Shown: positions 1-64,000 of the stretch, in pieces | Layout of the letters: every line of letters begins with the position of its first letter | How positions within the stretch are numbered: position 1 is the first letter of the stretch | NCBI RefSeq assembly: GCF_003752405.1 | Contig: NZ_RKHK01000001.1 | Span: 3,100,001 to 3,164,000 of the forward strand | Origin: Bogoriella caseilytica | GTDB taxonomy: Bacteria; Actinomycetota; Actinomycetes; Actinomycetales; Actinomycetaceae | Direction: 5' to 3' | DNA length: 64,000 nt | Position numbers and translations under genes: made by a program | The notes under the pieces: generated by a model | The model's input: only the letters and a program-made list of their open reading frames with translations | What the model was told of the DNA's origin: nothing | Database searches by the model: none

Positions 1-101
1 GAACCCCGCTCCCGAGCGGACCCGCTGGAGCCCGTTGTCGCTGCCCGGGCTCACGCGTTTCAGGCGTGGCATGCGCGTGCTGGTCGTCGGTGCTGGTCGC
101 G

Positions 102-1619
102 TCAGTCGTTGACCGGGAGATCGCTGACGGCGGGTCCTTCAAGCAGCGTTCCATCGGCGGCGAAGCGGGAGGCGTGCAGCGGGCAGTCCCAGGAACACTC
201 CGCGTCGTTCCATCGCAGCACACCACCCAGGTGCGGGCAGACCGCCGAGACACGACGGGTCACGCCATCAACGGTGGATTCGCCGACCGGCTTGCCGCCG
301 GAGCGCCCGACAACGCCATGCCCCTCACTCGGCGGGTAGTCCGGGAGGGCATTGAGCTCCGCGCTGGCCCAGTCCGTGCCCATGCGTGCGCCGATGTCCA
401 GGTTGTCCATCACGCCGGAGAGCACGCCGTTCAGGGTCACCGAGCGGCGCGTCAGGGTGTCGGCCCAGGCCATCTGACCGCCAAGGATTTCTGAGCTGAG
501 GGCCAACGCGGCCGCGACGCCATTGGTCATGCCCCACTTGTTGAAGGCGGTGGCGAGGTAGATGTTGCCGCCTCCACGCGGCAGCGCGCCGATGTAGGGC
601 ACGTGATCGGCGGCGCGGTAGTCCTGCGCGGACCAGCTGTGGGTGCGTGCGGCGCCGGGGAAGTGGCGGCGAGTCCAGGCCTCGAGGTCGAGCACGGCAC
701 CGCGTGGCGAATTGGCCCGGCCCACCATGTGCCCGTTGCCGCCCACGAGGAGGTACTCCTCGCCGTCCACCGGTGCTGTGCGGAGGCTACGGCCCGGTGC
801 GTCCGCGCTCAGGTACATACCCTGCGGGGCGGCGTGAGCGGAACCGGTCTCGGCCGGCATCCGGAAGGCGAGTGCGTAGGAGCGGTGGCCGGTGAGCCTG
901 GCGAAGTACCCGCCACGGTCGAGCACCGGCACGCCGGTGGCGAGCACCAGCTGCTCGGTCCGCAGACTTCCCCCGGTGGTGTGCACCGACAGCGGGGAAC
1001 CGGACTTCGCGTCGAGGAGTCGCACGCCCTCGTAGATCACGCCGCCGCGCTCGTGCAGTTCGCCGGCCAGAGCGCCGAGGACCTCCAGGGGATGCACCTG
1101 GATCTGCTCGTCCAGGCTCAGGGCACCGGAGACCGGGTAGGGGAGCTCGGTGGTGTCCTGCCAGGTGACCGGGAGTTCGGCCGTGTGGCAGGCCGCAGCT
1201 TCCTTCTCGAGCGCGGCGGCCCCCTCCGCGGTGGTGGCGTAGGTCCAGGCCGATCGGCGCTGATAGCCGACGTCCCGCTCATCGAGGTACTGCGCTAACC
1301 AGGCCTGCCCGTCGCGATTGGCCGTTACGTAGGCCTGGAGGACCTCGGTGCTCTGATGCTCAGCAATGCCGGAGAGCGTGGTGCCCTGGAGGAGGGAGAC
1401 CTTGGCCGTGGTGTTGCCGGTGGCGACGGCGCCGACGCTGCGTGCCTCCAGCACAGCGACCTTCTTGCCGGCGCGCGCCAGCAGCACGGCCGTGGTCAGG
1501 CCCGTCAGGCCGCCACCTGCCACCACGACGTCGTAGTGGGAGCCGGGCAGTGGCACCGCGGGGGCGGGGATGTCCAGCGGGTGGGAGTCGAACCAGAGGG
1601 AACGCATGGTTGTGGCCAT
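102..1619 (-). CDS. FAD-dependent oxidoreductase with C-terminal Rieske domain
   Basis: 505-aa protein of the DadA/glycine oxidase-like flavoprotein class fused to a Rieske domain. Near residue 30 it has the dinucleotide-binding fingerprint VVVAGGGLTGLTTAVLLARA, followed by an acidic strand end (VLEAR). The C-terminal ~90 residues carry the 2Fe-2S ligands as CPHLGG and CPLHASRF, which is typical of this two-domain family. It probably oxidises a small substrate in the cytoplasm and passes electrons through the Rieske centre; the substrate is unknown. The ATG at 1619 is chosen because a GAGGA motif lies just upstream and the protein then begins directly before the flavin domain. The gene is followed only by ~100 bp at the window edge in which I see no gene. 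Confidence 0.9.
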   Translation of the reverse strand: MATTMRSLWFDSHPLDIPAPAVPLPGSHYDVVVAGGGLTGLTTAVLLARAGKKVAVLEARSVGAVATGNTTAKVSLLQGTTLSGIAEHQSTEVLQAYVTANRDGQAWLAQYLDERDVGYQRRSAWTYATTAEGAAALEKEAAACHTAELPVTWQDTTELPYPVSGALSLDEQIQVHPLEVLGALAGELHERGGVIYEGVRLLDAKSGSPLSVHTTGGSLRTEQLVLATGVPVLDRGGYFARLTGHRSYALAFRMPAETGSAHAAPQGMYLSADAPGRSLRTAPVDGEEYLLVGGNGHMVGRANSPRGAVLDLEAWTRRHFPGAARTHSWSAQDYRAADHVPYIGALPRGGGNIYLATAFNKWGMTNGVAAALALSSEILGGQMAWADTLTRRSVTLNGVLSGVMDNLDIGARMGTDWASAELNALPDYPPSEGHGVVGRSGGKPVGESTVDGVTRRVSAVCPHLGGVLRWNDAECSWDCPLHASRFAADGTLLEGPAVSDLPVND

Positions 1620-1677
1620 AGACGCATCCTCACCCGGGTGAGCGGTCTCCGCAGGTCGAGGGCACCCGGGATAAGGC

Positions 1678-2427
1678 TCAGGTGGCGTTCCACAACTCCC
1701 GGTAGTAGGCGAGCCGTTCGCGGTCCGGCTCCACGCCGTAGGCCTCGATGAGCGCATCGTCCCAGCCGGGCCCGTAGTTCCAGGTGGTGCTCATTGACGC
1801 CACGGCGATGTCGCCCCACCGGTCACCAGTGCCGAGCTGCCCGAGGTCGACGTGCGCGAGCCAGCGTCCGCCCGCACCGAGCAGGGTGTTCGGACAGCAC
1901 GCGTCCGCGTGGCACACCACGCGCTGGTCGATGGGCGGCGCCTGCCGCAGATGCTCGGGCACGGCGTGGCCGCGAGAGGTGGCGTTCACGATCCGGTCGG
2001 TGACCTCCCAGCGCCATGGGCACTCCTCGACCGGCAGGGCGTCATGGAGGGCGCGGAGCGCCTGCCCGACGGCGCGCACCGCCACGGCGGGCTGTTCGCG
2101 CCATCGCGGCGCCACGGCGGACTCACCGGGAAGGGCGGCGGTGATCAGCCACTCCCAGGTGGCGTCACTGCCGTGCTCGAGCACCTGAGGAACTGCGATC
2201 CACTGCGCGGCCCACCGCATGCGCGCCGCTTCGGCAGCAAAGGAGGTCTCCGCGTGGTGTGGTCCGCACTTGATGACCACCGCGCCGCTGGCGCGTTCGG
2301 CACGGAAGGTCACGCCGCCGAGCTGATTGCGCCACAGCAACGTCAGGGGCGCGCCGTCCGCCAGCTCGAGCACCCGCTCCGGGGCAGTCACAGGCGTGTC
2401 GAGGTCATCGGGGTGCATGGGGCCCAT
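1678..2427 (-). CDS. Aminoglycoside phosphotransferase-like (APH family) kinase
   Basis: About 249 aa with an APH-type kinase fold. The catalytic loop is VCHADACCPNTLL (Brenner-type HxDxxxxN) and the metal-binding motif reads HVDLGQLGTGDRWGDIA. This resembles APH(3')-type kinases, which phosphorylate aminoglycoside hydroxyls. In environmental actinobacteria such genes often have unknown small-molecule substrates, so resistance is not proven. Two ATGs (2427 and 2418) are possible and neither has a strong ribosome binding site. A strong hairpin separates the start from the SDR remnant upstream. Confidence 0.8.
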   Translation of the reverse strand: MGPMHPDDLDTPVTAPERVLELADGAPLTLLWRNQLGGVTFRAERASGAVVIKCGPHHAETSFAAEAARMRWAAQWIAVPQVLEHGSDATWEWLITAALPGESAVAPRWREQPAVAVRAVGQALRALHDALPVEECPWRWEVTDRIVNATSRGHAVPEHLRQAPPIDQRVVCHADACCPNTLLGAGGRWLAHVDLGQLGTGDRWGDIAVASMSTTWNYGPGWDDALIEAYGVEPDRERLAYYRELWNAT

Positions 2428-2461
2428 TCTGCCGGGCCCGCTGTGCACGGACCCGCTGCGC

Positions 2462-2491
2462 ACGGCCCCGGGGTGTTGGCCCCGGGGCCGT
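2462..2491. terminator. Strong GC hairpin, probable terminator
   Basis: A perfect 12-bp stem (ACGGCCCCGGGG / CCCCGGGGCCGT) with a 6-nt loop lies just past the 3' end of the SDR remnant and upstream of the phosphotransferase start. There is no U-tract, which is usual for high-GC actinobacteria. It probably terminated transcription of the former SDR gene. Confidence 0.65.
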
Positions 2492-2513
2492 CTCGCGGGC
2501 CAGCCCAGCACGC

Positions 2514-2906
2514 TCAGTGGGCGAGTCCGGCGGTCTCTCCGCCGTCGGCAATGAACTCGCCACCGGTGGAGAAGGTGGATTCGTCGCTGGCCAGGAAGAC
2601 CACGAGGTGGGCGATCTCCTGGGGCAGGCCCAGGCGCTTGAGTGCCACATGGGTCTGGGCGAGCTCGAGGCCCTCGGTCATGGGGGTCTTGATGGCGCCT
2701 GGGTGCACGGAGTTCACCCTGATGTTCGCCGGTCCGAGGTCGAGGGCCATGGACTTGGTCATGCCACGCAGTCCCCACTTCGAGGCCACGTACCCGGAGA
2801 CTGCCTCGTATCCCTGCAGCCCTGCGGTGGAGGAGATGTTGATGATCGACGCGTTCTTCTCCGAGGTCTTCAGCAGCGGCAGCGCAGTCTTGATGCCGAC
2901 GAAGGG
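2514..2906 (-). pseudogene. Short-chain dehydrogenase (SDR), N-terminal half deleted
   Basis: The C-terminal ~130 residues of a classical SDR. Readable segments are GIKTALPLLKTS, IINISSTAG (catalytic Ser strand), SGYVASKWGLRGMTKSMA (YxxxK catalytic pair) and VHPGAIKTPM. The Rossmann TGxxxGIG nucleotide-binding half and the NNAG strand are absent. Reading upstream in the same frame reaches the TAA at 2937-2939, which is the stop codon of the neighbouring membrane-protein gene, after about ten non-SDR codons. The enzyme therefore cannot bind cofactor and is a deletion remnant. An internal GTG at 2789 could start a 91-aa fragment. Confidence 0.88.
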
Positions 2907-2936
2907 CGCTGGCGGAAAGCGTGATCGCCAGAGAGG

Positions 2937-3485
2937 TTAGGCCTGGTCCTTGTAGACGCTCAGGAATCGCTGCGCCTCGGTGGAGGTCAACGGAGAGTGC
3001 TCGGCCAGCAGGTCTGCTGCCTCATCGACGTGGTTGTCGCGCAACATGGCGTAGAGCTGGTCGTGCAGCCACGTTTCGAGGTCATCGTGGGAGAGGGTGA
3101 TGGTTTCCTCGCCTCGGCGCACCTCGAGGTGGAAGCCGGGCATGCTGCCACCGGCGCGATCCCAGCCCTCGGGGATGGTGAGTTCGGAGAGGTCATCAGG
3201 GGCACTCAGTTCCGGATGCCCGAGACCGGCATCAGCCGGGGTGTTGCTGGCGGCCCCCGCAGGAGGGAGGAACGTGTCGCCCACGCCTGCCTGGACCTCG
3301 CGGCCCTGGTCGTCCACACCGTCACTGTGACTCACGCGCGCCGGCCCGAGGAGGCCGTCATGGCCCGGCTCGGCCGTGCGCTCGGCACCGGAATGGCCGG
3401 TGGCGCGCCTGATCCAGACGGCGATCACGCGCACCACGGCAGCCGAGAGGGCTACCACGAGCGCGAGCATCAGGACCAGATCCAT
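2937..3485 (-). CDS. Membrane-anchored hypothetical protein
   Basis: 182 aa with one N-terminal membrane helix (about residues 3-25, LMLALVVALSAAVVRVIAVW), a Gly/Asp/Ala-rich linker and a soluble C-terminal domain (TIPEGWDRAGGSMPGFHLEV...). No family is recognised. The C-terminus (LTSTEAQRFLSVYKDQ) looks like a small helical domain. Its TAA stop directly abuts the truncated SDR frame, so a deletion breakpoint lies at or just past this stop. The gene itself may be intact or may have lost its original 3' end. Confidence 0.7.
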   Translation of the reverse strand: MDLVLMLALVVALSAAVVRVIAVWIRRATGHSGAERTAEPGHDGLLGPARVSHSDGVDDQGREVQAGVGDTFLPPAGAASNTPADAGLGHPELSAPDDLSELTIPEGWDRAGGSMPGFHLEVRRGEETITLSHDDLETWLHDQLYAMLRDNHVDEAADLLAEHSPLTSTEAQRFLSVYKDQA

Positions 3486-3653
3486 TCCATCAGGCTAGGC
3501 CAGATCTGCCCCCGATGGGGAGTCCCGGCCTCCGGACGTGCGCGGCTCGTCTCGCGCCCGTACGACACAATCAGCATCTCCGGCGATCACGAAGCCTCCT
3601 GAAGGCCGGTCAGCTCAGAGAATCTGCCCCATGCGGCTGAGAGGTGGTAGCAG

Positions 3654-4595
3654 GTGGCAGCGGTCCTCTCCGGATTCACGATCATCTGGATCGTGATTGC
3701 CGTCGGCTTTCTGCTCGCCCGGTTCCGGCTGGTTCCAGCAGATGCCCAGCGTGTGATGGGACTGCTCGTCTACTACGTGGGCCTGCCCAGCATGCTCTTC
3801 GTGACGGTCTCCGCTGCGGACCTGGGCGACGTACTGGGCGTGCAGTTCGTCATTGCAGCGCTCAGCGCCTTCGCCACGTTGGCCATCTTTCTGATCGTGG
3901 CTCGCTTTCTGCTTCGCGGTCGCAGTGCTTCCGAGCTCTTCGTAGGGGGCGTCAGCTCATCGCTGGTCAACTCCGCCAATCTCGGGTTCCCGATCGCGGC
4001 CTACGTCATCGGTGACCTGACCTTCGCTGCCCCGGTGCTGATGTTTCAGCTGCTGCTCTACATGCCGGTGCAGGCCTCCATACTGGACCAACTCGGGCGC
4101 CAGGACGCCGGCCCGCGCGGCCGCTCCCTGCTGCGAGGGCTGCGCCAGTCCGCAGTCAATCCGATGATCCTCGGCTCACTGGTCGGGCTGGCCTTCGCCT
4201 GGCAGGGCTGGTCACTTCCTGAGCCGGCGCAGGAGTCGCTCGCGCTGATGGGCGGGATCGCCATCCCCTTGGCGCTGCTGGCCTTCGGCATCACCCTGGC
4301 CTCCTCCAGCCCGCTGTCGCGCTCGGGCGGGCGACGCCGGGACGTCCTGCTTGCTTCGGTGCTCAAACTCGGCGTCCATCCCGCCCTGGCGTACCTGCTG
4401 GCGGCCTTCGGTTTCGGGCTCGACGGCGTGGGACTCCTGGCCGCCGTAGTCATGGCTTCCCTGCCCGCGGCACAGAACGCGCTGGTCCTGGCGCTGCGCT
4501 ATGACCGCGGCGTGGTAGTGGCTCGCGACACCGTGCTCGTCAGCACCTTGATCGGGGTTCCGGCCATGGCACTGGTCGCTGTGCTGCTCGCGTAG
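3654..4595 (+). CDS. AEC family (auxin efflux carrier-like) transporter
   Basis: 313-aa integral membrane protein with about ten helices in two five-helix halves, typical of AEC/BASS-fold carriers of about 310 aa. The family signature around helices 3-4 is seen (SSSLVNSANLGFPIAAYVIG), as is the second-half counterpart MILGSLVGLAF. Members export or import small organic anions such as malate; the substrate here is unknown. The GTG at 3654 follows a GAGAGG motif. The gene stands alone between minus-strand neighbours. Confidence 0.87.
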   Translation: MAAVLSGFTIIWIVIAVGFLLARFRLVPADAQRVMGLLVYYVGLPSMLFVTVSAADLGDVLGVQFVIAALSAFATLAIFLIVARFLLRGRSASELFVGGVSSSLVNSANLGFPIAAYVIGDLTFAAPVLMFQLLLYMPVQASILDQLGRQDAGPRGRSLLRGLRQSAVNPMILGSLVGLAFAWQGWSLPEPAQESLALMGGIAIPLALLAFGITLASSSPLSRSGGRRRDVLLASVLKLGVHPALAYLLAAFGFGLDGVGLLAAVVMASLPAAQNALVLALRYDRGVVVARDTVLVSTLIGVPAMALVAVLLA

Positions 4596-4625
4596 GGCAC
4601 TGAGCATTCGCGTGCCCCGGCGGTC

Positions 4626-4770
4626 TCACGGCCGGGTGAGGACTGTGGCGAGTTCCGGAATGCGAGCCACGAACGTGTCGACGAGCTCGGCGGCCAGGTT
4701 CACCGAGTCCACCAGCGGGTGGAAGGCGAACGCCCGCACCGCTGCCTCGCGTGAGCCCGCGCCGTGCGGA
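4626..4770 (-). pseudogene. C-terminal remnant of a GH4 6-phospho-glucosidase
   Basis: The minus-strand frame ending with TGA at 4626-4628 reads REAAVRAFAFHPLVDSVN followed by LAAELVDTFVARIPEL. This matches the conserved extreme C-terminus of family-4 glycosidases (the AxxAL-HPLV helix). Nothing upstream resembles the NAD-binding GH4 body, and the remnant abuts the ATPase gene at 4791. Only about 45 codons remain, so this is a residue of a deleted gene. The family call rests on motif recall alone. Confidence 0.6.
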
Positions 4771-4790
4771 CCTCTCGCTGAGGCGCGGAG

Positions 4791-5603
4791 CTAGCCCGTG
4801 CGGACTAACGCAGCCTGAACCTCGGTGCGCAGCCGGGTGAACTCCGGATCGGCGCGAGTGGTCAGCTGGCTGCGAGGCTGTGGCAGGCCCACGTGGAGAT
4901 CATCGATCACGCGTGCGGGCCGGGGGGAGAGGACCAGGACCCGGTCGGCGAGGTAGACCGCCTCGTCGACATCGTGCGTCACGGTCAGCAGGCTCAAACC
5001 CAGCTGCCGGCGCAGGTCGAGGACGAGGTCCTGCAGGTCGGCGCGGGTCTGGGCGTCGACCGCGGCGAAGGGCTCGTCCAGCAGCAGCAGGTGCGGCCCG
5101 GCGACGATGGCTCGCGCCAGCGCCACCCGCTGTTGCATCCCTCCGGACAACTCCCAGGGATAGGCGTGTGCCACTCGATCGATGTCGTCGAGGCCCACCA
5201 TGCGCAGTGCCTGGGTGGCACGCCGCTGCCGTTCTGCCCGCGGGACACCCTGTTCCCGTAGGGGCAGGCCCACGTTGCGCTGCACGTTCAGCCAGGGGAA
5301 GAGCGAACGGGCGTAGTCTTGGAAGACCACCGCAACTCCCTCGGGAGGGCCAGTGACCGGCGTGCCCCGATACCTCACTTCGCCGCTGCTGGGTGCGCTC
5401 AGGCCGGCGAGCACGCGGAGCAGGGTCGACTTACCGGCACCGGACGGCCCCACCACGGCGACCGACTCACCGGCCGCGACGGCGAGGTCCAGCCCGGCGA
5501 GCACCTCGACGTCCTCTGCTGGCCGCGAGCCTCCGCCTCGGCGACTCGAGGCACGGGAGCTGAAGGACTTGCGTAAGCCGGTGGCGGCGAGCAGTGCGGT
5601 CAC
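4791..5603 (-). CDS. ABC transporter ATP-binding protein (SsuB/TauB/ThiZ type)
   Basis: 270-aa ABC ATPase with Walker A (GPSGAGKST), Q-loop (VVFQDYARSLFPW), signature LSGGMQQR, Walker B (LLLLDEPFAAVD) and H-loop (TVTHD). The SLFPW after the Q-loop is typical of ATPases serving nitrate/sulfonate/taurine/vitamin-precursor importers. The GTG start at 5603 overlaps the upstream permease stop as GTGA, so the two are translationally coupled. It is the only ATPase gene in the 4.8-10.5 kb locus. It may therefore energise both the permeases of its own operon and the riboswitch-controlled RibX permease across the divergent promoter (inference). Confidence 0.92.
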   Translation of the reverse strand: MTALLAATGLRKSFSSRASSRRGGGSRPAEDVEVLAGLDLAVAAGESVAVVGPSGAGKSTLLRVLAGLSAPSSGEVRYRGTPVTGPPEGVAVVFQDYARSLFPWLNVQRNVGLPLREQGVPRAERQRRATQALRMVGLDDIDRVAHAYPWELSGGMQQRVALARAIVAGPHLLLLDEPFAAVDAQTRADLQDLVLDLRRQLGLSLLTVTHDVDEAVYLADRVLVLSPRPARVIDDLHVGLPQPRSQLTTRADPEFTRLRTEVQAALVRTG

Positions 5604-6406
5604 GGGGCCACCCCTGGCCGCTGCGGTTCCCTGGGGTGCTGCGCGCGGTGCCAGCGCAGCACACGAGACTCGATCAGGGCCAGGAGCCCGGTGAGGACCA
5701 TTCCGAGCAGGCCGAGCAGCAGGATGCCGGTCCACATCTCCGTGAGCGCGAAGGTGCGCTGGAAGACCACCACGGCGTGGCCGATGCCGTCGCGGGCGGC
5801 GAACATCTCGGAGATCACCATCACAATGATGCCGATCGAGAGCGCCTGGCGGATTCCCGTCATCACCTGAGGGGCAGCGCCGGGCAGGATCAGGGTGGTG
5901 AGTCGTCGGCGTCCGCTCAGCCGCAGCGCCCGGGCAGTCTCCTTCCATCCCGGCTCCAGGCCCGACACACCCATGACCGTGTTCAGCAGCACGGGCCAGA
6001 GGCAGGCGAGCGCGATGACCCCGATGCGCATGGTGTCTCCCAGGCCGAGGACGAGCATCAGTGCCGGCACCAGCACCGGCGGCGGCACGGCGCGGGCGAA
6101 CTCCAGGAGCGGAGCGCTCACCGTTCGCGCGAGCTGGGACTGACCGAGGAGCACGCCACCGGCCACACCGGCCACGATCGCCACAGACAGGCCGACACCC
6201 AGGCGCAGCAGGGAGGGCAGGACGTCGGAAAGCACCCGATGCTCCCAGGTGGGCCGGAAGGCGTCATAGATCTCGCTCAGCGGAGGGAAGTAGGGATGCG
6301 TGCTCCCCGCCGAGGCGAACCACCACAGCCCCACGAGCGCCGCCGGGAGCGCGAGCAGCAGGACCAGTGACCGCAGCCCCCGCAGCACCGCCGTCGCCAC
6401 GCTCAC
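5600..6406 (-). CDS. ABC transporter permease (SsuC-like), second permease of operon
   Basis: About 268 aa with six predicted helices. The EAA-type cytoplasmic loop for ATPase contact is seen near EPGWKETARALRLSGRRRL. The GTG at 6406 (or 6400) is chosen because the upstream sequence is a low-complexity hexamer repeat coding only for Arg/Val. No clear ribosome binding site is visible in that repeat. It overlaps the ATPase start by 4 bp. The 230-bp gap to the preceding permease holds the hexamer array and a 64-bp palindromic element, an unusual interruption inside an operon. Confidence 0.88.
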   Translation of the reverse strand: MSVATAVLRGLRSLVLLLALPAALVGLWWFASAGSTHPYFPPLSEIYDAFRPTWEHRVLSDVLPSLLRLGVGLSVAIVAGVAGGVLLGQSQLARTVSAPLLEFARAVPPPVLVPALMLVLGLGDTMRIGVIALACLWPVLLNTVMGVSGLEPGWKETARALRLSGRRRLTTLILPGAAPQVMTGIRQALSIGIIVMVISEMFAARDGIGHAVVVFQRTFALTEMWTGILLLGLLGMVLTGLLALIESRVLRWHRAQHPREPQRPGVAP

Positions 6407-6414
6407 CCGGCCCC

Positions 6415-6438
6415 GGACCCGGACCCGGACCCGGACCC
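6415..6438. repeat. Hexanucleotide microsatellite (GGACCC)4
   Basis: Four exact tandem copies of GGACCC, extended on both sides by GG/CCCC, lie directly upstream of the permease start at 6406. Length change by slippage here could alter translation of the permease and, through coupling, the ATPase. Confidence 0.9.
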
Positions 6439-6474
6439 GGCCCCGACGCTCTCCCACCCCACCCCCACCCCGTT

Positions 6475-6538
6475 TGTGCTCACTCGATGTCGGAATCTGG
6501 CCGCCGGCAGGCTCAGTAAGCGACGTTTCCTGAGCACA
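6475..6538. repeat. 64-bp palindromic dispersed element, copy 1
   Basis: Bounded by perfect 8-bp inverted ends TGTGCTCA and TGAGCACA, total 64 bp. The left flank CGTTT and right flank ATCGCGAG recur identically at the second copy (63656-63719), which has the same length. The inner arm CTCGATGTCGGAAT of this copy matches, inverted, the right arm ATTCCGACGTCGAG of copy 2. The arms are therefore imperfectly palindromic and interchangeable. It sits between two permease genes of one operon. Confidence 0.85.
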
Positions 6539-6636
6539 ATCGCGAGGGCCCGGGCGAGCTCCGGCGCCTGGGGTCGCGACGTCGCCCGGCCCAGCGCCGG
6601 CACCACCCCCAGCGCCAGCCCCGCCGCCCGGAGTGC

Positions 6637-7257
6637 TCACGAAAGGATCCGCTGGCTGGGGTGCCAGTGCAGCACGCTGCGCTCCACAGCGGCCACGCCG
6701 TGGTTGATGGCCACGCCGAGCAGACCGGTGAGCACCACGAGGCCCACGACCGCGCCGGCGCGGCCCGACGAGCGGGCGAGCTCGATGGCGGCCCCCAGAC
6801 CCGGGGTGCCGATGAGGAGCTCTCCGGTGATGGTGAGCACCAGAGCCACCGTGGCGGCCAGGCGTAGTCCGGTCATCACCGAGGGCAGCGCCGAGGGCCA
6901 CAGCACCGTGGACAGGTAGGACCCGCGCCGCAACCGCAGTGCCCGCGCCGTCGTGCGCAGCGCCGGATCGACGTCTTGCACGCCCGCGATCACCTGCACC
7001 AGCACCGGCCAGAACGCGGCGTAGACCACCAGGATCAGCGTGGCCTCACGACCGGTGCCGTACAGCAGCACGGCGAGCGGTACGAGAGCCACCGAGGGGA
7101 TCGGCCGCAGGAAGGCGATCGTCGAGGCGGTCATCACCCGCATCACCCGCGAGGCGCCGATCACCACCCCGAGGACGACGGCCAAGACGACAGCGATCCC
7201 CAGACCGAGCGCCCAGGTGGTGAGCGTCTGAACGAGCGCGATCGCCGCGGGTGTCAC
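6637..7257 (-). CDS. ABC transporter permease (SsuC-like), short N-terminus
   Basis: 206-aa permease with five predicted helices and the EAA-type loop (DPALRTTARALRLRRGSYL). Relatives are about 250 aa and begin with a cytoplasmic stretch and one more helix, so the first ~45 residues appear to be missing. The GTG at 7257 overlaps the stop of the lipoprotein gene as GTGA. That arrangement argues that the short start is real and that the loss came from a deletion fusing the two genes. Confidence 0.83.
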   Translation of the reverse strand: MTPAAIALVQTLTTWALGLGIAVVLAVVLGVVIGASRVMRVMTASTIAFLRPIPSVALVPLAVLLYGTGREATLILVVYAAFWPVLVQVIAGVQDVDPALRTTARALRLRRGSYLSTVLWPSALPSVMTGLRLAATVALVLTITGELLIGTPGLGAAIELARSSGRAGAVVGLVVLTGLLGVAINHGVAAVERSVLHWHPSQRILS

Positions 7258-8240
7258 GGCACGAGTTCTGCCGCCACGCCCGGGTCATCGAGCACCCCGG
7301 CGGCGTGGGCGAGCTCGGCCATCAGTTCCAGGGAGGCCACGTTGAGCTCCGGGGGGAATCGCGGCATCGAGAGCCGCTCCAGCACCTCCGGGTCGATCTC
7401 CGTGTACCCCGCCACCGCGGCGCGTGCCGCCTCGGGCTGAGCGGTGGCCAACTCCAGCGAGTCGGCCATGGCTGCGGAGAAGGCCGCGACCACCTCGGGA
7501 TGCTCGGCGGCGTAGGCGTCGGTGGTGATGTAGGCGTCGATCATCATCTCCGGGTCGATGGTGGCGTAGTCGAAGACCACCACCTCCGCGCCCCGGTCGC
7601 GGGCCAGGGTGAGGAAGGGTTCGGTGATCCATACCGCGTCCACCCGGCCGGCAACCAGCTGTGCCGGCATATCGGGGAAGGGCAGCTCGATGAAGTCGAC
7701 ATCCTCGGGGTCCGCATCCTCAGCCACGAGCGTGCGGACCATCACCTCACCGATGTTGGCCGACGTGTTGACCGCCACCGAGCGGCCGGCCAGATCGGCC
7801 GGCTCGCTGATGCCCGAGCCGGGCATGGTAAGGATGGCGGAGAGATCGGCGCTGGTGTCGCCGCTGCTGGCCGAGGCGGGGGAGACGATCTGCAGGTCGA
7901 TGCCACGCTCGCGGGCCTGGAGCAGGGAGATCACATTGGAGAAGCCGAACTCGTGCTGCCCCGAGGCCACCGCCGGCACGATGGCCGCACCGCCCTGGGC
8001 CTGCACGACGTCGACCTCGAGGCCGTGTTCGGCGAAGACACCCTCGGCGATGCCCAGGTGTAGCGCTGCGGTGTCCACGATCGGCATGGCGCCCACCGTG
8101 ATCGCGGTCAGCTCCGCAGGCCCGTCCTCAGCGGCTGCACCCCCATCATCCGGATCCTCAGCGGGCGTGGCAGCGCAGGCAGCCAAGGCCAGGAGCGGCA
8201 GGGCCAGGAGGACGGCGGGGGTGTGGGAGCGCACCGGCAC
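7254..8240 (-). CDS. ABC transporter substrate-binding lipoprotein (NMT1/THI5-like)
   Basis: 328 aa. A signal peptide ends in lipobox LALAAC (Cys22), followed by an acidic linker and a periplasmic-binding fold of the NMT1/THI5/SsuA class (AALHLGIAEGVFAEHGLEVD; GQHEFGFSN; AGRVDAVWITEPF). Such proteins bind thiamine precursors, riboflavin, nitrate or sulfonates. Divergence from an FMN-riboswitch transporter hints at a vitamin-related ligand, but the sequence does not decide. It is first in the minus-strand operon SBP-permease-permease-ATPase, with a probable GTG start. Confidence 0.88.
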   Translation of the reverse strand: MPVRSHTPAVLLALPLLALAACAATPAEDPDDGGAAAEDGPAELTAITVGAMPIVDTAALHLGIAEGVFAEHGLEVDVVQAQGGAAIVPAVASGQHEFGFSNVISLLQARERGIDLQIVSPASASSGDTSADLSAILTMPGSGISEPADLAGRSVAVNTSANIGEVMVRTLVAEDADPEDVDFIELPFPDMPAQLVAGRVDAVWITEPFLTLARDRGAEVVVFDYATIDPEMMIDAYITTDAYAAEHPEVVAAFSAAMADSLELATAQPEAARAAVAGYTEIDPEVLERLSMPRFPPELNVASLELMAELAHAAGVLDDPGVAAELVP

Positions 8241-8322
8241 AGGCTAGCGGTGGACCGCAGTGACGCGGCGCTCACCACACGTACTGAGATCGCGGGTAAA
8301 GTGGCGGATGCTTAACCAAGCA

Positions 8323-8461
8323 CGTGCTCCGGGGTCGGTGAGAGTCCGAACCGGCGGTGATAGTCCGCGAGCCTGAACCAGGTGCCTTCGGCACCACCGG
8401 TGAGGGTTGACCTGGTGAAATTCCGGGACCGACGGTGAAAGTCCGGATGGGAGGATGCACG
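8323..8461 (+). promoter_or_regulatory. FMN riboswitch (RFN element)
   Basis: Matches the conserved RFN blocks in order: GGGGTCGGTGAGAGTCCGAA, CCGGCGGTGATAGTCCGCGA, a variable hairpin (CAGGTGCC TTCG GGCACC type), CCTGGTGAAATTCCGGGACC and GACGGTGAAAGTCCGGATGG. It is closed by a P1 stem CGTGC/GCACG. FMN binding represses the downstream genes in known RFN elements, so ribX-ribY should be repressed when flavin is plentiful. It lies about 105 nt upstream of the permease start. Confidence 0.97.
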
Positions 8462-8515
8462 AGGCGGGTTCGCCCGTCTGCGCTCGGTCGCACGTTGGCG
8501 CACCCTCGGGTGCTT

Positions 8516-8540
8516 GACGGCGCGGCCGCCTCGCGCCGTC
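8516..8540 (+). terminator. Expression-platform hairpin of the FMN riboswitch
   Basis: A 9-bp perfect stem (GACGGCGCG / CGCGCCGTC) with a 7-nt loop lies between the aptamer and the GGAAGGA ribosome binding site of the permease gene. It could be an intrinsic terminator or part of a switch that hides the translation start. There is no U-tract, so the mechanism is open. Confidence 0.55.
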
Positions 8541-8568
8541 CCCGGTCCACGCTGGATCGGAAGGACGC

Positions 8569-9366
8569 ATGACCGCCACGCTGACGCGCGCCGCCCGGGA
8601 TCGACGCCCGCGCACCTTGCTGCGCGCCTTCGCGCCCGTGTTGCTCGGCGCCGTCGCCCTGGCGCTGTGGGAGTCCGTCGCCCGTTCTGGCGCCGTTCCT
8701 GCGCTCTTCCTGCCCGCACCCTCCGAGGTCGCCGTCCGCCTGAGTGAGGATGCCGGGGGGCTGCTGTGGTCCTACACCTGGCCGACCGCCTTGCGCGCGG
8801 TGGCAGGGTGCCTGGCCGGTGCCGCGCTCGCGCTGCCCCTGGGCTATCTCGTGTATCGCAGTCGCACCGCCGCCGTGGCACTGGGGCCCTACATCGCCGC
8901 CTCGCAGGCGCTCCCGGCGGTCGCACTCGCGCCGCTGCTCGTGCTCTGGCTGAACCGCGGTTCCCTGCCCATCGTGGTGCTCTGCGCCCTGATGGTCTTC
9001 TTCCCCATCCTCATGACCTGGGTGCTCGGCCTGCGCGGCCTGGACCCAGATGTGCTGGACGCCGCCCGCCTCGACGGCGCCTCCGGCGCGGCCTTCCTGC
9101 TGCGCGTGGAGATCCCCTTGGCCCTCCCCGCCCTGCTCACCGGCCTGCGGACGGGGTTCACGCTGTCCATCACCGGTGCGGTGGTGGGGGAGTTCGTGAT
9201 GGGGGGCCGCGGCCTGGGCTCCCTCATCGCCGCCCGCTCGCGCTCGGGCGACACCGAAGGGCTCTTCACCGTCCTGGTGGTGCTCTGCCTGCTGGCCACC
9301 GCCGTCTACATCGTTCTGGGTGCCGCGGAGCGGCGCTCTCGTCACTACCTCGGAGAGAACTCATGA
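8569..9366 (+). CDS. ribX: Riboflavin ABC transporter permease RibX
   Basis: 265-aa permease of the binding-protein-dependent type with six helices. The EAA-type loop is DPDVLDAARLDGASGAAFLL. It is preceded by an FMN riboswitch and followed with a 4-bp ATGA overlap by an NMT1/THI5-like binding lipoprotein. Riboswitch plus permease plus this SBP class is the published RibXY arrangement for riboflavin uptake. As in other RibXY loci no ATPase is encoded beside it; the divergent operon has one. ATG at 8569 with GGAAGGA six bases upstream. Confidence 0.9.
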   Translation: MTATLTRAARDRRPRTLLRAFAPVLLGAVALALWESVARSGAVPALFLPAPSEVAVRLSEDAGGLLWSYTWPTALRAVAGCLAGAALALPLGYLVYRSRTAAVALGPYIAASQALPAVALAPLLVLWLNRGSLPIVVLCALMVFFPILMTWVLGLRGLDPDVLDAARLDGASGAAFLLRVEIPLALPALLTGLRTGFTLSITGAVVGEFVMGGRGLGSLIAARSRSGDTEGLFTVLVVLCLLATAVYIVLGAAERRSRHYLGENS

Positions 9367-10472
9367 CACGCCTCCCTCTGCTCGTTGCGGCTGCCGCCCT
9401 CCCGCTCGCCACGCTGGCCGCCTGCGCCGCAGACCAGTCGCCGGGCGACCCCGAGGCCGAGCCCACTCCGGACCCCACTACGGAGGAGCACGAGACCACC
9501 GGTGACGAGCCCACCGACGACGCCCCGTCCGCCGACGACCTCGAGCACTCCAGCCTCACCATCGGGCTGACCTATGTGGAGGACATCCAGTTCGCACCCT
9601 TCTACGTGGCCCTGGAGCGCGGCTACTACGAGGAGGCAGGCCTGGACGTGACCCTGGAGCACCACGGCTGGGACGGCGGACTCTTTACCTCGCTGATCGC
9701 CGGCCAGGAGGACCTGGTCTACGCCGGGGGAGCGGAGGCCGCCGAGCAGCGCCTGAACTCCGCCGAGCCGCTGGTCTCCGTCGCGACCTTCTACCAGGAG
9801 CACCCGGTGGGCCTGATCGCCCTGGCCGAGAGCGGCATCGCGAGCGCTGAGGATCTCCAGGGCGCCACCATCGGGGTGCCCGGGCGTTACGGGGAGACGT
9901 GGTTCGGCCTGCTCGCCATCCTCGACGACGCCGGCCTGAGCGAGGACGACGTCACCATCGAGGAGATCGGCTTCACCCAGCAGGCCGATCTGATGGCGGG
10001 CAATGTCGACGCTGCGATGGGCTACCTGAACAACGACGCCGTGCGACTGGAGGACAACGGCTACGAGATCGCCACCATCTCCGTACCGGCCGAGTCCCTG
10101 GTTGGCGTGGGACTGATCACCCTGGAGGAGACTCTCACCGAGCAGGGCGATGCCGTCGCTGCCGCCGTGGAGGCCACCCTGCGCGGGGTGCGCGATGTCA
10201 TCGAGGACCCGGAGGCCGCGGTGGAGATCTCCGCCGGGTACGTGCCGGACCTCGACCGTGAGGACGGCCGGACCGCGGCGCTGAGCGCGCTGGAGGCCAC
10301 CGTGCCGCTCTTCGGAGAGATGGACCCGGCGGCGGACCCGGGCGACCTGGGCGCTCTCGGCCGGCAGGATCCTCACGCCTGGCAAGCCACCCTCAACCTG
10401 CTCGCCGAGCACGGCATCGCCTCCGGCGACCTGCCCGCAGAGCAGTTGTGGACCGACTCCGCGCTGCCGTGA
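9363..10472 (+). CDS. ribY: Riboflavin-binding lipoprotein RibY
   Basis: 369 aa. Signal peptide with lipobox ATLAAC (Cys21), then a ~45-residue Glu/Asp/Thr/Pro-rich linker and an NMT1/THI5-type binding domain ([44 protein letters not shown]). It captures ligand at the outer face of the membrane and delivers it to RibX. The start overlaps the ribX stop (ATGA), so both are under the FMN riboswitch. Riboflavin specificity is inferred from the riboswitch and family, not from binding residues. Confidence 0.88.
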
Positions 10473-10489
10473 GCGATAGGCTCCCGGGC

Positions 10490-10753
10490 GTGAAGTCCTT
10501 CGAGGAACTGTTCTCCGAGCTGCAGCACAAGGCCGCCACCCGACCAGAGGGCTCCGGCACCGTGGCCCAGCTCGACTCCGGCGTGCATACCATCGGCAAG
10601 AAGATCGTGGAAGAGGCCGCCGAGGTCTGGATGGCCTGCGAGTACGAGTCCGAGGCCGAGGCGGCCGAGGAGATCTCCCAGCTGCTCTACCACCTGCAGG
10701 TCATGATGGTGGCCAAGGGCCTGAGCCTGGACGATGTCTACCGACATCTGTGA
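10490..10753 (+). CDS. hisE: Phosphoribosyl-ATP pyrophosphatase
   Basis: 87 aa when started at GTG 10490, the usual length for actinobacterial HisE. It converts PR-ATP to PR-AMP in the second step of histidine synthesis. The MazG-like helical motif [20 protein letters not shown] supplies the acidic metal ligands. The in-frame ATG at 10448 would add 14 residues unlike HisE and overlap ribY. It is followed by hisG, the usual pairing in this phylum. Confidence 0.95.
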
Positions 10754-10820
10754 GCCCAGTGACCCGCCGTCGACCGCCCCATCCTCCCGTCCCGCCCCAG
10801 ATCTAGACCCGGAGCCGCAA

Positions 10821-11660
10821 GTGCTGCGCATTGCCGTGCCCAACAAGGGCTCACTGTCCGAACCCGCCGCCGAGATGCTCGCCGAGGCCGGCTACCGGCG
10901 CCGGCGCGGACGTGAACTCGTCCTGCCCGACCCGGACAACGGCGTCGAGTTCTTCTTCCTCCGCCCGCGCGACATCGCCGTCTATGTCGGCGAGGGCACC
11001 GTGGACGCCGGTATCACCGGCCGTGACCTGTTGCTGGACTCCGGGGTGGAGGCCACTGAACATCGCGCCCTGGGCTTTGCCCGCTCCACCTTCCGCTTCG
11101 CCGCACCGGCCGGGACCATGGACGACGTCGCGCAGATCGCCGGCAAGCGTGTGGCCACCAGCTATGACGTGCTGGTGGCGGACTACCTCCGCGAACGCGG
11201 CGTCGAGGCCAAGGTGGTCCACCTCGACGGTGCGGTGGAATCAGCCGTCCAGCTCGGCATCGCCGATGTCGTGGCCGACGTGGTCGAGACCGGGTCCACC
11301 CTGCGCTCCGCCGGCCTGGAGGTCTTCGGTGAACCGCTGTTGCAGTCCGAGGCGGTGCTGATCCGTTCGAAGAAGGCGACGCAGAACGAGCTATCGGTGC
11401 TGGATCGCCGCCTGCAGGGCGTGCTGGTGGCCCGTTCCTACGTGCTCATCGACTATGACGTCTCCGCCGAGAAGCTCGAGGACGCGGTGCGGGTGACGCC
11501 GGGATTCGAGTCGCCCACCGTCTCGCCGCTGCACAACGGCGCCTCCTACGCGGTGCGGGCCATGGTGGCCAAGGACGCCGCCAACCGGGTGATGGACGAG
11601 CTCTATGAGGCCGGCGCCCGCGCCATCCTGGTCACCTCCATCCACGCCTGCCGCATCTAG
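10821..11660 (+). CDS. hisG: ATP phosphoribosyltransferase (long form)
   Basis: Catalyses the first, feedback-controlled step of histidine synthesis. The protein starts [19 protein letters not shown] and contains [19 protein letters not shown], a ligand-binding loop ([20 protein letters not shown]) and the C-terminal regulatory ACT-like domain ([12 protein letters not shown]) that marks the long form. The GTG at 10821 gives 279 aa, colinear with other HisG proteins, with GGAG just upstream. The ATG at 10734, overlapping hisE, would add 29 Pro/Ser-rich residues and is less likely. Confidence 0.95.
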
Positions 11661-11665
11661 CCGCC

Positions 11666-12127
11666 ATGCGCCAGCTGCCCGCCGAGCTCCTCGCCCCCTT
11701 CCGCCCCCGCGCGGCACGGTGGGTGGCCGGGGTGCTGATCGCGCTCACCGTGGGTGGCGCCCTCGCCGTCATCGTCCTGATGCCGGGCGTCTCCGAAGGG
11801 GATTTCGGCCTGGTCGATCAGCTGTTCACGGCAGCCTTGGCAGGCGGGATCTGCTGGTTCATCTACCGGCAGGGTTCGGTCTCGGCTCGCCCCACTGCCT
11901 CCGGCCTGGCGGTCCGCAACCTCATCCACTCGCGGACCCTGGACTGGGCAGAGATCCTCGGCGTGAACTTCGGCTCCGGTGATCCGTGGGTGCGCCTCGA
12001 TCTCATCGACGGCGAGACTCTCGCGGTGATGGCGATCCAGAGCGCCGACGGCGAGCACGGCAAGCGCGAGGCCTCCCGGCTGGCCACGCTCGTCAAGCTG
12101 TACGAGACGAACGATGAGCAGCGATAG
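11666..12127 (+). CDS. PH-like domain membrane protein
   Basis: 153 aa. Two membrane helices (about residues 18-38 and 50-66) are followed by a small beta domain of the bacterial PH type (SGLAVRNLIHSRTLDWAEIL; DPWVRLDLIDGETLAVMAI). Proteins of this form commonly follow hisG in Micrococcales; their function is unknown. It starts five bases after the hisG stop. Confidence 0.8.
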   Translation: MRQLPAELLAPFRPRAARWVAGVLIALTVGGALAVIVLMPGVSEGDFGLVDQLFTAALAGGICWFIYRQGSVSARPTASGLAVRNLIHSRTLDWAEILGVNFGSGDPWVRLDLIDGETLAVMAIQSADGEHGKREASRLATLVKLYETNDEQR

Positions 12128-12130
12128 CGT

Positions 12131-13201
12131 GTGAGCATGACAGCGCGCGTGGACCCGGCCGAGCGGCTGCTCGACCTAGTCATCGCCCTGGCCAACACCC
12201 GGCGGTGGATGACCAAGGCCGAGATTCGCGAGAAGGTCGCCGGCTACGGCGATTCCGCGAGCCCGGAAGCCTTCGAGCGGCTCTTCGAACGCGACAAGGA
12301 GACGCTCCGGCGCCTCGGCGTGCCACTGACCACCTCCACCCATGCCGTGCACGGCGACGACATCGGCTACCGCGTGGCGACCGGTGGCTACGCCCTGCCC
12401 TCGGTCGAACTCGACCCCGCCGAGATCGGCGTGCTCTCCCTGGCGGCACAGGTGTGGGAGGACGCCGCGCTCGGGGCCGCCGCCCGCCGGGGCCTGACCA
12501 AGCTGCGCGCCGTGGCCGAGTCCTCCGCCGCAGAGGACCTCGGTGTGGTGCTGCGTCTGGCGGGACAGGGCGGGGTCGAGACCGAGGACCGCTTCGAGGT
12601 CCTGCTCGCCGCCATCGACACCCGTCAGGCGGTGAGCTTCACCTACCGGGCCGCCAGCACCGGGGAGACCACCAAGCGACAGGTCGAACCCTGGCGCCTG
12701 ATCACCCGCGCGCACGCCTGGTACCTCATCGGTGGTGACCGCGACCGCGACGCCGCACGGGCCTTCCGCCTCTCCCGGATCAGCGGCCGCATCCGCACCG
12801 TCGGCGAACCCGGCGCCTTCACGCCCCCGGAATCGCTGGATCTGGCGGACATGTTTGCCGCTCGCAGCGGGGAGCAGGGCACTGCCCGGGTGGCGATCCT
12901 GCCCGGGCGTGCCTCGGCGCTGCGCAGCCGCAGCCAGCTGGTGCAGCCCGCCGGCGCCACCGGCGACGCCCCGTCCGGGCCACTCGCCGACCGCGACGTG
13001 CTGGAGCTTCCCTTCGAGGACGCCGAGTCCGCCGCCGCCACCATCGCCCCGTACGGACCGGCTGTACTGGTGCTCGGGCCCGAGCGGGTGCGGGAGGCCG
13101 TGCTGCGGCGGCTGCGCGCAGCTGCCGCCCTGGATCGGGACACCGCCGCCGAGTGGGCGCCGGTTGTGGCGCCCGGGGGAGAGGAGCCCGGCCATGGCTG
13201 A
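12131..13201 (+). CDS. pafB: WYL-domain transcriptional regulator PafB
   Basis: About 356 aa. N-terminal winged helix (LLDLVIALANTRRWMTKAEI), a middle WYL domain (FTYRAASTGETTKRQVEPWR; HAWYLIGGDRDR; FRLSRISG) and a C-terminal WCX extension. In mycobacteria PafB and PafC form a heterodimer that activates RecA-independent DNA-damage genes. The gene overlaps pafC by 8 bp, as expected for an obligate pair. The start is GTG 12131 or ATG 12137. Confidence 0.93.
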   Translation: MSMTARVDPAERLLDLVIALANTRRWMTKAEIREKVAGYGDSASPEAFERLFERDKETLRRLGVPLTTSTHAVHGDDIGYRVATGGYALPSVELDPAEIGVLSLAAQVWEDAALGAAARRGLTKLRAVAESSAAEDLGVVLRLAGQGGVETEDRFEVLLAAIDTRQAVSFTYRAASTGETTKRQVEPWRLITRAHAWYLIGGDRDRDAARAFRLSRISGRIRTVGEPGAFTPPESLDLADMFAARSGEQGTARVAILPGRASALRSRSQLVQPAGATGDAPSGPLADRDVLELPFEDAESAAATIAPYGPAVLVLGPERVREAVLRRLRAAAALDRDTAAEWAPVVAPGGEEPGHG

Positions 13202-14195
13202 ACGCACGCCCGAGAGGCTGACCCGTCTGCTCGCCCTGGTGGCCTACCTGGCGGAACACCCCGAGGGGGTGCCGGTGGCGCAGGCCGCGGCGCACTTCGA
13301 GGTGGCGGAGAGCCAGCTTCTTGCGGACATCAACCTGCTCTGGGTCTCCGGCACCCCGGGTTACCTTCCGCACGACCTCATCGACTTTCACGCCGATGCC
13401 CTCGACCATGGCGTCATCCGGTTGCTGGAGGCGCGCGGGATGGACCGGCCACTGCGCCTAGCTCCGGGCGAGGCAGTGGCGCTGATCGTCGCTTTACGGC
13501 GATTGCGCGAATCCGCCGGAGAAGCGGCGCCGGGGGCCCTGGACTCCGCACTGGCCAAGCTGATCGGTGCCGCGGGTGAGAGCGCCACGGCCGCCGAGGC
13601 CGTGACTGTCGTGGCGCGGGATTCCGATCCCGCCTTGCAGGAACGCGAGCAGTCGGTCCGCGAGGCGCTGCGCCTCAAGCACCGGGTCTGGCTGCGCTAC
13701 GTCTCGGCCGGTGATGCGGTCACCGAACGCACCGTTGACCCGGTGATGCTGCACGACGACGGCGGTGTTCCGGTGCTGCGCGGCTGGTGCCACCGGGCCC
13801 GCGGCGCGCGAAGCTTCCGCCTCGACCGCATCCTCGCCCTGGAGATCCTCGACGAGGAGGCCGCTGCGCACCCGGACCTCACGCCATCCGAGCAGGGCAG
13901 CGGGCCGGGAGAGAGCCCTGATGCGCTGCGTGCCACGATCCATCTGGCCTCGGCGGCCCGGTGGGTGGCGGAGAAAGTGCCGGCGGAGAAGGTCACCGAC
14001 GGCCCGGAGGGCTCTTTCTTCCTGACCGTGCGCATCGGCGATCGCGCCTGGGCCACGAACCTGCTGCTCTCGCTGGGCGAGCACGTTCTCGGGGTCACGC
14101 CGGCCGAGGTGGGGCGCGACGTCGCCTCCCGCGCACGGGCCGCACTCGCCGAGTACGAGCAGCTCGGCCATCCCTTCGACACTTCCGCGCCGTAA
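13194..14195 (+). CDS. pafC: WYL-domain transcriptional regulator PafC
   Basis: 333 aa, partner of PafB. N-terminal HTH (LTRLLALVAYLAEHPEGVPV), WYL domain (LKHRVWLRYVSAGDAVTERT; RGWCHRARGARSFRLDRIL) and a C-terminal WCX-like domain ending ARAALAEYEQL. ATG 13194 lies inside the end of pafB, implying translational coupling. Its place directly before tatA/tatC matches the conserved actinobacterial order. The pup-proteasome genes that usually lie upstream of pafBC are not in this window; hisG and riboflavin genes are there instead. Confidence 0.93.
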   Translation: MAERTPERLTRLLALVAYLAEHPEGVPVAQAAAHFEVAESQLLADINLLWVSGTPGYLPHDLIDFHADALDHGVIRLLEARGMDRPLRLAPGEAVALIVALRRLRESAGEAAPGALDSALAKLIGAAGESATAAEAVTVVARDSDPALQEREQSVREALRLKHRVWLRYVSAGDAVTERTVDPVMLHDDGGVPVLRGWCHRARGARSFRLDRILALEILDEEAAAHPDLTPSEQGSGPGESPDALRATIHLASAARWVAEKVPAEKVTDGPEGSFFLTVRIGDRAWATNLLLSLGEHVLGVTPAEVGRDVASRARAALAEYEQLGHPFDTSAP

Positions 14196-14205
14196 GGTAG
14201 CAAGC

Positions 14206-14526
14206 ATGTGGTGGATCATCTGGACGGCGCTCGTGCTCGGCGCGCTCGCGCTGCTCGCCTGGCTGGGCTGGCGGGTGTGGATGAAGGCCAAGGCGCTGGC
14301 GGCCGCAGCGCGGGAGGCCTCCGAGCTCGCTGCGCGCATCGATGAGGCCGCGCTGGCAGAGGGCATCGGGGGCATCGATCACCGCCCGGGTCCGCTCGGC
14401 GAGCCCGAGACCCTTGAGGTCGCCGTCGCCACCCGCGAGCGGATCGCCGAGGAGCGCGAGTTCGCCCGCCGGCGCCGCCTGGACCGCGCAGTGACGCGCT
14501 GGCGCGACGCCAAGATCATCTCCTGA
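14206..14526 (+). CDS. Small single-pass membrane protein, hypothetical
   Basis: 106 aa. An N-terminal Trp-rich membrane helix (IIWTALVLGALALLAWLGW) is followed by a long charged, probably coiled-coil cytoplasmic tail rich in Ala/Glu/Arg (EEREFARRRRLDRAVTRWRD). Small proteins of this shape often sit between pafC and tatA in actinobacteria. The function is not known. ATG 14206 is close behind pafC. Confidence 0.75.
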   Translation: MWWIIWTALVLGALALLAWLGWRVWMKAKALAAAAREASELAARIDEAALAEGIGGIDHRPGPLGEPETLEVAVATRERIAEEREFARRRRLDRAVTRWRDAKIIS

Positions 14527-14627
14527 GACCCGGTACGGTCGGCGCTTCTGCCCTGCCAGGCGCAGAGGTGGAGTAGCCTGGTGGAGCAACCAGCCACAAT
14601 GGCTCCGACCGAAGGTGTGTGACCTCA

Positions 14628-14894
14628 ATGGGGAATCTCAGCCCGATGCACCTGCTCATCCTGGTGCTCATCATCGTGCTGATCTTCGGCGCTTCTCGAC
14701 TGCCGAAGGTGGCATCCAGCGTCGGACAGTCGCTCAAGGTCTTCAAGAAGGAAGTCCGCGAGCTGCGCGAGGACGACGAGGACGACGTGAATCGCACGCC
14801 GGGCACTGGCGCCCCGCAGCACCACACGCCGTCGAGCACCGACCGGGTAGACACGACTCCAGACTCGGCCAGTCACCCGCCCAAGACCTCCTAG
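14628..14894 (+). CDS. tatA: Sec-independent translocase subunit TatA
   Basis: 88 aa from ATG 14628. One membrane helix (LLILVLIIVLIFGASRLP) with the FGxxxLP hinge, an amphipathic helix (ASSVGQSLKVFKKEVRELRE) and a disordered acidic/polar tail. It forms the size-fitting pore of the twin-arginine pathway with TatC, encoded next. GAAGG at 14611-14615 is better spaced for this ATG than for the GTG at 14619. Confidence 0.95.
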   Translation: MGNLSPMHLLILVLIIVLIFGASRLPKVASSVGQSLKVFKKEVRELREDDEDDVNRTPGTGAPQHHTPSSTDRVDTTPDSASHPPKTS

Positions 14895-14897
14895 GGC

Positions 14898-15788
14898 GTG
14901 GCGCGCACGTCGTCGTCCCGCCGCCGCGATGCGGAGGGGCGGATGCCCCTGGGCGCCCATTTGCGGGAACTCCGCAAGCGCATGGTCCTCATCTTCATCG
15001 GTGTGGCCCTCGGCACCGTGGGCGGATGGTTCCTCTTCGATCCGTTGTACGACCAGATGACCGCCCCGCTTGACGACATCGGGAGCATCACGATCACTCG
15101 GGTGGGTCAGGGTTTCAACCTGCGCCTGATGGTCTCCGCGCTCCTCGGGGTCTTCCTGACCACGCCGTGGTGGTTCGGACAGATCTGGGCCTTCATCGCC
15201 CCCGGCTTGAAGCGCAAGGAGAAGCTTTACTCGGCGGCCTTCATCGCCGCCGGCTCGATCCTCTTCGTGGGCGGCGGCATGCTGGCCTGGTGGATTCTGC
15301 CGCGCGCCATCCGCATCCTCCTGGGCTTCGCACCGGAGATGTCCGAGAACCTGCTAGACGCCTCGTACTACTTCTCCTTCTTCCTCAAGATCACGATCTT
15401 CTTCGGCGTGGCTTTTCTGTTGCCCCTGTTCATGGTGGGTCTGAACTTCCTCGGCATCATCTCGGCCAGCGCCATGCTTCGCGGCTGGCGGTGGGCGGTG
15501 CTGGTGTCCTTCACCTTCACCGCCATGGCGAATCCGCTCCCCGATGCGTGGTCGATGATCGTGATGGGCTCGGCGATCACCGCCCTCTTCTTCCTGGCCA
15601 TCGGCATCGCTTTCATCCGGGAGTGGATCATCGGCAAGCGCCCGCCGCCCGAGGACGAGTTCGGCCTGTCCAGCTCCGACCCTGATCCCGATGGCAGCGC
15701 CGTCGACGCCAGCACTGCGAATGCCGGCGCCGTCGACGCCAGTGCCGTCGACTCCAGCGCCCCGGACGCCGGAACGGCACGCGGGTGA
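14898..15788 (+). CDS. tatC: Sec-independent translocase subunit TatC
   Basis: 296 aa, six membrane helices. The N-terminus MPLGAHLRELRKRM is the conserved TatC cytoplasmic signature that recognises twin-arginine signals. The last ~50 residues are a low-complexity Asp/Ala/Ser repeat (units like AVDASTANAG, AVDASAVDSS) that is not part of the core fold. Start GTG 14898, three bases after the tatA stop; the stop overlaps the next gene. It exports folded proteins. Confidence 0.95.
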   Translation: MARTSSSRRRDAEGRMPLGAHLRELRKRMVLIFIGVALGTVGGWFLFDPLYDQMTAPLDDIGSITITRVGQGFNLRLMVSALLGVFLTTPWWFGQIWAFIAPGLKRKEKLYSAAFIAAGSILFVGGGMLAWWILPRAIRILLGFAPEMSENLLDASYYFSFFLKITIFFGVAFLLPLFMVGLNFLGIISASAMLRGWRWAVLVSFTFTAMANPLPDAWSMIVMGSAITALFFLAIGIAFIREWIIGKRPPPEDEFGLSSSDPDPDGSAVDASTANAGAVDASAVDSSAPDAGTARG

Positions 15789-16750
15789 GCACTCGCGCAG
15801 CGGCGCGCAAGGTCGGGGTGCTGCTCAACGGTGACTCCGGCAAGGGCCGAGGGGCGAAAATCCGCGAGCAGGTCTTCGCCGGCCTGGCCGCCGACGGTTT
15901 CGAGACGATGGATCTCTCCGGACCAGACCTGGTCACCGCCATCCGCCGGGCGCGCGCCGGGCTGGCCGAGGGGATCGAGGCCCTCATCGCCGTGGGTGGC
16001 GACGGCACGGTGCACGGGGGCGTGAACGTAGTGGCCGGCACAGGCGTGCCGCTGGGAATCATCGCCTCCGGCACCGGCAACGACCTCGCCCGGGCTCTGG
16101 ACCTGCCCCGTCATGACGTCGCCGCCTCCTTGGCGATCGTGCGCGAAGGCCTCGCTGATCGCCAGGACGGCAAGAGCGGAGTGCGCTTCGTGGACGCCGT
16201 GGGCGTCTCCGGCCCTGGCGGACCAGTGAAGTACTGGTACCTCGCCGTGCTCTCCTGCGGGCTGGATGCGGCCGTGGCGGGCCGCGCCAACCAGCTGCGC
16301 TGGCCGAGCGGCGCCGGGCGATACCTCAGGGCCGTCGGAGCCGAACTCGGCCATTTCCAGCCCTATGGCTACCGGGTCACCATGGATGGCGAGGTGTGGG
16401 AGTCCGACGGCACGCTGGTGGCGGTGGCAAACACGGGGATCTTCGGCGGCGGCATGAAGATCGCCCCCCAGGCCGTGCCGGATGACGGCATGCTCGACGT
16501 CGTCTTCGCCCCTGGTCTGTCGCGGCACCGGATCGCCGCGCTGTTCCCGCGGCTCTATACCGGGTCGCACCTGAAGCACCCCGAGGTTCATGTCCGCCGC
16601 GCACGTTCCGTGCGCATCGAGGCCATGCCCGAACTCGGGGCCCCGCCGCCGATGGCCTTCGCCGACGGCGAACCGCTACGGGACCTCCCCGTCCAGTGTG
16701 ATGTGCACCCGCTCGCGGTCGGCGTGCTCGCCCCGCGGGGCACCACGTAG
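15785..16750 (+). CDS. dagK: Diacylglycerol/lipid kinase family protein
   Basis: 321 aa. ATP-binding loop AVGGDGTVHGGVNVV with downstream GIIASGTGNDLARAL, the DAGK catalytic-domain hallmarks, and a C-terminal beta domain ending MAFADGEPL. It phosphorylates diacylglycerol (or a related lipid) for reuse in phospholipid synthesis. GTG 15785 overlaps the tatC stop (GTGA). Tat-DagK-HelY is a conserved actinobacterial order. Confidence 0.9.
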   Translation: MSTRAAARKVGVLLNGDSGKGRGAKIREQVFAGLAADGFETMDLSGPDLVTAIRRARAGLAEGIEALIAVGGDGTVHGGVNVVAGTGVPLGIIASGTGNDLARALDLPRHDVAASLAIVREGLADRQDGKSGVRFVDAVGVSGPGGPVKYWYLAVLSCGLDAAVAGRANQLRWPSGAGRYLRAVGAELGHFQPYGYRVTMDGEVWESDGTLVAVANTGIFGGGMKIAPQAVPDDGMLDVVFAPGLSRHRIAALFPRLYTGSHLKHPEVHVRRARSVRIEAMPELGAPPPMAFADGEPLRDLPVQCDVHPLAVGVLAPRGTT

Positions 16751-16760
16751 CCTTCCCTGC

Positions 16761-19103
16761 ATGACCTCTGCCGCTGAGCGTTACGCCGCCTTCCGCGCCC
16801 GCCAGAAGGAGGAGGCCACCGAACTGTCCGTCTTCCGGCGGCAACTGGACTTTGAGCTCGATGACTTCCAGGTCCGTGGCTGCCGGGCCGTGGAGGACGG
16901 TCACGCCGTCCTCGTGGCCGCACCCACCGGGGCGGGCAAGACCGTAGTGGGGGAGTTCGCCGTCCACCTCGCGCTGGCCGGTGACTACAAGGCCTTCTAC
17001 ACCACCCCGATCAAGGCACTGAGTAACCAGAAGTACCTCGATCTGGTCGCTGCACACGGCAAACACAACGTTGGCCTGCTCACCGGTGACACCTCGATCA
17101 ACGGCGAGGCCCCGGTGGTGGTGATGACCACCGAGGTGTTGCGCAACATGATTTACGCCGACTCACCCACTCTCGAACGGCTGCGCTACGTGGTCATGGA
17201 CGAGGTGCATTACCTCGCGGACCGTTTCCGCGGCCCGGTGTGGGAAGAGATCATCATCCATCTCGCCGAGAACGTGCAGCTGGTGGCGCTCTCTGCCACG
17301 GTCTCCAACGCCGAGGAGTTCGGCGACTGGCTGTCCGAGGTGCGCGGAGGCACCGACGTCGTGGTCTCCGAACGCCGGCCAGTGCCGTTGTGGCAGCACA
17401 TGATGGTGGGCACCCGGCTGCACCCGCTCTACGCGGCGCGGGCCGAGGCCGTCGGCGGTGAGGCAGGCCGAGGCGGTCACGATCTGGCCCTCAACCCGGA
17501 GCTGCTCGAAGCGATCCGGCAGACGCAGCGCACCGGGCGCAACACGCGCCGCGGCGGACGCAGCGGCGGGGCGAAGCAGCGCCATGAGCGCCGTTCACGA
17601 GATCGGCGCGAGGGGCGCGGACAGCGACCCCAGCTGGCGCCCCGGGTGCGTCCTGCGCCGCGGCCCATGGTGATCGAGCGCCTGGATCGCGAGAACCTGC
17701 TGCCGGCCATCGTGTTCGTGTTCTCCCGAGCCGGCTGCGAGGCCGCCGTGGCGCAGGCCGTGCGGACCGGCGTGCGTCTGACCACCGCCGAGGAGGGGGC
17801 ACGGATCCGCCAGGTGGTCGAGGAGGCCGTGAGCGGCGTGCCCCACCAGGACCTTGCCGTCCTCGGCTACGACATGTGGGCCCGCGCGCTGGAGTACGGC
17901 GTCGCGGCCCACCACGCCGGGTTGTTGCCGGTGTTCAAGGAGACCGTCGAGCAACTCTTCACCGCCGGGCTGGTCAAGGTTGTCTACGCCACCGAGACCT
18001 TGGCACTGGGCATCAACATGCCGGCGCGCTCCGTGGTCCTGGAGCAGCTCGTGAAGTGGAACGGGTCCGGCCATGTGCAGCTCACGCCGGGGGAGTACAC
18101 CCAGCTCACCGGCCGGGCGGGGCGGCGCGGCATCGACGTCGAAGGCCACGCCGTGGTGCTCTACAGCGACGAGATCGATCCGGCTGCGGTGGCCGGGCTC
18201 GCCTCCCGCCGCACCTATCCGCTGCGCTCGGCCTTCCACCCCACCTACAACATGGCCGTGAACCTGCTCGACTCCATGGGACGGATGCAGGCCCGCGAAG
18301 TGTTGGAGACCTCCTTCGCCCAGTTCCAGGCCGACCGCGGTGTGGTGGGACCGGCCCGCCAGGCCCGCAAACTGTCCGAGGCCATCGAAGGATATGCCCA
18401 AGCCATGCGCGAGTCCGGGGGGAAGACCCGGGAGCGGTGGGAACGCCGGTGGGAGAAGGCCGTTGACGAGCACGAACGGCTGCTCGCGCGCATCGAACGT
18501 AGTACCGGCACCATTGCGCAGGACTTCGACCGCATCTGCACGGTACTGGAGAGCTTGGGCTACGTCACCCCGGCCGGCGACGATCTCACGGTCACCGACG
18601 CCGGGCGCCAGCTCAGCCGCATCTATGCGGAGAAGGACCTCCTGCTCGCTGAGTGCCTGCGCGAGGGCATCTGGGACCAGCTCCAGGCGCCGCAGCTGGC
18701 CGCCCTGGTCTCCTCCGTGGTCTACGAGGCCCGCAACCCGGAGCCCCGCGGGCCGGGCCCCCTGCCGGGCGGGAAGCACGGGATCCTCGCTCAGGGCTTG
18801 CGCGCGACCACCAGACTGGCCGCGGAACTCGCCGACCTGGAACGCGCCTCTGGCGTGCCCGAGCGGGCCGCCGTCGACCCCGGGTTGGTGGCGGCCGTGC
18901 ATCAGTGGGCCGGTGGCGCTCCCTTGGCCGAGGTGCTCCAGATCGCTGAGCTGGGCGCGGGGGACTTTGTGCGTTGGTGCAAGCAGATCCTCGACGTGCT
19001 CGACCAGCTCGCCCGTGCCGCTGAAGGAGGGCCGCTGGCCGCTCGCGCGGAGGAAGCCACGGGGCTCGTGCGTCGCGGAGTCGTTGCCTGGTCGAGTGTC
19101 TGA
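16761..19103 (+). CDS. helY: Ski2-like DEAD/DEVH-box RNA helicase HelY, lacking the arch insertion
   Basis: 780 aa. RecA1 has APTGAGKT (54-61), TTPIKALSNQKY and DEVH (147-150). RecA2 has FSRAGCE, the HHAGLLPVFKE and TGRAGRRGID motifs. A basic Arg-rich linker lies between them, as usual in actinobacterial HelY. The C-terminal DSHCT domain is present (YAEKDLLLAECLREGIWDQL; FVRWCKQILDVLDQLARA). Family members are about 900-950 aa. Here the text runs from EAIEGYAQAMRESG straight into RWERRWEKAVDEHERLLARI, so the ~120-residue beta-barrel/arch segment normally between these blocks is absent without frameshift. Likely role: RNA unwinding in turnover or ribosome processing. Confidence 0.93.
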   Translation: MTSAAERYAAFRARQKEEATELSVFRRQLDFELDDFQVRGCRAVEDGHAVLVAAPTGAGKTVVGEFAVHLALAGDYKAFYTTPIKALSNQKYLDLVAAHGKHNVGLLTGDTSINGEAPVVVMTTEVLRNMIYADSPTLERLRYVVMDEVHYLADRFRGPVWEEIIIHLAENVQLVALSATVSNAEEFGDWLSEVRGGTDVVVSERRPVPLWQHMMVGTRLHPLYAARAEAVGGEAGRGGHDLALNPELLEAIRQTQRTGRNTRRGGRSGGAKQRHERRSRDRREGRGQRPQLAPRVRPAPRPMVIERLDRENLLPAIVFVFSRAGCEAAVAQAVRTGVRLTTAEEGARIRQVVEEAVSGVPHQDLAVLGYDMWARALEYGVAAHHAGLLPVFKETVEQLFTAGLVKVVYATETLALGINMPARSVVLEQLVKWNGSGHVQLTPGEYTQLTGRAGRRGIDVEGHAVVLYSDEIDPAAVAGLASRRTYPLRSAFHPTYNMAVNLLDSMGRMQAREVLETSFAQFQADRGVVGPARQARKLSEAIEGYAQAMRESGGKTRERWERRWEKAVDEHERLLARIERSTGTIAQDFDRICTVLESLGYVTPAGDDLTVTDAGRQLSRIYAEKDLLLAECLREGIWDQLQAPQLAALVSSVVYEARNPEPRGPGPLPGGKHGILAQGLRATTRLAAELADLERASGVPERAAVDPGLVAAVHQWAGGAPLAEVLQIAELGAGDFVRWCKQILDVLDQLARAAEGGPLAARAEEATGLVRRGVVAWSSV

Positions 19104-19498
19104 TTCTCTTACGTCACAGCAGTCTCGACACACCTGCGACACGCCGGATTTTTCCAAAAACTGACCGGTTCCCGGCGTGCCGCTGACCAGCGCATACGCC
19201 GCTGACCTGCGGTGTCAGGGACTTGTCGGCCAGGCACTGCGCGGACTACGTTCGTGCTCTGTTCCGCATTCGGATGTCTCCGCTTTCGTGCGGTGGCGCC
19301 CGTGTGGGACCCACGCGGCAAGGCCCGCGCGCTCGTTAGAAAACGCACCGGTGGTTGGCCACTGGTCGGACCGAGGGGCGCGCGGGCCTGTCAGCGTGTC
19401 AGGACGTCGTGCGTGGGCTCTCGGGTCGTCCGCTTGGCCGTGAGCGGTGCCGCATGCTGCGCCCCACTGTCCTCCACCTCGGCACGTAAGGTGGTCCG
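19104..19498. other. Intergenic region between helY and lnt
   Basis: About 395 bases. No frame has gene-like content or a credible start and no hairpin terminator stands out. An AT-rich spot (ATTTTTCCAAAAAC, 19148-19161) could hold promoter elements for the lnt-ppm1 operon. Confidence 0.5.
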
Positions 19499-21112
19499 GT
19501 GCCTGCAGCAAGCCCTCGTGGCCCCCGCGCCCCCGGGCGAGTTCTCAGCCTGGTGCTCGCACTGCTCGGCGGGGTCGTCACCGAAGCCGCCTTCCCGGAC
19601 CGATCGTGGTGGCCTCTGGCGTATGTGGGGGTCGCCCTGTTGGTCCTGGCGCTGCGGCGGGACTCGGTGCCGTGGGGGTACCTTCTTGCCTTCGCCTTCG
19701 GACTGACCTTCTTCCTCCCGCACGTGTGGTGGGCCACGGAGTCTGTCGGCGAACCGATCGGCTGGATCGCCCTGTCCATCGCACAGGCCGCGATGATGGG
19801 GCTGTTCGGGGCAGCGGCCGTGCTGGCCGGCCGTATCCGCATGGTGCGAGAGCAGCCCTGGCTGCACGTGCTGGTGCTCGCCGTGCTCTGGGTCGCAGTG
19901 GAGGCATTGCGCGGGCGCTGGCCCTTCGGTGGCCTGCCCTGGGGCGCCCTCGCGTTCTCGCAGACCGAGGCCCCTCTGCTCCGGCTGGCCTCCGTGGGCT
20001 CTACGCCCGTGGTCTCTGCCGCCGTGGTCATCGCCGGTGCAGCACTCGCGATGACCGTGGTCTCGATTCGCAGGCTCCGCTTCGGGGGAGCGACGGTACT
20101 GCTGCTCCTCGCCGCCGGCGTGGTGTTCGGCCCGTGGCTGGTGCCGTTGCCCTCGCAAGCAGAAACGGGTTCCCTGCGCCTCGCCGCCATCCAGGGGAAT
20201 GTGCCTCGCGAACGCGGCGCGGTGTGGTCCGACGCCGGCGAGGTCACCGGCAACCACCTGGCAGGCACGGAGGACCTGGTGGCACGGGTGGACGAGGGCG
20301 CTATCGACGTCGTGCTGTGGCCGGAAAGCTCCGCGGACATCGACCCTCGTACTGACCCGGAGATTGCGGCGATGGTCGAACAGGCCGCTCAGGCGGTCGG
20401 AGCGCCCATGCTGCTGGGCACGCAGAGCTTCCTGGACCACCCGGACATCCCCGGCCAGCGTGCGCGGTACAACGAGATCATCTTGTGGGAGGCCGGGACC
20501 GGCCCGGTGGAAGGCGCCGTGTACGCGAAACAGCGCCCGGTGCCCTTCGGTGAGTACATGCCCTACCGCGACTTCTTCCGCATGTTCACCGAACAGGTGG
20601 ATCGTGTGGTGGTCGACATGCTGCCCGGCGATGGCCCGGCGATGATGCCGGTGCCGATCGAGCGGCTCGAGCGCGAGGTGCGGTTCGGGGTGGCGATCTG
20701 CTTCGAGGTCGCCTACGACGGCGTGGTCCGCGAAGGCGTGCAGACCGGTGGCGAACTGATCATCGTCCCCACGAACAACTCGTCTTTCGGGGACACCGAT
20801 CTCTCGGACCAGCAGCTGGCCATGTCGCGCTTCCGCGCCGTCGAGCATGGCCGCGCGGTGGTGCAGATCTCGACCATGGGCCTGAGTGCGGTGGTCACCC
20901 CGAACGGCGTCTACCAGTCCCGGACCGGGCATTGGACGGCCGAGCAGATGCTGGAGACCGTTCCGCTGCGCACGTCCCACACGCTGGCCACCACACTGGG
21001 GGCCGCGCCCGTGGCAGCCTTCGCCGGCGTCGCCGTGCTGGTGGTGGTGGCGGGCGCGGCGCAGACCGTCTCGGACCGCCGCGCGCGCCGGCGCCGGCCG
21101 GGAGCGAAGTGA
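19499..21112 (+). CDS. lnt: Apolipoprotein N-acyltransferase
   Basis: 537 aa. Six to eight N-terminal membrane helices, a periplasmic nitrilase-fold domain and a last C-terminal helix. The catalytic triad is visible: Glu in LWPESSADID, Lys in AKQRPVPFGEYMPYRDFF and Cys in VAICFEVAYDGV. It adds the third acyl chain to lipoproteins, such as the two SBPs in this window. GTG 19499. The stop overlaps the ppm1 start. In mycobacteria the two activities are fused (Ppm1); here they are separate coupled genes. Confidence 0.93.
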   Translation: MPAASPRGPRAPGRVLSLVLALLGGVVTEAAFPDRSWWPLAYVGVALLVLALRRDSVPWGYLLAFAFGLTFFLPHVWWATESVGEPIGWIALSIAQAAMMGLFGAAAVLAGRIRMVREQPWLHVLVLAVLWVAVEALRGRWPFGGLPWGALAFSQTEAPLLRLASVGSTPVVSAAVVIAGAALAMTVVSIRRLRFGGATVLLLLAAGVVFGPWLVPLPSQAETGSLRLAAIQGNVPRERGAVWSDAGEVTGNHLAGTEDLVARVDEGAIDVVLWPESSADIDPRTDPEIAAMVEQAAQAVGAPMLLGTQSFLDHPDIPGQRARYNEIILWEAGTGPVEGAVYAKQRPVPFGEYMPYRDFFRMFTEQVDRVVVDMLPGDGPAMMPVPIERLEREVRFGVAICFEVAYDGVVREGVQTGGELIIVPTNNSSFGDTDLSDQQLAMSRFRAVEHGRAVVQISTMGLSAVVTPNGVYQSRTGHWTAEQMLETVPLRTSHTLATTLGAAPVAAFAGVAVLVVVAGAAQTVSDRRARRRRPGAK

Positions 21113-21894
21113 GCTCGTCGTTGAGCCAGAGTCACACCCTCGTCATCGTGCCCACTTACAACGAGTCGGAGTCTCTGCCGGTACTGATGGGTGCCGTCCG
21201 CGAGCAGGTCCCCGAGGTCGATCTGCTGGTGGTCGACGACGCCAGCCCGGACGGCACCGGAGATCTGGCCGCCGGATTCGCGCGGTCCGATAGCGCCGTC
21301 CATGTGCTGCATCGGCCCGGCAAGGAGGGCATCGGCCGTGCCTATCTCGCCGGCTTCGCCTGGGCCGTGGAGCGCGGCTACCGCTGGATCGTGGAGATGG
21401 ATGCGGACGGCTCGCACCGTGCGGAGGACCTGGGCGCGCTCTTGTCACGCGCCCAGGACAGCGACGCTCCGGATCTCGTGCTCGGTTCACGCTGGATACC
21501 CGGGGGAGCGGTGCAGGGATGGCCCCGGCGACGCGAGCTGCTCTCGCGTGGCGGCAACCTCTGGGTGCGCGGGGCACTCGGGATCAGCGTCCACGACGCC
21601 ACGGGCGGCTTCCGGGTCTACCGGGCCGAGGCACTCGAGCAGCTGGACCTCAGTGCAGTGCAGTCGCAGGGGTACTGCTTCCAGGTCGATATGGCGTGGC
21701 GGATCGAGCGAGCCGGGGGCACCGTGGTGGAGGTGCCGATCACCTTCGTAGAGCGACGGGAAGGTCAGTCCAAGATGAGCCGTGCGATTGTCGCCGAGGC
21801 ACTGTGGCGCACCACGGCCTGGGGCGCCCGGCACCGGGCGCGCCAGCTGGCCGGCCTCTTCCGCCGGCGCCGGGACGCCAGGACCACCGGCTGA
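21109..21894 (+). CDS. ppm1: Polyprenol-phosphate mannosyltransferase (GT2)
   Basis: 261-aa GT-A glycosyltransferase. Motifs: VIVPTYNESESLPVL, VVDDASPDGTGDLA (first DxD region), VEMDADGSHRAEDLG and the C-terminal FVERREGQSKMS typical of dolichol/polyprenol-phosphate-mannose synthases. It makes polyprenyl-phosphate-mannose for lipoglycans and protein mannosylation. GTG 21109 overlaps the lnt stop, giving a coupled lnt-ppm1 pair. The last codons (ACCACCGGCTGA) are the first copy of a degenerate tandem repeat running past the gene. Confidence 0.93.
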   Translation: MSSSLSQSHTLVIVPTYNESESLPVLMGAVREQVPEVDLLVVDDASPDGTGDLAAGFARSDSAVHVLHRPGKEGIGRAYLAGFAWAVERGYRWIVEMDADGSHRAEDLGALLSRAQDSDAPDLVLGSRWIPGGAVQGWPRRRELLSRGGNLWVRGALGISVHDATGGFRVYRAEALEQLDLSAVQSQGYCFQVDMAWRIERAGGTVVEVPITFVERREGQSKMSRAIVAEALWRTTAWGARHRARQLAGLFRRRRDARTTG

Positions 21895-21947
21895 GATTCA
21901 GGTACCCACCGGCCGAGAACCACGAACCCACCGGCTGTGAACCACGA
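21882..21947. repeat. 22-bp tandem repeat including the ppm1 stop codon
   Basis: Two near-identical 22-bp units, ACCCACCGGCCGAGAACCACGA (shown as 21904-21925) and its neighbour at 21926-21947, differ at two positions. A third, more diverged unit at 21883-21903 is the 3' end of ppm1 with its TGA. It directly precedes the terminator. Confidence 0.8.
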
Positions 21948-21979
21948 AGGCCCCCGATCCGGCTGGATCGGGGGCCTTC
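21946..21979. terminator. Bidirectional terminator between ppm1 and rbpA
   Basis: Perfect 15-bp stem GAAGGCCCCCGATCC / GGATCGGGGGCCTTC with a 4-nt loop (GGCT), placed between two convergent genes. It has the A/T edge pairs expected of a two-way terminator. Confidence 0.85.
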
Positions 21980-21988
21980 GACGATGGA

Positions 21989-22345
21989 TCAGGCGCTGCG
22001 GCGACCGCGCAGCTCACCGGACCGGAGCAGCTCGAGACGCTCCTCGAGCAGCGATTCAAGCTCGGGCACGGAGCGGCGCTCGAGCAGCATGTCCCAGTGG
22101 GTGCGCGGAGGCTTAATGGGCTTCTTCGGCTCGGGCTTGCTGGCGTCCTTCAGCAGCGCCTCCTTGCCGCAGACCTTGCACTCCCAGACCGGGGGCAGTT
22201 CGGCGTCCACCGAAAAGGGCAGCTCGAAGCTGTGCTCATCCGGGCAGCTGTAATACGCCATCATCCGTGGCGCGAAGTCCACACCGTCCTCGGATTCGAG
22301 GCTGTTTGCGCCGATCTTCATACCGCGCAGCGATCGTTCCGCCAT
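21989..22345 (-). CDS. rbpA: RNA polymerase-binding protein RbpA
   Basis: 118 aa. N-terminal tail (AERSLRGMKIGANSLESEDG), a core domain with paired cysteines (YYSCPDEHSFELPF; WECKVCGKEALL), a basic linker (PKKPIKPPRTHWDML) and a C-terminal sigma-interacting helix (ERRSVPELESLLEERLELLR). It stabilises open complexes of the principal sigma factor holoenzyme in actinobacteria. ATG 22345 is chosen because AAGGAG lies seven bases upstream; the ATG two codons earlier is too close to it. Confidence 0.97.
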   Translation of the reverse strand: MAERSLRGMKIGANSLESEDGVDFAPRMMAYYSCPDEHSFELPFSVDAELPPVWECKVCGKEALLKDASKPEPKKPIKPPRTHWDMLLERRSVPELESLLEERLELLRSGELRGRRSA

Positions 22346-22579
22346 GAGCATCTCCTTCGCTCGTTGATGGTGCTGACCGCGGGCACTGACGCACCCACGG
22401 CACCTGGTGGTGTGACGGCGGCCGGCCAGACCAGCGCCATCCCACCTACTTAGCTACTCCCCATAACAACGCCCTACGGTGTGCTGATGTTCCCGATCAG
22501 CAGCCCGGAAGTGTGACTTCAGCCCAAATGAGGTCGCGCTTCCGATCCTGTGGCGGTGGGGATCGTTACGGTGGCTTCC

Positions 22580-23461
22580 ATGACCCAGCATCCTGAGGCG
22601 AGAAGGCCAACAGCGGACCAGCCTCCCACACCTGGTGCTCCCCGATGGGTGCTGGCTGCCGTGGTGTTGCTCGCACTCTCGAGCTGGTACGCACTCCGTG
22701 GCATCTTCTTCTCGGTCGAACGCGTCGTGACCCCGCTGGCACAGGGGGTGGTGGAGCACACCGCCGTGCTCGATCTGTTCTCGGGCCTCACGGTGGCGGC
22801 TATGCCTGGAACGGCAGCCCTGCTGGCCGGCGCGGCCATGATGGGCTCGCCGCTCTTCGCCCGGATCGCCGGGATGATCGGCCTGGCACAGACGGCCGGC
22901 GCGCTCATCGTGCTGACGCTCATGGCGGTCAGTGGTGCGGGGGTCTTCGTGGTCTCCGGCGCGGCTGCCGCCATCCTGCTCCTGCCAGTGGCGGCGATGG
23001 TACTCATCCAGGGCCTGTCCGACGACGCAGCGCCTCCTTCGGGGGCACCTGTGGCGGTCGCGTCCCTCGCGGCCCTGAGCGCCCTGACCTTCGGCGTGGC
23101 ACCGGTGGTGATCATGCTGGCCGACTCGATGCTCTTCTCCCCGGTCCGTGATGTTCTCGCGGCGCTGGTGTTCTCGGCTCTGGCCACCAGCCTGCCCGTG
23201 GTCGCCGCCTGCATGGTGGCGAGCAAGGCCAGGTCGGCGCGCTGGGCCAGTGCGGTGATCGCCGGGGCCTGCGCGCTGCTCGCCGCGGTGAACGCCCTCA
23301 CCGTGGTGGCGACGCTGGGCGCCATGTCGCACACGCCCTCCACCTACGATGTGACGTTCATGGTGCTCACGCCGGTCACTCTCGGTGCGGCGGCCGTGTG
23401 TGCGGTGTTCGCGGCGCGTTCCCGGCAGGACCCTCAGACAGTGGCGACCACGTCGGACTGA
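22580..23461 (+). CDS. Multi-pass membrane protein, hypothetical
   Basis: About 293 aa from ATG 22580 with roughly eight hydrophobic helices and short loops (for example WVLAAVVLLALSSWYALRGI, ALIVLTLMAVSGAGVFVVSG). No family signature or charged catalytic motif was recognised. It is transcribed away from rbpA. An upstream in-frame GTG at 22550 is possible but adds only ten residues. Confidence 0.75.
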   Translation: MTQHPEARRPTADQPPTPGAPRWVLAAVVLLALSSWYALRGIFFSVERVVTPLAQGVVEHTAVLDLFSGLTVAAMPGTAALLAGAAMMGSPLFARIAGMIGLAQTAGALIVLTLMAVSGAGVFVVSGAAAAILLLPVAAMVLIQGLSDDAAPPSGAPVAVASLAALSALTFGVAPVVIMLADSMLFSPVRDVLAALVFSALATSLPVVAACMVASKARSARWASAVIAGACALLAAVNALTVVATLGAMSHTPSTYDVTFMVLTPVTLGAAAVCAVFAARSRQDPQTVATTSD

Positions 23462-23469
23462 CTGGTCGC

Positions 23470-23489
23470 GGCGCCGGCGCCGGCGCCGG
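23470..23489. repeat. GGCGCC-type microsatellite between convergent genes
   Basis: Three tandem GGCGCC/GCGCCG units lie between the stop codons of the membrane protein and the aldo/keto reductase, in a gap of only 30 bases. Confidence 0.8.
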
Positions 23490-23491
23490 CC

Positions 23492-24538
23492 CTAGAGGTC
23501 CGAGGATCGAGGCGCCCAGATGTTCAGGCCACCTTCGTCTGCGTACTCGTCGATCCGCGTGAGCTCATCCTGGGTGAAGTCCAGGTGCTGCGTTGCGGCC
23601 ACGGTGTCCTCGAGCTGACCCACGGAGGATGCCCCCACCAGTGCCGAGGTGACACGTTCATCGCGCAGCACCCACGCGACGGCCATCTGCGCCAAGGTCT
23701 GGCCGCGCTGCTGGGCGATCTCGTTGAGCGCGCGCACCTTGGCGATGTTCTCCTCCTTGAGGTGATCCTCGCGGAACGAGGGTGCGCCGCGGCCGGCGCG
23801 AGATCCAGCCGGCACTCCATCGAGATACTTGTCGGTGAGGAGACCCTGCGCCAGGGGCGAGAAGACCACGGCGCCCATACCGGCATCCCCCAGCACGTCG
23901 AGCAACGATTCCCCGGAGTCATCGGGGCGCTCGATCCAGCGGTTCAGCAGGGAGTAGGACGGCTGGTGCACGAGGAGATCCAGGCCGATCTCCGCGGCGA
24001 TGGCCAGCGCCTCGCGCGTGCGGGTGGCCGAGTAGGAGGAGATGCCCGCGTACAGGGCTCGGCCGGACTCCACCGCCGTGCGCAGGGCGCCGAGCGTTTC
24101 CCGCAGGGGAGTGGTGGGGTCGAAGCGGTGGCTGTAGAAGATGTCGACATACTCCACTCCGAGCCGCTTCAGCGAGGCATCCAAGGAGGCGAGAAGATAC
24201 TTGCGGGAGCCGCCGTTGCCGTAATGACCAGGCCACATGTCGTATCCGGCCTTGGTGGTGATCACCAGCTCGTCGCGCAGCCCGGCAAGGTCCTCACGCA
24301 GGATCTGACCGAAGTTCGTCTCGGCCGAGCCGGGGGGCGGGCCGTAATTGTTCGCCAGGTCGATCTGAGTGATGCCCAGATCGATGGCGCGGGTGACGAT
24401 CTCTCGCTGGGTGGCGAGCCGGTCGAACTCGCCGAAGTTGTGCCACAGGCCCAGGGAGATCACGGGGAGATCCAGGCCGCTACGGCCACAGCGGCGAACG
24501 GGCAGGCGGTCGTACCGATCAGGGGCGGGGGTGTGCAT
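23492..24538 (-). CDS. Aldo/keto reductase (YghZ / Kv-beta-like)
   Basis: 348 aa, TIM-barrel NADPH reductase. Seen: LGLWHNFGEF..., the catalytic-region IDLANNYGPPPGSAE (Asp and Tyr), TKAGYDMWPGHYGNGGSRKY (Lys and the YghZ-specific loop), DIFYSHRFDPTTPL (His) and the cofactor loop ALVGASSVGQLED. YghZ relatives reduce L-glyceraldehyde 3-phosphate and methylglyoxal. ATG 24538. Confidence 0.92.
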   Translation of the reverse strand: MHTPAPDRYDRLPVRRCGRSGLDLPVISLGLWHNFGEFDRLATQREIVTRAIDLGITQIDLANNYGPPPGSAETNFGQILREDLAGLRDELVITTKAGYDMWPGHYGNGGSRKYLLASLDASLKRLGVEYVDIFYSHRFDPTTPLRETLGALRTAVESGRALYAGISSYSATRTREALAIAAEIGLDLLVHQPSYSLLNRWIERPDDSGESLLDVLGDAGMGAVVFSPLAQGLLTDKYLDGVPAGSRAGRGAPSFREDHLKEENIAKVRALNEIAQQRGQTLAQMAVAWVLRDERVTSALVGASSVGQLEDTVAATQHLDFTQDELTRIDEYADEGGLNIWAPRSSDL

Positions 24539-24575
24539 CCTCGCAGCCTATCGCCGGGCTGCGTGTGCTTCGGCG

Positions 24576-24613
24576 CGAGCACGGCGCGCGGGCGCAAGCA
24601 CGGCGCGCGGGCG
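24576..24613. repeat. 19-bp tandem duplication
   Basis: Two adjacent 19-bp units, CGAGCACGGCGCGCGGGCG and CAAGCACGGCGCGCGGGCG, one mismatch apart, lie in the divergent promoter gap between the aldo/keto reductase and the next gene. Confidence 0.85.
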
Positions 24614-24659
24614 CTACCCTCGGCGTGACGTGGCAGGTCGAGCGAAGGGGGAGCAGCGT

Positions 24660-25373
24660 ATGGATTCGCCCGCGATGTGGCTCTTCATTGCAGTCGCCGC
24701 GGTGGCCCTGCTTGTCCCTGGGCTGGTGGCCGTGGGCCTGATCGTCCTGGTGGCGCTCCGTGGTCGGCGCACTCCTCGCGCCGTCCGGGAGAGATACCGG
24801 CACATGGAGCAGTGGGCGCGATCTGTGGGCTGGCGCTACTGCGGAACGTGCACGTGGCACGAGACGCTCCGCGGCGGCCCGTTCACCGATCCTGAGAACC
24901 TTGGTCATGCGGGGACCGCGCCGCGCTCGGACGGCGCAGCCCGGGGTACTTTCGGCTCCTTCGATGCGGCGGCGTGGGACTACAGTGAGCGATACAAGAG
25001 TGACGCGCGGCCCCGGCGCCGCTGGCACATCGTGGCCATCACGCTGCCTGCGGCTCTCCCGCCGATGGAGATGCGTCAGGCTCCCACCGATCCGCGGCCA
25101 GGGATGTCCTTCGAGGACGAGGAGTTCAATGCCTCGTGGCGGGTCACCGCGAGGGATCCCCGTACGGCCTACGGCATCGCCAACCCGCAGATGATCGAAC
25201 GCCTCAAGCGCGCGGACACGCAGGGCTGCAATCTCCTGATTCACGGCAATCAGCTGGTGCTCTGGCGCGAGGGTCTTATCGATCCGCCCTCCACCGAGCG
25301 GGCGCTGCGATTGCTCGTCGAACTCTTCGCCCTGATTCCCCGGCACGTGTGGGACGACGCGAACACACGCTGA
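24660..25373 (+). CDS. Single-pass membrane protein, hypothetical
   Basis: 237 aa. N-terminal membrane helix (MWLFIAVAAVALLVPGLVAV) plus a basic stop-transfer (RGRRTPRAVRERYRHMEQWA), then a cytoplasmic domain with a DYSERYKSDARPRRRWHIVA segment. This resembles soluble domains of actinobacterial DUF3137-like proteins, though that is only suggestive. Start ATG 24660 after AAGGGGGA. It is followed after 26 bases by the pentapeptide-repeat gene. Confidence 0.75.
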   Translation: MDSPAMWLFIAVAAVALLVPGLVAVGLIVLVALRGRRTPRAVRERYRHMEQWARSVGWRYCGTCTWHETLRGGPFTDPENLGHAGTAPRSDGAARGTFGSFDAAAWDYSERYKSDARPRRRWHIVAITLPAALPPMEMRQAPTDPRPGMSFEDEEFNASWRVTARDPRTAYGIANPQMIERLKRADTQGCNLLIHGNQLVLWREGLIDPPSTERALRLLVELFALIPRHVWDDANTR

Positions 25374-25399
25374 CAGTGGTCACTGTTAGCGTCCCGGAC

Positions 25400-26074
25400 A
25401 TGGCCGATCAGCGCAGTGACCAGCCCGCAGCCCCGCAGGTCGAGACCCCCCGGCTCGAGCAGCTCACACCCGGGGTGAGCGGTGATCTGAGCGTCGATGA
25501 CGACGACCTGGAGAACCTGCACTTCCGGGATCTGAGTTTCGAGACGTTGCGGCTGGCGCCGAATCGCATCTTGGACGGCATCCACATCGATGGGCTGCGC
25601 GTGGGCCACTGGGAGTCTCTCGGGGCTCGACTGGTGGAGTCGATACTCGAGCGGGTGGAGGCGCCGGGCGTGCACGGGCCGCGCTCACAGTTCACCGATG
25701 TCGAGATCCGGCAGTCTCGTCTCGGATCGGCTGAGCTCTACGAAGCCGACTGGCGCTCGGTGCACTTCGTCGACTGCAAGATCGGTTTCCTGAACCTGCG
25801 CGGCGCGCAGCTACGCGATGTCGCCTTCACCGATTGCACTATCGATGACCTCGACGTCATGGGCGCCACCGCCGCCCGCGTGGACTTCACCGGCACGAGG
25901 ATCGGGCGGCTGGACGTGCACGGTGCCACCTTGTCCGATGTAGACCTGAGGGGCGCGGAGCTGCATGAGATCGTGAACCTTGCCGGATTGGCGGGTGTGA
26001 CCATCTCCCACGCCCAGTTGTTGCTGCTCGCGCCATTACTGGCCAGTCACCTCGGCCTCAGGGTGGTGGAGTAG
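25400..26074 (+). CDS. Pentapeptide-repeat protein
   Basis: 224 aa. From about residue 95 it shows imperfect A(D/N)Lxx-type five-residue periodicity (VEIRQSRLGSAELYEADW; LNLRGAQLRDVAF; VDFTGTRIGRLDVHGATLSD; VDLRGAELHEI), which folds into a right-handed quadrilateral helix. The ~90-residue N-terminal part also shows weak beta-helix spacing (LENLHFRDLSFETLRL). Some relatives protect gyrase (Qnr/MfpA); that role cannot be claimed here. ATG 25400. Confidence 0.85.
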   Translation: MADQRSDQPAAPQVETPRLEQLTPGVSGDLSVDDDDLENLHFRDLSFETLRLAPNRILDGIHIDGLRVGHWESLGARLVESILERVEAPGVHGPRSQFTDVEIRQSRLGSAELYEADWRSVHFVDCKIGFLNLRGAQLRDVAFTDCTIDDLDVMGATAARVDFTGTRIGRLDVHGATLSDVDLRGAELHEIVNLAGLAGVTISHAQLLLLAPLLASHLGLRVVE

Positions 26075-26095
26075 AAGATCGTGACGCTTCCGTCG

Positions 26096-26845
26096 CTAGT
26101 TGCGGAGCGCGCGGAAGGCATGGGTCACGTAGGGCAGTGAGATCGACGTCTCCGCGGTGAGGCCGATCTCGTCGAAGAAGGAGTCGAGGGCGGTTTCGAT
26201 CGCTGCGCGACGTTCGGGCGCGGCGGTGATGACGTAGCTCCGTGACTGGACCATGCTGAGCAACTGCGCGCGAGTCATTGAGCGCTCCCATCGCCACTGG
26301 TTCCGCTCGACAGTGCCGAAGGGGTCGTGGATGCGGACGGCGTCGTCGGCGATCATCTGCTCTGCGGCGCTGCCATGCATGATCTCGCCGAGGCGCCGCA
26401 CCCACTCCACGTCGGTGTCCCGGACGTTCCACACCAGGCCCAGGACGCCACCGGGGCGCAGGACGCGGCCGCATTCTCTCGAGGCTGCGACGGGATCGAC
26501 CCAGTGCCAGGCCTGGCCGGCGACCACCGCTTCGGCGCTGGCATCGGGCACGGGCATCCTTTCCGCCGTGCCGACGAGGCACGGCACCTGGGGCAGTGCG
26601 GCATGCAGCTCGGCCAGCATCTCCGGGTCGGGTTCCACGGCGGTGACCTCGGCTCCGCGCTCGATGACCGCCCGGGTGAGCTTGCCGGTGCCGGCCCCGA
26701 CGTCGATCACGTTCGGCTGGTCGCTGAGCTTCGCTGCCGGTTCAAGCAGCCATGCCACGGCCTCCGCGGGGTAGCTGGGTCGTCCCGCCTCGTAGGCGCC
26801 GGCTGCTGCGCCGAAGGACAAGGACAGATCATCACGTGAAGCCAC
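26096..26845 (-). CDS. Class I SAM-dependent methyltransferase
   Basis: 249 aa. Motif I is VIDVGAGTGKLTRAVIERGA, acidic loop VEPDPEML, motif near AEAVVAGQAWHWVDP and post-motif VLRPGGVLGLVWN, all as in the UbiE/BioC-like group. Methylates an unknown small molecule. The start is taken as GTG 26845 because the region upstream does not fit the family. Confidence 0.88.
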   Translation of the reverse strand: MASRDDLSLSFGAAAGAYEAGRPSYPAEAVAWLLEPAAKLSDQPNVIDVGAGTGKLTRAVIERGAEVTAVEPDPEMLAELHAALPQVPCLVGTAERMPVPDASAEAVVAGQAWHWVDPVAASRECGRVLRPGGVLGLVWNVRDTDVEWVRRLGEIMHGSAAEQMIADDAVRIHDPFGTVERNQWRWERSMTRAQLLSMVQSRSYVITAAPERRAAIETALDSFFDEIGLTAETSISLPYVTHAFRALRN

Positions 26846-26936
26846 GCCCCGGAGGCTACCAAGGCCGGCAGCCGAGCAGATGTGCGTGTCCGTCGACTCT
26901 GAGCCGGACACTCTGCCTCCCCGTGAGGTCAGTGCC

Positions 26937-27482
26937 TCACTCGCCGCGCTGGCCGTCGATGGCCTCGCGGAGGAGGTCGGCGTGCCCGTTGTGCCGGGAG
27001 TACTCCTCGATGAGGTGCACCAGGATCCAGCGAAGGGTGGGGCCGTCCTGGCCTTCGGAGCGCTGCGCGGCCAGCTGATCGAGGTCGCCCTCGCGCAATG
27101 CTGCGCTGGTGAGTTCACGAGAGCGCTCGACGGCGGCTTCCCAGAGGGCGCGGAGTTCTCCGGGGGAGTCGTGGACGGCAGAGTTCCAGTCCCAGTCCGG
27201 GTCGGAGGCCCAGTCTGTTTCCGCCCAGACCGGGTGGGCTTCGAGACCTCGGAGCCGTTCGGCCACCCAGTAGTCCTCGACTCCGGCGAGGTGCTTCATC
27301 ATGCCACCCAGGGTCATCTCCGAGCTGGGAATCGTGGCGTTGAGCCCCTCGCTGTCCAGCCCTGAGCACTTCCACGCGAAGGTGGCACGGTGGAACTCCA
27401 GGAAGCCGAGGAGGATGTCGGTTTCGGAGCCTGAGAGTGGCGGCTCCGCTCGGCCCTGATCGTCAATGCTCGCTGTCGCCAC
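26937..27482 (-). CDS. DinB-family (DUF664) protein
   Basis: 181 aa, four-helix-bundle DinB/DUF664 type. Conserved histidines that usually bind metal are seen in MMKHLAGVEDYW and ILVHLIEEYSRHNGHADLLRE, typical of actinobacterial members related to mycothiol-dependent enzymes. The enzyme reaction is unknown. GTG 27482 follows GGGAG. Confidence 0.87.
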   Translation of the reverse strand: MATASIDDQGRAEPPLSGSETDILLGFLEFHRATFAWKCSGLDSEGLNATIPSSEMTLGGMMKHLAGVEDYWVAERLRGLEAHPVWAETDWASDPDWDWNSAVHDSPGELRALWEAAVERSRELTSAALREGDLDQLAAQRSEGQDGPTLRWILVHLIEEYSRHNGHADLLREAIDGQRGE

Positions 27483-27628
27483 GGGTACTCCCTGTTCGCT
27501 CAACGGCCCGCCGACTGCCGAGCCGCTGGCCATTATGGCCGTCAGACGGGGGTATCCCGAGCCATGTCCAGGCTGGCTGCGAGATGGGCTGCGCCAGGCC
27601 CTTCGATGCATCGCTCCGGGGTCGGCAG

Positions 27629-28144
27629 TTATCCGTTGAGTTCGGCAGCGAAGGCGTGGAAGACTCCCTCGGTTTCGCTCACCCACCACCGGCCACACAG
27701 GTGTGTGGTCCTGGACTCGTGGCCGGCTGACCACCACTCGGCTTGCATGGTCGGCTCGGTGCTCCACTGGGTGACCTCGAAGTCTCGCGTCCGCGCGTCG
27801 GTCTCGTAGGCTGCCGCCAACTCCTCCTGCGTGGGGCTTCCCACCGTGTCGATCTCCAGGCACTCGGACGGCATTCCTCCGGAGTACTCGAAAGTGAGGA
27901 GCCGCTCGCTGCCGGTGGTGCGCTGTAGGACATGGACATCCTCGGCGTCGTCGGGCACCCAGTCGGCCAACAGCCCGGACTCCTTGCCTTCGGCACCCGT
28001 ATCGACGTGATGGAGCTTGCTGTTGGAGGTGTCCAAGGAGTCGGCAATGTCCTCGGCAAGGCCGCATCCTGTCAGGAGCGCACCCGTGGCGAGCACGATG
28101 CCGAGGGGCGCGATGGAGGCTTGTCGGGATCTCAGTGTCTGCAT
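27629..28144 (-). CDS. Hypothetical lipoprotein
   Basis: 171 aa. Signal peptide ending in lipobox ALLTGC (Cys27), then a soluble domain (WVPDDAEDVHVLQRTTGSER; GGMPSECLEIDTVG; THLCGRWWVSETEGVFHAF). Family not recognised. Two further cysteines may pair outside the membrane. Stand-alone gene. Confidence 0.78.
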   Translation of the reverse strand: MQTLRSRQASIAPLGIVLATGALLTGCGLAEDIADSLDTSNSKLHHVDTGAEGKESGLLADWVPDDAEDVHVLQRTTGSERLLTFEYSGGMPSECLEIDTVGSPTQEELAAAYETDARTRDFEVTQWSTEPTMQAEWWSAGHESRTTHLCGRWWVSETEGVFHAFAAELNG

Positions 28145-28313
28145 ATTTCGAGCATAGGGAGGCTCAGGTGGCGATTCATCGCCCGGTAGCCGGATGGGAT
28201 ACCCCGGAGTTCATCCCCATGGATGACGGCGGCATCATCCCTTGGAGTGCCATAACGAGTCGCAGACCGGGAGGCATCTCGCACTCCGAACCTGGACTCG
28301 AGGTACCAGATGG

Positions 28314-30194
28314 CTAGTAGGGCGGCTCACCCACGCTGACCAGTTGTGCGCCGCCTTGCGCGGTGCGGGTATAGGCGTGCCCCGTGCTGGTGAGCCACGT
28401 GAGACGGTCCCCAATGCGCACGACCCGCAGTCGACCTTCAGTCTTCAGACTGTGGCAACTCGAGCACAGTGCCTGGAGGTTCCCTGCGTCGGTGGCACCA
28501 CCGTGGCCCCAGGAAACGATGTGGTCGAGTTCTTCCATCGGGTTGGTGCAGCCCGGGCGAGTACAGGTTCCGTCCCGGTATCGGACCAGCTCGGCCAGGC
28601 GCGGAGGCGGTGCCCGGTGTCTGCGTCCGACATCGAGCACCTCCCCGCCCACAGGTTTGGTGACGATGCGCCGTAGCGCACCGACCGCGAGCAGCGACAG
28701 CGCAGTGACGGCAGGGATCGCGCCATAGCCGGTGAGTTGAGCCGCAGGCGTCGGCGAACTGTTGAGCACGTCGTCAAGCCGGTGTGACTCAAGAGCGTCC
28801 CTCGCTCCAGCGCCCGCTGGCGTGAACCCGGAGGACCCGCACGACTGAGATTCGTGGGCAGCGCCAGTTGCCCCGGGGGCGATCGTCGGAGCATCCAGAC
28901 CCGAGTGGGAGGTTGCTTCCGACGGAGCGGAACGGAGCTGATCAAGCACGTCCCAGGGGATGTTCACACGGATCTCGGGCCTGGTGACGGCCAAGCGCTC
29001 ATGAGGCCGTGCGCGGAGGATCTCGTGGACAAGAGGGTTCGGCTGCTGGCTGGAGCCGGGCGAGCCGTGGCTCAGCTGCTCAATGGGATCGGTGGTGCCG
29101 GTGAGGATCCCGGCGGCAGTCAGGCTGACGAGGGCGTCGGCTCGCAGCTGATCGGTGGTCCGGCCATCTCCGTCGTGCCGAGCGCTCTTGGCCATCGCCC
29201 TGAGCGTATGGTCGATCATCACGCAGTCCTCGGCGGGGAGCACCGCGGTGATCGAGGCCATGCCGTCAGCCCGGAGCCGGGTGCTTGAGACGTGCCGGGC
29301 GGAACGGGCTCTGACGTGCCGGTTCTCGGCGTCCTGCGGGTCGACTTCGGTGAGAGCCTGCTGCGCGGCCTCCTGGAGTTGCCTGGTGGTCATCCCCGGA
29401 GCCGCGGGAAGCAGATCGCGCTCGATCGCCCACGCGACCGTGGCTGGAGCCTCATCGAGGCTCTCGACGAGCACGCGCGCCTTGGAGTAGTCGATCTCGC
29501 CGGCAGCGAGTGACTCCCGGATGCCGGCGAGGACGCGTGCAGTCGCGGCCCCGACCTTGACGAGCTTCCCGGCCTGATAGCTCGAGATGCCGAGGCGCAT
29601 GGCGAGGTCGGTGGCAGTGGACTTGCAGGCAGGTGAGGGGTCGTGGCCGAACGGTGGTTCTGCCATCGCGCCAGCGGCTGCGACGGTGATCGAGGCGGCC
29701 CAGGCCTCGACACGCCTGGCTGCGGCGGCGAGTTCGAGTTGTTGGGCGCGATCGAGGAGCCGTGGATCGAGCCTGTCCAGGCCGGCGAGCAACTGAGCCA
29801 GCTGCGGGCCGCCGGGAGTCGAGCCGAGCACGGCGAAGTCCTTGCCCAGCGCCGCTGTTGCCGATGCGACGATCTCCGCGGTCCGCATGGCCGCGGAGTC
29901 GTTAGGCTCGGCGTCTTCGCACTCGTCGAGCCACTCAAGCTCAGCGGCCCGGGCAGCGAGGCGCCCACCACGAAGACCTCTCTGACTGCGCTGCGCGCGC
30001 CGCTCAGCTTGGCGCCACTCGGCCTCCTCGCGCTTCCACTGTGCTTCGGCTAGGAGGAGGTGAACGCAGATGATCTCGGGATCCCAGCAACAATCGCCCG
30101 GGGGAGGGATGGCCTCGTTGCGCTCATCGGGCGCACTGCTCGCGACGCGCTCGGCAACCGCGTCGGTCGCGCGCTCCGGCAGGTCCCCATCCAT
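28314..30194 (-). CDS. DUF222 / 13E12-type HNH endonuclease-like protein
   Basis: 626 aa. Middle DUF222 region (RRVEAWAASITVAAAGAMAE; ALAMRLG-like helices; LPAEDCVMIDHTLRAMAKSA) and a C-terminal HNH domain (YRDGTCTRPGCTNPMEELDH with the zinc Cys pair, IVSWGHGGATDAGNLQALCS, CHSLK). These proteins are abundant, often multicopy, in actinobacteria and resemble the mycobacterial 13E12 repeat family. DNA cleavage is presumed from the HNH residues; the role is unknown. A long, variable Ser/Pro/Gly region separates the two domains. Confidence 0.9.
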   Translation of the reverse strand: MDGDLPERATDAVAERVASSAPDERNEAIPPPGDCCWDPEIICVHLLLAEAQWKREEAEWRQAERRAQRSQRGLRGGRLAARAAELEWLDECEDAEPNDSAAMRTAEIVASATAALGKDFAVLGSTPGGPQLAQLLAGLDRLDPRLLDRAQQLELAAAARRVEAWAASITVAAAGAMAEPPFGHDPSPACKSTATDLAMRLGISSYQAGKLVKVGAATARVLAGIRESLAAGEIDYSKARVLVESLDEAPATVAWAIERDLLPAAPGMTTRQLQEAAQQALTEVDPQDAENRHVRARSARHVSSTRLRADGMASITAVLPAEDCVMIDHTLRAMAKSARHDGDGRTTDQLRADALVSLTAAGILTGTTDPIEQLSHGSPGSSQQPNPLVHEILRARPHERLAVTRPEIRVNIPWDVLDQLRSAPSEATSHSGLDAPTIAPGATGAAHESQSCGSSGFTPAGAGARDALESHRLDDVLNSSPTPAAQLTGYGAIPAVTALSLLAVGALRRIVTKPVGGEVLDVGRRHRAPPPRLAELVRYRDGTCTRPGCTNPMEELDHIVSWGHGGATDAGNLQALCSSCHSLKTEGRLRVVRIGDRLTWLTSTGHAYTRTAQGGAQLVSVGEPPY

Positions 30195-30290
30195 AGCCTT
30201 ACTCTACTAGAACACTTGTTCGACAGCAAGGGATTCTCGCTCGACCTCGCCGAGTGCCGAGTGCCACGGCTGGGTGCCACGATGACGAGG

Positions 30291-31298
30291 TCACGCTCTG
30301 GCACGTGCAGACCGCGTGCGAGAGAGCGCCGAGTGCTGCCGTGCCGCCGCCAGCGATCCGGTGGGGTCGTCACCGGATGACACAAAGGCCAGCGAGTACC
30401 AGAGGACCAACACCTCCCACCTTGCGCGCTGTTGCGGCGTCAGCGGGGAAACCGACACATAGCCAGCCAGGTAGGCGGCATGCACCTCGGGGGAGACCGG
30501 GCCCCAGTCGTGGAATTGGGTGCCCAGGAGCACCGCCGATCGAGCGATCTCATCGATGCGGTGATCGCGGCGCACCTCGTCGAAGTCGATGAACGCCGCG
30601 ACGGAGGGACCGTCACACAGGATGTTCGCCGAGCGGATGTCACCGTGCACCAGCTGCCGGTCCGTCGGTTCGGGTCCGGCCGTGGCCACGAGGGACCGCA
30701 AGGCCTGGCAGGCACTAGCCGGGATGTGGGTACCGGCACGGTCGAACCAACGGCCGAGCCGCACCGTCAGCGGCTCGGCGGCCGGGAGGGGGCCGGCTAG
30801 CCGTTCCGCCTCGGGGTAGGTACTGAGCGCATGATGCAACCGAGCCAGCGCGGCACCGGCTGCGCGGACCTGTGCAGCATCGTCGACGTCGAGGTGGCTC
30901 CCACCCATGACGCGCTGGACCCCGATCGAGGCGCCGGGTAGCTCCACCTGAACCTCACCGTTCCGGCAGGGGAGAGGCGCGGACACCGGGCACCCCTGGG
31001 CGTGCAGCCACTGCACCAGACGGGCATTGCCCTCGAGACGCGTGAAGTGCTCGGCGGCGACGGACCACTTCGCGAGCATCGGCCCGTCGTCCGTGCTGAG
31101 CCAGGCGATCGCGTTCCGGGCACTCATCACGACCCGGGCGCACGTGATCACGTCGATGCCCCAGCGTTCGCGCAGCGTCGTTCCCACCCAGCGGGCGGCC
31201 GACTCGGCATCTGCGAACCCGAATCTCGTCTGCAGGGTCGAGAGCGGGTGCTCGGACTCCCACAGCATCTCCAGGCGTGTGGCAGGCAGCTCAGGCAT
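30291..31298 (-). CDS. Aminoglycoside phosphotransferase-like kinase
   Basis: 335 aa, APH fold. ATP-lobe segment GPMLAKWSVAAEHFTRLEGN, catalytic loop QLVHGDIRSANILCDG and metal motif AAFIDFDEVRRDHRIDEIAR. The HGD/DxD pair is intact, so it should be an active kinase; the substrate may be a homoserine-like metabolite or antibiotic. ATG 31298. It follows the unknown gene at 31331 on the same strand after 32 bases, so the two may be co-transcribed. Confidence 0.87.
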   Translation of the reverse strand: MPELPATRLEMLWESEHPLSTLQTRFGFADAESAARWVGTTLRERWGIDVITCARVVMSARNAIAWLSTDDGPMLAKWSVAAEHFTRLEGNARLVQWLHAQGCPVSAPLPCRNGEVQVELPGASIGVQRVMGGSHLDVDDAAQVRAAGAALARLHHALSTYPEAERLAGPLPAAEPLTVRLGRWFDRAGTHIPASACQALRSLVATAGPEPTDRQLVHGDIRSANILCDGPSVAAFIDFDEVRRDHRIDEIARSAVLLGTQFHDWGPVSPEVHAAYLAGYVSVSPLTPQQRARWEVLVLWYSLAFVSSGDDPTGSLAAARQHSALSRTRSARARA

Positions 31299-31330
31299 GT
31301 GCCGATCAAAGCATGGCGTGTGCACAGGCC

Positions 31331-32446
31331 TCACGTACTGGGATGCCAGTGGCCGTCGTCGAGGCGCCAGGGGAGAGCAGGGCCGGACGCTCGCACGCGG
31401 GGGGTGAACCACCACGTGCTGTCGGGATCCCAGCCCGCGATCACGGACGCAGCCTCGCCGTCGACGTCGATCGCGGTTCCAGCTGTTGAGAGGTAGCCGG
31501 CCACTGAGAGATGGACGCCGTCGTACTCCCGTGCCAGCAACGTCCAGTCGGGCACCACCCACCGGCCATTCCTGCCCGTGGCGCGGTACCAGTCGTGACG
31601 CTTGTGGGCGGTGACCTCAACGGGCCATCGCCGGCAGATCTCCGCCCAGTCCTCACTGCCTCGGATCTCCAGGACCCGGAGGTCCTCGGGCACCTCGACG
31701 GCCACGGTGGCGGCCCGCTCGTGCCCGAAGGAGTCCTCGACCAGCCAGAGCCCCGCCGGGCCGAGAGCGCCGAGCATCCTCGTCGTGACACAGAGCCCAT
31801 GCGGCGGCATGGACCACCACTGCCCGGAATAGGGGGCGTGGATGTCCGAGGGCACCTCCGCTCGCGCACGGGACTCGTCCGCATCGATCTCCGCGCGCCA
31901 GGTCGCAAGCCGGGCAACAGGATCACCGGGACCGTCCGAGGAAGCATCCGGCGGTGGCCAGCGGACCAGGTGCTGTGTCGCGTGGTCACATCCGCTTGAC
32001 CACCAGGCAGCGTGGGGGAGCAACCGCGCGGCCCAGTGCTCCAGGCTGACCAGCACCGCCGGCACCGCCGCGAGGCGGTCCTCACCGTCGGGTTCTTGCC
32101 AGTACCGTGCGTTCGCCACAGCGTGGTCGAGCACGGTCAGCTGCGCCGCGATGTCCGGAGAGTCGACGCCTGCGGTGCGCTGCACCAAGCTGTCGAGCTG
32201 GGTAGCCACCTCATCCGGGGTGACCTCAGGGACCTGCAGCGCACGGCCACGACGGCGTCCGATCATCCAACCGCGGGCGGTGTACGCGCGGGCTCGACCG
32301 GCTCCGTCGAGCCGATGTGCGGCATGGCTGACCGCGATAGCCACCGGACATGGGCCGTCCAGGGCATCACGTTGCTCGGTCCAGAGCGCGAACTCCAGCG
32401 CTAGACGGCGTCCGCGCGGCCCGGCAAGGAGTTGATCGACGGTCAT
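31331..32446 (-). CDS. Hypothetical protein
   Basis: 371 aa from ATG 32446 (MTVDQLLAGPRGRRLALEFA). The N-terminal half is helical with Arg-rich strands (GWMIGRRRGRALQVPEVTPD). The C-terminal half is Trp/Asp-rich (GPAGLWLVEDSFG; WAEICRRWPVEVTAHKRHDW; GWDPDSTWWFTPRVR), suggesting a beta-rich enzyme-like domain. No family was recognised. Divergent from the phosphoesterase gene. Confidence 0.75.
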   Translation of the reverse strand: MTVDQLLAGPRGRRLALEFALWTEQRDALDGPCPVAIAVSHAAHRLDGAGRARAYTARGWMIGRRRGRALQVPEVTPDEVATQLDSLVQRTAGVDSPDIAAQLTVLDHAVANARYWQEPDGEDRLAAVPAVLVSLEHWAARLLPHAAWWSSGCDHATQHLVRWPPPDASSDGPGDPVARLATWRAEIDADESRARAEVPSDIHAPYSGQWWSMPPHGLCVTTRMLGALGPAGLWLVEDSFGHERAATVAVEVPEDLRVLEIRGSEDWAEICRRWPVEVTAHKRHDWYRATGRNGRWVVPDWTLLAREYDGVHLSVAGYLSTAGTAIDVDGEAASVIAGWDPDSTWWFTPRVRASGPALPWRLDDGHWHPST

Positions 32447-32555
32447 GACCACGTGGCGAGTCTGCCAGCACTGCGCCAATATCGAGCAGCACACGATGCG
32501 CACGTCTGCGCGATCCGAGCGCGCACACTCCAGACCAGTGCCGTTGACTGGACGG

Positions 32556-33065
32556 ATGACGACGCGCCTGGTGCTTCTTGCCGACACCCACCTTCCTCAG
32601 CGAGCCAAGGCACTGCCCGAGGCGGTGTGGTCAGCGGTCGAGGACGTTGATCTGGTGGTGCACGCCGGCGACTGGGTGGACCTCGCCACGCTCGATGAGC
32701 TGGAGGAACGCTCGCAGCGCTTGCTTGCCGTCTACGGCAACAACGACCATGGCGAGCTGCGCGAGCGCCTGCCCGAGGTTGCCCGCGAGGAGATCGACGG
32801 GGTCCGCATCGGTGTGGTGCACGAGACGGGCGACGCGAAACGGCGGGAGATGCGCTGCGACGAGCGATACCCAGACCTCGACGTGCTGATCTTCGGGCAC
32901 AGCCACATCCCGTGGGACACCACGACGCCGAACGGACTGCGGCTGCTCAACCCCGGCTCGCCGACCGACCGCCGTCGGCAGCCGCACTGCACCTACATGA
33001 CGGCCGTTGCCGAGGCCGGCCAGTTCCGAGACGTCGAGCTGCACCGGCTGCCGCCGCGGCGATGA
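32556..33065 (+). CDS. YfcE/MJ0936-type metallophosphoesterase
   Basis: 169 aa. Calcineurin-like metal motifs: LLADTHLP, VVHAGDWVD, VYGNNDHGELRE, VVHETGD (family usually GHG/GDxH here) and FGHSHIPW, then LLNPGSPTDRRR. Small phosphodiesterases of this class act on cyclic or bis-p-nitrophenyl-like phosphodiesters; the natural substrate is unknown. ATG 32556. Confidence 0.9.
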   Translation: MTTRLVLLADTHLPQRAKALPEAVWSAVEDVDLVVHAGDWVDLATLDELEERSQRLLAVYGNNDHGELRERLPEVAREEIDGVRIGVVHETGDAKRREMRCDERYPDLDVLIFGHSHIPWDTTTPNGLRLLNPGSPTDRRRQPHCTYMTAVAEAGQFRDVELHRLPPRR

Positions 33066-33433
33066 CTCGACTCGGCTCGCGTGGCCCAACGATGGCCGGC
33101 GCGAAGCCGAATCAAGCGGGGCCGCGCCCGACTGGACCCGAAGCGCGATCCGATAAGTGACATTATGTCATTCTGCGAACGGAGGCCCCTGCCCTCCCGT
33201 AACCGACAATGTGCGGTCTCATCCATCGTGTCCTCTTCTGGAATCAGCCTCCCTGTCTCATCGATCGTGTCCTGTTGATGTCAGTGGTAGCTGAGAGAGT
33301 TCCTGGCCCACCCACACCCGGTAGCCAGGAGACTCGATGCCACCTGCTCGCGAGACGACCACGGTTCCAACGAACCTGACCGACCACCCCCCGCGTCCTA
33401 CTCCGACTTCCCGGCGACGGCGCGCCACGCAAC
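33066..33433. other. Left boundary region of the Tn7-like remnant, with paired repeats
   Basis: No gene seen in about 370 bases. It holds two 22-bp direct repeats, GTCTCATCCATCGTGTCCTC.. (33216-33237) and GTCTCATCGATCGTGTCCTG.. (33255-33276), 20 of 22 positions identical and 39 bp apart. Just outside is the palindrome TGACATTATGTCA (33156-33171 region). Repeats of this size ahead of tnsA resemble transposase-binding sites at the left end of Tn7-type elements. That reading is inferred, not shown. Confidence 0.6.
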
Positions 33434-34135
33434 GTGCCCGTGGACGGGGCGCTGGCCGCGCTCCCCGTCGAGGAGGCTGCGCCTGCGCGGCGGTTCTATG
33501 CGTGGCCGGGTAAGCGGAACTACGAGGGCTCCTACTGGTTCGCGACCACCGGTCGTCATGTGGCGCACGAGTCGCTGTTAGAGGCCGACTACCTCATGGC
33601 AGCCGACCATGGCCCGGCTGTCGTGGCGGTCTCCTCCCAGCCGTTGATCTTCCTGTGGCCTCGCCGCACCACGACGGGTGGCCGGTGGCATGTGCCGGAC
33701 TTCTTCGTCCGTCTCGCGGACGGCTCCGGGCGCCTCATCGACGTCCGTACCCCTGCACGTGTTGCTGGTGGCGAGGTGCAGTTCGCGTTCACCCGCCAGG
33801 CGTGCCAGTGGGCGTATGAGGTCTTCACCGGCATCCCCGAGCCTTTCCGGGCAAACCTGCGGTGGGTCTCCGGTTTCCGTCATCCGCGCCACTCCCCTTC
33901 CCCAGGGGTCGCGGCCGCACTGGTGGAGGCGTTCACGCCGGGGACGTCGATGGCTGCTGGTCTGCGCCGTGCCGCACGGCTCTTCGGCTCGCGTGCTGGT
34001 GGGGACGGGATGTCGGCGGTCAGCGGGAACCTCCTCCACATGCTCTACCGCCACCGGCTGCGTACCGACCTCAACGTCCCGTTGACCATGAGCACCCATG
34101 TGGAAGCAGAGCCCGCGATGGCGGTGGCGCTGTGA
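33434..34135 (+). CDS. tnsA: TnsA-like transposase endonuclease subunit
   Basis: 233 aa. N-terminal TnsA nuclease features: RFYAWPGKRNYEGSYWFATT, HESLLEADYLM (acidic residue), GRWHVPDFFVRLADGSGRLI followed by DVR. In Tn7 TnsA the last position is a catalytic Lys; Arg is present here, which I think also occurs in actinobacterial relatives. It would cut the 5' strands at transposon ends beside TnsB. GTG 33434; the stop overlaps the next start (GTGA). The reading frame is intact although its partner is broken. Confidence 0.82.
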   Translation: MPVDGALAALPVEEAAPARRFYAWPGKRNYEGSYWFATTGRHVAHESLLEADYLMAADHGPAVVAVSSQPLIFLWPRRTTTGGRWHVPDFFVRLADGSGRLIDVRTPARVAGGEVQFAFTRQACQWAYEVFTGIPEPFRANLRWVSGFRHPRHSPSPGVAAALVEAFTPGTSMAAGLRRAARLFGSRAGGDGMSAVSGNLLHMLYRHRLRTDLNVPLTMSTHVEAEPAMAVAL

Positions 34136-35394
34136 AGAGTGTCCGGTTGCTCGACTTCATCGAGTTCGACGGAGACTCCTGGCAGGTCACCGGCCAGGAC
34201 GGTGCCACAACCACCCTGAAATCGTTGACCACCGCGGGCGTACGTGAGGTGCCGCTCGCGACGCTGCTCGGGGACGGCTCCTTCGTCCCGGACTCCCCCG
34301 ACCGCCTCCCCAACCTCACAGACGCGCGCGTGCTCGACACCCTCCCGCAGGACGAGCGCGCCCGGGTGGAGTGGCTCCACCAGCACGTCCACGAGGTGCT
34401 GACCGGCAGCCCGCCATCCGCCGCCGATGGGGATGTCGTGATCCGCCCCGAGTACGGGCCCGGGTTGCGTCTTCAGGACCGAATGGCCGCCAAGCTCGCG
34501 TAACTCGACGCCACTGGCAAAGGCATGACCAACCGTCAGCTTTATCGTCATATCGCTGCCTACCGCGCGGAAGGTGTCGCCGGGCTGGTGGACAAGCGGC
34601 GCCTACGTACCTCTATTCCTGGGAGGCGGGCTGATCCCCTGGTTGTTCAGCTCCTCGAAGAAGAGGTCGCGGGTCAGACGAACCTCTCCACCGGTACCCG
34701 GCACCGGGCGATCACTCGCGTGATCATCGCTGCCCGGAAGCAGGGTGTACCGGTGCCCTCGCGGGCGACCCTGTACCGGATCCTCGCGGTGATTGAACGC
34801 GACCGGCGCCCGTTCGGGAAGGCCACCACCCGCCGCACCCAGGCAAACAGGCCGGATCGCACCTACGGGCGCCAGAGCCCGGCGCGTCCTGGGGAGTTGG
34901 TGGAGATCGACTCCACCCCGCTCGACGTCCTGGCCCTCTACCAGGACGGGTCCACCGGGCGTCCCGAGTTGACCGTCGCCCTTGATATCGCCACCCGCGT
35001 CCCACTCGCGGCGATCCTGCGCCCGAAAGCCGCCAAGGGAGTGGACGCAGCGATGCTCCTGGCTCGGGCGATGACGCCGCTGGCGATGCAGCCAGGCTGG
35101 GATGCCGAACTGTCCTACGCCGCCTCCCACCTACCCCCAGGCGCACTACCCCACGACGCGTACGCGCAGGCGGCGGCGAAACCTGTGATCGTCCCCGAGA
35201 CGGTGACGGTGGACAGGGGCAAGGTGTTCGTCGGTCAGGCGTTCATGCACGCCGCCGAACGCCTTGGGACCTCAGTGATCAAAGCCGCCTACAGGACCCC
35301 GACCGACAAGCCGCACATCGAACGGTTCTTCCACTTGGTCGACACCGGCTTCACCCAGTACCTCGACGGTTACACCGGTTCGAACGGTGTAACC
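34132..35394 (+). pseudogene. tnsB: TnsB-like DDE transposase, interrupted by a stop and 3'-truncated
   Basis: The frame runs from GTG 34132 through an in-frame TAA at 34501-34503 (after DRMAAKLA) and straight on as LDATGKGMTNRQLYRHIAAY, so one protein has been split by a nonsense change. The later part has the rve/DDE core: GELVEIDSTPLDVLALYQDG (first Asp), VIVPETVTVDRGKVFVGQAF (second Asp) and TPTDKPHIERFFHLV (Glu). Similarity ends at QYLDGYTGSN, where relatives continue with about 150-200 more residues. Exactly there lies a perfect palindrome. Transposition activity is presumably lost. No TnsC/TniB or TniQ partner follows. Confidence 0.85.
35368..35394. repeat. Perfect inverted repeat at the tnsB breakpoint
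   Basis: GGTTACACCG - GTTCGAA - CGGTGTAACC: a 10-bp perfect inverted repeat with a 7-nt loop. The left arm is tnsB coding sequence; the right arm marks the first bases unlike tnsB. It could be a hairpin-forming recombination target or junction. Confidence 0.8.
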
Positions 35395-35643
35395 GGAGCA
35401 GGTCCGTATCGCCCGCCTCCTGACCCGCCCCTCCTTCACCGGACCTCTGACCGACCCGAACGCGCCGACAGAGGGCCGCTACCAGAGAGTCGAGCACGCC
35501 CTGACCACGCTCATCCCCACCTGTCTCATCGTGAGGCGTGCCGGCGGGCCTGCTGTGGGACGTCCTGACCTACCTCGCCACCGTCCGCCGCAACGCCGCA
35601 ATCTCCGGAAAGGCGCCGGTCGATGGGCGCTGCAACCTCCTGC
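35395..35643 (+). other. Frameshifted remnant of unknown gene
   Basis: No intact frame. One frame reads VRIARLLTRPSFTGPLTDPN and continues TEGRYQRVEHALTTLIPT (to ~35525). A second frame reads PAGLLWDVLTYLATVRRNAA and ends at a TGA at ~35661. Together they look like two pieces of one former gene fused behind the broken tnsB. I do not recognise the family. Confidence 0.4.
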
Positions 35644-35646
35644 CGG

Positions 35647-36443
35647 TCATCCTCGGAGCATGAACACACCCGGATCAGTCACATCGATGCGCTGGTAGAG
35701 GAACCGGTGCCGCACCGCCTGGACCTCGCTGCTTTCGGGGTCTGCGACCTCTGGGATCACCTGCCAGGGCCCGTCCTTGCGGAAGCCCGGCAATAGGTGG
35801 GCGTCCACGATGGTCCCTGGCGGGAACATATGCGTGTCGGTCGTCTTCTTCGCCACCAATAACAACGGGATCGGCCCGTCCTCGACCGCCCGCGCTGCCT
35901 CCTTCGGAAGATGCTGTCGCTGCGCCCGCAACGTCCACGGCTCCATCTCCCCCTCTGGCCCCCAGGCCGGGTACGCCCGACGCGGATCGACCCGCACCAG
36001 CACCCCGGCTCGCGACACCTCCACCAGCCGCGCGCCACCTCAGCAGCAGCGTGCGCGTCCATTGGGGCGAACCGGTTCTTGAAGTTCAACGGCTCCGGGC
36101 GCATCGACGCCGCCAAGGCGCCAGCGGCCTACTTCAACGTCTCGACCGAAACCTCCGCGCCCCGGACGGCCTCGTCGTTCTCGACCAGCACCTCGACCAC
36201 CGGCGCCACCCCCGCCGCCCGCAGCTCCACGAGCTTGTCGCGGGCCTCCCGATCAACCCTGGGCAGCGACTCCGGACGCGCCAAATGATCCAAGTCCCCG
36301 TGGTTGGGCCGCGCCCGATACCCGACGTAGAACACCGTCCCCCGAGCATGATTCGTCGGCCCCGTCGTCGGATCGATCAACAGGTACAGCCGCCACACCG
36401 GACGCCCCTGGGCCACTCCCCCACCATGTCTAGACGCCGCCAC
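35647..36443 (-). pseudogene. GIY-YIG (LEM-3-like) nuclease gene with stop and frameshift
   Basis: Three pieces line up as one protein. Piece 1 (36443-36129): VWRLYLLIDPTTGP and GTVFYVGYRARPNHGDLDHL give the GIY-YIG core, then AEVSVETLK and a TAG at 36129-36131. Piece 2 continues in the same frame: ASMRPEPLNFKNRFAPMDAH to about 36040. Piece 3 is in another frame (GTG 36024 onward): RLVEVSRAGVLVRVDPRRAY, then VEDGPIPLLLVAKKTTDTHM and GFRKDGPWQVIPEV. The C-terminal part resembles LEM-3-like GIY-YIG proteins from memory. A one-base loss near 36038 explains the shift. A 125-aa fragment could still be made from 36024. Confidence 0.65.
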
Positions 36444-36655
36444 CCGCCCAACCTACGAACCCAGCCGCACCTCGGCCCGTGGGCGCGCCGTGATCGTCTA
36501 CACGCCCGTGTGGGGGGTAAGCGATGGTCGGGGTAGCCGTACTGATCTTCGACCTTCGTGACGATGAAATCCCCGACCTCCGACGTGAAGTTCCCTCGCC
36601 GCCGCTCGTGTTCAGCATTTTCGCGTGCGCGCCGCTGACCATCCGCCCACGCCGC

Positions 36656-36937
36656 CTAGACCCGAGCCTCAGCCTCCCGGCGCTGCCCGGGGGTGAGGCC
36701 GTCGAGCCACCGGGTGAGCCAGTCCCGCAACAACAGCGCCTCGTGCGCCTCCAGTTCAAGGTCATAGACGACCCCGCGTTGGCTCCTGTGCTCCTTGCGC
36801 GAGTCCAGGTTCGTCCAGGACGCCAACCGCATCCTCCCCGCGCCTTCTGGGCGCGCCTCGACGCCCTGCATACCGGCTCCCGCCACTGCACGGTCCATCA
36901 CGAGCTTCTCGTCAGTCGCGTACTGCACATAGATCAT
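36656..36937 (-). CDS. Small hypothetical protein, possibly truncated by a stop
   Basis: 93 aa from ATG 36937 (MIYVQYATDEKLVMDRAVAG), with a Gly/Ala/Arg N-terminal part and a helical C-terminus (DLELEAHEALLLRDWLTRWL). The frame stays open past the TAG at 36656-36658, reading AAWADGQRRARENAEHERRR and GNFTSEVGDFIVTKVEDQYG, so this may be another gene cut by a nonsense change. Upstream AGAGAGGGGTAGGGGG could be its ribosome binding site. No family recognised. Confidence 0.5.
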   Translation of the reverse strand: MIYVQYATDEKLVMDRAVAGAGMQGVEARPEGAGRMRLASWTNLDSRKEHRSQRGVVYDLELEAHEALLLRDWLTRWLDGLTPGQRREAEARV

Positions 36938-37162
36938 CCGAACCCCCTACCCCTCTCTCCTGCTCGTTCCCTGCCTGTACAGAGGACGGTAGAGGCGGCC
37001 ACCAACATCCGGGGTGTCTACACGCGCCCCGGTGCTGTCCCGTTCGGGACGGCGTGCCCTGGAAGATCGTGGCCCGGATCACGTATAGCCTCCTTGTGAT
37101 CGACCAACGCAAGGGCGCCACCTGGGGGCGTGGCCGAGACGGCATGGGAGGACGTTGCCGAG

Positions 37163-38023
37163 ATGAGCCATGCCCTGTCACTGGCGGCCGCCCTGGAGCG
37201 GTTGGACAAGGAAGCGCTGCGGCACCAGAAGCTCGCCCTGCGATTCCTGACAGCATCACTCGTGTGCGGGGCCCTGGCCGGGTTCGTTGCTCTGGCTGGT
37301 CAGCCGTGGCTCATCCTCGCCTGCCTCCTGGCGCTCGGAGCGATGGCCGGGAATCTGATCGCCACGCGGAAGAAGTGGCGCAGACGGTGGCACTCCACCC
37401 GCACCCTCCACGAACTGCTGCTCTCAGAACGGTGGCGCTTCGCCGCCCGCGTCACCCCCTACGAGGACGACGACGCCCCCGCAGGGTTCCAGGACAGGCT
37501 CGACACCCTCACCGCAGAGACCGGCCACACTGCTCGCATTGACGAGGAGACCCGCGCCCTGCGGCAGCAAGAACCGAACACTCTGCTGAAGACCTACCTG
37601 CGGGAGCGGATCGAGGACCAGAAGGACTACTTCACCAACCGGTCCCGCTTGTACTTCCGCCGCGCACGCTGGCTCCGGAGACTCGTCAGCCTCCTCTATG
37701 TCGTCGTCGGTGGCGTCGCTGTAGCCGAGGTGGCTGGTGTGTTCGATCAGCATGCGCTCGGGCCGACGGTCGCCGTGGTGACCTCGTTGCAGGTGTGGGC
37801 TGGGGCACGGGAATGGGGCCGCACCGCCCGGGTCTACTCGGGATACGCGCGTCAGCTCGAAGACCTCGCCACCGAAGCCCGCCAACTGGGCGACAACGCC
37901 GTGTCAGAGCTGCGCGGCATAGTGGCACGCACCGAGAACATCCTGGCTGACGAGACCACCCGGTGGCTCGCGCTGAACGACTTCGAACTATTCGACAAGC
38001 ACTACGGCACCCACACCGGGTGA
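37163..38023 (+). CDS. Double SLATT-domain (DUF4231-like) membrane effector
   Basis: About 286 aa. Two hydrophobic helix pairs: an N-terminal pair (FLTASLVCGALAGFVALAGQ, LILACLLALGAMAGNLIATR) and a second pair (LVSLLYVVVGGVAVAEVAGV plus LGPTVAVVTSLQVWA). The second follows YFRRARWLRRL and precedes the helical VYSGYARQLEDLATEARQLG. This is the arrangement of SMODS/SLOG-associated 2-TM effectors (SLATT_3 plus SLATT_1), thought to form pores in nucleotide-signalled conflict systems. Start ATG 37163 after GGGAGGA; an in-frame GTG at 37130 is possible. It lies 16 bases ahead of the TIR-methylase gene, so both are likely one transcript. Confidence 0.72.
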   Translation: MSHALSLAAALERLDKEALRHQKLALRFLTASLVCGALAGFVALAGQPWLILACLLALGAMAGNLIATRKKWRRRWHSTRTLHELLLSERWRFAARVTPYEDDDAPAGFQDRLDTLTAETGHTARIDEETRALRQQEPNTLLKTYLRERIEDQKDYFTNRSRLYFRRARWLRRLVSLLYVVVGGVAVAEVAGVFDQHALGPTVAVVTSLQVWAGAREWGRTARVYSGYARQLEDLATEARQLGDNAVSELRGIVARTENILADETTRWLALNDFELFDKHYGTHTG

Positions 38024-38039
38024 GGAAGGGCCCAACACC

Positions 38040-41000
38040 ATGGCTCAGGGACGAGGGGAACTAGACCCGATCAAGGTCTTCGTGTCCTACAAGAAGCACG
38101 ACGACCCCGAACGCAAGGACGGGGCCGGACGTGCCTTCCTGGACGACCTCGCCCACGAGATCGAACAGCGCGCCACCGACACCGGAGTACCCGTCGAACT
38201 CTGGTACGACCGGCAGCTCGCCGTGGGCGAGCGCTGGGACGACGAGATCAAGACCCGGCTCCGCGAGGCCGACCTCTACGTGGCGGTCTACTCACCCGGG
38301 TTCTTCGACAACAACGGTTACATCGCCCGTCACGAACTCCCCGTCATGGTCCGCGCCGCCCGCGACCGGCGCCCCGGTACCCCAGCGCGTGTCCTGACCA
38401 TCTCTCGCAAAGACGTCCGTCCCGAGGACATCCCTGACACCTACAGGGAGTTGTCCGACCTCCAGGCTGCTAACGAAGGCCGCCCCGTCGAAGCCGAAGA
38501 CCCCGACACGCAGGCGCGGATCGTCCAGGAGTTCGCCCGCAGCGTTCTCGCCTTAGCTCAGCGCCACTACGACGCCCGTCGCACCACCCAGGCTCGTCCC
38601 GTCATCGAGGACTATCGCCACCAGGTCACCTCACACCTACACGACATAGAGATGGACGAGCGGACCTCTCCCGAGGACCCGCTCAAAGCCCCCGTCAAGA
38701 CGCTCATCGAGAACGTCGCCGCTCTCCTGCCACGAGTGGAAGCGAACGTCTCCTTCGAAGCCCGGACCACCAGCGATGATGACGTCAGTGGTGTACGCCT
38801 TGACCTCTCGGTAAAGAACACCCGGGGACTGCTGATCGGGCACGTCGAGCTGAAGAGCCCCCGCAAGAGCGCCGACCCTACCGACCGCAAAGGCTGGAGC
38901 ACCCACGACCGACAGCAGTGGGAGCAGCTCGCAGGCCATCCGAACCTGATCTACAGCAACGGGCTCGAACTCGTACACCTCCAGCGTGGCTACAAGCGAG
39001 CCGAGGTTGCTCTCGATCCCGAGAAGTCCCTCTCCGATGCGCAGGCTGCTGAACTGGTCGAACTCATCGGCGCCTTCCTCCGAGAGACCCCCACAGCACC
39101 CCGCTCCCCACGCGCCCTGGCCGACCGACTCGCACCCCTGACTCGACTGCTACGCGACAAAGTCGTTGCACACCTCAAAACCGTGGACGAGAGCAACGGT
39201 CGCAGCCCTCTCGCCGGAAAGTACGCAGCCTGGCAGCAGACACTCATGCCATCCGCGACGGTCGAAGACTTCGCGGACGCCTTCGCCCAGTGCTACACCT
39301 ACGCACTCCTGATCGCCCGCTTCGAAAACGCACTCTCCCTCCCTCTCGATGAGCGTCAGCTTGGTTCCGCGCTGCGCGCCAAGGGCCACGAACTTCTCGG
39401 GGACGTCCTCTCAGTCATGGTCGGCCCCCAGACCAAAGAGGTACTCTCCGGACCCCTCGGCCTCATTGAAGCCCTCGTCGCCCACGTCGATCCCGAAGCG
39501 CTCACCAAGACCCGCAACGACGGACGCCACCAAGATCCCTGGCTGTACTTCTACGAAGACTTCCTCGCCGCCTACGACCCCGCACGCCGCGAAGAAGCAG
39601 GCGTCTACTACACCCCACTACCCGTGGTCGGCGCACAGGTCCGGCTCGTTGAACACGCGCTACGCACCCGCCACGGCGTGACGTTCTCCAGTGAGAACGT
39701 CACCGTCCTCGACCCCGCCCTCGGCACCGGTACGTACTTGCTCCAGACCGCTCAGCATGTCCTTGATGCCACTACCGGAGGCTCTAACGCCCCCACCGCG
39801 ACCTCTCTCGCCAGGCGCCTTCACGGCTTCGAACTCATGGTCGGCTCATACGCTGTCGCCCACCTCCGCCTCACCCAGGCGCTGACCTCCGCTGGAGCAG
39901 ACCTCGGTAACGAAGGCGTCAAGGTCTTCCTCACCGACACCCTGACGGCTCCCTTGCTGGGTGAGAAGAACCCCGGCCAACTCGCGCTGTTATCAGACGA
40001 GGCTCAGGCCATCTCTCATGAACAGCAGCGCTCCTCTGCCGTCAAGCGACATGACACCCCCATCCGCGTCATCATCGGCAACCCGCCCTACAGCCGAGGA
40101 AGTCGCGCGGAAGGAATCGGCGGTTTGACGGATGATGCTCGACCTAACATCGTCCTCCAAGCCCATAACACCGGCGAAGGAGACAAGGCGTCGCTGCTGG
40201 AGGACTTCACAAAAGACACCCCCGGCGGACAGGTCAAGAACCTGTACAACTCGTACGTCTACTTCTGGCGCTGGGCGATCTGGAAGGCGTGCGAGCAGAG
40301 AGATGCAGGCCCGGGCATCGTCTCCTTCATCACATCCTCCTCCTTCCTACGAGGTCCAGGATTCGCGGGGATGCGCAAGCACATGCGCGAAAGGTTCGAA
40401 GAGCTGTGGATCATCGACCTCGGCGGTGAAGGACGCGGCGCCCACAAGGAAGAAAACGTCTTCGCCATCCAGACCCCAGTCGCCATCGTCACCGGTATCC
40501 AGCGCCAAGGCAGGCGCACCGGCAAGAGAGCACCAGCAACCGTGCGCTACCACCGCATCGATGGCACCGCCTCCGAGAAGCTCGCGACCCTAGACACTCT
40601 TCACGCACTCGATGAAGACGACACCACCTGGCAGATCGCTAGCAAAGAGTGGACCGCAAGCTTCATCCCCGAAGGAGCGGGCGAGTTCTTCACGTGGCCG
40701 AGCCTCCTGGACATCTTTCCCTGGCAGCACTCAGGCGCCCAGTACAAGCGCAAATGGCCCATCGCAGCCAGCCCTGAGACGTTAAGTACGCGATGGGAAG
40801 AGTTGTATCGGGCAGGGAAGCCAGATGGCGGGCTCTTCCGAGAAACCGGTGATCGCAAAGTCTCCAAGCCTGGCGTCCAAGACGTAATCACAGGTGAGAA
40901 GCTGCCTGCGTTCGATAGCGACAAGGGCAGAACCTCGATGATGAAGCCGATCCGGTACGGCTACCGCTCCTTCGACCGCCAGTGGTGTTTCCCTGATGCC

Positions 41001-41936
41001 CGCATGGCTGATCGGATGCGGCCTGAGCTGTGGCAGAGCTACTCGAACCGACAACTCTACATCACCACCTTGACCTCTACACGCCTCGGCACCGGCCCCG
41101 TCGTCACCGTCTCAGCTCATGTCCCCGACCTCGACTTCTTCCGTGGCAGCTTTGGCGCGAAGAACGTGATACCCCTCTACCGCGATTTCGAAGCCACCAC
41201 CCCCAACATCACCTCTGGACTGCTCGACACCCTCACGGCAGAACTTGGCACCACCGTCACGGCAGAAGACCTCGCCGCCTACGCCTTCGCCCTCACCGGA
41301 ACAGGCGCCTTCTACGAACGATTCAAAGAAGACCTCACCGAATCTGGCGCCCGCCTCCCCTTAACGAAAGACACCGACCTCTTCACGCGAACAGCCTCCT
41401 TCGGGCGGGGCCTCCTCGCCCTAGCGACCTTCGGTGAACGCTTCCGCACACCCAACCGGTACGGCGCTGTTGAGCCCTGGACTATCCACGGCCAGGCCAC
41501 CCTAGCCGTCGCCACCCCGCCCAACCCCGAGGCGTACCCCGAACGGTTCTCATACGACGACTCTCGCCGCGTCCTGAAGGTTGGTGACGGCGAGTTCCAC
41601 AGCGTCGCACCCGAAGTGTGGAACTACCAGGTCTCGGGCATGCCCGTGGTCAAGTCGTGGCTTGGCTACCGGATGAAGAACCCCGCCGGAAAGTCCAGCT
41701 CCCCGCTGGACAAGATCCAGGCCGAGCGGTGGGAGTTCGACCTCGAACTCCTCGAACTTCTCCGCACCCTCGAACAGATGCTCGCCGCCGAGCAGGAGGC
41801 CGCTTCCCTCCTCGACCAGATCACAGCCAGCGACCTGTTCACCGTTGCGGAGCTGCCCGAACCAGCCGACTGGGAAAGGAAGCCCCGCAAGAAGACCTAT
41901 CGCCCCGTCGAGGCACAGGACAGGTTCGACCTGTGA
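38040..41936 (+). CDS. TIR - PD-(D/E)xK nuclease - N6-adenine methylase - specificity-domain fusion
   Basis: 1298 aa. Residues 11-110: TIR domain (IKVFVSYKKHDD; VELWYDRQLAVGERWDDEI; YVAVYSPGFF; putative catalytic Glu99 in YIARHEL). About 215-320: PD-(D/E)xK-like domain with Asp255 (VRLDLSV) and Glu270-x-Lys272 (HVELKSP). About 500-860: class I adenine methylase with YYTP (523-526), SAM motif DPALGTGT (558-565) and catalytic NPPY (681-684). About 860-1298: a specificity (target-recognition) region ending in a coiled coil (LLELLRTLEQMLAAEQEAAS). This resembles type IIG/type ISP restriction-modification enzymes but lacks a helicase and adds a TIR at the front. The TIR suggests NAD cleavage or nucleotide signalling triggered by DNA sensing (inference). 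Confidence 0.85.
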   Translation: MAQGRGELDPIKVFVSYKKHDDPERKDGAGRAFLDDLAHEIEQRATDTGVPVELWYDRQLAVGERWDDEIKTRLREADLYVAVYSPGFFDNNGYIARHELPVMVRAARDRRPGTPARVLTISRKDVRPEDIPDTYRELSDLQAANEGRPVEAEDPDTQARIVQEFARSVLALAQRHYDARRTTQARPVIEDYRHQVTSHLHDIEMDERTSPEDPLKAPVKTLIENVAALLPRVEANVSFEARTTSDDDVSGVRLDLSVKNTRGLLIGHVELKSPRKSADPTDRKGWSTHDRQQWEQLAGHPNLIYSNGLELVHLQRGYKRAEVALDPEKSLSDAQAAELVELIGAFLRETPTAPRSPRALADRLAPLTRLLRDKVVAHLKTVDESNGRSPLAGKYAAWQQTLMPSATVEDFADAFAQCYTYALLIARFENALSLPLDERQLGSALRAKGHELLGDVLSVMVGPQTKEVLSGPLGLIEALVAHVDPEALTKTRNDGRHQDPWLYFYEDFLAAYDPARREEAGVYYTPLPVVGAQVRLVEHALRTRHGVTFSSENVTVLDPALGTGTYLLQTAQHVLDATTGGSNAPTATSLARRLHGFELMVGSYAVAHLRLTQALTSAGADLGNEGVKVFLTDTLTAPLLGEKNPGQLALLSDEAQAISHEQQRSSAVKRHDTPIRVIIGNPPYSRGSRAEGIGGLTDDARPNIVLQAHNTGEGDKASLLEDFTKDTPGGQVKNLYNSYVYFWRWAIWKACEQRDAGPGIVSFITSSSFLRGPGFAGMRKHMRERFEELWIIDLGGEGRGAHKEENVFAIQTPVAIVTGIQRQGRRTGKRAPATVRYHRIDGTASEKLATLDTLHALDEDDTTWQIASKEWTASFIPEGAGEFFTWPSLLDIFPWQHSGAQYKRKWPIAASPETLSTRWEELYRAGKPDGGLFRETGDRKVSKPGVQDVITGEKLPAFDSDKGRTSMMKPIRYGYRSFDRQWCFPDARMADRMRPELWQSYSNRQLYITTLTSTRLGTGPVVTVSAHVPDLDFFRGSFGAKNVIPLYRDFEATTPNITSGLLDTLTAELGTTVTAEDLAAYAFALTGTGAFYERFKEDLTESGARLPLTKDTDLFTRTASFGRGLLALATFGERFRTPNRYGAVEPWTIHGQATLAVATPPNPEAYPERFSYDDSRRVLKVGDGEFHSVAPEVWNYQVSGMPVVKSWLGYRMKNPAGKSSSPLDKIQAERWEFDLELLELLRTLEQMLAAEQEAASLLDQITASDLFTVAELPEPADWERKPRKKTYRPVEAQDRFDL

Positions 41937-42361
41937 CCGCCCCCGATCACCTGACGGCCAAACGCGCCCGAGATTGGGTATCTGCCGGGGACACCTACGT
42001 CCCTACAGGCGAGGTCGTCCATGCTGAGCAACTCACGGAAGAGACCTCATGGGCCACCTCCTCCGGCGCCACTCTGCGAGGCGAGGCCGGAGACTGGCAG
42101 GTCAACGACAGCCACGGCGGGACGTGGACAGTCGATAAGGACGTCTTCAAAGCCACCTACGAACCCCTTGGAGACGGGAGGTTCCGTAAGACGGCGCCGG
42201 TGCGCGCCCGCCGCCTAGAGCACCCCGCACAACTGGAAACCCTCGAAGGGGTGGACACCTTGGGCGCGGGCGACTGGATTGTCATGAACGAGACCGGTGA
42301 GTGTTGGGGTATGCCTGACAACACCTTCCACACCCGGTACCGGAAGACGGATGATGACTGA
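41933..42361 (+). CDS. Tandem PGDYG-like small protein
   Basis: 142 aa. Two repeats of a small beta unit resembling the PGDYG domain: AGDWQVNDSHGGTWTVDKDV with FKATYEPL, and GAGDWIVMNETGECWGMPDN with FHTRYRK. Such units occur in proteins of unknown function next to enzymes. GTG 41933 overlaps the methylase stop (GTGA), so it is coupled to the TIR-methylase and probably works with it. Assignment rests on motif spacing. Confidence 0.62.
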   Translation: MTAPDHLTAKRARDWVSAGDTYVPTGEVVHAEQLTEETSWATSSGATLRGEAGDWQVNDSHGGTWTVDKDVFKATYEPLGDGRFRKTAPVRARRLEHPAQLETLEGVDTLGAGDWIVMNETGECWGMPDNTFHTRYRKTDDD

Positions 42362-43046
42362 CGACACCTGGCTCGGGTTCACAGAAGTGCAGTGGACAGG
42401 TCTCTACACCTTCTTCACCGGAGGGCTCTTACTTGTCGCAGTAGTCGCCGCCTTGGTCGCGTGGGCGCAAGTCAGTGCGATGCGCGAGCAGCGTGCGGAA
42501 GCGAGGCGTGCAGCCCAAGAGGCGTCGCGTCCCTACGTGATCGTGACTACGGAGCCCACACGGGTAGACCGGCATCTGTTTGATCTGGTGGTGAAGAACA
42601 TCGGACGGCGGCCAGCCCACGACGTGCGAGTGAAGCTTGATCCGAAGCCAGTGCGCGCGGACGAACGCGGCGGTGCGGTGATCGGAGACGTCAAGATGTT
42701 GAACGAGCCCATCGCCATGATCGCGCCAGGCCAGGAGCTACGAACATTCTTTGACAACTCGATAGAGCGTGAGGAAAGAAGGGGTGAGCTCCCTACGAGC
42801 CATCGCGTTCACGTGACGTACAGCGACAGCTCCAAGGAGGTCTACGACGAGGAGTCGGTCCTCGATCTCGATGCACTCAGAGACACGATGTTCGCCAAAG
42901 AGATGACCGTCCACCATCTCGCGAAGAAGCTGGAGAAGACGAACCAGCTTCTCGCTCGTTCTCCGGTCATCAACCCACGTAGCGCCCTGTCGGTAGACGC
43001 GACACTGTACGCGCCCCCGTTCGAGGACGACGAGGACCAGGAGTAG
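42351..43046 (+). CDS. Single-pass membrane protein of the island
   Basis: 231 aa. One N-terminal helix (LYTFFTGGLLLVAVVAALVA), then a coiled segment (MREQRAEARRAAQEASRPYV) and an Ig-like beta domain (VKNIGRRPAHDVRVKLDPKP; HVTYSDSSKEVYDEE). Proteins of this shape are common in actinobacterial accessory regions; the function is unknown. The start overlaps the preceding gene by 11 bases (ATG 42351 or 42354), implying a single transcript. Confidence 0.72.
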   Translation: MMTDDTWLGFTEVQWTGLYTFFTGGLLLVAVVAALVAWAQVSAMREQRAEARRAAQEASRPYVIVTTEPTRVDRHLFDLVVKNIGRRPAHDVRVKLDPKPVRADERGGAVIGDVKMLNEPIAMIAPGQELRTFFDNSIEREERRGELPTSHRVHVTYSDSSKEVYDEESVLDLDALRDTMFAKEMTVHHLAKKLEKTNQLLARSPVINPRSALSVDATLYAPPFEDDEDQE

Positions 43047-43051
43047 GCGTC

Positions 43052-44326
43052 TTGTTCACCCCGATCCACCGCGTTCTCGGTCAGGCACCAGGTCCGCTCG
43101 ACTCCGCCCTCATCGACAGGGCTATCGAGCAGCGGGTTGAGGAGGCCACGGACCTGGAGTTCAAGGCCGAGGTCTACCCAGCCCAGAACCAGGTGTGGCG
43201 GGCAGAGGCGGCAAAGGACATTGCCGCGATGGCCAACGCAGGTGGCGGCTGGTTCCTCTTCGGCATTACCGACGATGATGACGAAGCGGCTTCCGCTCCA
43301 GGAGTGTCATGGAGTGACGGGGAGGCTCAGCGGCTCCGGGACGTTGCCTACAACCTCATCGCGCCGCCCGTCGTAGGTGTCGAGTTCCACCCCATCCCCC
43401 GGGGCGGCGCTGATCCGGTGGTGGCGATGCGGATCCCGTCAACGTCGGAGCGTCCTCACTTCGCGCGGTCAAAGAAGGTTGAGGAAGGGCTCGTGGCGCC
43501 GCTGCGGAACGGGCCGCATACGGTCTTCATGTCCGAAGCGCAGATCGCGGACCAGTACCGGCAGCGCTTCCAGCGTGCTCGTGAGCGCCGCGAGGAACTG
43601 GAAGAGGCGTACCGGGCCACGGCTGACTGGTTGGACCGTGAGAACGGCGTCTGTCTGGTCTTCGAGGCAATCCCCCGCGAGTACCGCTCCGGACAACGTC
43701 TCGCTGAGATCGCTGCGTCTGCCGTCTACGCGAAACGCCCCCTTCGGCTCCTCCTTCGGGGTGACTACGCCACTCAGAGCGGGCATCCTGCTGAGGTCCA
43801 TCGAGGCCTGCGGGGATGGGTGCTGCGGTTACGAACGAACAACGTGATGCCGCCCTATCGGATAGGGCTGCACGACGACGGCGCCATGTCGTCCTGTCAT
43901 CGCCTCAGCGGCCTGGCCGACCACCAGGGTGATTCGGAGGTAGCCCCGCGCGGTGAGCGTGACCAGTGTCTATCCACCGATGTTGAGTACTACCTGGCAC
44001 AGAACATCGCCGTACTGCGCAACCTCGCAGAGCACCTGAACGTCACTGGCGGCTATAGCCTGCGTGTCGGGCTCGTAGGTCCTGACGGAGCGCCGATCAT
44101 GGTCCGAGACAGCATCCCCGGTTTCGCGAGCCTTGTGCCCGAGGACCAGCGTGAGTGGGTGAAGAACTTCCGCCCCCTCACGGTCGAGTTCGACCCGCTA
44201 GCCGCCGAGGGACAGCTTCTCGCTCAGACGCGAACGTTGGCGGCGGACCTCATCAACCAAAGCGGCGCCCAGCATTTGAAGGCACTCCTGCCACTTGACG
44301 AGTCCGACACGCCGGTGACGTCTTGA
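43052..44326 (+). CDS. AlbA_2 (Schlafen-like) nucleic-acid-binding protein
   Basis: 424 aa. N-terminal AlbA_2 domain: EATDLEFKAEVYPAQNQVWR, then AEAAKDIAAMANAGGGWFLF and GIT, the standard ExxxLEFK ... ANxxGG pattern. The rest is less clear (YRIGLHDDGAMSSCHRLSGL; LRVGLVGPDGAPIMV) with no helicase motif. AlbA_2 proteins include regulators and Schlafen-type RNA-cleaving immune factors. Start TTG 43052, five bases after the previous stop; its own stop overlaps the next gene. Confidence 0.8.
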   Translation: MFTPIHRVLGQAPGPLDSALIDRAIEQRVEEATDLEFKAEVYPAQNQVWRAEAAKDIAAMANAGGGWFLFGITDDDDEAASAPGVSWSDGEAQRLRDVAYNLIAPPVVGVEFHPIPRGGADPVVAMRIPSTSERPHFARSKKVEEGLVAPLRNGPHTVFMSEAQIADQYRQRFQRARERREELEEAYRATADWLDRENGVCLVFEAIPREYRSGQRLAEIAASAVYAKRPLRLLLRGDYATQSGHPAEVHRGLRGWVLRLRTNNVMPPYRIGLHDDGAMSSCHRLSGLADHQGDSEVAPRGERDQCLSTDVEYYLAQNIAVLRNLAEHLNVTGGYSLRVGLVGPDGAPIMVRDSIPGFASLVPEDQREWVKNFRPLTVEFDPLAAEGQLLAQTRTLAADLINQSGAQHLKALLPLDESDTPVTS

Positions 44327-45342
44327 CCGACGACGAGGAGCCGCCGGAGCACGAGGACGGCGACGAGTCTGGTTCGGAGTCGGACCACGAAGAGCAAGAA
44401 GAACGGGGCGAGCCGTTCTTCCGTTTCGGTTCCGGGTTCTCTCCGGGGTTCATGCAGGCACTCGGGCCCGGTATGGGGCGCCTCTGGGGCATCGACGCGT
44501 CTTGGTGGGCTGCTGCGGCGGAAGCGAGCAAGCCGTTTATCGAGATGCCTGCATTCATGCAGACGTTCGCGAGGACCGGTGCCCTGACGAGCCAGTGGGC
44601 CGCGACGGCACAGCGGATCACTGAGGAGCACACCCGGGTCTGGCGCGACCTGTACAAGTCCTTCGCGCCTGACACCGGACGGGTCTTCGCTGACCTCAAC
44701 CGTTACCTCCTGCCACCGAACTTGCGTGACCACGCCGATGAGGTCACGGTCACCCAGGTCTACCGCTTTCTCAGGGAAGAGGGCATCCCTCTCTACCTCG
44801 TCCCCAGTGGGCGCGTAGCGGTCCGGCTTCTTCGCGCCGAGGACCATAGAGCCAGGCGGAAGGTCCTGAACGACTGCTATGGGCAGATCATCGAGGACTG
44901 CGCGGACCTACTGGCGCGAGCTGATCATGAACAGGTGCGCGAGGAGGTGCTGTTCGTCCAGGACGGGCTCGGGGCGATGAAGGCCGGGCATACACGTTCT
45001 GCGCAAGCGATCTTCACAGTCACCCTCGACACCCTCATCGCCCGCTTCTACCCCGAGAAGGCGATCCGGACGGCGATCACCAGCCGGAAGAGAGGCGAGG
45101 AGGTACCGGAGGAGATCAACAGTATGGGGGTGCGTGAGGCCATGGTCTGGCTTCCGATCTGGAACGCCCACGAGCAGTTCTGGAGAGACAAGGGCGACTC
45201 CATCCCCTACCGGTACTCCCGCCACGCCAGCGTCCACGGCGTGTCCAAGAGACAGTTCAGCAAGAGGAACTGCGCCCAGGCGCTCATGCTCGTCACCAGC
45301 TTGACCGGCTACGCCGACGCCCTCTTCCGCAACGGAAGGTAG
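44323..45342 (+). CDS. HEPN-like protein with RxxxxH motif
   Basis: 339 aa. A Glu/Asp-rich N-terminus (DDEEPPEHEDGDESGSESDH) leads into a helical body. Near the end, IPYRYSRHASVHGVSKRQFS contains Arg300-His305 spaced as RxxxxH with a polar residue after Arg, followed by a helix (CAQALMLVTSLTGYADALF). This is the hallmark of HEPN-type ribonuclease domains, although the fold cannot be proved by eye. TTG 44323 overlaps the AlbA_2 gene's stop (TTGA). If real it would be an RNA-cleaving effector of the island. Confidence 0.55.
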   Translation: MTDDEEPPEHEDGDESGSESDHEEQEERGEPFFRFGSGFSPGFMQALGPGMGRLWGIDASWWAAAAEASKPFIEMPAFMQTFARTGALTSQWAATAQRITEEHTRVWRDLYKSFAPDTGRVFADLNRYLLPPNLRDHADEVTVTQVYRFLREEGIPLYLVPSGRVAVRLLRAEDHRARRKVLNDCYGQIIEDCADLLARADHEQVREEVLFVQDGLGAMKAGHTRSAQAIFTVTLDTLIARFYPEKAIRTAITSRKRGEEVPEEINSMGVREAMVWLPIWNAHEQFWRDKGDSIPYRYSRHASVHGVSKRQFSKRNCAQALMLVTSLTGYADALFRNGR

Positions 45343-45407
45343 ATGTCAGTGGCAACTGATGTCATCAGGTCACCGGGCCCAACGGCCTTCTTAGAAAGGA
45401 GCAGGCA

Positions 45408-46277
45408 GTGACCATCAGCATCTACGCCTACCGGAGCCTCATCTGGCTCGCCAGAAACCCGCGCAGCGGCAACCCACCGGAGACCGTGTGCCCGCCAGAG
45501 GACCAGAAGCTCGTCCTCCGCGAGATGGCTGAGCGCCGCTGGACCCTCCCCGTCGAGGAAGTCGAGACACTCGCGGGAACGGTGAGCTTCTTGCTCTTGG
45601 ACGAGGGGAAGGCACAGGCGCGGCGCGAAGATTCCGACTACCTCGTTCGTAGTGCTGCCTATGAGGTCCTTCAAGCTGTCCCCACACGGCGGGGAGCCGA
45701 CCTCTTGGAAGCGGCGGCAGCCTTCGAAGACGGCGCCACCGATCCCGTCACCGGCGAGCCTTTCGACAGTGAGATCGCTGACGACGCAGCACATCTACTC
45801 GATGAACACGGTCTCGTGGACGGGGTGCGGTCATCTAACGAAGCGGTGTTCCGCATGCAGTTGACCCCCAAGGGCAGGCAGTGGCGCCGGGCTCATTGGG
45901 TGCCAAGAATCGAGGAAGAGGCGGGGCAGGTGACCATGAACCAGCACAACGCGTTCAACATGAACGGCGGCACGCTCGGTGCCGCCGTGGTCGGCGGACA
46001 GGGCAACGTCGCCAACGTGCAGCAGGACCTCGACGGAGGATTCGCTCAGGCGCTTGAAGAGCTGCGAGAGCAGGTCCGGGAGAACGCGGAGACCGATCAG
46101 GATCGGGACGAGCTTCTCGGCCAGGTTGACCAGCTCGAAGAAGCCGCCCACACCGGAGACCCAGGTCGGATGGAACGGCTACGTAACTCGTTCCTCGAAG
46201 GCTTCGCCAACAAGGCCGGTACCGCAGCGGCGAGTAGCGTGCTCGGGCTACCGGTCCATCTGGTGGGAGCGGGCTGA
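45408..46277 (+). CDS. Island protein with probable winged helix and GNV-type motif
   Basis: 289 aa. The N-terminal half has wHTH-like spacing (DDAAHLLDEHGLVDGVRSSN with LTPKGRQW). It is followed by an Asn/Gly-rich segment (NQHNAFNMNGGTLGAAVVGG and GNVANVQQD) seen in many actinobacterial conflict proteins, and a helical tail (ALEELREQVRENAETDQDRD). GTG 45408 has a strong AAAGGAG site and a 65-bp gap upstream, so it may have its own promoter. A sensor or regulator for the island is possible but unproven. Confidence 0.6.
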   Translation: MTISIYAYRSLIWLARNPRSGNPPETVCPPEDQKLVLREMAERRWTLPVEEVETLAGTVSFLLLDEGKAQARREDSDYLVRSAAYEVLQAVPTRRGADLLEAAAAFEDGATDPVTGEPFDSEIADDAAHLLDEHGLVDGVRSSNEAVFRMQLTPKGRQWRRAHWVPRIEEEAGQVTMNQHNAFNMNGGTLGAAVVGGQGNVANVQQDLDGGFAQALEELREQVRENAETDQDRDELLGQVDQLEEAAHTGDPGRMERLRNSFLEGFANKAGTAAASSVLGLPVHLVGAG

Positions 46278-46344
46278 CACCGAAGCTTGGGACGCCCGGT
46301 TGGCGCGCCACCGGTAAGACCGTCATCAACGCGACCATACTCGG

Positions 46345-46755
46345 TCAGCACGGGGCGTCGATCCTGTTATCGGAATGCCAGATCTCCGCCCCGCACTCAT
46401 TGATGAGCAACCAATAGTTCCCCACCCCTGGGCGGGCCGGAGTATTAAGGTGGGCATTGGCGAACTCCGCCGCCTGGCTGGTGTCAAACGGCCAGTGCGT
46501 GCACCTAAACCATTGGCTATTCCAGCCCTCTAGTGAGCAGACTTCGATAGCTTCTCCACCACTATAGGACGAGAGCGCATAGAGGCGATCCGAATTATCG
46601 TTGAACCCTATTATTACATACCCGACATCCCGACCCCACTGTTGCGACGGCGCAACCCATGCATGTGAAATAGTTGCCCGGCGAGGTGGCGGCTTGGGAT
46701 TCTTCTCCTGTGCCGAACAACACGGCAGGGTCGAAGGTGGAAGGGACTGCTGCAC
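46345..46755 (-). CDS. Orphan hypothetical protein in low-GC patch
   Basis: Up to 136 aa. The convincing part is GYVIIGFNDNSDRLYALSSY, VCSLEGWNSQWFRCTHWPFD and VGNYWLLINECGAEIWHSD, a Trp/Tyr/Asn-rich beta-type protein resembling small immunity proteins in composition only. No good start or ribosome binding site is visible; GTG 46755 is the earliest, and the first 40 residues look non-native. It may be 5'-truncated. Confidence 0.5.
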   Translation of the reverse strand: MQQSLPPSTLPCCSAQEKNPKPPPRRATISHAWVAPSQQWGRDVGYVIIGFNDNSDRLYALSSYSGGEAIEVCSLEGWNSQWFRCTHWPFDTSQAAEFANAHLNTPARPGVGNYWLLINECGAEIWHSDNRIDAPC

Positions 46756-46908
46756 GGATAGGTGACAGGTTCTTGTCAGTAGGCAGGTCAGCGAATTGGA
46801 CTACTGACATTTCAGATGAGACCAGACAGACAAGTCCGTAGTGGCGCGCCACGACGTCCGGCTTCCGTCCCCGGCGTGACTCCCCCTCAGCGGACACCGC
46901 GTCAGTGT

Positions 46909-47505
46909 TCAGCGCCTACCGCGTTCGCTGATTCGATCCGACAGCGCACTTCCGACGAAGAATCCCATGGCGGCCGCGAGTCCGACGATGGTTACGGACG
47001 ACCTCCAGCCATCGCCGAGAAATCCGGGCTGAACGATCCACCATGCACCAACGGCAATCGCACCGATGATCGACCGAGTCATCGGTGAGAGACCGCGTGC
47101 GACCACGCCCAGAACGATCGAAACGACACACGCTATAGCCACTGTGAAGAGAGAAGCACCGAGAGCCGCGACCACATACAGGGGCCAGTCAGAGCTCAAG
47201 AAAACTGACCGGTCGTCACTGAGATTTACTCCCCATTCATCACTGGAGACTGCCCCGGTGAATATGGTCAATGCGGCTGCTGCCAGGAATCCAGACGTCA
47301 CTATGGGGAGAAGATTCATTCTCGCCACGACATCGACTCGCAAGGCGACGAGCACGCCGAGCGCTGCCAAGACGGGAAGCAGGACGGACCCAGGGAACAG
47401 GAGGCTATTCCCATAGATCAAGAAATTGACAGCAACGACCGCAGCTGCAGTGGCAGCCATCGACCCCACCATCACCAGAGTGCGAGCCGAGTCCCTCCCG
47501 GCCAA
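46909..47505 (-). CDS. Multi-pass membrane protein, hypothetical
   Basis: 198 aa, about six helices (MAATAAAVVAVNFLIYGNSL, LLPVLAALGVLVALRV, LYVVAALGASLFTVAIACVV, GAIAVGAWWIVQPGFLG). Start probably TTG 47505, 18 bases after the stop of the next small membrane gene, so they form a pair. Lower GC and less biased codons than the neighbours suggest recent transfer. Confidence 0.6.
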   Translation of the reverse strand: MAGRDSARTLVMVGSMAATAAAVVAVNFLIYGNSLLFPGSVLLPVLAALGVLVALRVDVVARMNLLPIVTSGFLAAAALTIFTGAVSSDEWGVNLSDDRSVFLSSDWPLYVVAALGASLFTVAIACVVSIVLGVVARGLSPMTRSIIGAIAVGAWWIVQPGFLGDGWRSSVTIVGLAAAMGFFVGSALSDRISERGRR

Positions 47506-47523
47506 TCGACTGCCAGCGGCTAC

Positions 47524-47778
47524 TCATCCATACGCCGCGATGGATACCACGACGATCGGTACGATCAGGACGGAGGCAAACGATGAGAGGAACAGGAAAG
47601 CGTTCAGCCCGCTCTCCGCCCCCACGAAAGCTTGCTCTTGTCCGATGAGCATCGCGAGATGCACGTACCCGTAGGCGAAGGTTGCTACAGAGACTGCCAC
47701 CGCCCCCACCTCGCGCCAGGAGCGATGTCGGCGTTCCACTGAAGACTGAGCCCCGGTTGCCCCAGATTGCGCACTCAA
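47524..47778 (-). CDS. Small two-helix membrane protein
   Basis: 84 aa from TTG 47778 with GGGGGAAC upstream. Helices VGAVAVSVATFAYGYVHLAM and LFLSSFASVLIVPIVVVSIA. First gene of a two-gene unit with the membrane protein downstream. No family known. Confidence 0.5.
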   Translation of the reverse strand: MSAQSGATGAQSSVERRHRSWREVGAVAVSVATFAYGYVHLAMLIGQEQAFVGAESGLNAFLFLSSFASVLIVPIVVVSIAAYG

Positions 47779-47951
47779 TTGTTCCCCCAGGTGATGCGTT
47801 CACGAAAGAGGTCCTTCACCCACGCTATCCAGGAGTGTGCGCTTTGTGTCAATAGTCATCAGGTACGAGGGGCTCATCGAACCTCGGCAGGATTGGAGGC
47901 CTGACGCGTGCAGATGACTCTGGAGCGAGCAAAAGGGTGATGTGCCGCCGG

Positions 47952-48293
47952 CTAGAAGAAGACGAAGGGCCGCACGACATGCGTCGCGAACCAGCCGGCC
48001 AGGGCCGCGAGAGTGACCCATGCCGTGCCGAGCATGGCCCACCGACGCCGTGTCCGGCCGAGTGTCAGCGTGGCGACCAATGCGGCCACGATGACCGCGG
48101 TCCACGCCGCCGCCACCGCAAGCCGCGCCTCACCGCCGCACCCCGCCGGGGGCGGGTAGATCGCGGCACACACATCACGGCGGGGAACCACCAGGTTCCA
48201 GATCTGCCACAGCCCGATCACAGCAAGGGCCACCGGCACACCCCAGAGTGCTGGGTGAACTCCCCTGTTCGTGGGCGACCGACGCTGGACCAT
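47952..48293 (-). CDS. Three-helix membrane protein, hypothetical
   Basis: About 113 aa from ATG 48293 (MVQRRSPTNRG). Helices near ALWGVPVALAVIGLWQIWNL, VAAAWTAVIVAALVATLTLG and AMLGTAWVTLAALAGWFATH. Two cysteines (RRDVCAAIYPPPAGCGGE) lie in the external loop and may form a disulfide. Core-like GC marks the right limit of the low-GC patch. Function unknown. Confidence 0.65.
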   Translation of the reverse strand: MVQRRSPTNRGVHPALWGVPVALAVIGLWQIWNLVVPRRDVCAAIYPPPAGCGGEARLAVAAAWTAVIVAALVATLTLGRTRRRWAMLGTAWVTLAALAGWFATHVVRPFVFF

Positions 48294-48342
48294 GCCGTCA
48301 GAATACGGCGGATGCCTTTGGATCAACTGTCGGGGCTAGCGG

Positions 48343-49242
48343 TCATTCCGCCGGATCGAGCAGGGCGGACGCCGCGGCATGATCGGCCTCGGCGCCGGTC
48401 GTCAGCGCATAGAGCGCATAACCGAGCGGCGAGGCGTCCCACAGGTGCCGGGCCTGCGCTGCGAGACCCGGGTAAATCCGGCCTCCGGCCACCGAGTAGG
48501 CGTCGAGCGCGGCCTGCAGCATCTCCTCCCCTGCGGCGCCGTACTGAGCGGCGAAGTCCCGGGCCGGATCGTCCACGCGTGCCGTGGTCCAGTCCAGAAC
48601 TCCGGTGATCGCACCGCCGTCCCTGAACAGGATGTGTGCGGGGTAGATCTCGCCGTGGGTCATCACCGTGTGATCAGGCCAGCACGCGTCGTCCTCCAGC
48701 CAGGTCTGCCACGCCCCGGCCAGCGCCGGGGCTACCGTGAACTCCGCGCTCACCCGGGCCACGTCATCCCGCCATGCCTGGCGCACCTCGTCGGGTGACC
48801 GGATCTCCACGCCGGCCGTCGCCGCCTCTGCGGCTGTCACCGAGTGCAGGCGGCCCAGGAGACGCCCCAAGCGTGCGGCGTAGTCCGGGCTGGCCGGGTC
48901 CATGTGCCAGATAGGTTCCCCGGCCTCGGACAGGGTCAGGCCCGGGGCCCCGGGGAGCGCCGGGTAGGCGATGAGCTCCGGCCTGCGAATCCGCCAGTCC
49001 GGCACCTCGATCCCGTCCAGGCCGAGAACGGGCGAGACGAGCTCGAGGATCGCCACCTCAGCTGCCATGCCCCGGGCGACATCTTCGCGTCGCGGGATGC
49101 GCAGCACCCAGACCTGACCGGCTTCGTTCGAGGCCATCACCACCCGGTAGTCGAGACCGGCTTCGCTGACCGTCGCGCCCCCGGCGGACAGGCACAGGCC
49201 ATGGGAGGCGGCCAGGCTCAGTGCCTCATCGAGCGTGTTCAT
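48343..49242 (-). CDS. Macrolide 2'-phosphotransferase-like kinase
   Basis: 299 aa, Mph-type kinase. Family features: LDYRVVMASNEAGQVWVLRI with PRRED in the ATP lobe, catalytic loop VMTHGEIYPAHILF and GVLDWTTARVDDPARDFAAQ. The catalytic-loop position that is usually Asp (HGD) is Glu here (HGE), so activity should be tested. Known Mph enzymes use GTP to inactivate erythromycin-like drugs. ATG 49242. Confidence 0.85.
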   Translation of the reverse strand: MNTLDEALSLAASHGLCLSAGGATVSEAGLDYRVVMASNEAGQVWVLRIPRREDVARGMAAEVAILELVSPVLGLDGIEVPDWRIRRPELIAYPALPGAPGLTLSEAGEPIWHMDPASPDYAARLGRLLGRLHSVTAAEAATAGVEIRSPDEVRQAWRDDVARVSAEFTVAPALAGAWQTWLEDDACWPDHTVMTHGEIYPAHILFRDGGAITGVLDWTTARVDDPARDFAAQYGAAGEEMLQAALDAYSVAGGRIYPGLAAQARHLWDASPLGYALYALTTGAEADHAAASALLDPAE

Positions 49243-49462
49243 AGGCGCACCGTGTCACCGATTCAGCCGCGGAAGCCACCGTTTTTCCGCCGCCCCCACG
49301 CTCGGCGTCGCGATTCATGGGCACTCCTCATGGACAGAGCTCAGCCCAGGCCGTCGCGCTCCGCTTTGTCACGGCGCCCCCTCTCCGGGGTGCGTAGCTC
49401 AGCCACCCTAGGAAGGTGCTCGGTCAACTGCCGCAGCTGCAGCACGGTGAGAGACTGCACCG

Positions 49463-50320
49463 GTGACCTCTCCCCCGGGCCGGACGATCAGCGCGCTGTG
49501 GCGTTCCTGCCATCCGGGCCCCTCTCTGGTGGTCACCGCGCTCGCAGCCGCGCTCGCGATCGCCGCCGAGATTGAACTCTGGCGCACGGTGCTGCTCACT
49601 CTCGCCGTCTTCGCCGGCCAGCTCTTCGTCGGCTTCTCGAACGACGCCTTCGACGCGAGGCGTGACCGCGAGGTCGGGCGAGACGACAAGCCCCTCGCCC
49701 GAGGCGAGATCACCGTGCACACCGTCTGGGTCGCAGCGCTGTTCTGCCTGCTGCTCGCGCTGGGGCTCTCTGCGCCATTGGGCGTCGGGCTGCTGACCGC
49801 GCACGCGCTCGCCCTGGCCTCGGCCTGGTCGTACAACGCGACGCTGAAGGCGACCGCTTTCTCGATCGCGCCCTTCATCCTCAGCTTCGGGCTGTTCCCC
49901 TCCTTCGCCACGCTCACCGCAGAGCCGTCGCAGTTCGCGCCGATGTGGGCCTGGGTGGCCGGCGGTGCCTTCGGTGCAGCCGTGCACCTCACCAACGTGC
50001 TCCCCGACCTTGATGATGATGCCCGCACCGGCATCCGCGGCCTCCCCCACCGCCTCGGTGTGCGGCCCTCGGTGGTGCTCGCTGCCACCGCCGTCATTGC
50101 CGGTGCCATCGCCGTGTTGATCGGGCCCGCCGGCGCCAAGGCCGCAGAGGTCAACACCACCTCTTGGCTCTTCTTCGGACTGATCAGCGCCGTGGCGCTG
50201 CTGGCTGTCGCCCTGGCCTTCGCCGGGCGATCGAGCCGGATCCTCTTCCGGCTCATCATGCTCGCAGGCCTCCTGCTGGCCGCCCACCTGGTGACCACGG
50301 GCAACGCCTTCGCCGGTTGA
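49463..50320 (+). CDS. UbiA-family prenyltransferase
   Basis: 285 aa, about eight helices. First aspartate-rich motif FSNDAFDARRDREVGRDDKP (NDxxDxxxD) and second VLPDLDDDARTGIRGLPHRL. Transfers a polyprenyl group to an acceptor in the membrane; acceptor unknown. GTG 49463. The C-terminal Ala/Gly-rich helices are typical. No menaquinone or other pathway gene is adjacent. Confidence 0.9.
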   Translation: MTSPPGRTISALWRSCHPGPSLVVTALAAALAIAAEIELWRTVLLTLAVFAGQLFVGFSNDAFDARRDREVGRDDKPLARGEITVHTVWVAALFCLLLALGLSAPLGVGLLTAHALALASAWSYNATLKATAFSIAPFILSFGLFPSFATLTAEPSQFAPMWAWVAGGAFGAAVHLTNVLPDLDDDARTGIRGLPHRLGVRPSVVLAATAVIAGAIAVLIGPAGAKAAEVNTTSWLFFGLISAVALLAVALAFAGRSSRILFRLIMLAGLLLAAHLVTTGNAFAG

Positions 50321-50358
50321 GGGGACCATGGGAACAAGCTCCCGCCGGGGAGGTCAGC

Positions 50359-50538
50359 TCACCTCGGTGAACCACGCTCCGAGTCCTCGAAGGACATCCG
50401 CCCGTCGCCAGAGAGTCGTGCGCCCCGGAGGGCATCGCGCACGCCGGCGCGCACACTGGCGCGGATCACCCAGTACATGACGTACGCGAACACCGCGAAA
50501 CACACGATGCTCATGAGGAATGCGGTGTTCGGTCCCAT
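50359..50538 (-). CDS. Small single-pass membrane protein
   Basis: 59-aa gene: ATG 50538, one helix (SIVCFAVFAYVMYWVIRASV) followed by a basic/acidic tail (RAGVRDALRGARLSGDGRMS). Compact membrane-anchor proteins of this form are common in actinobacteria. The clear helix followed by positive charges supports a real gene, though a ribosome binding site is weak. Divergent from the next small membrane gene. Confidence 0.55.
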   Translation of the reverse strand: MGPNTAFLMSIVCFAVFAYVMYWVIRASVRAGVRDALRGARLSGDGRMSFEDSERGSPR

Positions 50539-50643
50539 CCGCAGACCCTATTCACCAGCACGATCGATCGCCACCACCGTGGTCTCGACCCGTCTTCGCG
50601 CGGGCGACCGATGGCCAAGCGTGCGGCGGGCTACCGTGAAGGC

Positions 50644-50850
50644 ATGGATGCGGCATTTCGGTACGGCGGTGCGCTCGCTCTCTTCCTCGTCTTCTGGCTG
50701 CTCTTCAGTGCCACGGGCAACGGAACGCTGGGGCTCTACGTGGGCGGCGGCGCGGCGCTGATCTGGCTAGCCTTCGGGCTGCTCGTGGGCCGCAAGCAGC
50801 TGCGCGAGGCGCGTGCCGTCCGCAGGCAACAGGACGAGCAGACCCCCTGA
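50644..50850 (+). CDS. Small two-helix membrane protein
   Basis: 68 aa from ATG 50644 (MDAAFRYGGALALFLVFWLL). Second helix YVGGGAALIWLAFGLLVG, then a charged tail (RKQLREARAVRRQQDEQTP). An earlier ATG at 50611 is possible. Function unknown. Confidence 0.6.
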   Translation: MDAAFRYGGALALFLVFWLLFSATGNGTLGLYVGGGAALIWLAFGLLVGRKQLREARAVRRQQDEQTP

Positions 50851-51153
50851 GACTCCCCGGGCCCGAGTCGGGGTCGGTTCAGGGCTGTACCTGATACCGC
50901 CCTCCGATCCAGCGTCATAGCGTCCCAAACACGAGGCCGGCACCGTGCCGGCGTCGTCGAAGGAAGACGTGATGACGCCACAAGACGCCGGTCGGGTCAG
51001 ACCCGCAGCACCCGCACATACGCTTGGAGTAGGGGGCCACAATCGGCCCTGGGGCGGACGCCGAACGCACGGGCACGACCCTAGCCTTCCGAACATGGAA
51101 CTCCCCGGCCCCGCCGCCGACGCAGGGACCTCCGCCACGGCAGCGGACCGCCC
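50851..51153. other. Intergenic region before the DMT transporter
   Basis: About 300 bases with no convincing gene. A short ATG frame at 51095 (20 codons) ends in a TGA overlapping the transporter GTG at 51154, but it lacks a ribosome binding site. Probably promoter and leader for the transporter-glycosyltransferase pair. Confidence 0.4.
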
Positions 51154-52077
51154 GTGAGCGGCGCTCTCGCCATCATCCTGGTGGTGCTTGCCTCGGTGGC
51201 CTTCGCCGGCGGAGCCATCGCCCAGCATCGTGCTATTCGCCTCGACCAGCGCTCCCAGCCCCGGAACGCCCTGTCATGGCACCAGCTCACCGGCCTGTTG
51301 TCCAACCCTCGCTGGCTGATGGGTGTCCTGCTGATGGCGGCCGCGGCCGCCCTGCACATCACCGCACTCTCGATGGCTCCGGTCAGCCTCATTCAGCCCA
51401 TCGGTGTCCTGGCCGTTCCGTGGTCAGTCCTGCTCGCCATTCGCCTCTACGGCCACCGCACCTCGGCCCAGCTCTGGATGGCAGTAGCCGTCACGCTGGC
51501 GGGGCTCGCCGGCTTCACGATCCTCGCGAGCACCTTCACCACCAGCACCCACACCGCCCCCGACCTCTCGCTCCTGGCCTGGTCGGTGGTGCTCTGCGGT
51601 GGCACAGCTACCGCCCTGGTCGCACTCAGCCGCAGTGCCCCGTCGCTGCTGCGGTCCTTCGCCTGGGCGGCCGGCGCCGCCGTGCTCTTCGGCCTGGTCT
51701 CCGCACTGCTGAAGTCGGTGCTGGTCATGTACCACGCCGGAGCGAGCCTGCTCTCCCCCGCCGTGCTCCTCACCGGGCTGGCCATCGCCGGCGCCGCTGC
51801 CGCGGGTGCGTGGCTGACCCAGCAGGCCTACGCCCTCGGCCACCCCGAGGTCGTGGTCGCCGCACTGACCACCATCGACCCCGTCGTCGCCGTGGTCTAC
51901 GGGCTGGTGGTGCTGCACGAAGGCGCCAATGTAGGCGTGCTCGTCATCGTCGCCTTGGCCGTCTTCGGTGCAGTGGCGATCGCCGGCGTGGCAGGGCTCT
52001 CGCGGCACCATCCCGAAGCTGTTAAGCATCGCTCCCTCCCTCTCCTCCCATCCGGTCTCACCGAAAAGCAGGGCTGA
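51154..52077 (+). CDS. DMT-superfamily (EamA-like) transporter
   Basis: 307 aa, about nine to ten helices in two halves. Seen: LASVAFAGGAIAQHRAIRLD, ALSMAPVSLIQPIGVLAVPW and TQQAYALGHPEVVVAALTTI with DPVVAVVYG, the mirrored proline-rich loop of DMT proteins. It lies three bases before a GT4 gene. A role moving a lipid-linked or sugar precursor for that enzyme is possible but only inferred. Confidence 0.82.
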   Translation: MSGALAIILVVLASVAFAGGAIAQHRAIRLDQRSQPRNALSWHQLTGLLSNPRWLMGVLLMAAAAALHITALSMAPVSLIQPIGVLAVPWSVLLAIRLYGHRTSAQLWMAVAVTLAGLAGFTILASTFTTSTHTAPDLSLLAWSVVLCGGTATALVALSRSAPSLLRSFAWAAGAAVLFGLVSALLKSVLVMYHAGASLLSPAVLLTGLAIAGAAAAGAWLTQQAYALGHPEVVVAALTTIDPVVAVVYGLVVLHEGANVGVLVIVALAVFGAVAIAGVAGLSRHHPEAVKHRSLPLLPSGLTEKQG

Positions 52078-52080
52078 CCC

Positions 52081-53328
52081 ATGAGCATTCTCGTCTCTTC
52101 CCCCACCACGCCACGGGTCGCCGTGGTGAGCGACTACACCCTGGTTACCCTCGGCGGCGCGGAAACCGCCTTCACCCAGCAGGCCGGCGCTCTGGCCGCG
52201 GTCACCGATGTGTTGGCCATCTGCCCCGACAGCGCGGCACTGAGCGCTCTGGCCACTCATCCGCGAATCACGGCGGTGCCGGTGCCGGTGGCCTTCACCG
52301 TGCCGGCTCTCGGCTTCCCCGTCGCCCGGCACACACCTCAGCTGCGCGGGGTCATCCGTGCGGCCCTCGCCCGGGCCGGCACCGATGTCGTGCACGTGCA
52401 CTCGGAGTTCGGCATCGCGGCGGCCGCCATCGCCGCGGCGCGCGAGCTGGGCATTCCGGTCGTGCACACCGTGCACACCTTCTTCTGGCAGGCCGGGGTC
52501 GCCATGCAGCCGCTGCTCGCCATGGGGGCACCCGCCTTCCATCACGCCGTCACCGGCCTGCCGCACCCGGCCCGGCGGCTGGCGGAGCGCAGCGGAGACT
52601 CCGCGCTGCGGAACATCACCCTGGCCACCGGGTTGGCGGCCGATCGCGTGATCTCCCCCTCCGCGCATCAGGCACAGCGGCTGCGCGCGGCCGGGCTCAC
52701 GCATGTCGACGTCGTCCCGAACTCCGTGGCCGGCAACCCCGCCGCACAGCCCGTGACCAGGATCGATGGGCCACTGCGCGTGCTCTGGAGCGGCCGCTTC
52801 GCACCGGAGAAGCGCATCCTTCCTTTCCTGCGAGCCGCCAGTACCGCCATCGAGCGCGTCGGCCCCGAGCGTCTGCAGGTGGATGTGCTGGGAGCCGGAG
52901 TGCAGTTCGCCGCTGCGGAACGCCTCGTGGCCCAGCGCCCCGGGCCCCGGCTCCACGGAAGGGTGCCGAACGCCGACGTGCCCGCCTGGCTGGCGCGCAG
53001 CCACATGAGCGCTCTCACCTCGGTCGGCTGGGACAACCAGCCCATGACCGTCGCGGAATCGCTCATGGCGCTACGGGGCGTCCTGTGGTGTGACCCCGCC
53101 CTGACAGAAGGTCTGACCTTGGCTGGTATCCCCGCCCTCCGAGCCAGCGAGGAGGAGCTCGCCGCACGGCTGGTCCAGCTCGCTCTCGATCCCGCCCCGG
53201 TGATCGCCGCCTCCGCCGCTGCCGCACAGGCCCGCCAGCTCTTCTCGGCCGAGGAGTTCACCCGCTCGATCGTGCAGAGCTACCACCGCGCCGGCTTCCC
53301 AGACCTCGTCCTCACCTCCGGAAGGTGA
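52081..53328 (+). CDS. Glycosyltransferase family 4
   Basis: 415 aa, GT-B fold. N-terminal VVSDYTLVTLGGAETAFTQQ, donor-side motifs VVPNSVAG, RVLWSGRFAPEKRILPFLRA and DVPAWLARSHMSALTSVGWD ahead of PMTVAESLMALRG (the EX7E region). Likely transfers a hexose or mannose to a lipid or glycan at the membrane. Coupled to the upstream transporter (3-bp gap) and followed by a broken GT4 copy. Confidence 0.9.
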   Translation: MSILVSSPTTPRVAVVSDYTLVTLGGAETAFTQQAGALAAVTDVLAICPDSAALSALATHPRITAVPVPVAFTVPALGFPVARHTPQLRGVIRAALARAGTDVVHVHSEFGIAAAAIAAARELGIPVVHTVHTFFWQAGVAMQPLLAMGAPAFHHAVTGLPHPARRLAERSGDSALRNITLATGLAADRVISPSAHQAQRLRAAGLTHVDVVPNSVAGNPAAQPVTRIDGPLRVLWSGRFAPEKRILPFLRAASTAIERVGPERLQVDVLGAGVQFAAAERLVAQRPGPRLHGRVPNADVPAWLARSHMSALTSVGWDNQPMTVAESLMALRGVLWCDPALTEGLTLAGIPALRASEEELAARLVQLALDPAPVIAASAAAAQARQLFSAEEFTRSIVQSYHRAGFPDLVLTSGR

Positions 53329-53330
53329 TG

Positions 53331-53663
53331 ATGGGTCCTCCTCGGCACCGACACCTACCCACCCACGGTCAACGGCGCGGCACAGTGCACCCAGCGCCTC
53401 GCCCGCGGCCTCGCCGCCCGGGGCCACGAGGTCCACGTCATCTGCCCTTCTCCCACCGGGCCGGCCAGCTTCCTCCTGGGCGCCGACCAGGTGCGCGTGC
53501 CTCACGTGCGATCGGTGCGCAGTTCCCGATACCCCACCTGCCGGCTTGCCAGCCCGGGTGGCCTCAGCACAGCATCGAGCGCACCCTCGCACGCTTCGAG
53601 GAGCTCTACACGCGCCGCGTGCCCGCCGTCGAGCGGAGGGGACGACAGCTCCTCAGCGCCTGA
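53331..53663 (+). pseudogene. Remnant of a second GT4 glycosyltransferase
   Basis: The frame from 53335 reads VLLGTDTYPPTVNGAAQCTQ, then RLARGLAARGHEVHVICPSP (a clear GT4 N-terminus of the MgtA/PimB type). After about 70 codons it jumps to another frame reading HSIERTLARFEELYTRRVPA (typical C-terminus). About 280 residues between are missing, and the start ATG is out of frame. An internal deletion with frameshift explains this. Confidence 0.8.
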
Positions 53664-53746
53664 GTCTGGGAGCAGTCAGGCGCTGTGCCTGAGTCTGGGA
53701 GCAGTCAGGCGCTGTGCCTGAGCCCAGCGAACAGTCAGGCGCCGCG
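53659..53746. repeat. 29-30-bp tandem repeat (three copies) over a MerR gene stop
   Basis: Two identical 29-bp units CCTGAGTCTGGGAGCAGTCA... at 53659-53687 and 53688-53716, then a diverged third unit at 53717-53746 that contains the TGA and last codons of the MerR gene. The first unit also supplies the stop of the GT4 remnant. Confidence 0.9.
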
Positions 53747-54310
53747 ACGAGCCCGGCGCTGGGCCAGCTCGTCCTGCACCTCGGGAGTGCGCTCGGGGTC
53801 CACGCGTTCGGTGGGCAGTTCGGCGAGGCTTCCCTCCACCTCACGCCACACGCGGCCCACCGCGATCCCGAAGACGCCCTGGCCGCCCTGGACGAGGTCG
53901 ATGACCTCATCGGCTGAGGTGCACTCGTAGACCGAGGCGCCGTCGCTCATCAGAGTGATGCCGGCAAGGTCATCCACACCGCGTTCCTTCAACGAGGTGA
54001 TGGCCGCGCGGATCTGCTGCAAGGACACACCGGTGTCGAGGAGGCGCTTGACCACCTTGAGCACGAGGATGTCGCGGAAGGAGTACAGGCGCTGCGTTCC
54101 CGAACCGGAGGCGCCGCGGATGGTCGGCTCCACCAATCCGGTGCGGGCCCAGTAGTCGAGCTGGCGATAGGTGATCCCGGCCGCGCTGCAGGCCGTGGGT
54201 CCGCGGTAGCCGGTGTCCTGATCGAGATCCGGGAGATCGTCCCCGAAGAGCATGCCCTGAGCGCGCTGGGGGACTCCCCTGCCCGCGTCCGCCGTTGCGT
54301 CGGTGCTCAC
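53735..54310 (-). CDS. MerR-family regulator (Rv1830/McdR-like)
   Basis: 191 aa. DNA-binding MerR helix-turn-helix GITYRQLDYWARTGLVEPTI, wing GTQRLYSFRDILVLKVVKRL and dimerisation helix GVSLQQIRAAITSLKERGV. Position after the bifunctional nuclease gene matches mycobacterial Rv1830, linked to cell-division control. GTG 54310 with AGGAG upstream. Confidence 0.9.
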   Translation of the reverse strand: MSTDATADAGRGVPQRAQGMLFGDDLPDLDQDTGYRGPTACSAAGITYRQLDYWARTGLVEPTIRGASGSGTQRLYSFRDILVLKVVKRLLDTGVSLQQIRAAITSLKERGVDDLAGITLMSDGASVYECTSADEVIDLVQGGQGVFGIAVGRVWREVEGSLAELPTERVDPERTPEVQDELAQRRARRGA

Positions 54311-54543
54311 TTCGGGCTCCTACTCGTCGTCACTGCTCGCTGGTTGCCCCGCGAGGCCTCTTCGAAGACTACTCGCTCTCCCTGACACCGAGACGGTGTC
54401 CGCGTTGGGACTCTCACAAACTAGGGCCGCGAGCAAGCCCGGTCAACGAGGCGCACCGGCGATTTCACTCGCGTGTCGTACTCGGCGAGTCTCAAGGTCA
54501 CGTTGAGGTGAAGAAGTCACGAACTGGCGTGTCGGAGCAGCAA

Positions 54544-55119
54544 TCACTCCGCGTCGTCGGTATTGAAGTCCTCGGGCTCGACCTCGTCGAGAAACGAGCG
54601 GAAATCCTCCACCATGCGCGCCCGCATCTCGTCGTCCACCGCACCGAGATCCTCCGGCCCCTCCCCCTCGGCAGGCGACAGCGCGCTGGTGCCCCACTGC
54701 TCCCCCGCTTCCAGCCCGGCTTGCGACGCCGGAAGGCCGGCCTCACGCAGCAGATCCTCATCGCAGAGCACCGGAGCCTCGGCACGCAGCGCGATCGCGA
54801 TGGCATCCGAGGGCCGGGCATCCACCACGTGCCCGCCGCTGAGCTCGATCTCGGCGTAATAGATGCCCTCGTCCATGCCGGTGATCCGCACCTCGACCAC
54901 ATCGGCGCCGAGCGTCTCCATGATGGTGACGAGCAGATCGTGCGTCTGGGGCCGCGGCGGGACCATACCCGCCTGCGCCGCGGCAATCGCCGCGCCCTCA
55001 CGGGGGCCGATCACGATGGGCAGCACCCAGGCATCGGCGCCACCGGGCCCAGCGAGGACAACCACCACCTCGTTGCTGGGGATGGACAGCCGGACCCCGA
55101 GCACCTCCATCTCCTCCAT
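54544..55119 (-). CDS. Bifunctional nuclease (DUF151) family protein
   Basis: 191 aa. Conserved DUF151 block: VLPIVIGPREGAAIAAAQAG, HDLLVTIMETLGADVVEVRI and GHVVDARPSDAIAIALRAEA. The acidic C-terminal tail matches the actinobacterial form (Rv1829). Family members have reported DNase/RNase activity. Lies between two MerR genes as in mycobacteria. ATG 55119 (55110 possible). Confidence 0.92.
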   Translation of the reverse strand: MEEMEVLGVRLSIPSNEVVVVLAGPGGADAWVLPIVIGPREGAAIAAAQAGMVPPRPQTHDLLVTIMETLGADVVEVRITGMDEGIYYAEIELSGGHVVDARPSDAIAIALRAEAPVLCDEDLLREAGLPASQAGLEAGEQWGTSALSPAEGEGPEDLGAVDDEMRARMVEDFRSFLDEVEPEDFNTDDAE

Positions 55120-55163
55120 GGGCTCACGGTAGCCCCCGGTGCCCCCGTTCCGCTCTCGTGCAG

Positions 55164-55237
55164 TGGCAGCCGGGGCCGGGGCTCAGGCGGGCTTGTCCAC
55201 TGGCAGCCGGGGCCGGGGCTCAGGCGGGCTTGTCCAC
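55164..55237. repeat. 37-bp exact tandem duplication over the ftsR stop
   Basis: Two identical adjacent 37-bp units (55164-55200 and 55201-55237) beginning TGGCAGCCGGGGCCGGGGCT. The second holds the last codons and TGA of the upstream MerR gene; the first is an extra copy downstream. Confidence 0.95.
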
Positions 55238-56005
55238 CTCGGCGCGCAGCAGCTCTGCGTGCAGGGTGGCGTAGAGCTCTGCGAGCTCGCGGGCCCGAGC
55301 CGCGGCGCGCTCGCGGTCTGCACCGCCGCGCCTCGGCGGGCTCACGGTCTGCTCGATGGTGTCCGCCGCGCGCTCGGCGGCCGTGCGCACCCGGCGCAGT
55401 TCGCGGGCACCGATGCCGTGCCGATTCAATGCCATGGCGGCCTGGACGATCGCCACGGCACGCCCGGCGAAACGGCCCGGGCGGAGGGCGTCGAGCAGCC
55501 CGACGCGCTGCATCTCCTCCAGCTCAGCTTCGGAGCATCCCGTCAGGTCACACAGCTCACGCGCGCTGACCTGACCGCTGGGCCCCGGGGCGAGCAGCTC
55601 CCCATCGCTGCTGACCATCCGGGCGCGCTGGGCCGGCTCGGCGGAGTGACCGGCATCGAGGTCGGCGAGCTGCTCGCGGATCACCCGCAGGGGCAGGTAG
55701 CTGTCGCGCTGCGCCACGAGTGCATAGCGGATGCGCTCGACGTCGGCGCGGGAGAAGCGCCGGTACCCCGAGCCGGTGCGGTGCGGAGTCACCAGTCCCT
55801 GGTCCTCCAGGAAACGCAGCTTGGAGATCGTCACCGCGGGGAACTCGGGTTTGAGCGTCTCCAGGACCGTGCCGATGCTCATCACCGGGGTGCGAGGGAG
55901 ATCGAAGGGCCAGCCGCCCGCTTCACCGGCGGGAGCTGCCGGAGCGTCAGCCGTGTGCGCGGCGGCGCTCGGGGCGGTGCTCGCCCGTTGTCCTGCGGTG
56001 CTCAC
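55220..56005 (-). CDS. ftsR: MerR-family regulator FtsR (Rv1828-like)
   Basis: 261 aa. Low-complexity Ala-rich N-terminus, then MerR HTH SIGTVLETLKPEFPAVTISK with LRFLEDQGLVTPHRTGSGYR and RFSRADVERIRYAL. The C-terminal domain includes SARELCDLTGCSEAELEEM. The Corynebacterium orthologue FtsR activates ftsZ, and Rv1828 sits in the same order. Eight bases after the FHA gene, so one transcript. Confidence 0.9.
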   Translation of the reverse strand: MSTAGQRASTAPSAAAHTADAPAAPAGEAGGWPFDLPRTPVMSIGTVLETLKPEFPAVTISKLRFLEDQGLVTPHRTGSGYRRFSRADVERIRYALVAQRDSYLPLRVIREQLADLDAGHSAEPAQRARMVSSDGELLAPGPSGQVSARELCDLTGCSEAELEEMQRVGLLDALRPGRFAGRAVAIVQAAMALNRHGIGARELRRVRTAAERAADTIEQTVSPPRRGGADRERAAARARELAELYATLHAELLRAEVDKPA

Positions 56006-56012
56006 GTGCGGA

Positions 56013-56501
56013 TCAGGCCTCGCCAGCGCCCTGAGGGCTGGGGTGATAGGTCAACCGGTACTTACCGATCTGCACCTCATCACCGGCGCGCAACACCACC
56101 TGTTCGATGCGCTCCCGGTTGACGTACGTGCCATTGAGCGACCCGACGTCACGCACCTCGAAGCCGCCGTCCTTCACCCGGAACTCCGCGTGCTTGCGCG
56201 AGACGGTGACGTCGTCGAGGAAGATGTCGGAGCTGGGATGACGCCCGGCTGTGGTGACCTCGGTGTCGAGCAGGAAGCGCGCACCCGCATTGGGACCGCG
56301 CTGGACGAGCAACAGGGCGCTGCGCGCAGGAAGGCCGTCGACGGCGGCCGCTTCCTCGCTGGTCAGGCCCGGGTGGTGGTGCTCCTGCGGGCTCGCGGCA
56401 GCTTCGTGCTCCGCGCTGATCGCGCCGAAGTGCGCGGTGGTGGTGGGGTCGGTCCGCTCCGGAGGGCGGCCGGCATCCTCCGGCGACTGTGGGCTCGTCA
56501 T
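56013..56501 (-). CDS. garA: FHA-domain metabolic regulator (GarA/OdhI family)
   Basis: 162 aa. N-terminal Thr-rich tail (DPTTTAHF), where kinases phosphorylate GarA, then an FHA domain: AGRHPSSDIFLDDVTVSRKH, GGFEVRDVGSLNGTYVNRER. In relatives the unphosphorylated form inhibits 2-oxoglutarate dehydrogenase and steers nitrogen metabolism. The tail motif is shorter than the usual ETTS, so the phosphosite is a guess. Confidence 0.9.
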   Translation of the reverse strand: MTSPQSPEDAGRPPERTDPTTTAHFGAISAEHEAAASPQEHHHPGLTSEEAAAVDGLPARSALLLVQRGPNAGARFLLDTEVTTAGRHPSSDIFLDDVTVSRKHAEFRVKDGGFEVRDVGSLNGTYVNRERIEQVVLRAGDEVQIGKYRLTYHPSPQGAGEA

Positions 56502-56568
56502 GGGCCTTCCTCCTCATCGGTGCGACGGGCAGACGCCAGATGGCTCAGCCCGTCCTCAGGATAGTGGC

Positions 56569-57189
56569 TCACGACACCTCCGCGGCACGCACGGAGGAGT
56601 CGCTGTGCGCCCCGCGCACGATACGCCAGGTCTGCTCGGTGTAGACAAAGGCGGCGAACCAGTAGAGACCGATCCCCCACAGCGCACAGGCCCACCCGAA
56701 CACCCAGGCCAGCTCACCAGCGGTGCCCTCCAGCGAACCGAGCAGCAGCAGAGGGAAGGCATACATCAGGGCGAAGGTGCCCGCCTTGCCGGCCAGGTGC
56801 ACCGGCAGTGGGCCATAGCCGTGACGGCGCAGGGCGGGCATCAGGCCAAGCAGGACGAGATCACGTCCCACGATCACCACCACCAGCCACCAGGGCACGA
56901 ACTCGCGCCAGGCCAAGCCGAGCAGAGTGACCAGGATGTAGAGCCGATCGGCGGCCGGGTCGAGCAATTGCCCCAGCCTCGAGATCTGGTTGAAGGCCCG
57001 GGCGATGACGCCATCCACCCAATCGGTGAATCCCGCCACCACGAGCACCACGATCGCAGCGATGTCGCGCTCGGTGAAGATCAACACCGCGAACACCGGA
57101 ATCAGCACCAGCCGGAACATGGAGATGATGTTGGGAACGGTCCACACACGATCGCCGATCGTCTCAGGTGCCGCAGTGTCGTGTCCCAC
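56569..57189 (-). CDS. pgsA: CDP-alcohol phosphatidyltransferase (PgsA-like)
   Basis: About 206 aa. Catalytic signature GFTDWVDGVIARAFNQISRL with GQLLDPAADR (DGxxAR...GxxxDxxxD) in a protein of about six helices. Makes phosphatidylglycerophosphate or a related phospholipid. GTG 57189 avoids overlap with the divergent gene; the ATG at 57231 would overlap that gene's start. Upstream of garA as mycobacterial Rv1822 is in this neighbourhood. Confidence 0.9.
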   Translation of the reverse strand: MGHDTAAPETIGDRVWTVPNIISMFRLVLIPVFAVLIFTERDIAAIVVLVVAGFTDWVDGVIARAFNQISRLGQLLDPAADRLYILVTLLGLAWREFVPWWLVVVIVGRDLVLLGLMPALRRHGYGPLPVHLAGKAGTFALMYAFPLLLLGSLEGTAGELAWVFGWACALWGIGLYWFAAFVYTEQTWRIVRGAHSDSSVRAAEVS

Positions 57190-57211
57190 ACGTAGAGCGT
57201 AACCTCGCAGG

Positions 57212-58201
57212 ATGCGCTTCGGACTCTTCATTCCTCAAGGCTGGCGTTTCGACCTCGCCGGCGTTCCCGAATCCGACCACTGGTCCACGATGTCCTCCCG
57301 GGCTCAGCGCGCGGATGCTCAGCCGGCCTGGGAGTCGATCTGGGTCTACGACCACTTCCACACCACGCCTGTGCCCTCGGAGGAAGCCACGCACGAGGCC
57401 TGGTCCCTCATGGCCGGGCTCGGAGCCGCCACCTCGCGCGTGCGGCTCGGGCAGATGTGCACGTGCATGGCCTACCGGAACCCGATGTATCTCGCCAAAG
57501 CGGCGGCCACGGTGGACCACATCAGCGGCGGGCGCTTGGAGATGGGCATCGGCGGGGGCTGGTACGAGCACGAATGGCGCGCCTACGGCTACGGCTTCCC
57601 TCGCGCCGGGGTGCGACTGAAGATGCTGGACGAGGGGGTGCAGATCTTCCGGCAAGCCTGGAGCGAGGGCGTGGCCACCTTCGACGGCGAGCACTACCAG
57701 GTCGACGGCGCCATCTGCCGGCCCCTGCCCCTGCAGAAGGGCGGTATCCCGTTGTGGATCGCCGGCGGCGGGGAAAAGGTGACCTTGAAGATCGCGGCGA
57801 GGTACGCGCAGTACACCAACTTCGACGGCACGCCGGAAGGCTTCGCGCACAAGAGTGAGATCCTGCGCGAGCACTGCCGCGAGGTCGGCACCGACTTCGG
57901 CGCGATCACCCGCTCCGCGAACTACAACGTGATGATCGGCGCGGACGAGGCAGAGCTGCGTGAGCGCGAACAGGAGTTCGCGGCGCGACTGGGCCAGCAC
58001 CTGAGCGACGAGCAGCTCGCAGGTCAGGTTTCCGGCTACCAAGGCATGCCGGCCCACGGCACTCCGGAGCAGATCGTGGAGAAGCTCACCGAGGTCAAGA
58101 ACCTGGGCATGGAGTACGGCATCTTCTACTTCTCCGACGCCGCGTACTCCACCGGGCAGATGGAACTCTTCGAGCGCGAGGTGCTCCCCCACCTGGCCTA
58201 G
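57212..58201 (+). CDS. LLM-class F420-dependent oxidoreductase
   Basis: 329 aa, luciferase-like TIM barrel. Motifs: RFGLFIPQGWRFDLAG, SIWVYDHFHTTPVPSEE, RVRLGQMCTCMAYRNPMYLA with KAAATVDHISGGRLEMGIGG and IPLWIAGGGEKVTLKIAARY, as in F420-linked members. Substrate unknown. Its last codons and TAG form the first unit of a 21-bp tandem repeat. Confidence 0.9.
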   Translation: MRFGLFIPQGWRFDLAGVPESDHWSTMSSRAQRADAQPAWESIWVYDHFHTTPVPSEEATHEAWSLMAGLGAATSRVRLGQMCTCMAYRNPMYLAKAAATVDHISGGRLEMGIGGGWYEHEWRAYGYGFPRAGVRLKMLDEGVQIFRQAWSEGVATFDGEHYQVDGAICRPLPLQKGGIPLWIAGGGEKVTLKIAARYAQYTNFDGTPEGFAHKSEILREHCREVGTDFGAITRSANYNVMIGADEAELREREQEFAARLGQHLSDEQLAGQVSGYQGMPAHGTPEQIVEKLTEVKNLGMEYGIFYFSDAAYSTGQMELFEREVLPHLA

Positions 58202-58254
58202 AAGGGCGTGTCCCTGGCCGAGAACAGCATGTCCCTGGCCTAGAAGAGCGTGTC
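58192..58254. repeat. 21-bp tandem repeat (three copies) spanning two stop codons
   Basis: Units CCTGGCCTAGAAGGGCGTGTC (shown in part; 58192-58212), 58213-58233 and 58234-58254, each one to four changes apart. The first carries the LLM gene's TAG; the third carries, on the other strand, the rnhA TAG. So both convergent genes end inside one array. Confidence 0.9.
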
Positions 58255-58809
58255 GGCCTCGGCCTGCTGGTGAGTCGCTCCAGCCTGGTCGCCGGACTGA
58301 CTCCCGGCGTCCCCGGCCAGCATCGCGGCGACGTCGGGGAAGTCGGCCTGGCCGGCCTGCGCGCGCTGCGCTGCCCCGACGGCGAGGGCGTCCGCCCGCT
58401 CGTTGTGCACGTCCCCGGCGTGGCCCCGCACCCATTCGAAGTCGGTGCGCCCCGTTCGGGACTCGACCAGCTCGAGGATGCCGCGGATCAGTTCGAGGTT
58501 CTCGGGCCGTTTGCCGTCACCCTTGCGCCAGCCGCGGCGCCGCCAGCTGGGAGCCCAGGTCGTGATCACCTTGATGGCGTACTGGGAGTCGGCCCGGATC
58601 AGCACATCGACCTCCGGGCCGAGGTGACGCAATGCCTGACGCACGGCAAGGAGTTCGCCGATGTTGTTGGTGCCCCGGGCCAAGGATCCGGAGCCGCACT
58701 CCTCGCTGACCTGATCCACCCATCCCCAGCCGGTCGGTCCGGGATTACCCAGGGCCGAACCATCGGTGGCCACGATTCGCACGGGTGTGCCTGCAGGGGA
58801 AGCGCTCAT
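58240..58809 (-). CDS. rnhA: Ribonuclease HI
   Basis: 189 aa. Catalytic residues visible: IVATDGSALGNPGPTGWGWV (Asp), NNIGELLAVRQAL (Glu), VLIRADSQYAIKVITTWAP (Asp) and FEWVRGHAGDVHNERADALA (His/Asp). Removes RNA from RNA:DNA hybrids. The ~40-residue Gln/Ala/Gly tail after the domain is not conserved. ATG 58809. Confidence 0.94.
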   Translation of the reverse strand: MSASPAGTPVRIVATDGSALGNPGPTGWGWVDQVSEECGSGSLARGTNNIGELLAVRQALRHLGPEVDVLIRADSQYAIKVITTWAPSWRRRGWRKGDGKRPENLELIRGILELVESRTGRTDFEWVRGHAGDVHNERADALAVGAAQRAQAGQADFPDVAAMLAGDAGSQSGDQAGATHQQAEADTLF

Positions 58810-58825
58810 GGGGCACGATCGTTGC

Positions 58826-59851
58826 ATGGATTCTGCTGCTCCCGCGATGTCCGCCTCCCCCGGCTCGGTCCGCCCGAGCGGAGCCGGCACGCCGCCACCG
58901 GCGCCCCGCGTGGAGCTGGAGCGGGTGCATGCCGTGGCACGGGCGGCCGAGGACGCCATGTGCTCGGTGATCGAGGGCAAACGGATGGCGGTACGCACCA
59001 CTCTGACCGTGCTGCTCGCCGGCGGCCATCTCCTGGTGGAGGACGTGCCCGGCGTGGGCAAGACCCTCCTCGCCAAGGCCCTCGCGCGCACTGTCGGTTC
59101 CAGTGTGAACCGGATCCAGTTCACCCCGGACCTGCTGCCCTCGGACGTCACCGGCGTTTCGGTGTTCCACCAGGACACGCACCGCTTCGAGTTCCGGCCC
59201 GGGGCGATCTTTGCCAACGTCGTCGTCGCGGACGAGATCAACCGAGCCTCGCCCAAGACCCAGTCGGCGCTGCTGGAGGCCATGGCCGAGGGACAGGTCT
59301 CCGTCGACGGCGAGACCCACGGCCTGCCGGAGCCGTTCCTGGTCCTCGCCACCCAGAATCCCATCGAGATGGAAGGCACCTATCCCCTGCCCGAGGCTCA
59401 GCGGGACCGCTTCACCGCACGCGTCTCCATGGGGTATCCGGACCGGCAGTCCGAACTGCGCATGCTCGCCCACCACGGCGCCGCCGACCCTCTGGCCGAT
59501 CTCGCCCCGGTGACCACGCCGGAGGAGGTGGCCGGCCTCATCCGCGCCGTCTCCACCGTGCATGCCTCAGAAGCTCTGCAGCGCTACATCGTGGATCTGG
59601 TGACCGCCACGCGCGAAAGCCCCCGCCTGCACCTGGGGGCCTCCCCGCGCGCCGGCCTGCAGTTGCTCCGCACGGCACGCGCCCACGCCGCTCTCGCGGG
59701 CCGCGAGCACGTCCTGCCCGACGACGTGCAGGCCCTGGCCGTGGCCGTGCTCGCCCACCGCGTGGTGCTCGGTTCCGACGCGGAACTGGCCTCGTTGCGC
59801 GCGGAGAAGATCATCGCCGACCTGGTCGCAGGCGTGCCGGTACCTCGGTGA
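58826..59851 (+). CDS. MoxR-family AAA ATPase
   Basis: 341 aa. Walker A VEDVPGVGKTLLAKAL, sensor/Walker B region VVVADEINRASPKTQSALLE, FLVLATQNPIEMEGTYPLPE and arginine finger near EAQRDRF. MoxR ATPases act as chaperones for DUF58/vWA partners. GTGA-linked to the DUF58 gene. ATG 58826; an ATG at 58847 also possible. Confidence 0.94.
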   Translation: MDSAAPAMSASPGSVRPSGAGTPPPAPRVELERVHAVARAAEDAMCSVIEGKRMAVRTTLTVLLAGGHLLVEDVPGVGKTLLAKALARTVGSSVNRIQFTPDLLPSDVTGVSVFHQDTHRFEFRPGAIFANVVVADEINRASPKTQSALLEAMAEGQVSVDGETHGLPEPFLVLATQNPIEMEGTYPLPEAQRDRFTARVSMGYPDRQSELRMLAHHGAADPLADLAPVTTPEEVAGLIRAVSTVHASEALQRYIVDLVTATRESPRLHLGASPRAGLQLLRTARAHAALAGREHVLPDDVQALAVAVLAHRVVLGSDAELASLRAEKIIADLVAGVPVPR

Positions 59852-61224
59852 GTCCGTCCTCGAGTTCCGGCGTGGCCTTGACCAGGCGTGGCTGGGCCGT
59901 GCTCGTCAGCGGACTCATCCTCCTGGCGGCCGGACTCGCTCTCGGGCTGCCCGAGCTCTCACGGGCCGGACTACTCCTGACGGTGCTGCCACCCCTGGCG
60001 CTGACCCTGACCTGGCTGATGCGCCCCCAGGCGGACATCCGCCGCACCGTCTCCCAGGACACCCTCAGCCAGGGAGAGTCCGCTGAGGTCACGGTGGGGC
60101 TCACGATCACAGGCTTCTGGCCGCAACCGGCGCGCGAGGTCATCGAGGATGTCCCGGCGGCACTGGGCGAGCGGGTCCGCTTCGCCATTGCGCCGATCGA
60201 GCCCCGTGGGCGCGCCCGGGCCGGCTATACCGTCACCGGCCGGCATCGCGGCGAGTACGCCCTCGGCCCCGCGACCGTCCTGCTCAGCGACCCCCTGGGC
60301 CTGAGCCGGGGACGCGCGATACCCGAGCAGGCACGCCCGGCTGAGCCGGTGAAAACCGGCTTCACCCGCGAGCCCGTGGACCTGGGATCTCCACACGCCT
60401 GCGTGCTCGTCTTGCCCGCTGTGGTGCCGCTGGCGCAGCTACCGCGCGGCCTGTCCGGCGGCAGCGGCGTGCGGCCCATCCCGGATCAGGCTGCGGCCTT
60501 CGAGGCCGACGACGTCACCACCCGCACCTACCGTCATGGCGACGAGATCCGCCGAGTGCACTGGCCGGCCACCGCTCGTCGCGGGCAGCTCATCGTCCGC
60601 CAGGAGGAGCGCCCGACCCGCCGGCGTGCGGTCCTCGTCTTCGACGACCGCCCCGGCCGCCTGAGTCCCGAGGACCTCGAGTGGGGTCTCAGCGCCCTGG
60701 CCTCCGCCGGAATGCTGCTCGCCGGCCAGGGCCATCTGCTGCATCTCGTGACCGGCGCGCGCCTGTCCGCCGGCGAGGCCGGCCAGGCCCTCACTGCCGA
60801 TCAACTCCTCCGCCTGCTGGCACGCCTGGGCCCAGGACCACGTGCCAGCGCCGGGCTCGCCACCGCCGTCCAGCGCCTCGACGGCGACCTCGTGGTGGCG
60901 GCCCTGGGCGCCAACGAGGAGGACGGCGCCTGGCCATGGCGCGATCTGGTTGCTGCGGAGACCGGTATCCTCCTGGGCTTGCCCACCGTGCGCCGCGCCC
61001 CCTTCCCGGCATCCCGCCTGCGGCAAGCATCGGCACACGGCTGGCGCGCCGTCGCCGCCGACCACACCGACCGGGTGGAGGACGCCTGGCATGCGGCGCT
61101 GCGCAGCAAACCGGGCCGCGCGTCCACACTGGCCGGTGCGGGCGATGTGGCCGGTGCCGGCACGGTGGCCGCTGCCGGCAGCGCCGAGGTCACAGAGGTG
61201 CCGCCACCCGGGGAGACGCGATGA
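59848..61224 (+). CDS. DUF58 domain membrane protein
   Basis: 458 aa. Two N-terminal helices (AVLVSGLILLAAGLALGLPE; LLLTVLPPLALTLTWLMR), a beta domain, then the DUF58 hallmark REYRHGDEIRRVHW-like TYRHGDEIRRVHWPATARRG and a vWA-type fold (RRAVLVFDDRPG). Partner of MoxR and of the transglutaminase gene with which it is overlapped on both sides. Confidence 0.92.
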   Translation: MSPSSSSGVALTRRGWAVLVSGLILLAAGLALGLPELSRAGLLLTVLPPLALTLTWLMRPQADIRRTVSQDTLSQGESAEVTVGLTITGFWPQPAREVIEDVPAALGERVRFAIAPIEPRGRARAGYTVTGRHRGEYALGPATVLLSDPLGLSRGRAIPEQARPAEPVKTGFTREPVDLGSPHACVLVLPAVVPLAQLPRGLSGGSGVRPIPDQAAAFEADDVTTRTYRHGDEIRRVHWPATARRGQLIVRQEERPTRRRAVLVFDDRPGRLSPEDLEWGLSALASAGMLLAGQGHLLHLVTGARLSAGEAGQALTADQLLRLLARLGPGPRASAGLATAVQRLDGDLVVAALGANEEDGAWPWRDLVAAETGILLGLPTVRRAPFPASRLRQASAHGWRAVAADHTDRVEDAWHAALRSKPGRASTLAGAGDVAGAGTVAAAGSAEVTEVPPPGETR

Positions 61225-63614
61225 GCGCCCCGCCTGCCTCGCGCGCGGTGGCGCCCGGGCCCACGTCGTCACCGTCTTCCTCGCGGTCCTCGCCGAGCGC
61301 AGGCTCACCGGCTGAGGCTGCCGGGGCAACCTCGCGGCCGTCGGCGCCCAGGCGCGCCCGCGTGGTCTCCGCCGTCCTGAGCTTCCTCGCGGTGATGGCT
61401 GCGACGTGGCCGGTCACCCGGCTGATCGACGGTGGCCAATGGTGGAGCACCGGCTTGCTGGCGATGCTGGCGGTGTCGATCACCGGGATCGCCACCCGTG
61501 CGTTGCGCGTCCCCCAAGCGTTAGTGCTGCTGCTGCAGCTGATGGCCGGGTGGTGGGCGCTCATGGCGCTCGTCTCGCCCGGTTCGCTCGCCCTGTACCT
61601 ACCGCTGGCCGAATCCGGCCGCGCCGCCCATGCACTTGTGCTCCAGGGCGCCGACATCATTCGCTTCAACGCCGTCCCCGCTCCGGAAGGCCCGGGGCTG
61701 ACCTTCATCGTGGCGGCCCTGCTGGTGCTGTGCGGTTGGGCCGTGGATGCCCTCGCCGCCACGCTCCGCGCACCGATCCTGGCCGGCATCCCGCTCCTCG
61801 CCGTCCTCGTGGGTACCGGCTCGAGTGCCGGCGTGGCCATGCCGCCGCACTACTTCGTCGTCCTCGCACTGGCCTGGCTGCTCCTCCTGGTCACGCCGAC
61901 GCCACGGGGAGCGCCGGGTGCGCGTCCCTCCGCGATCGCGCAGTCCGCCGTCCTGGCGCCGGCCGCGATAGCGCTGGCGGTCCTGGCGCCGAGCCTGCCG
62001 CATGCCCATCCGCCCGCCCTGCTCAGCGGAGAGGGCTTCGGGACCGGGAGCGGCTCCACCGCCGGCTCCGTGCAGTTCACCGGCACCCTCGACCTCTCCC
62101 GGGATCTGCGTAACGACTCCGATGCGCCGGTGCTGCGCTATGAGGAGACCGGGGCGTCCGGGCCGATGCGGGTTCTGGCGGTGCACCGCTACGCAGATGG
62201 CGGGTGGAGCCGGGACCTGGGTGCGGGCAGCCAGCCCTTGCCCGAGGTGGTGGAGCGTGAGGACGTGGAGCGAGGCTCCTGGCAGATCGAGGTGCAGGAG
62301 AGCAATCTCGGGGCGCCGAACCTCGCGCTCCCCCACCCGGTGACCTCCGTGGATGCCTCAGGAGTTGCGCTCCAGCTCGATCCGCGCACGGGCACCGTGA
62401 GCGCGGGCCAGTCCGTGGAGAGTTACAGCGCGGTGGCCACCCCGCCTGAGGGCACGTTGCCCGCCGATGTGGGCACAGGCGAGCCGGTCGACGCCGAGGA
62501 GGAGCTCCGGCGCGTGGACGAGGCCACGGGCGAGACGGTGCGCGACCTCCTGCAGGAGGTGCTGGGCGAACGCTTCGACGATCCCGACCCGGCCGCGCTG
62601 AATCAGATGGAGATCGCCGAGGCGATTCAGGCACACCTGCGCAGCAACACCTACACCTACTCCTTGGAGCTCGCCCCGCCCACGGAGACCACTGATCCCG
62701 GTGAGGATCCGCTCGCCCACTTCTTGGCCACCCGCACCGGCTACTGCACCCACTTCGCCACCGCGATGGTGATGATGTCGCGGGCTGCGGATATCCCCGC
62801 GCGTCTCGCCATGGGGTTCATCCCTGGCGAGGAGGGTGAGGACGGCGTCCGCACGGTGGTGGCTTCCGACGCGCACGCGTGGCCCGAGCTTTACATCTCC
62901 GGCCTGGGCTGGACGGCCTTCGAGCCGACACCCGGGATCCGCGCCGGTGACGCGCCCAGCTTCCCTGTGGCAGGGACGCAGGACGACCCCGAGCCTGCCA
63001 CAGAGGAGGACGAGGACGTGGCGGAGCCTGAGGCTCCCGAGCTCCCGGAGGAGCCGGAAGCCCCGGAGGAGGACGAGGACACCGGTGCCCTGCCCGGAAC
63101 GGCCGATGATGCCTCGGGCACGCCGGTGTGGCTGTGGGTCTTGGCGTTGCTCGCCTCGGCGGTCATGCTTGCCGTGGTGCCGGCAGCCGGACGGCGCTTC
63201 CGGCTGGCACCGCTGCACGCCGCCTCCGATTCCGCGGAGCGGGTCGAAGCGCGCTGGGAGCAACTGGTCCGTTCACTGCACGACGTCGGGATCGCCCCGG
63301 CCCCGCAGCTCACCCCTCGGCAGGCTGGACGCCGATACGCCACCAAGCTCGGCGGCGCCGCAGAGGTCACCCACGTGATCGGCGTGCTGGTGGCGCATGT
63401 GGAGTCGGCACGCTACGGCGCGGGCGTTGAGGCGACGGCGGCACGAGAGTGCGGCCCGGCTGTGCGAACCGTGATCACCACAGCCCATGCCCGGCTCAAT
63501 TGGCGTCAGCGCATCCGGGTGGCGCTCTGGCCGCGGAGCGGGCGGACGGGGATCGCCGAGGCGGCTGATCGGATCGTGGGGCGCCGGAGCGGTCGACCTC
63601 GGGCGGCCGTGTAG
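61221..63614 (+). CDS. Transglutaminase-like membrane protein (TgpA type)
   Basis: 797 aa. About six N-terminal helices, an extracellular domain with the transglutaminase-like triad (RTGYCTHFATAM, ASDAHAWPELYI, AFEPTPGIR), an acidic Glu/Pro linker and a last helix (WLWVLALLASAVMLAVVPAA) with a cytoplasmic tail. The third catalytic position is usually Asp (DPTPG); here it reads EPTPG. Third gene of the conserved moxR-DUF58-transglutaminase operon; physiological role not settled. Confidence 0.92.
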   Translation: MSAPPASRAVAPGPTSSPSSSRSSPSAGSPAEAAGATSRPSAPRRARVVSAVLSFLAVMAATWPVTRLIDGGQWWSTGLLAMLAVSITGIATRALRVPQALVLLLQLMAGWWALMALVSPGSLALYLPLAESGRAAHALVLQGADIIRFNAVPAPEGPGLTFIVAALLVLCGWAVDALAATLRAPILAGIPLLAVLVGTGSSAGVAMPPHYFVVLALAWLLLLVTPTPRGAPGARPSAIAQSAVLAPAAIALAVLAPSLPHAHPPALLSGEGFGTGSGSTAGSVQFTGTLDLSRDLRNDSDAPVLRYEETGASGPMRVLAVHRYADGGWSRDLGAGSQPLPEVVEREDVERGSWQIEVQESNLGAPNLALPHPVTSVDASGVALQLDPRTGTVSAGQSVESYSAVATPPEGTLPADVGTGEPVDAEEELRRVDEATGETVRDLLQEVLGERFDDPDPAALNQMEIAEAIQAHLRSNTYTYSLELAPPTETTDPGEDPLAHFLATRTGYCTHFATAMVMMSRAADIPARLAMGFIPGEEGEDGVRTVVASDAHAWPELYISGLGWTAFEPTPGIRAGDAPSFPVAGTQDDPEPATEEDEDVAEPEAPELPEEPEAPEEDEDTGALPGTADDASGTPVWLWVLALLASAVMLAVVPAAGRRFRLAPLHAASDSAERVEARWEQLVRSLHDVGIAPAPQLTPRQAGRRYATKLGGAAEVTHVIGVLVAHVESARYGAGVEATAARECGPAVRTVITTAHARLNWRQRIRVALWPRSGRTGIAEAADRIVGRRSGRPRAAV

Positions 63615-63655
63615 GAGAAGGCGGTGAGCACTTACCTCTGGATCATCTGGGCGTT

Positions 63656-63719
63656 TGTGCTCACTCATCGTCGTTCCCAGGACCGTGGAGCGTGGCTATT
63701 CCGACGTCGAGTGAGCACA
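63656..63719. repeat. 64-bp palindromic dispersed element, copy 2
   Basis: Same 8-bp inverted ends TGTGCTCA/TGAGCACA, same 64-bp length and same flanks (CGTTT left, ATCGCGAG right) as the copy at 6475-6538. Internal arms show inverted similarity between copies. Located after the transglutaminase operon, before a convergent aldo/keto reductase gene. Confidence 0.85.
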
Positions 63720-63779
63720 ATCGCGAGAAGTGGCGCGAGCCAGCGGCGCCTTGCCCCGCCGCCGCCAGCTCGGCGCCCC

Positions 63780-64000
63780 CTACCAGCCGGTCACGGCGCG
63801 GTGGCGCTGGGCGACACCGGCGGTGCCGTAGGGGTAGTCGTCCGGCTCTGGCGCGCTGGCCTCGGTGAGCACCTGCCTCTCGTCCTCGGAGAGCGTCAGG
63901 TCGGCCGCGGCGAGGTTGTCCTCGAGCTGGCTGATCTTCCGCGCGCCGAGGATCACCGAGGTCACCGCCGGCCGGCCCGCCAGCCACGCGAGTGCCACCT
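63780..64000 (-). CDS. Aldo/keto reductase, C-terminal end (gene runs off the window)
   Basis: The last ~73 residues of an AKR: ALAWLAGRPAVTSVILGARK (NADPH-binding strand), ISQLEDNLAAADLTLSEDER, ending at TAG 63780-63782. The start lies beyond base 64000. Different from the AKR at 23492. Confidence 0.85.
   Translation of the reverse strand, partial: VALAWLAGRPAVTSVILGARKISQLEDNLAAADLTLSEDERQVLTEASAPEPDDYPYGTAGVAQRHRAVTGW

What the first reader, a model, noticed from the sequence alone, without database searches (positions are those of the whole stretch)
38040..38900. TIR domain in the position normally occupied by the start of an R-M polypeptide
The N-terminal 110 residues show TIR-2 features (FVSYKKHDD, LWYDRQL, YSPGFF, IARHEL) on a protein otherwise organised like a restriction-modification enzyme. 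No helicase motif lies between nuclease and methylase. It may be a cut-or-signal enzyme instead of a plain restriction enzyme.
Basis: partly seen in the sequence, partly recalled or inferred. Interest (0 to 1): 0.7.

Follow-up and report, generated by a model that had tools for sequence, protein, structure and literature searches.

The report
TIR domain fused to restriction enzyme
A bacterial DNA-cutting and DNA-marking enzyme carries a TIR immune-signalling domain at its front and sits beside the kind of membrane protein that TIR proteins are often paired with, so it may link recognition of foreign DNA to a cell-suicide alarm.

Summary
One 1,298-residue frame (38040-41936) encodes a TIR domain (~12-180), a PD-(D/E)xK nuclease, an N6-adenine methylase and a Type ISP-like specificity domain, with no helicase found. 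The core is a widespread Type IIG/DrdV-like family (PDLC03631, E 3.9e-294). The TIR is a rare add-on: of 105 other loci examined only Nocardioides sp. Soil774 (43-46% identical) has it.

Its relatives adjoin TIR genes in 4 of 4 own-family genomes; relatives of one of those do so in 7 of 8 plasmid loci inspected. In three genomes of one genus a different Type IIG enzyme, a ThsB-type TIR and a double SLATT follow each other. A PGDYG gene overlaps the enzyme's stop in both TIR-bearing loci; none of 106 TIR-less loci shows one.

Best reading: a TIR-armed Type IIG enzyme whose assembly on unmethylated DNA also triggers NAD+ cleavage or signalling, with SLATT as membrane effector. Activity untested. 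New variant of known kinds.

The parts
37130..38023 (+). Double-SLATT protein (SLATT_3/DUF4231-like half plus SLATT_1 half), 297 aa, predicted two-TM membrane effector; ends 16 bp before the TIR-R-M gene
   Evidence: Pfam SLATT_1 E 2.8e-16, DUF4231 2.5e-15, SLATT_3 4.7e-11; NCBIfam SLATT_1 1.7e-26; only SLATT_1 match found in the genome at E 0.001; start codon not certain
38040..41936 (+). TIR-nuclease-methylase-TRD polypeptide, 1298 aa
38073..38579 (+). TIR domain, residues 12-180; E99 at 38334-38336 in the position of the catalytic glutamate
   Evidence: end of domain judged from the alignment with L013 and the start of the conserved core
38652..39029 (+). PD-(D/E)xK nuclease, residues 205-330 (E240, D255, E270-x-K272, Q293)
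   Evidence: conserved in 94, 97, 96, 96 and 99 of 99 rows; DrdV and BpuSI matches of the model
39036..39539 (+). helical connector, residues 333-500, where Type ISP enzymes have their helicase
   Evidence: model secondary structure; DrdV alignment 185-491
39546..40694 (+). N6-adenine methylase, residues 503-885; motif I DPALGTG at 558, NPPY at 681
   Evidence: LlaBIII, DrdV, LlaGI chains at E 6.5e-25, 9.4e-25, 8.3e-22
40710..41741 (+). Type_ISP_C specificity domain, residues 891-1234
   Evidence: Pfam PF18135 E 1.9e-66
41933..42361 (+). PGDYG protein, 142 aa, GTG start overlapping the stop of the R-M gene; beta-rich repeats
   Evidence: Pfam PF14083 E 1.2e-7, above cut-off; counterpart in the same overlapping place in L013 11977-12405, 41% identical; model pLDDT 86

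Best explanation
This is a Type IIG (DrdV-like, helicase-less, ISP-TRD) restriction-modification enzyme that has been armed with a TIR domain, working with a SLATT membrane protein as a two-layer anti-phage system. Shown by sequence: an intact-looking methylase, nuclease and TIR in one chain; a double-SLATT gene immediately upstream; a PGDYG gene overlapping the stop. Inferred: the methylase marks host sites. On foreign DNA with several unmodified sites the enzyme gathers into a multimer, as DrdV does, bringing nuclease domains together to cut. The same gathering brings the N-terminal TIR domains together, and TIRs are generally switched on by clustering (recalled knowledge). Active TIR cleaves NAD+ and makes an ADP-ribose-type product, which opens the SLATT membrane protein or simply drains NAD+, stopping the infected cell if cutting fails. 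The PGDYG protein is most likely a regulator or ligand-binding partner of this TIR branch.
For: TIR passes the Pfam cut-off and keeps E99 in the window and in L013. Nuclease residues conserved, methylase motifs present. The core resembles DrdV by sequence and by model (Foldseek E 1.2e-6; VIA Z 14.4, 242 residues, rmsd 13.8). DrdV is a monomer that forms a tetramer on several sites before cutting (passages of PMC10201449). The genome has one SLATT_1 match and two TIR_2 matches, and the SLATT lies 16 bp before one of these TIRs. SLATT relatives adjoin TIR genes in 4 of 4 family genomes. Plasmid relatives of the L130 SLATT do so in 7 of 8 inspected loci, out of 80 matching records of which 20 were listed. 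In G034, G007 and G045 a different Type IIG enzyme (PDLC03611), a ThsB TIR and a double SLATT follow each other on one strand. Literature passages: SLATT predicted as an ADP-ribose-derivative-regulated membrane effector, with TIR-SLATT neighbourhoods in phages (PMC9503650; PMC7159879); a TIR plus transmembrane genes of phage AC1 gave tested anti-phage defence (PMC9122126).
Against: No activity was measured. L013, the only other TIR-bearing relative found, has no SLATT_1 match in its genome, so SLATT is not obligatory. The window SLATT is only 24% identical to the L130 SLATT and itself found no plasmid match at E 0.001, so the plasmid neighbourhoods speak for the wider family only. The TIR here is a TIR_2 type, not the ThsB type of the L130/L132 pairs; BLASTP of the two gave only a 46-residue stretch, E 0.023. 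Against solved TIR sequences the two-row profile reaches only E 0.14. The structural model of the TIR is poor at 90-151, which includes E99; its best structural matches are ProRS anticodon-binding domains (Z about 9), with a TIR only at Foldseek rank 43, E 1.6. One operon is inferred; the scan found no sigma-70-like promoter and about as many terminator-like sites as in shuffles. The fusion is rare.
Confidence: 0.5

Rival explanations
1. The TIR is a direct NAD+-depleting toxin gated by the R-M part, without a messenger; SLATT and PGDYG are independent neighbours or auxiliaries.
For: L013 has TIR-R-M plus PGDYG but no SLATT_1 match in its genome. TIR domains that simply deplete NAD+ are known (cited for CBASS and Pycsar in a passage of PMC9122126).
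Against: Close spacing to the single SLATT_1 match of the genome, and the TIR-SLATT habit of its relatives.
Confidence: 0.25
2. The TIR is a structural or protein-protein module (scaffold), without NADase activity, that helps the R-M enzyme multimerise or bind a partner such as PGDYG.
For: PGDYG co-occurs with the TIR in 2 of 2 TIR-bearing loci and was found in 0 of 106 TIR-less ones. Weak resemblance to solved TIRs (best E 0.14) and poor modelling of the active-site half.
Against: E99 and the surrounding motif are kept across 37%-identical TIRs.
Confidence: 0.13
3. A plain Type IIG restriction-modification enzyme; the TIR is a chance fusion with little effect.
For: Close relatives without TIR exist, and the TIR-bearing pair is not recovered as one clade.
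Against: The fusion is kept in two deeply diverged enzymes (43-46% identity), both with the PGDYG gene.
Confidence: 0.12

Closest known systems
Type IIG restriction-modification enzymes, PADLOC family PDLC03631; DrdV as structural model
   Same: Nuclease, helical connector, methylase and TRD in one chain; E 3.9e-294 over residues 205-1292; DrdV by Foldseek and VIA
   Different: Extra N-terminal TIR; TRD is the Type_ISP_C family; SLATT and PGDYG neighbours
Type ISP enzymes LlaBIII and LlaGI
   Same: Methylase similarity (E 6.5e-25 and 8.3e-22) and Type_ISP_C domain; plasmid records name most of the best relatives 'type ISP restriction/modification enzyme'
   Different: The ATP-dependent helicase that defines Type ISP is missing
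TIR-SLATT two-gene modules of phages and plasmids
   Same: A TIR next to a SLATT/DUF4231 protein (PMC9503650 passage; plasmid loci)
   Different: There the TIR is a separate protein; here it is fused to an R-M enzyme
Thoeris
   Same: TIR protein plus effector gene; the TIR makes an NAD-derived messenger (cited in a passage of PMC9122126)
   Different: No SIR2, SLOG or Macro effector among the six scanned neighbours; ThsB profile only at E 0.01
Type IIG + ThsB-TIR + SLATT gene run in G034, G007, G045 (L130, L131, L132)
   Same: Same three functions together, in the same bacterial family as the window
   Different: Three separate genes; another Type IIG family (PDLC03611); order R-M, TIR, SLATT instead of SLATT, TIR-R-M
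TIR fused to Orc/CDC6 ATPase in neighbourhoods of DndH-related systems
   Same: TIR joined to a DNA-handling protein of a proposed defence system (PMC10853773 passage)
   Different: Not a restriction-methylase polypeptide

Membership tests
TIR domain (Pfam TIR_2, PF13676) | Profile score above the curated cut-off | tested here: met
   30.0 bits against 28 in the window protein; 28.8 in L013
TIR domain (Pfam TIR_2, PF13676) | Glutamate of the active site, in the [W/Y]-x-x-x-E-[L/F/M] context | tested here: met
   E99 in YIARHEL, YISKNEL in L013; same column as a glutamate of five other TIRs under 2 of 3 MAFFT settings and by HMM. That this is the NADase glutamate is recalled
TIR domain (Pfam TIR_2, PF13676) | TIR fold | tested here: inconclusive
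   Poor pLDDT at 90-151; ProRS anticodon domains rank above TIRs
TIR NADase | NAD+ cleavage | not testable with these tools
   needs protein
Type IIG restriction-modification enzyme | Nuclease and methylase plus TRD in one chain, no ATPase/helicase | tested here: met
Type IIG restriction-modification enzyme | Intact PD-(D/E)xK residues and methylase motifs | tested here: met
Type IIG restriction-modification enzyme | Cuts at a fixed distance from its site | not testable with these tools
   needs protein
Type ISP restriction-modification enzyme | Superfamily 2 helicase between nuclease and methylase | tested here: not met
   no helicase family; LlaBIII aligns only from its residue 847
Thoeris | ThsA-type (SIR2-SLOG or Macro) effector gene beside the TIR gene | tested here: not met
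   six genes around the enzyme scanned with Pfam, none found; the rest of the genome was not searched for it
TIR-SLATT module | SLATT gene directly beside a TIR gene | tested here: met
   16 bp apart
TIR-SLATT module | Stand-alone TIR protein | tested here: not met
   TIR_2 type, fused to the R-M enzyme

The most novel reading that the evidence does not exclude
A restriction-modification enzyme that is also a DNA-methylation-gated messenger synthase: binding several unmethylated sites clusters the TIRs and makes an ADP-ribose-type signal that opens a SLATT pore, with PGDYG as a ligand-binding regulator of that signal (in Rhodococcus a PGDYG module is fused to a protein with apparent membrane segments and a weak RyR match near a TIR gene, and PGDYG has relatives in phage protein families). 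Self/non-self recognition by DNA methylation would feed directly into TIR immunity.
Probability: 0.3. Interest if true: 0.85.

Novelty: new variant of a known kind. Interest (0 to 1): 0.62.

Why it matters
Restriction enzymes are classically thought to protect the cell by cutting alone, and TIR proteins by signalling after some other sensor. A single chain that joins both, with a separate-gene counterpart in the same bacterial family, would give a defined molecular input (unmethylated target sites, which can be written on a plasmid) for TIR activation and for SLATT proteins, whose pore function is described as a prediction in the passages read here. It makes 'what turns a TIR on' directly testable with methylated against unmethylated DNA.

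Tried and rejected
Replacement of the R-M N-terminus by TIR: rejected, the nuclease is complete. TIR as a frameshift or neighbouring-gene artefact: rejected, one open frame, and the same fusion in L013. A member of Type ISP: rejected, no helicase. TIR or SLATT supplied in trans near TIR-less relatives: HMMs for SLATT, TIR, ThsB and PGDYG gave 0 hits in 106 TIR-less loci, 66 of them with at least 9 kb held. The other 40 are shorter (most genome-search loci have 1.5 kb flanks), a few loci are cut at the N-terminus (L020, L050, L106), and L017 and L087 are the same locus. The HMMs fire on controls, many of which are their own seeds; non-seed controls that fired are L129 (SLATT), L120, L135 and two further L129 frames (TIR), and L131 and L137 (ThsB).

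Searches that found nothing or little: TIR-nuclease query P0002 and TIR profile A1 in viral contigs; SLATT in plasmids with the window protein; PGDYG in viral contigs, one weak locus; whole-protein query in phages, two methylase-only records. PF14083 in 198 genomes of the order rang nowhere, not even in the window's own genome where the gene is, so that call says nothing. The TIR profile in 246 genomes of the class gave the window and three weak matches, not followed up. The PGDYG model has no PDB match with E below 0.001. A RyR relation between L013 12384-14195 and the Rhodococcus protein gave only an 18-residue stretch, E 0.016. Rothia plasmid hit H92 for the ThsB TIR shows no annotated SLATT or R-M neighbour.

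Tree: the two TIR-bearing cores fall in one actinobacterial clade with TIR-less relatives nested. Holding the two together is weakly rejected (p-AU 0.026), so TIR plus PGDYG may have been ancestral and lost, or gained twice.

Literature: searched an open-access library only; bioRxiv and most subscription papers are not held, and the 2015 NAR paper on nucleotide-centric systems was not held. I opened passages of six papers. Other listed papers were seen as listings only, among them the three that hold 'type IIG', 'TIR' and 'abortive infection'. No fusion of this kind in print is therefore a weak statement.

Full report
Observation. The frame 38040-41936 (+) encodes 1298 residues. Pfam finds TIR_2 (13-124, E 7.9e-7, above its cut-off), N6_Mtase, Eco57I and Type_ISP_C, and no helicase. 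PADLOC's Type IIG model PDLC03631 covers residues 205-1292 at E 3.9e-294, so the TIR lies in front of a complete R-M enzyme. Of 107 loci tabulated, I aligned the 99 whose protein is longer than 950 residues (L107, a repeat of L013, left out): the nuclease residues E240, D255, E270, K272 and Q293 are kept in 94, 97, 96, 96 and 99 of 99 rows. Methylase motifs DPALGTG and NPPY are present.

What the core is. By sequence the methylase part matches solved chains of LlaBIII, DrdV (7lo5, named) and LlaGI. A model of residues 1-500 matches DrdV over nuclease and connector (Foldseek E 1.2e-6; VIA Z 14.4, 242 aligned, rmsd 13.8) and BpuSI over the nuclease (Z 9.5, 140 aligned, rmsd 3.7). The large rmsd to DrdV means the domains fit singly rather than as one rigid body (my reading). 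It is therefore a helicase-less Type IIG enzyme with an ISP-type specificity domain. Relatives occur in many phyla by their record titles: the genome-contig scan reported 307 relatives and returned the best 80.

How rare the TIR is. Of the 107 loci, L001 is the window and L107 repeats L013; of the other 105, only L013 (Nocardioides sp. Soil774) has a match reaching into the TIR. Some of the 105 are fragments. Whole-genome searches found the enzyme in 4 of 213 family genomes (E 1e-100), 10 of 396 phylum genomes and 15 of 396 order genomes (E 1e-60), the window's own genome counted each time, and no other match reaches into the TIR. The TIR-nuclease part was found in 1 of 294 genomes of the L013 family, its own. 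The TIRs of the window and L013 are 37% identical, the whole proteins 43-46%. In trees the two fall in one well-supported actinobacterial clade with TIR-less enzymes nested; one clade of the two is weakly rejected (p-AU 0.026).

The TIR itself. Two-row profile against five other TIR domains: hhalign probability 97.4%, E 1.1e-11, residues 12-92; two of the five were themselves found by similarity to this TIR. Against solved structures the best hit of the two-row profile is a bacterial TIR at E 0.14, weak. E99 (YIARHEL; YISKNEL in L013) lines up with a glutamate of all five other TIRs under 2 of 3 MAFFT settings and by HMM; its catalytic role is recalled. The AlphaFold model has low confidence at 90-151, and structural searches rank ProRS anticodon-binding domains above TIRs. 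So the TIR assignment rests on sequence profiles; the fold test was inconclusive.

Surroundings: SLATT. The gene at 37130-38023, ending 16 bp before the TIR-R-M start, is a double-SLATT protein. It is the only SLATT_1 match found in the 3.24 Mb genome, which has two TIR_2 matches. If the SLATT gene lay at random among roughly 3,000 genes (my estimate), adjacency to a TIR gene would have a chance near 0.1%. The window SLATT found four relatives besides itself in 213 family genomes. In G034, G007 and G045 the SLATT overlaps a ThsB-type TIR gene (Pfam in L130 and L132; tblastn 66% and HMM in L131). In G201 it lies between two TIR-bearing frames. The window SLATT had no plasmid match. The L130 SLATT, its 24% identical relative, matched 80 plasmid records, 20 of them listed. 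I inspected 8 of these, leaving out near-copies. In 7 of 8 a TIR gene is the direct neighbour. In the eighth (L137) an annotated TIR gene lies beyond two genes on one side and an unannotated ThsB-like frame beyond two IS elements on the other.

A separate-gene counterpart. In G034, G007 and G045 (one genus of the window's family) the gene before the TIR is a Type IIG enzyme of another family (PDLC03611, E 0 in L130 and L131). In L132 the match is spread over two frames. TIR and SLATT proteins of L131 and L132 are 60-67% identical to those of L130 and the stretches align as DNA, so this is one lineage, not three independent cases. It nevertheless repeats the combination Type IIG, TIR and SLATT with different parts.

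Surroundings: PGDYG. The 142-aa gene at 41933-42361 overlaps the R-M stop and has a 41% identical counterpart at the same place in L013; Pfam calls both PGDYG. The PGDYG HMM found none in 106 TIR-less loci, 66 of them with at least 9 kb held. Elsewhere it is the C-terminal module of an 816-residue protein with apparent membrane segments and sub-threshold RyR and PGDYG matches (E 0.005 and 0.0025), near a TIR protein in Rhodococcus, and lies near a large WD40 protein with a TIR match in Paraburkholderia. A third plasmid case, in Priestia, has no TIR that I recognised by eye among its listed frames. It also matches phage families of unknown function (phrog_419 E 1.5e-10). Its model is confident, though made from two sequences, and has no solved counterpart. 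No paper in the library holds the word PGDYG.

Mechanism. Read passages state that DrdV is a monomer that assembles as a tetramer on several bound sites to cut, and that slow methylation competes with rapid cutting (PMC10201449). TIR activation by clustering is recalled knowledge. Together they suggest that multi-site binding on unmodified DNA assembles nuclease and TIR at once. SLATT has been predicted as an ADP-ribose-derivative-regulated membrane effector, with TIR-SLATT neighbourhoods in phages (PMC9503650, passage; PMC7159879, passage). A TIR plus transmembrane genes from phage AC1 protected E. coli in tests (PMC9122126, passages). Every step from clustering onward is inference here.

Against it. 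No SLATT_1 in the L013 genome; the TIR is not of the ThsB type seen beside the SLATTs of L130-L132; the fold test failed to single out TIR; a start at M205 is possible. I put the full model at 0.5, and the direct NAD+-depletion variant at 0.25.

Novelty. The parts are known and the TIR-SLATT pairing is known as a prediction. I found no TIR fused to a Type IIG or ISP enzyme in print in searches of an open-access library, but most papers listed there were not opened. I file it as a new variant of known kinds.

Noticed in passing
window 33434-35568: TnsA-like heteromeric transposase subunit (NF033179, E 1.2e-57) followed by a transposase frame with only partial or sub-threshold integrase/IS481 matches; possibly a decayed mobile element at the island's edge.
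   Followed up: partly
window 38000-48000: GC is 0.60-0.65 against 0.67-0.74 elsewhere in the window, as expected of an acquired island.
   Followed up: no
window 42354-46277: Four further genes on the same strand: a protein matching phrog_9607 (E 6.9e-23), a Schlafen AlbA_2 protein (E 6.1e-12) and two proteins without a significant family match. Whether they belong to the system is unknown; tblastn found none of them in the L013 locus.
   Followed up: partly
L119 5922-8372 (Rhodococcus qingshengii plasmid): 816-aa protein with a sub-threshold RyR match and a C-terminal PGDYG pair, near TIR, WD40 and DUF4062-STAND genes: a possible nucleotide-signal channel.
   Followed up: partly
L130, L131, L132: Type IIG (PDLC03611), ThsB-TIR and double-SLATT genes in a row in three genomes of the window's family; a candidate defence operon in its own right.
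   Followed up: partly
L137 8119-8448 (Agrobacterium sp. MA01 plasmid): Unannotated ThsB-like TIR frame separated from the SLATT gene by IS5 and IS630 elements.
   Followed up: no
L129 (G201): A cluster with several TIR-bearing frames (TIR-NB-ARC-TPR, TIR-WD40 and others) around one double-SLATT gene.
   Followed up: no
L013 12384-14195 (-): 603-aa protein with apparent membrane segments, converging on the PGDYG gene; its C-terminal end looks RyR-like by eye but Pfam finds nothing.
   Followed up: partly
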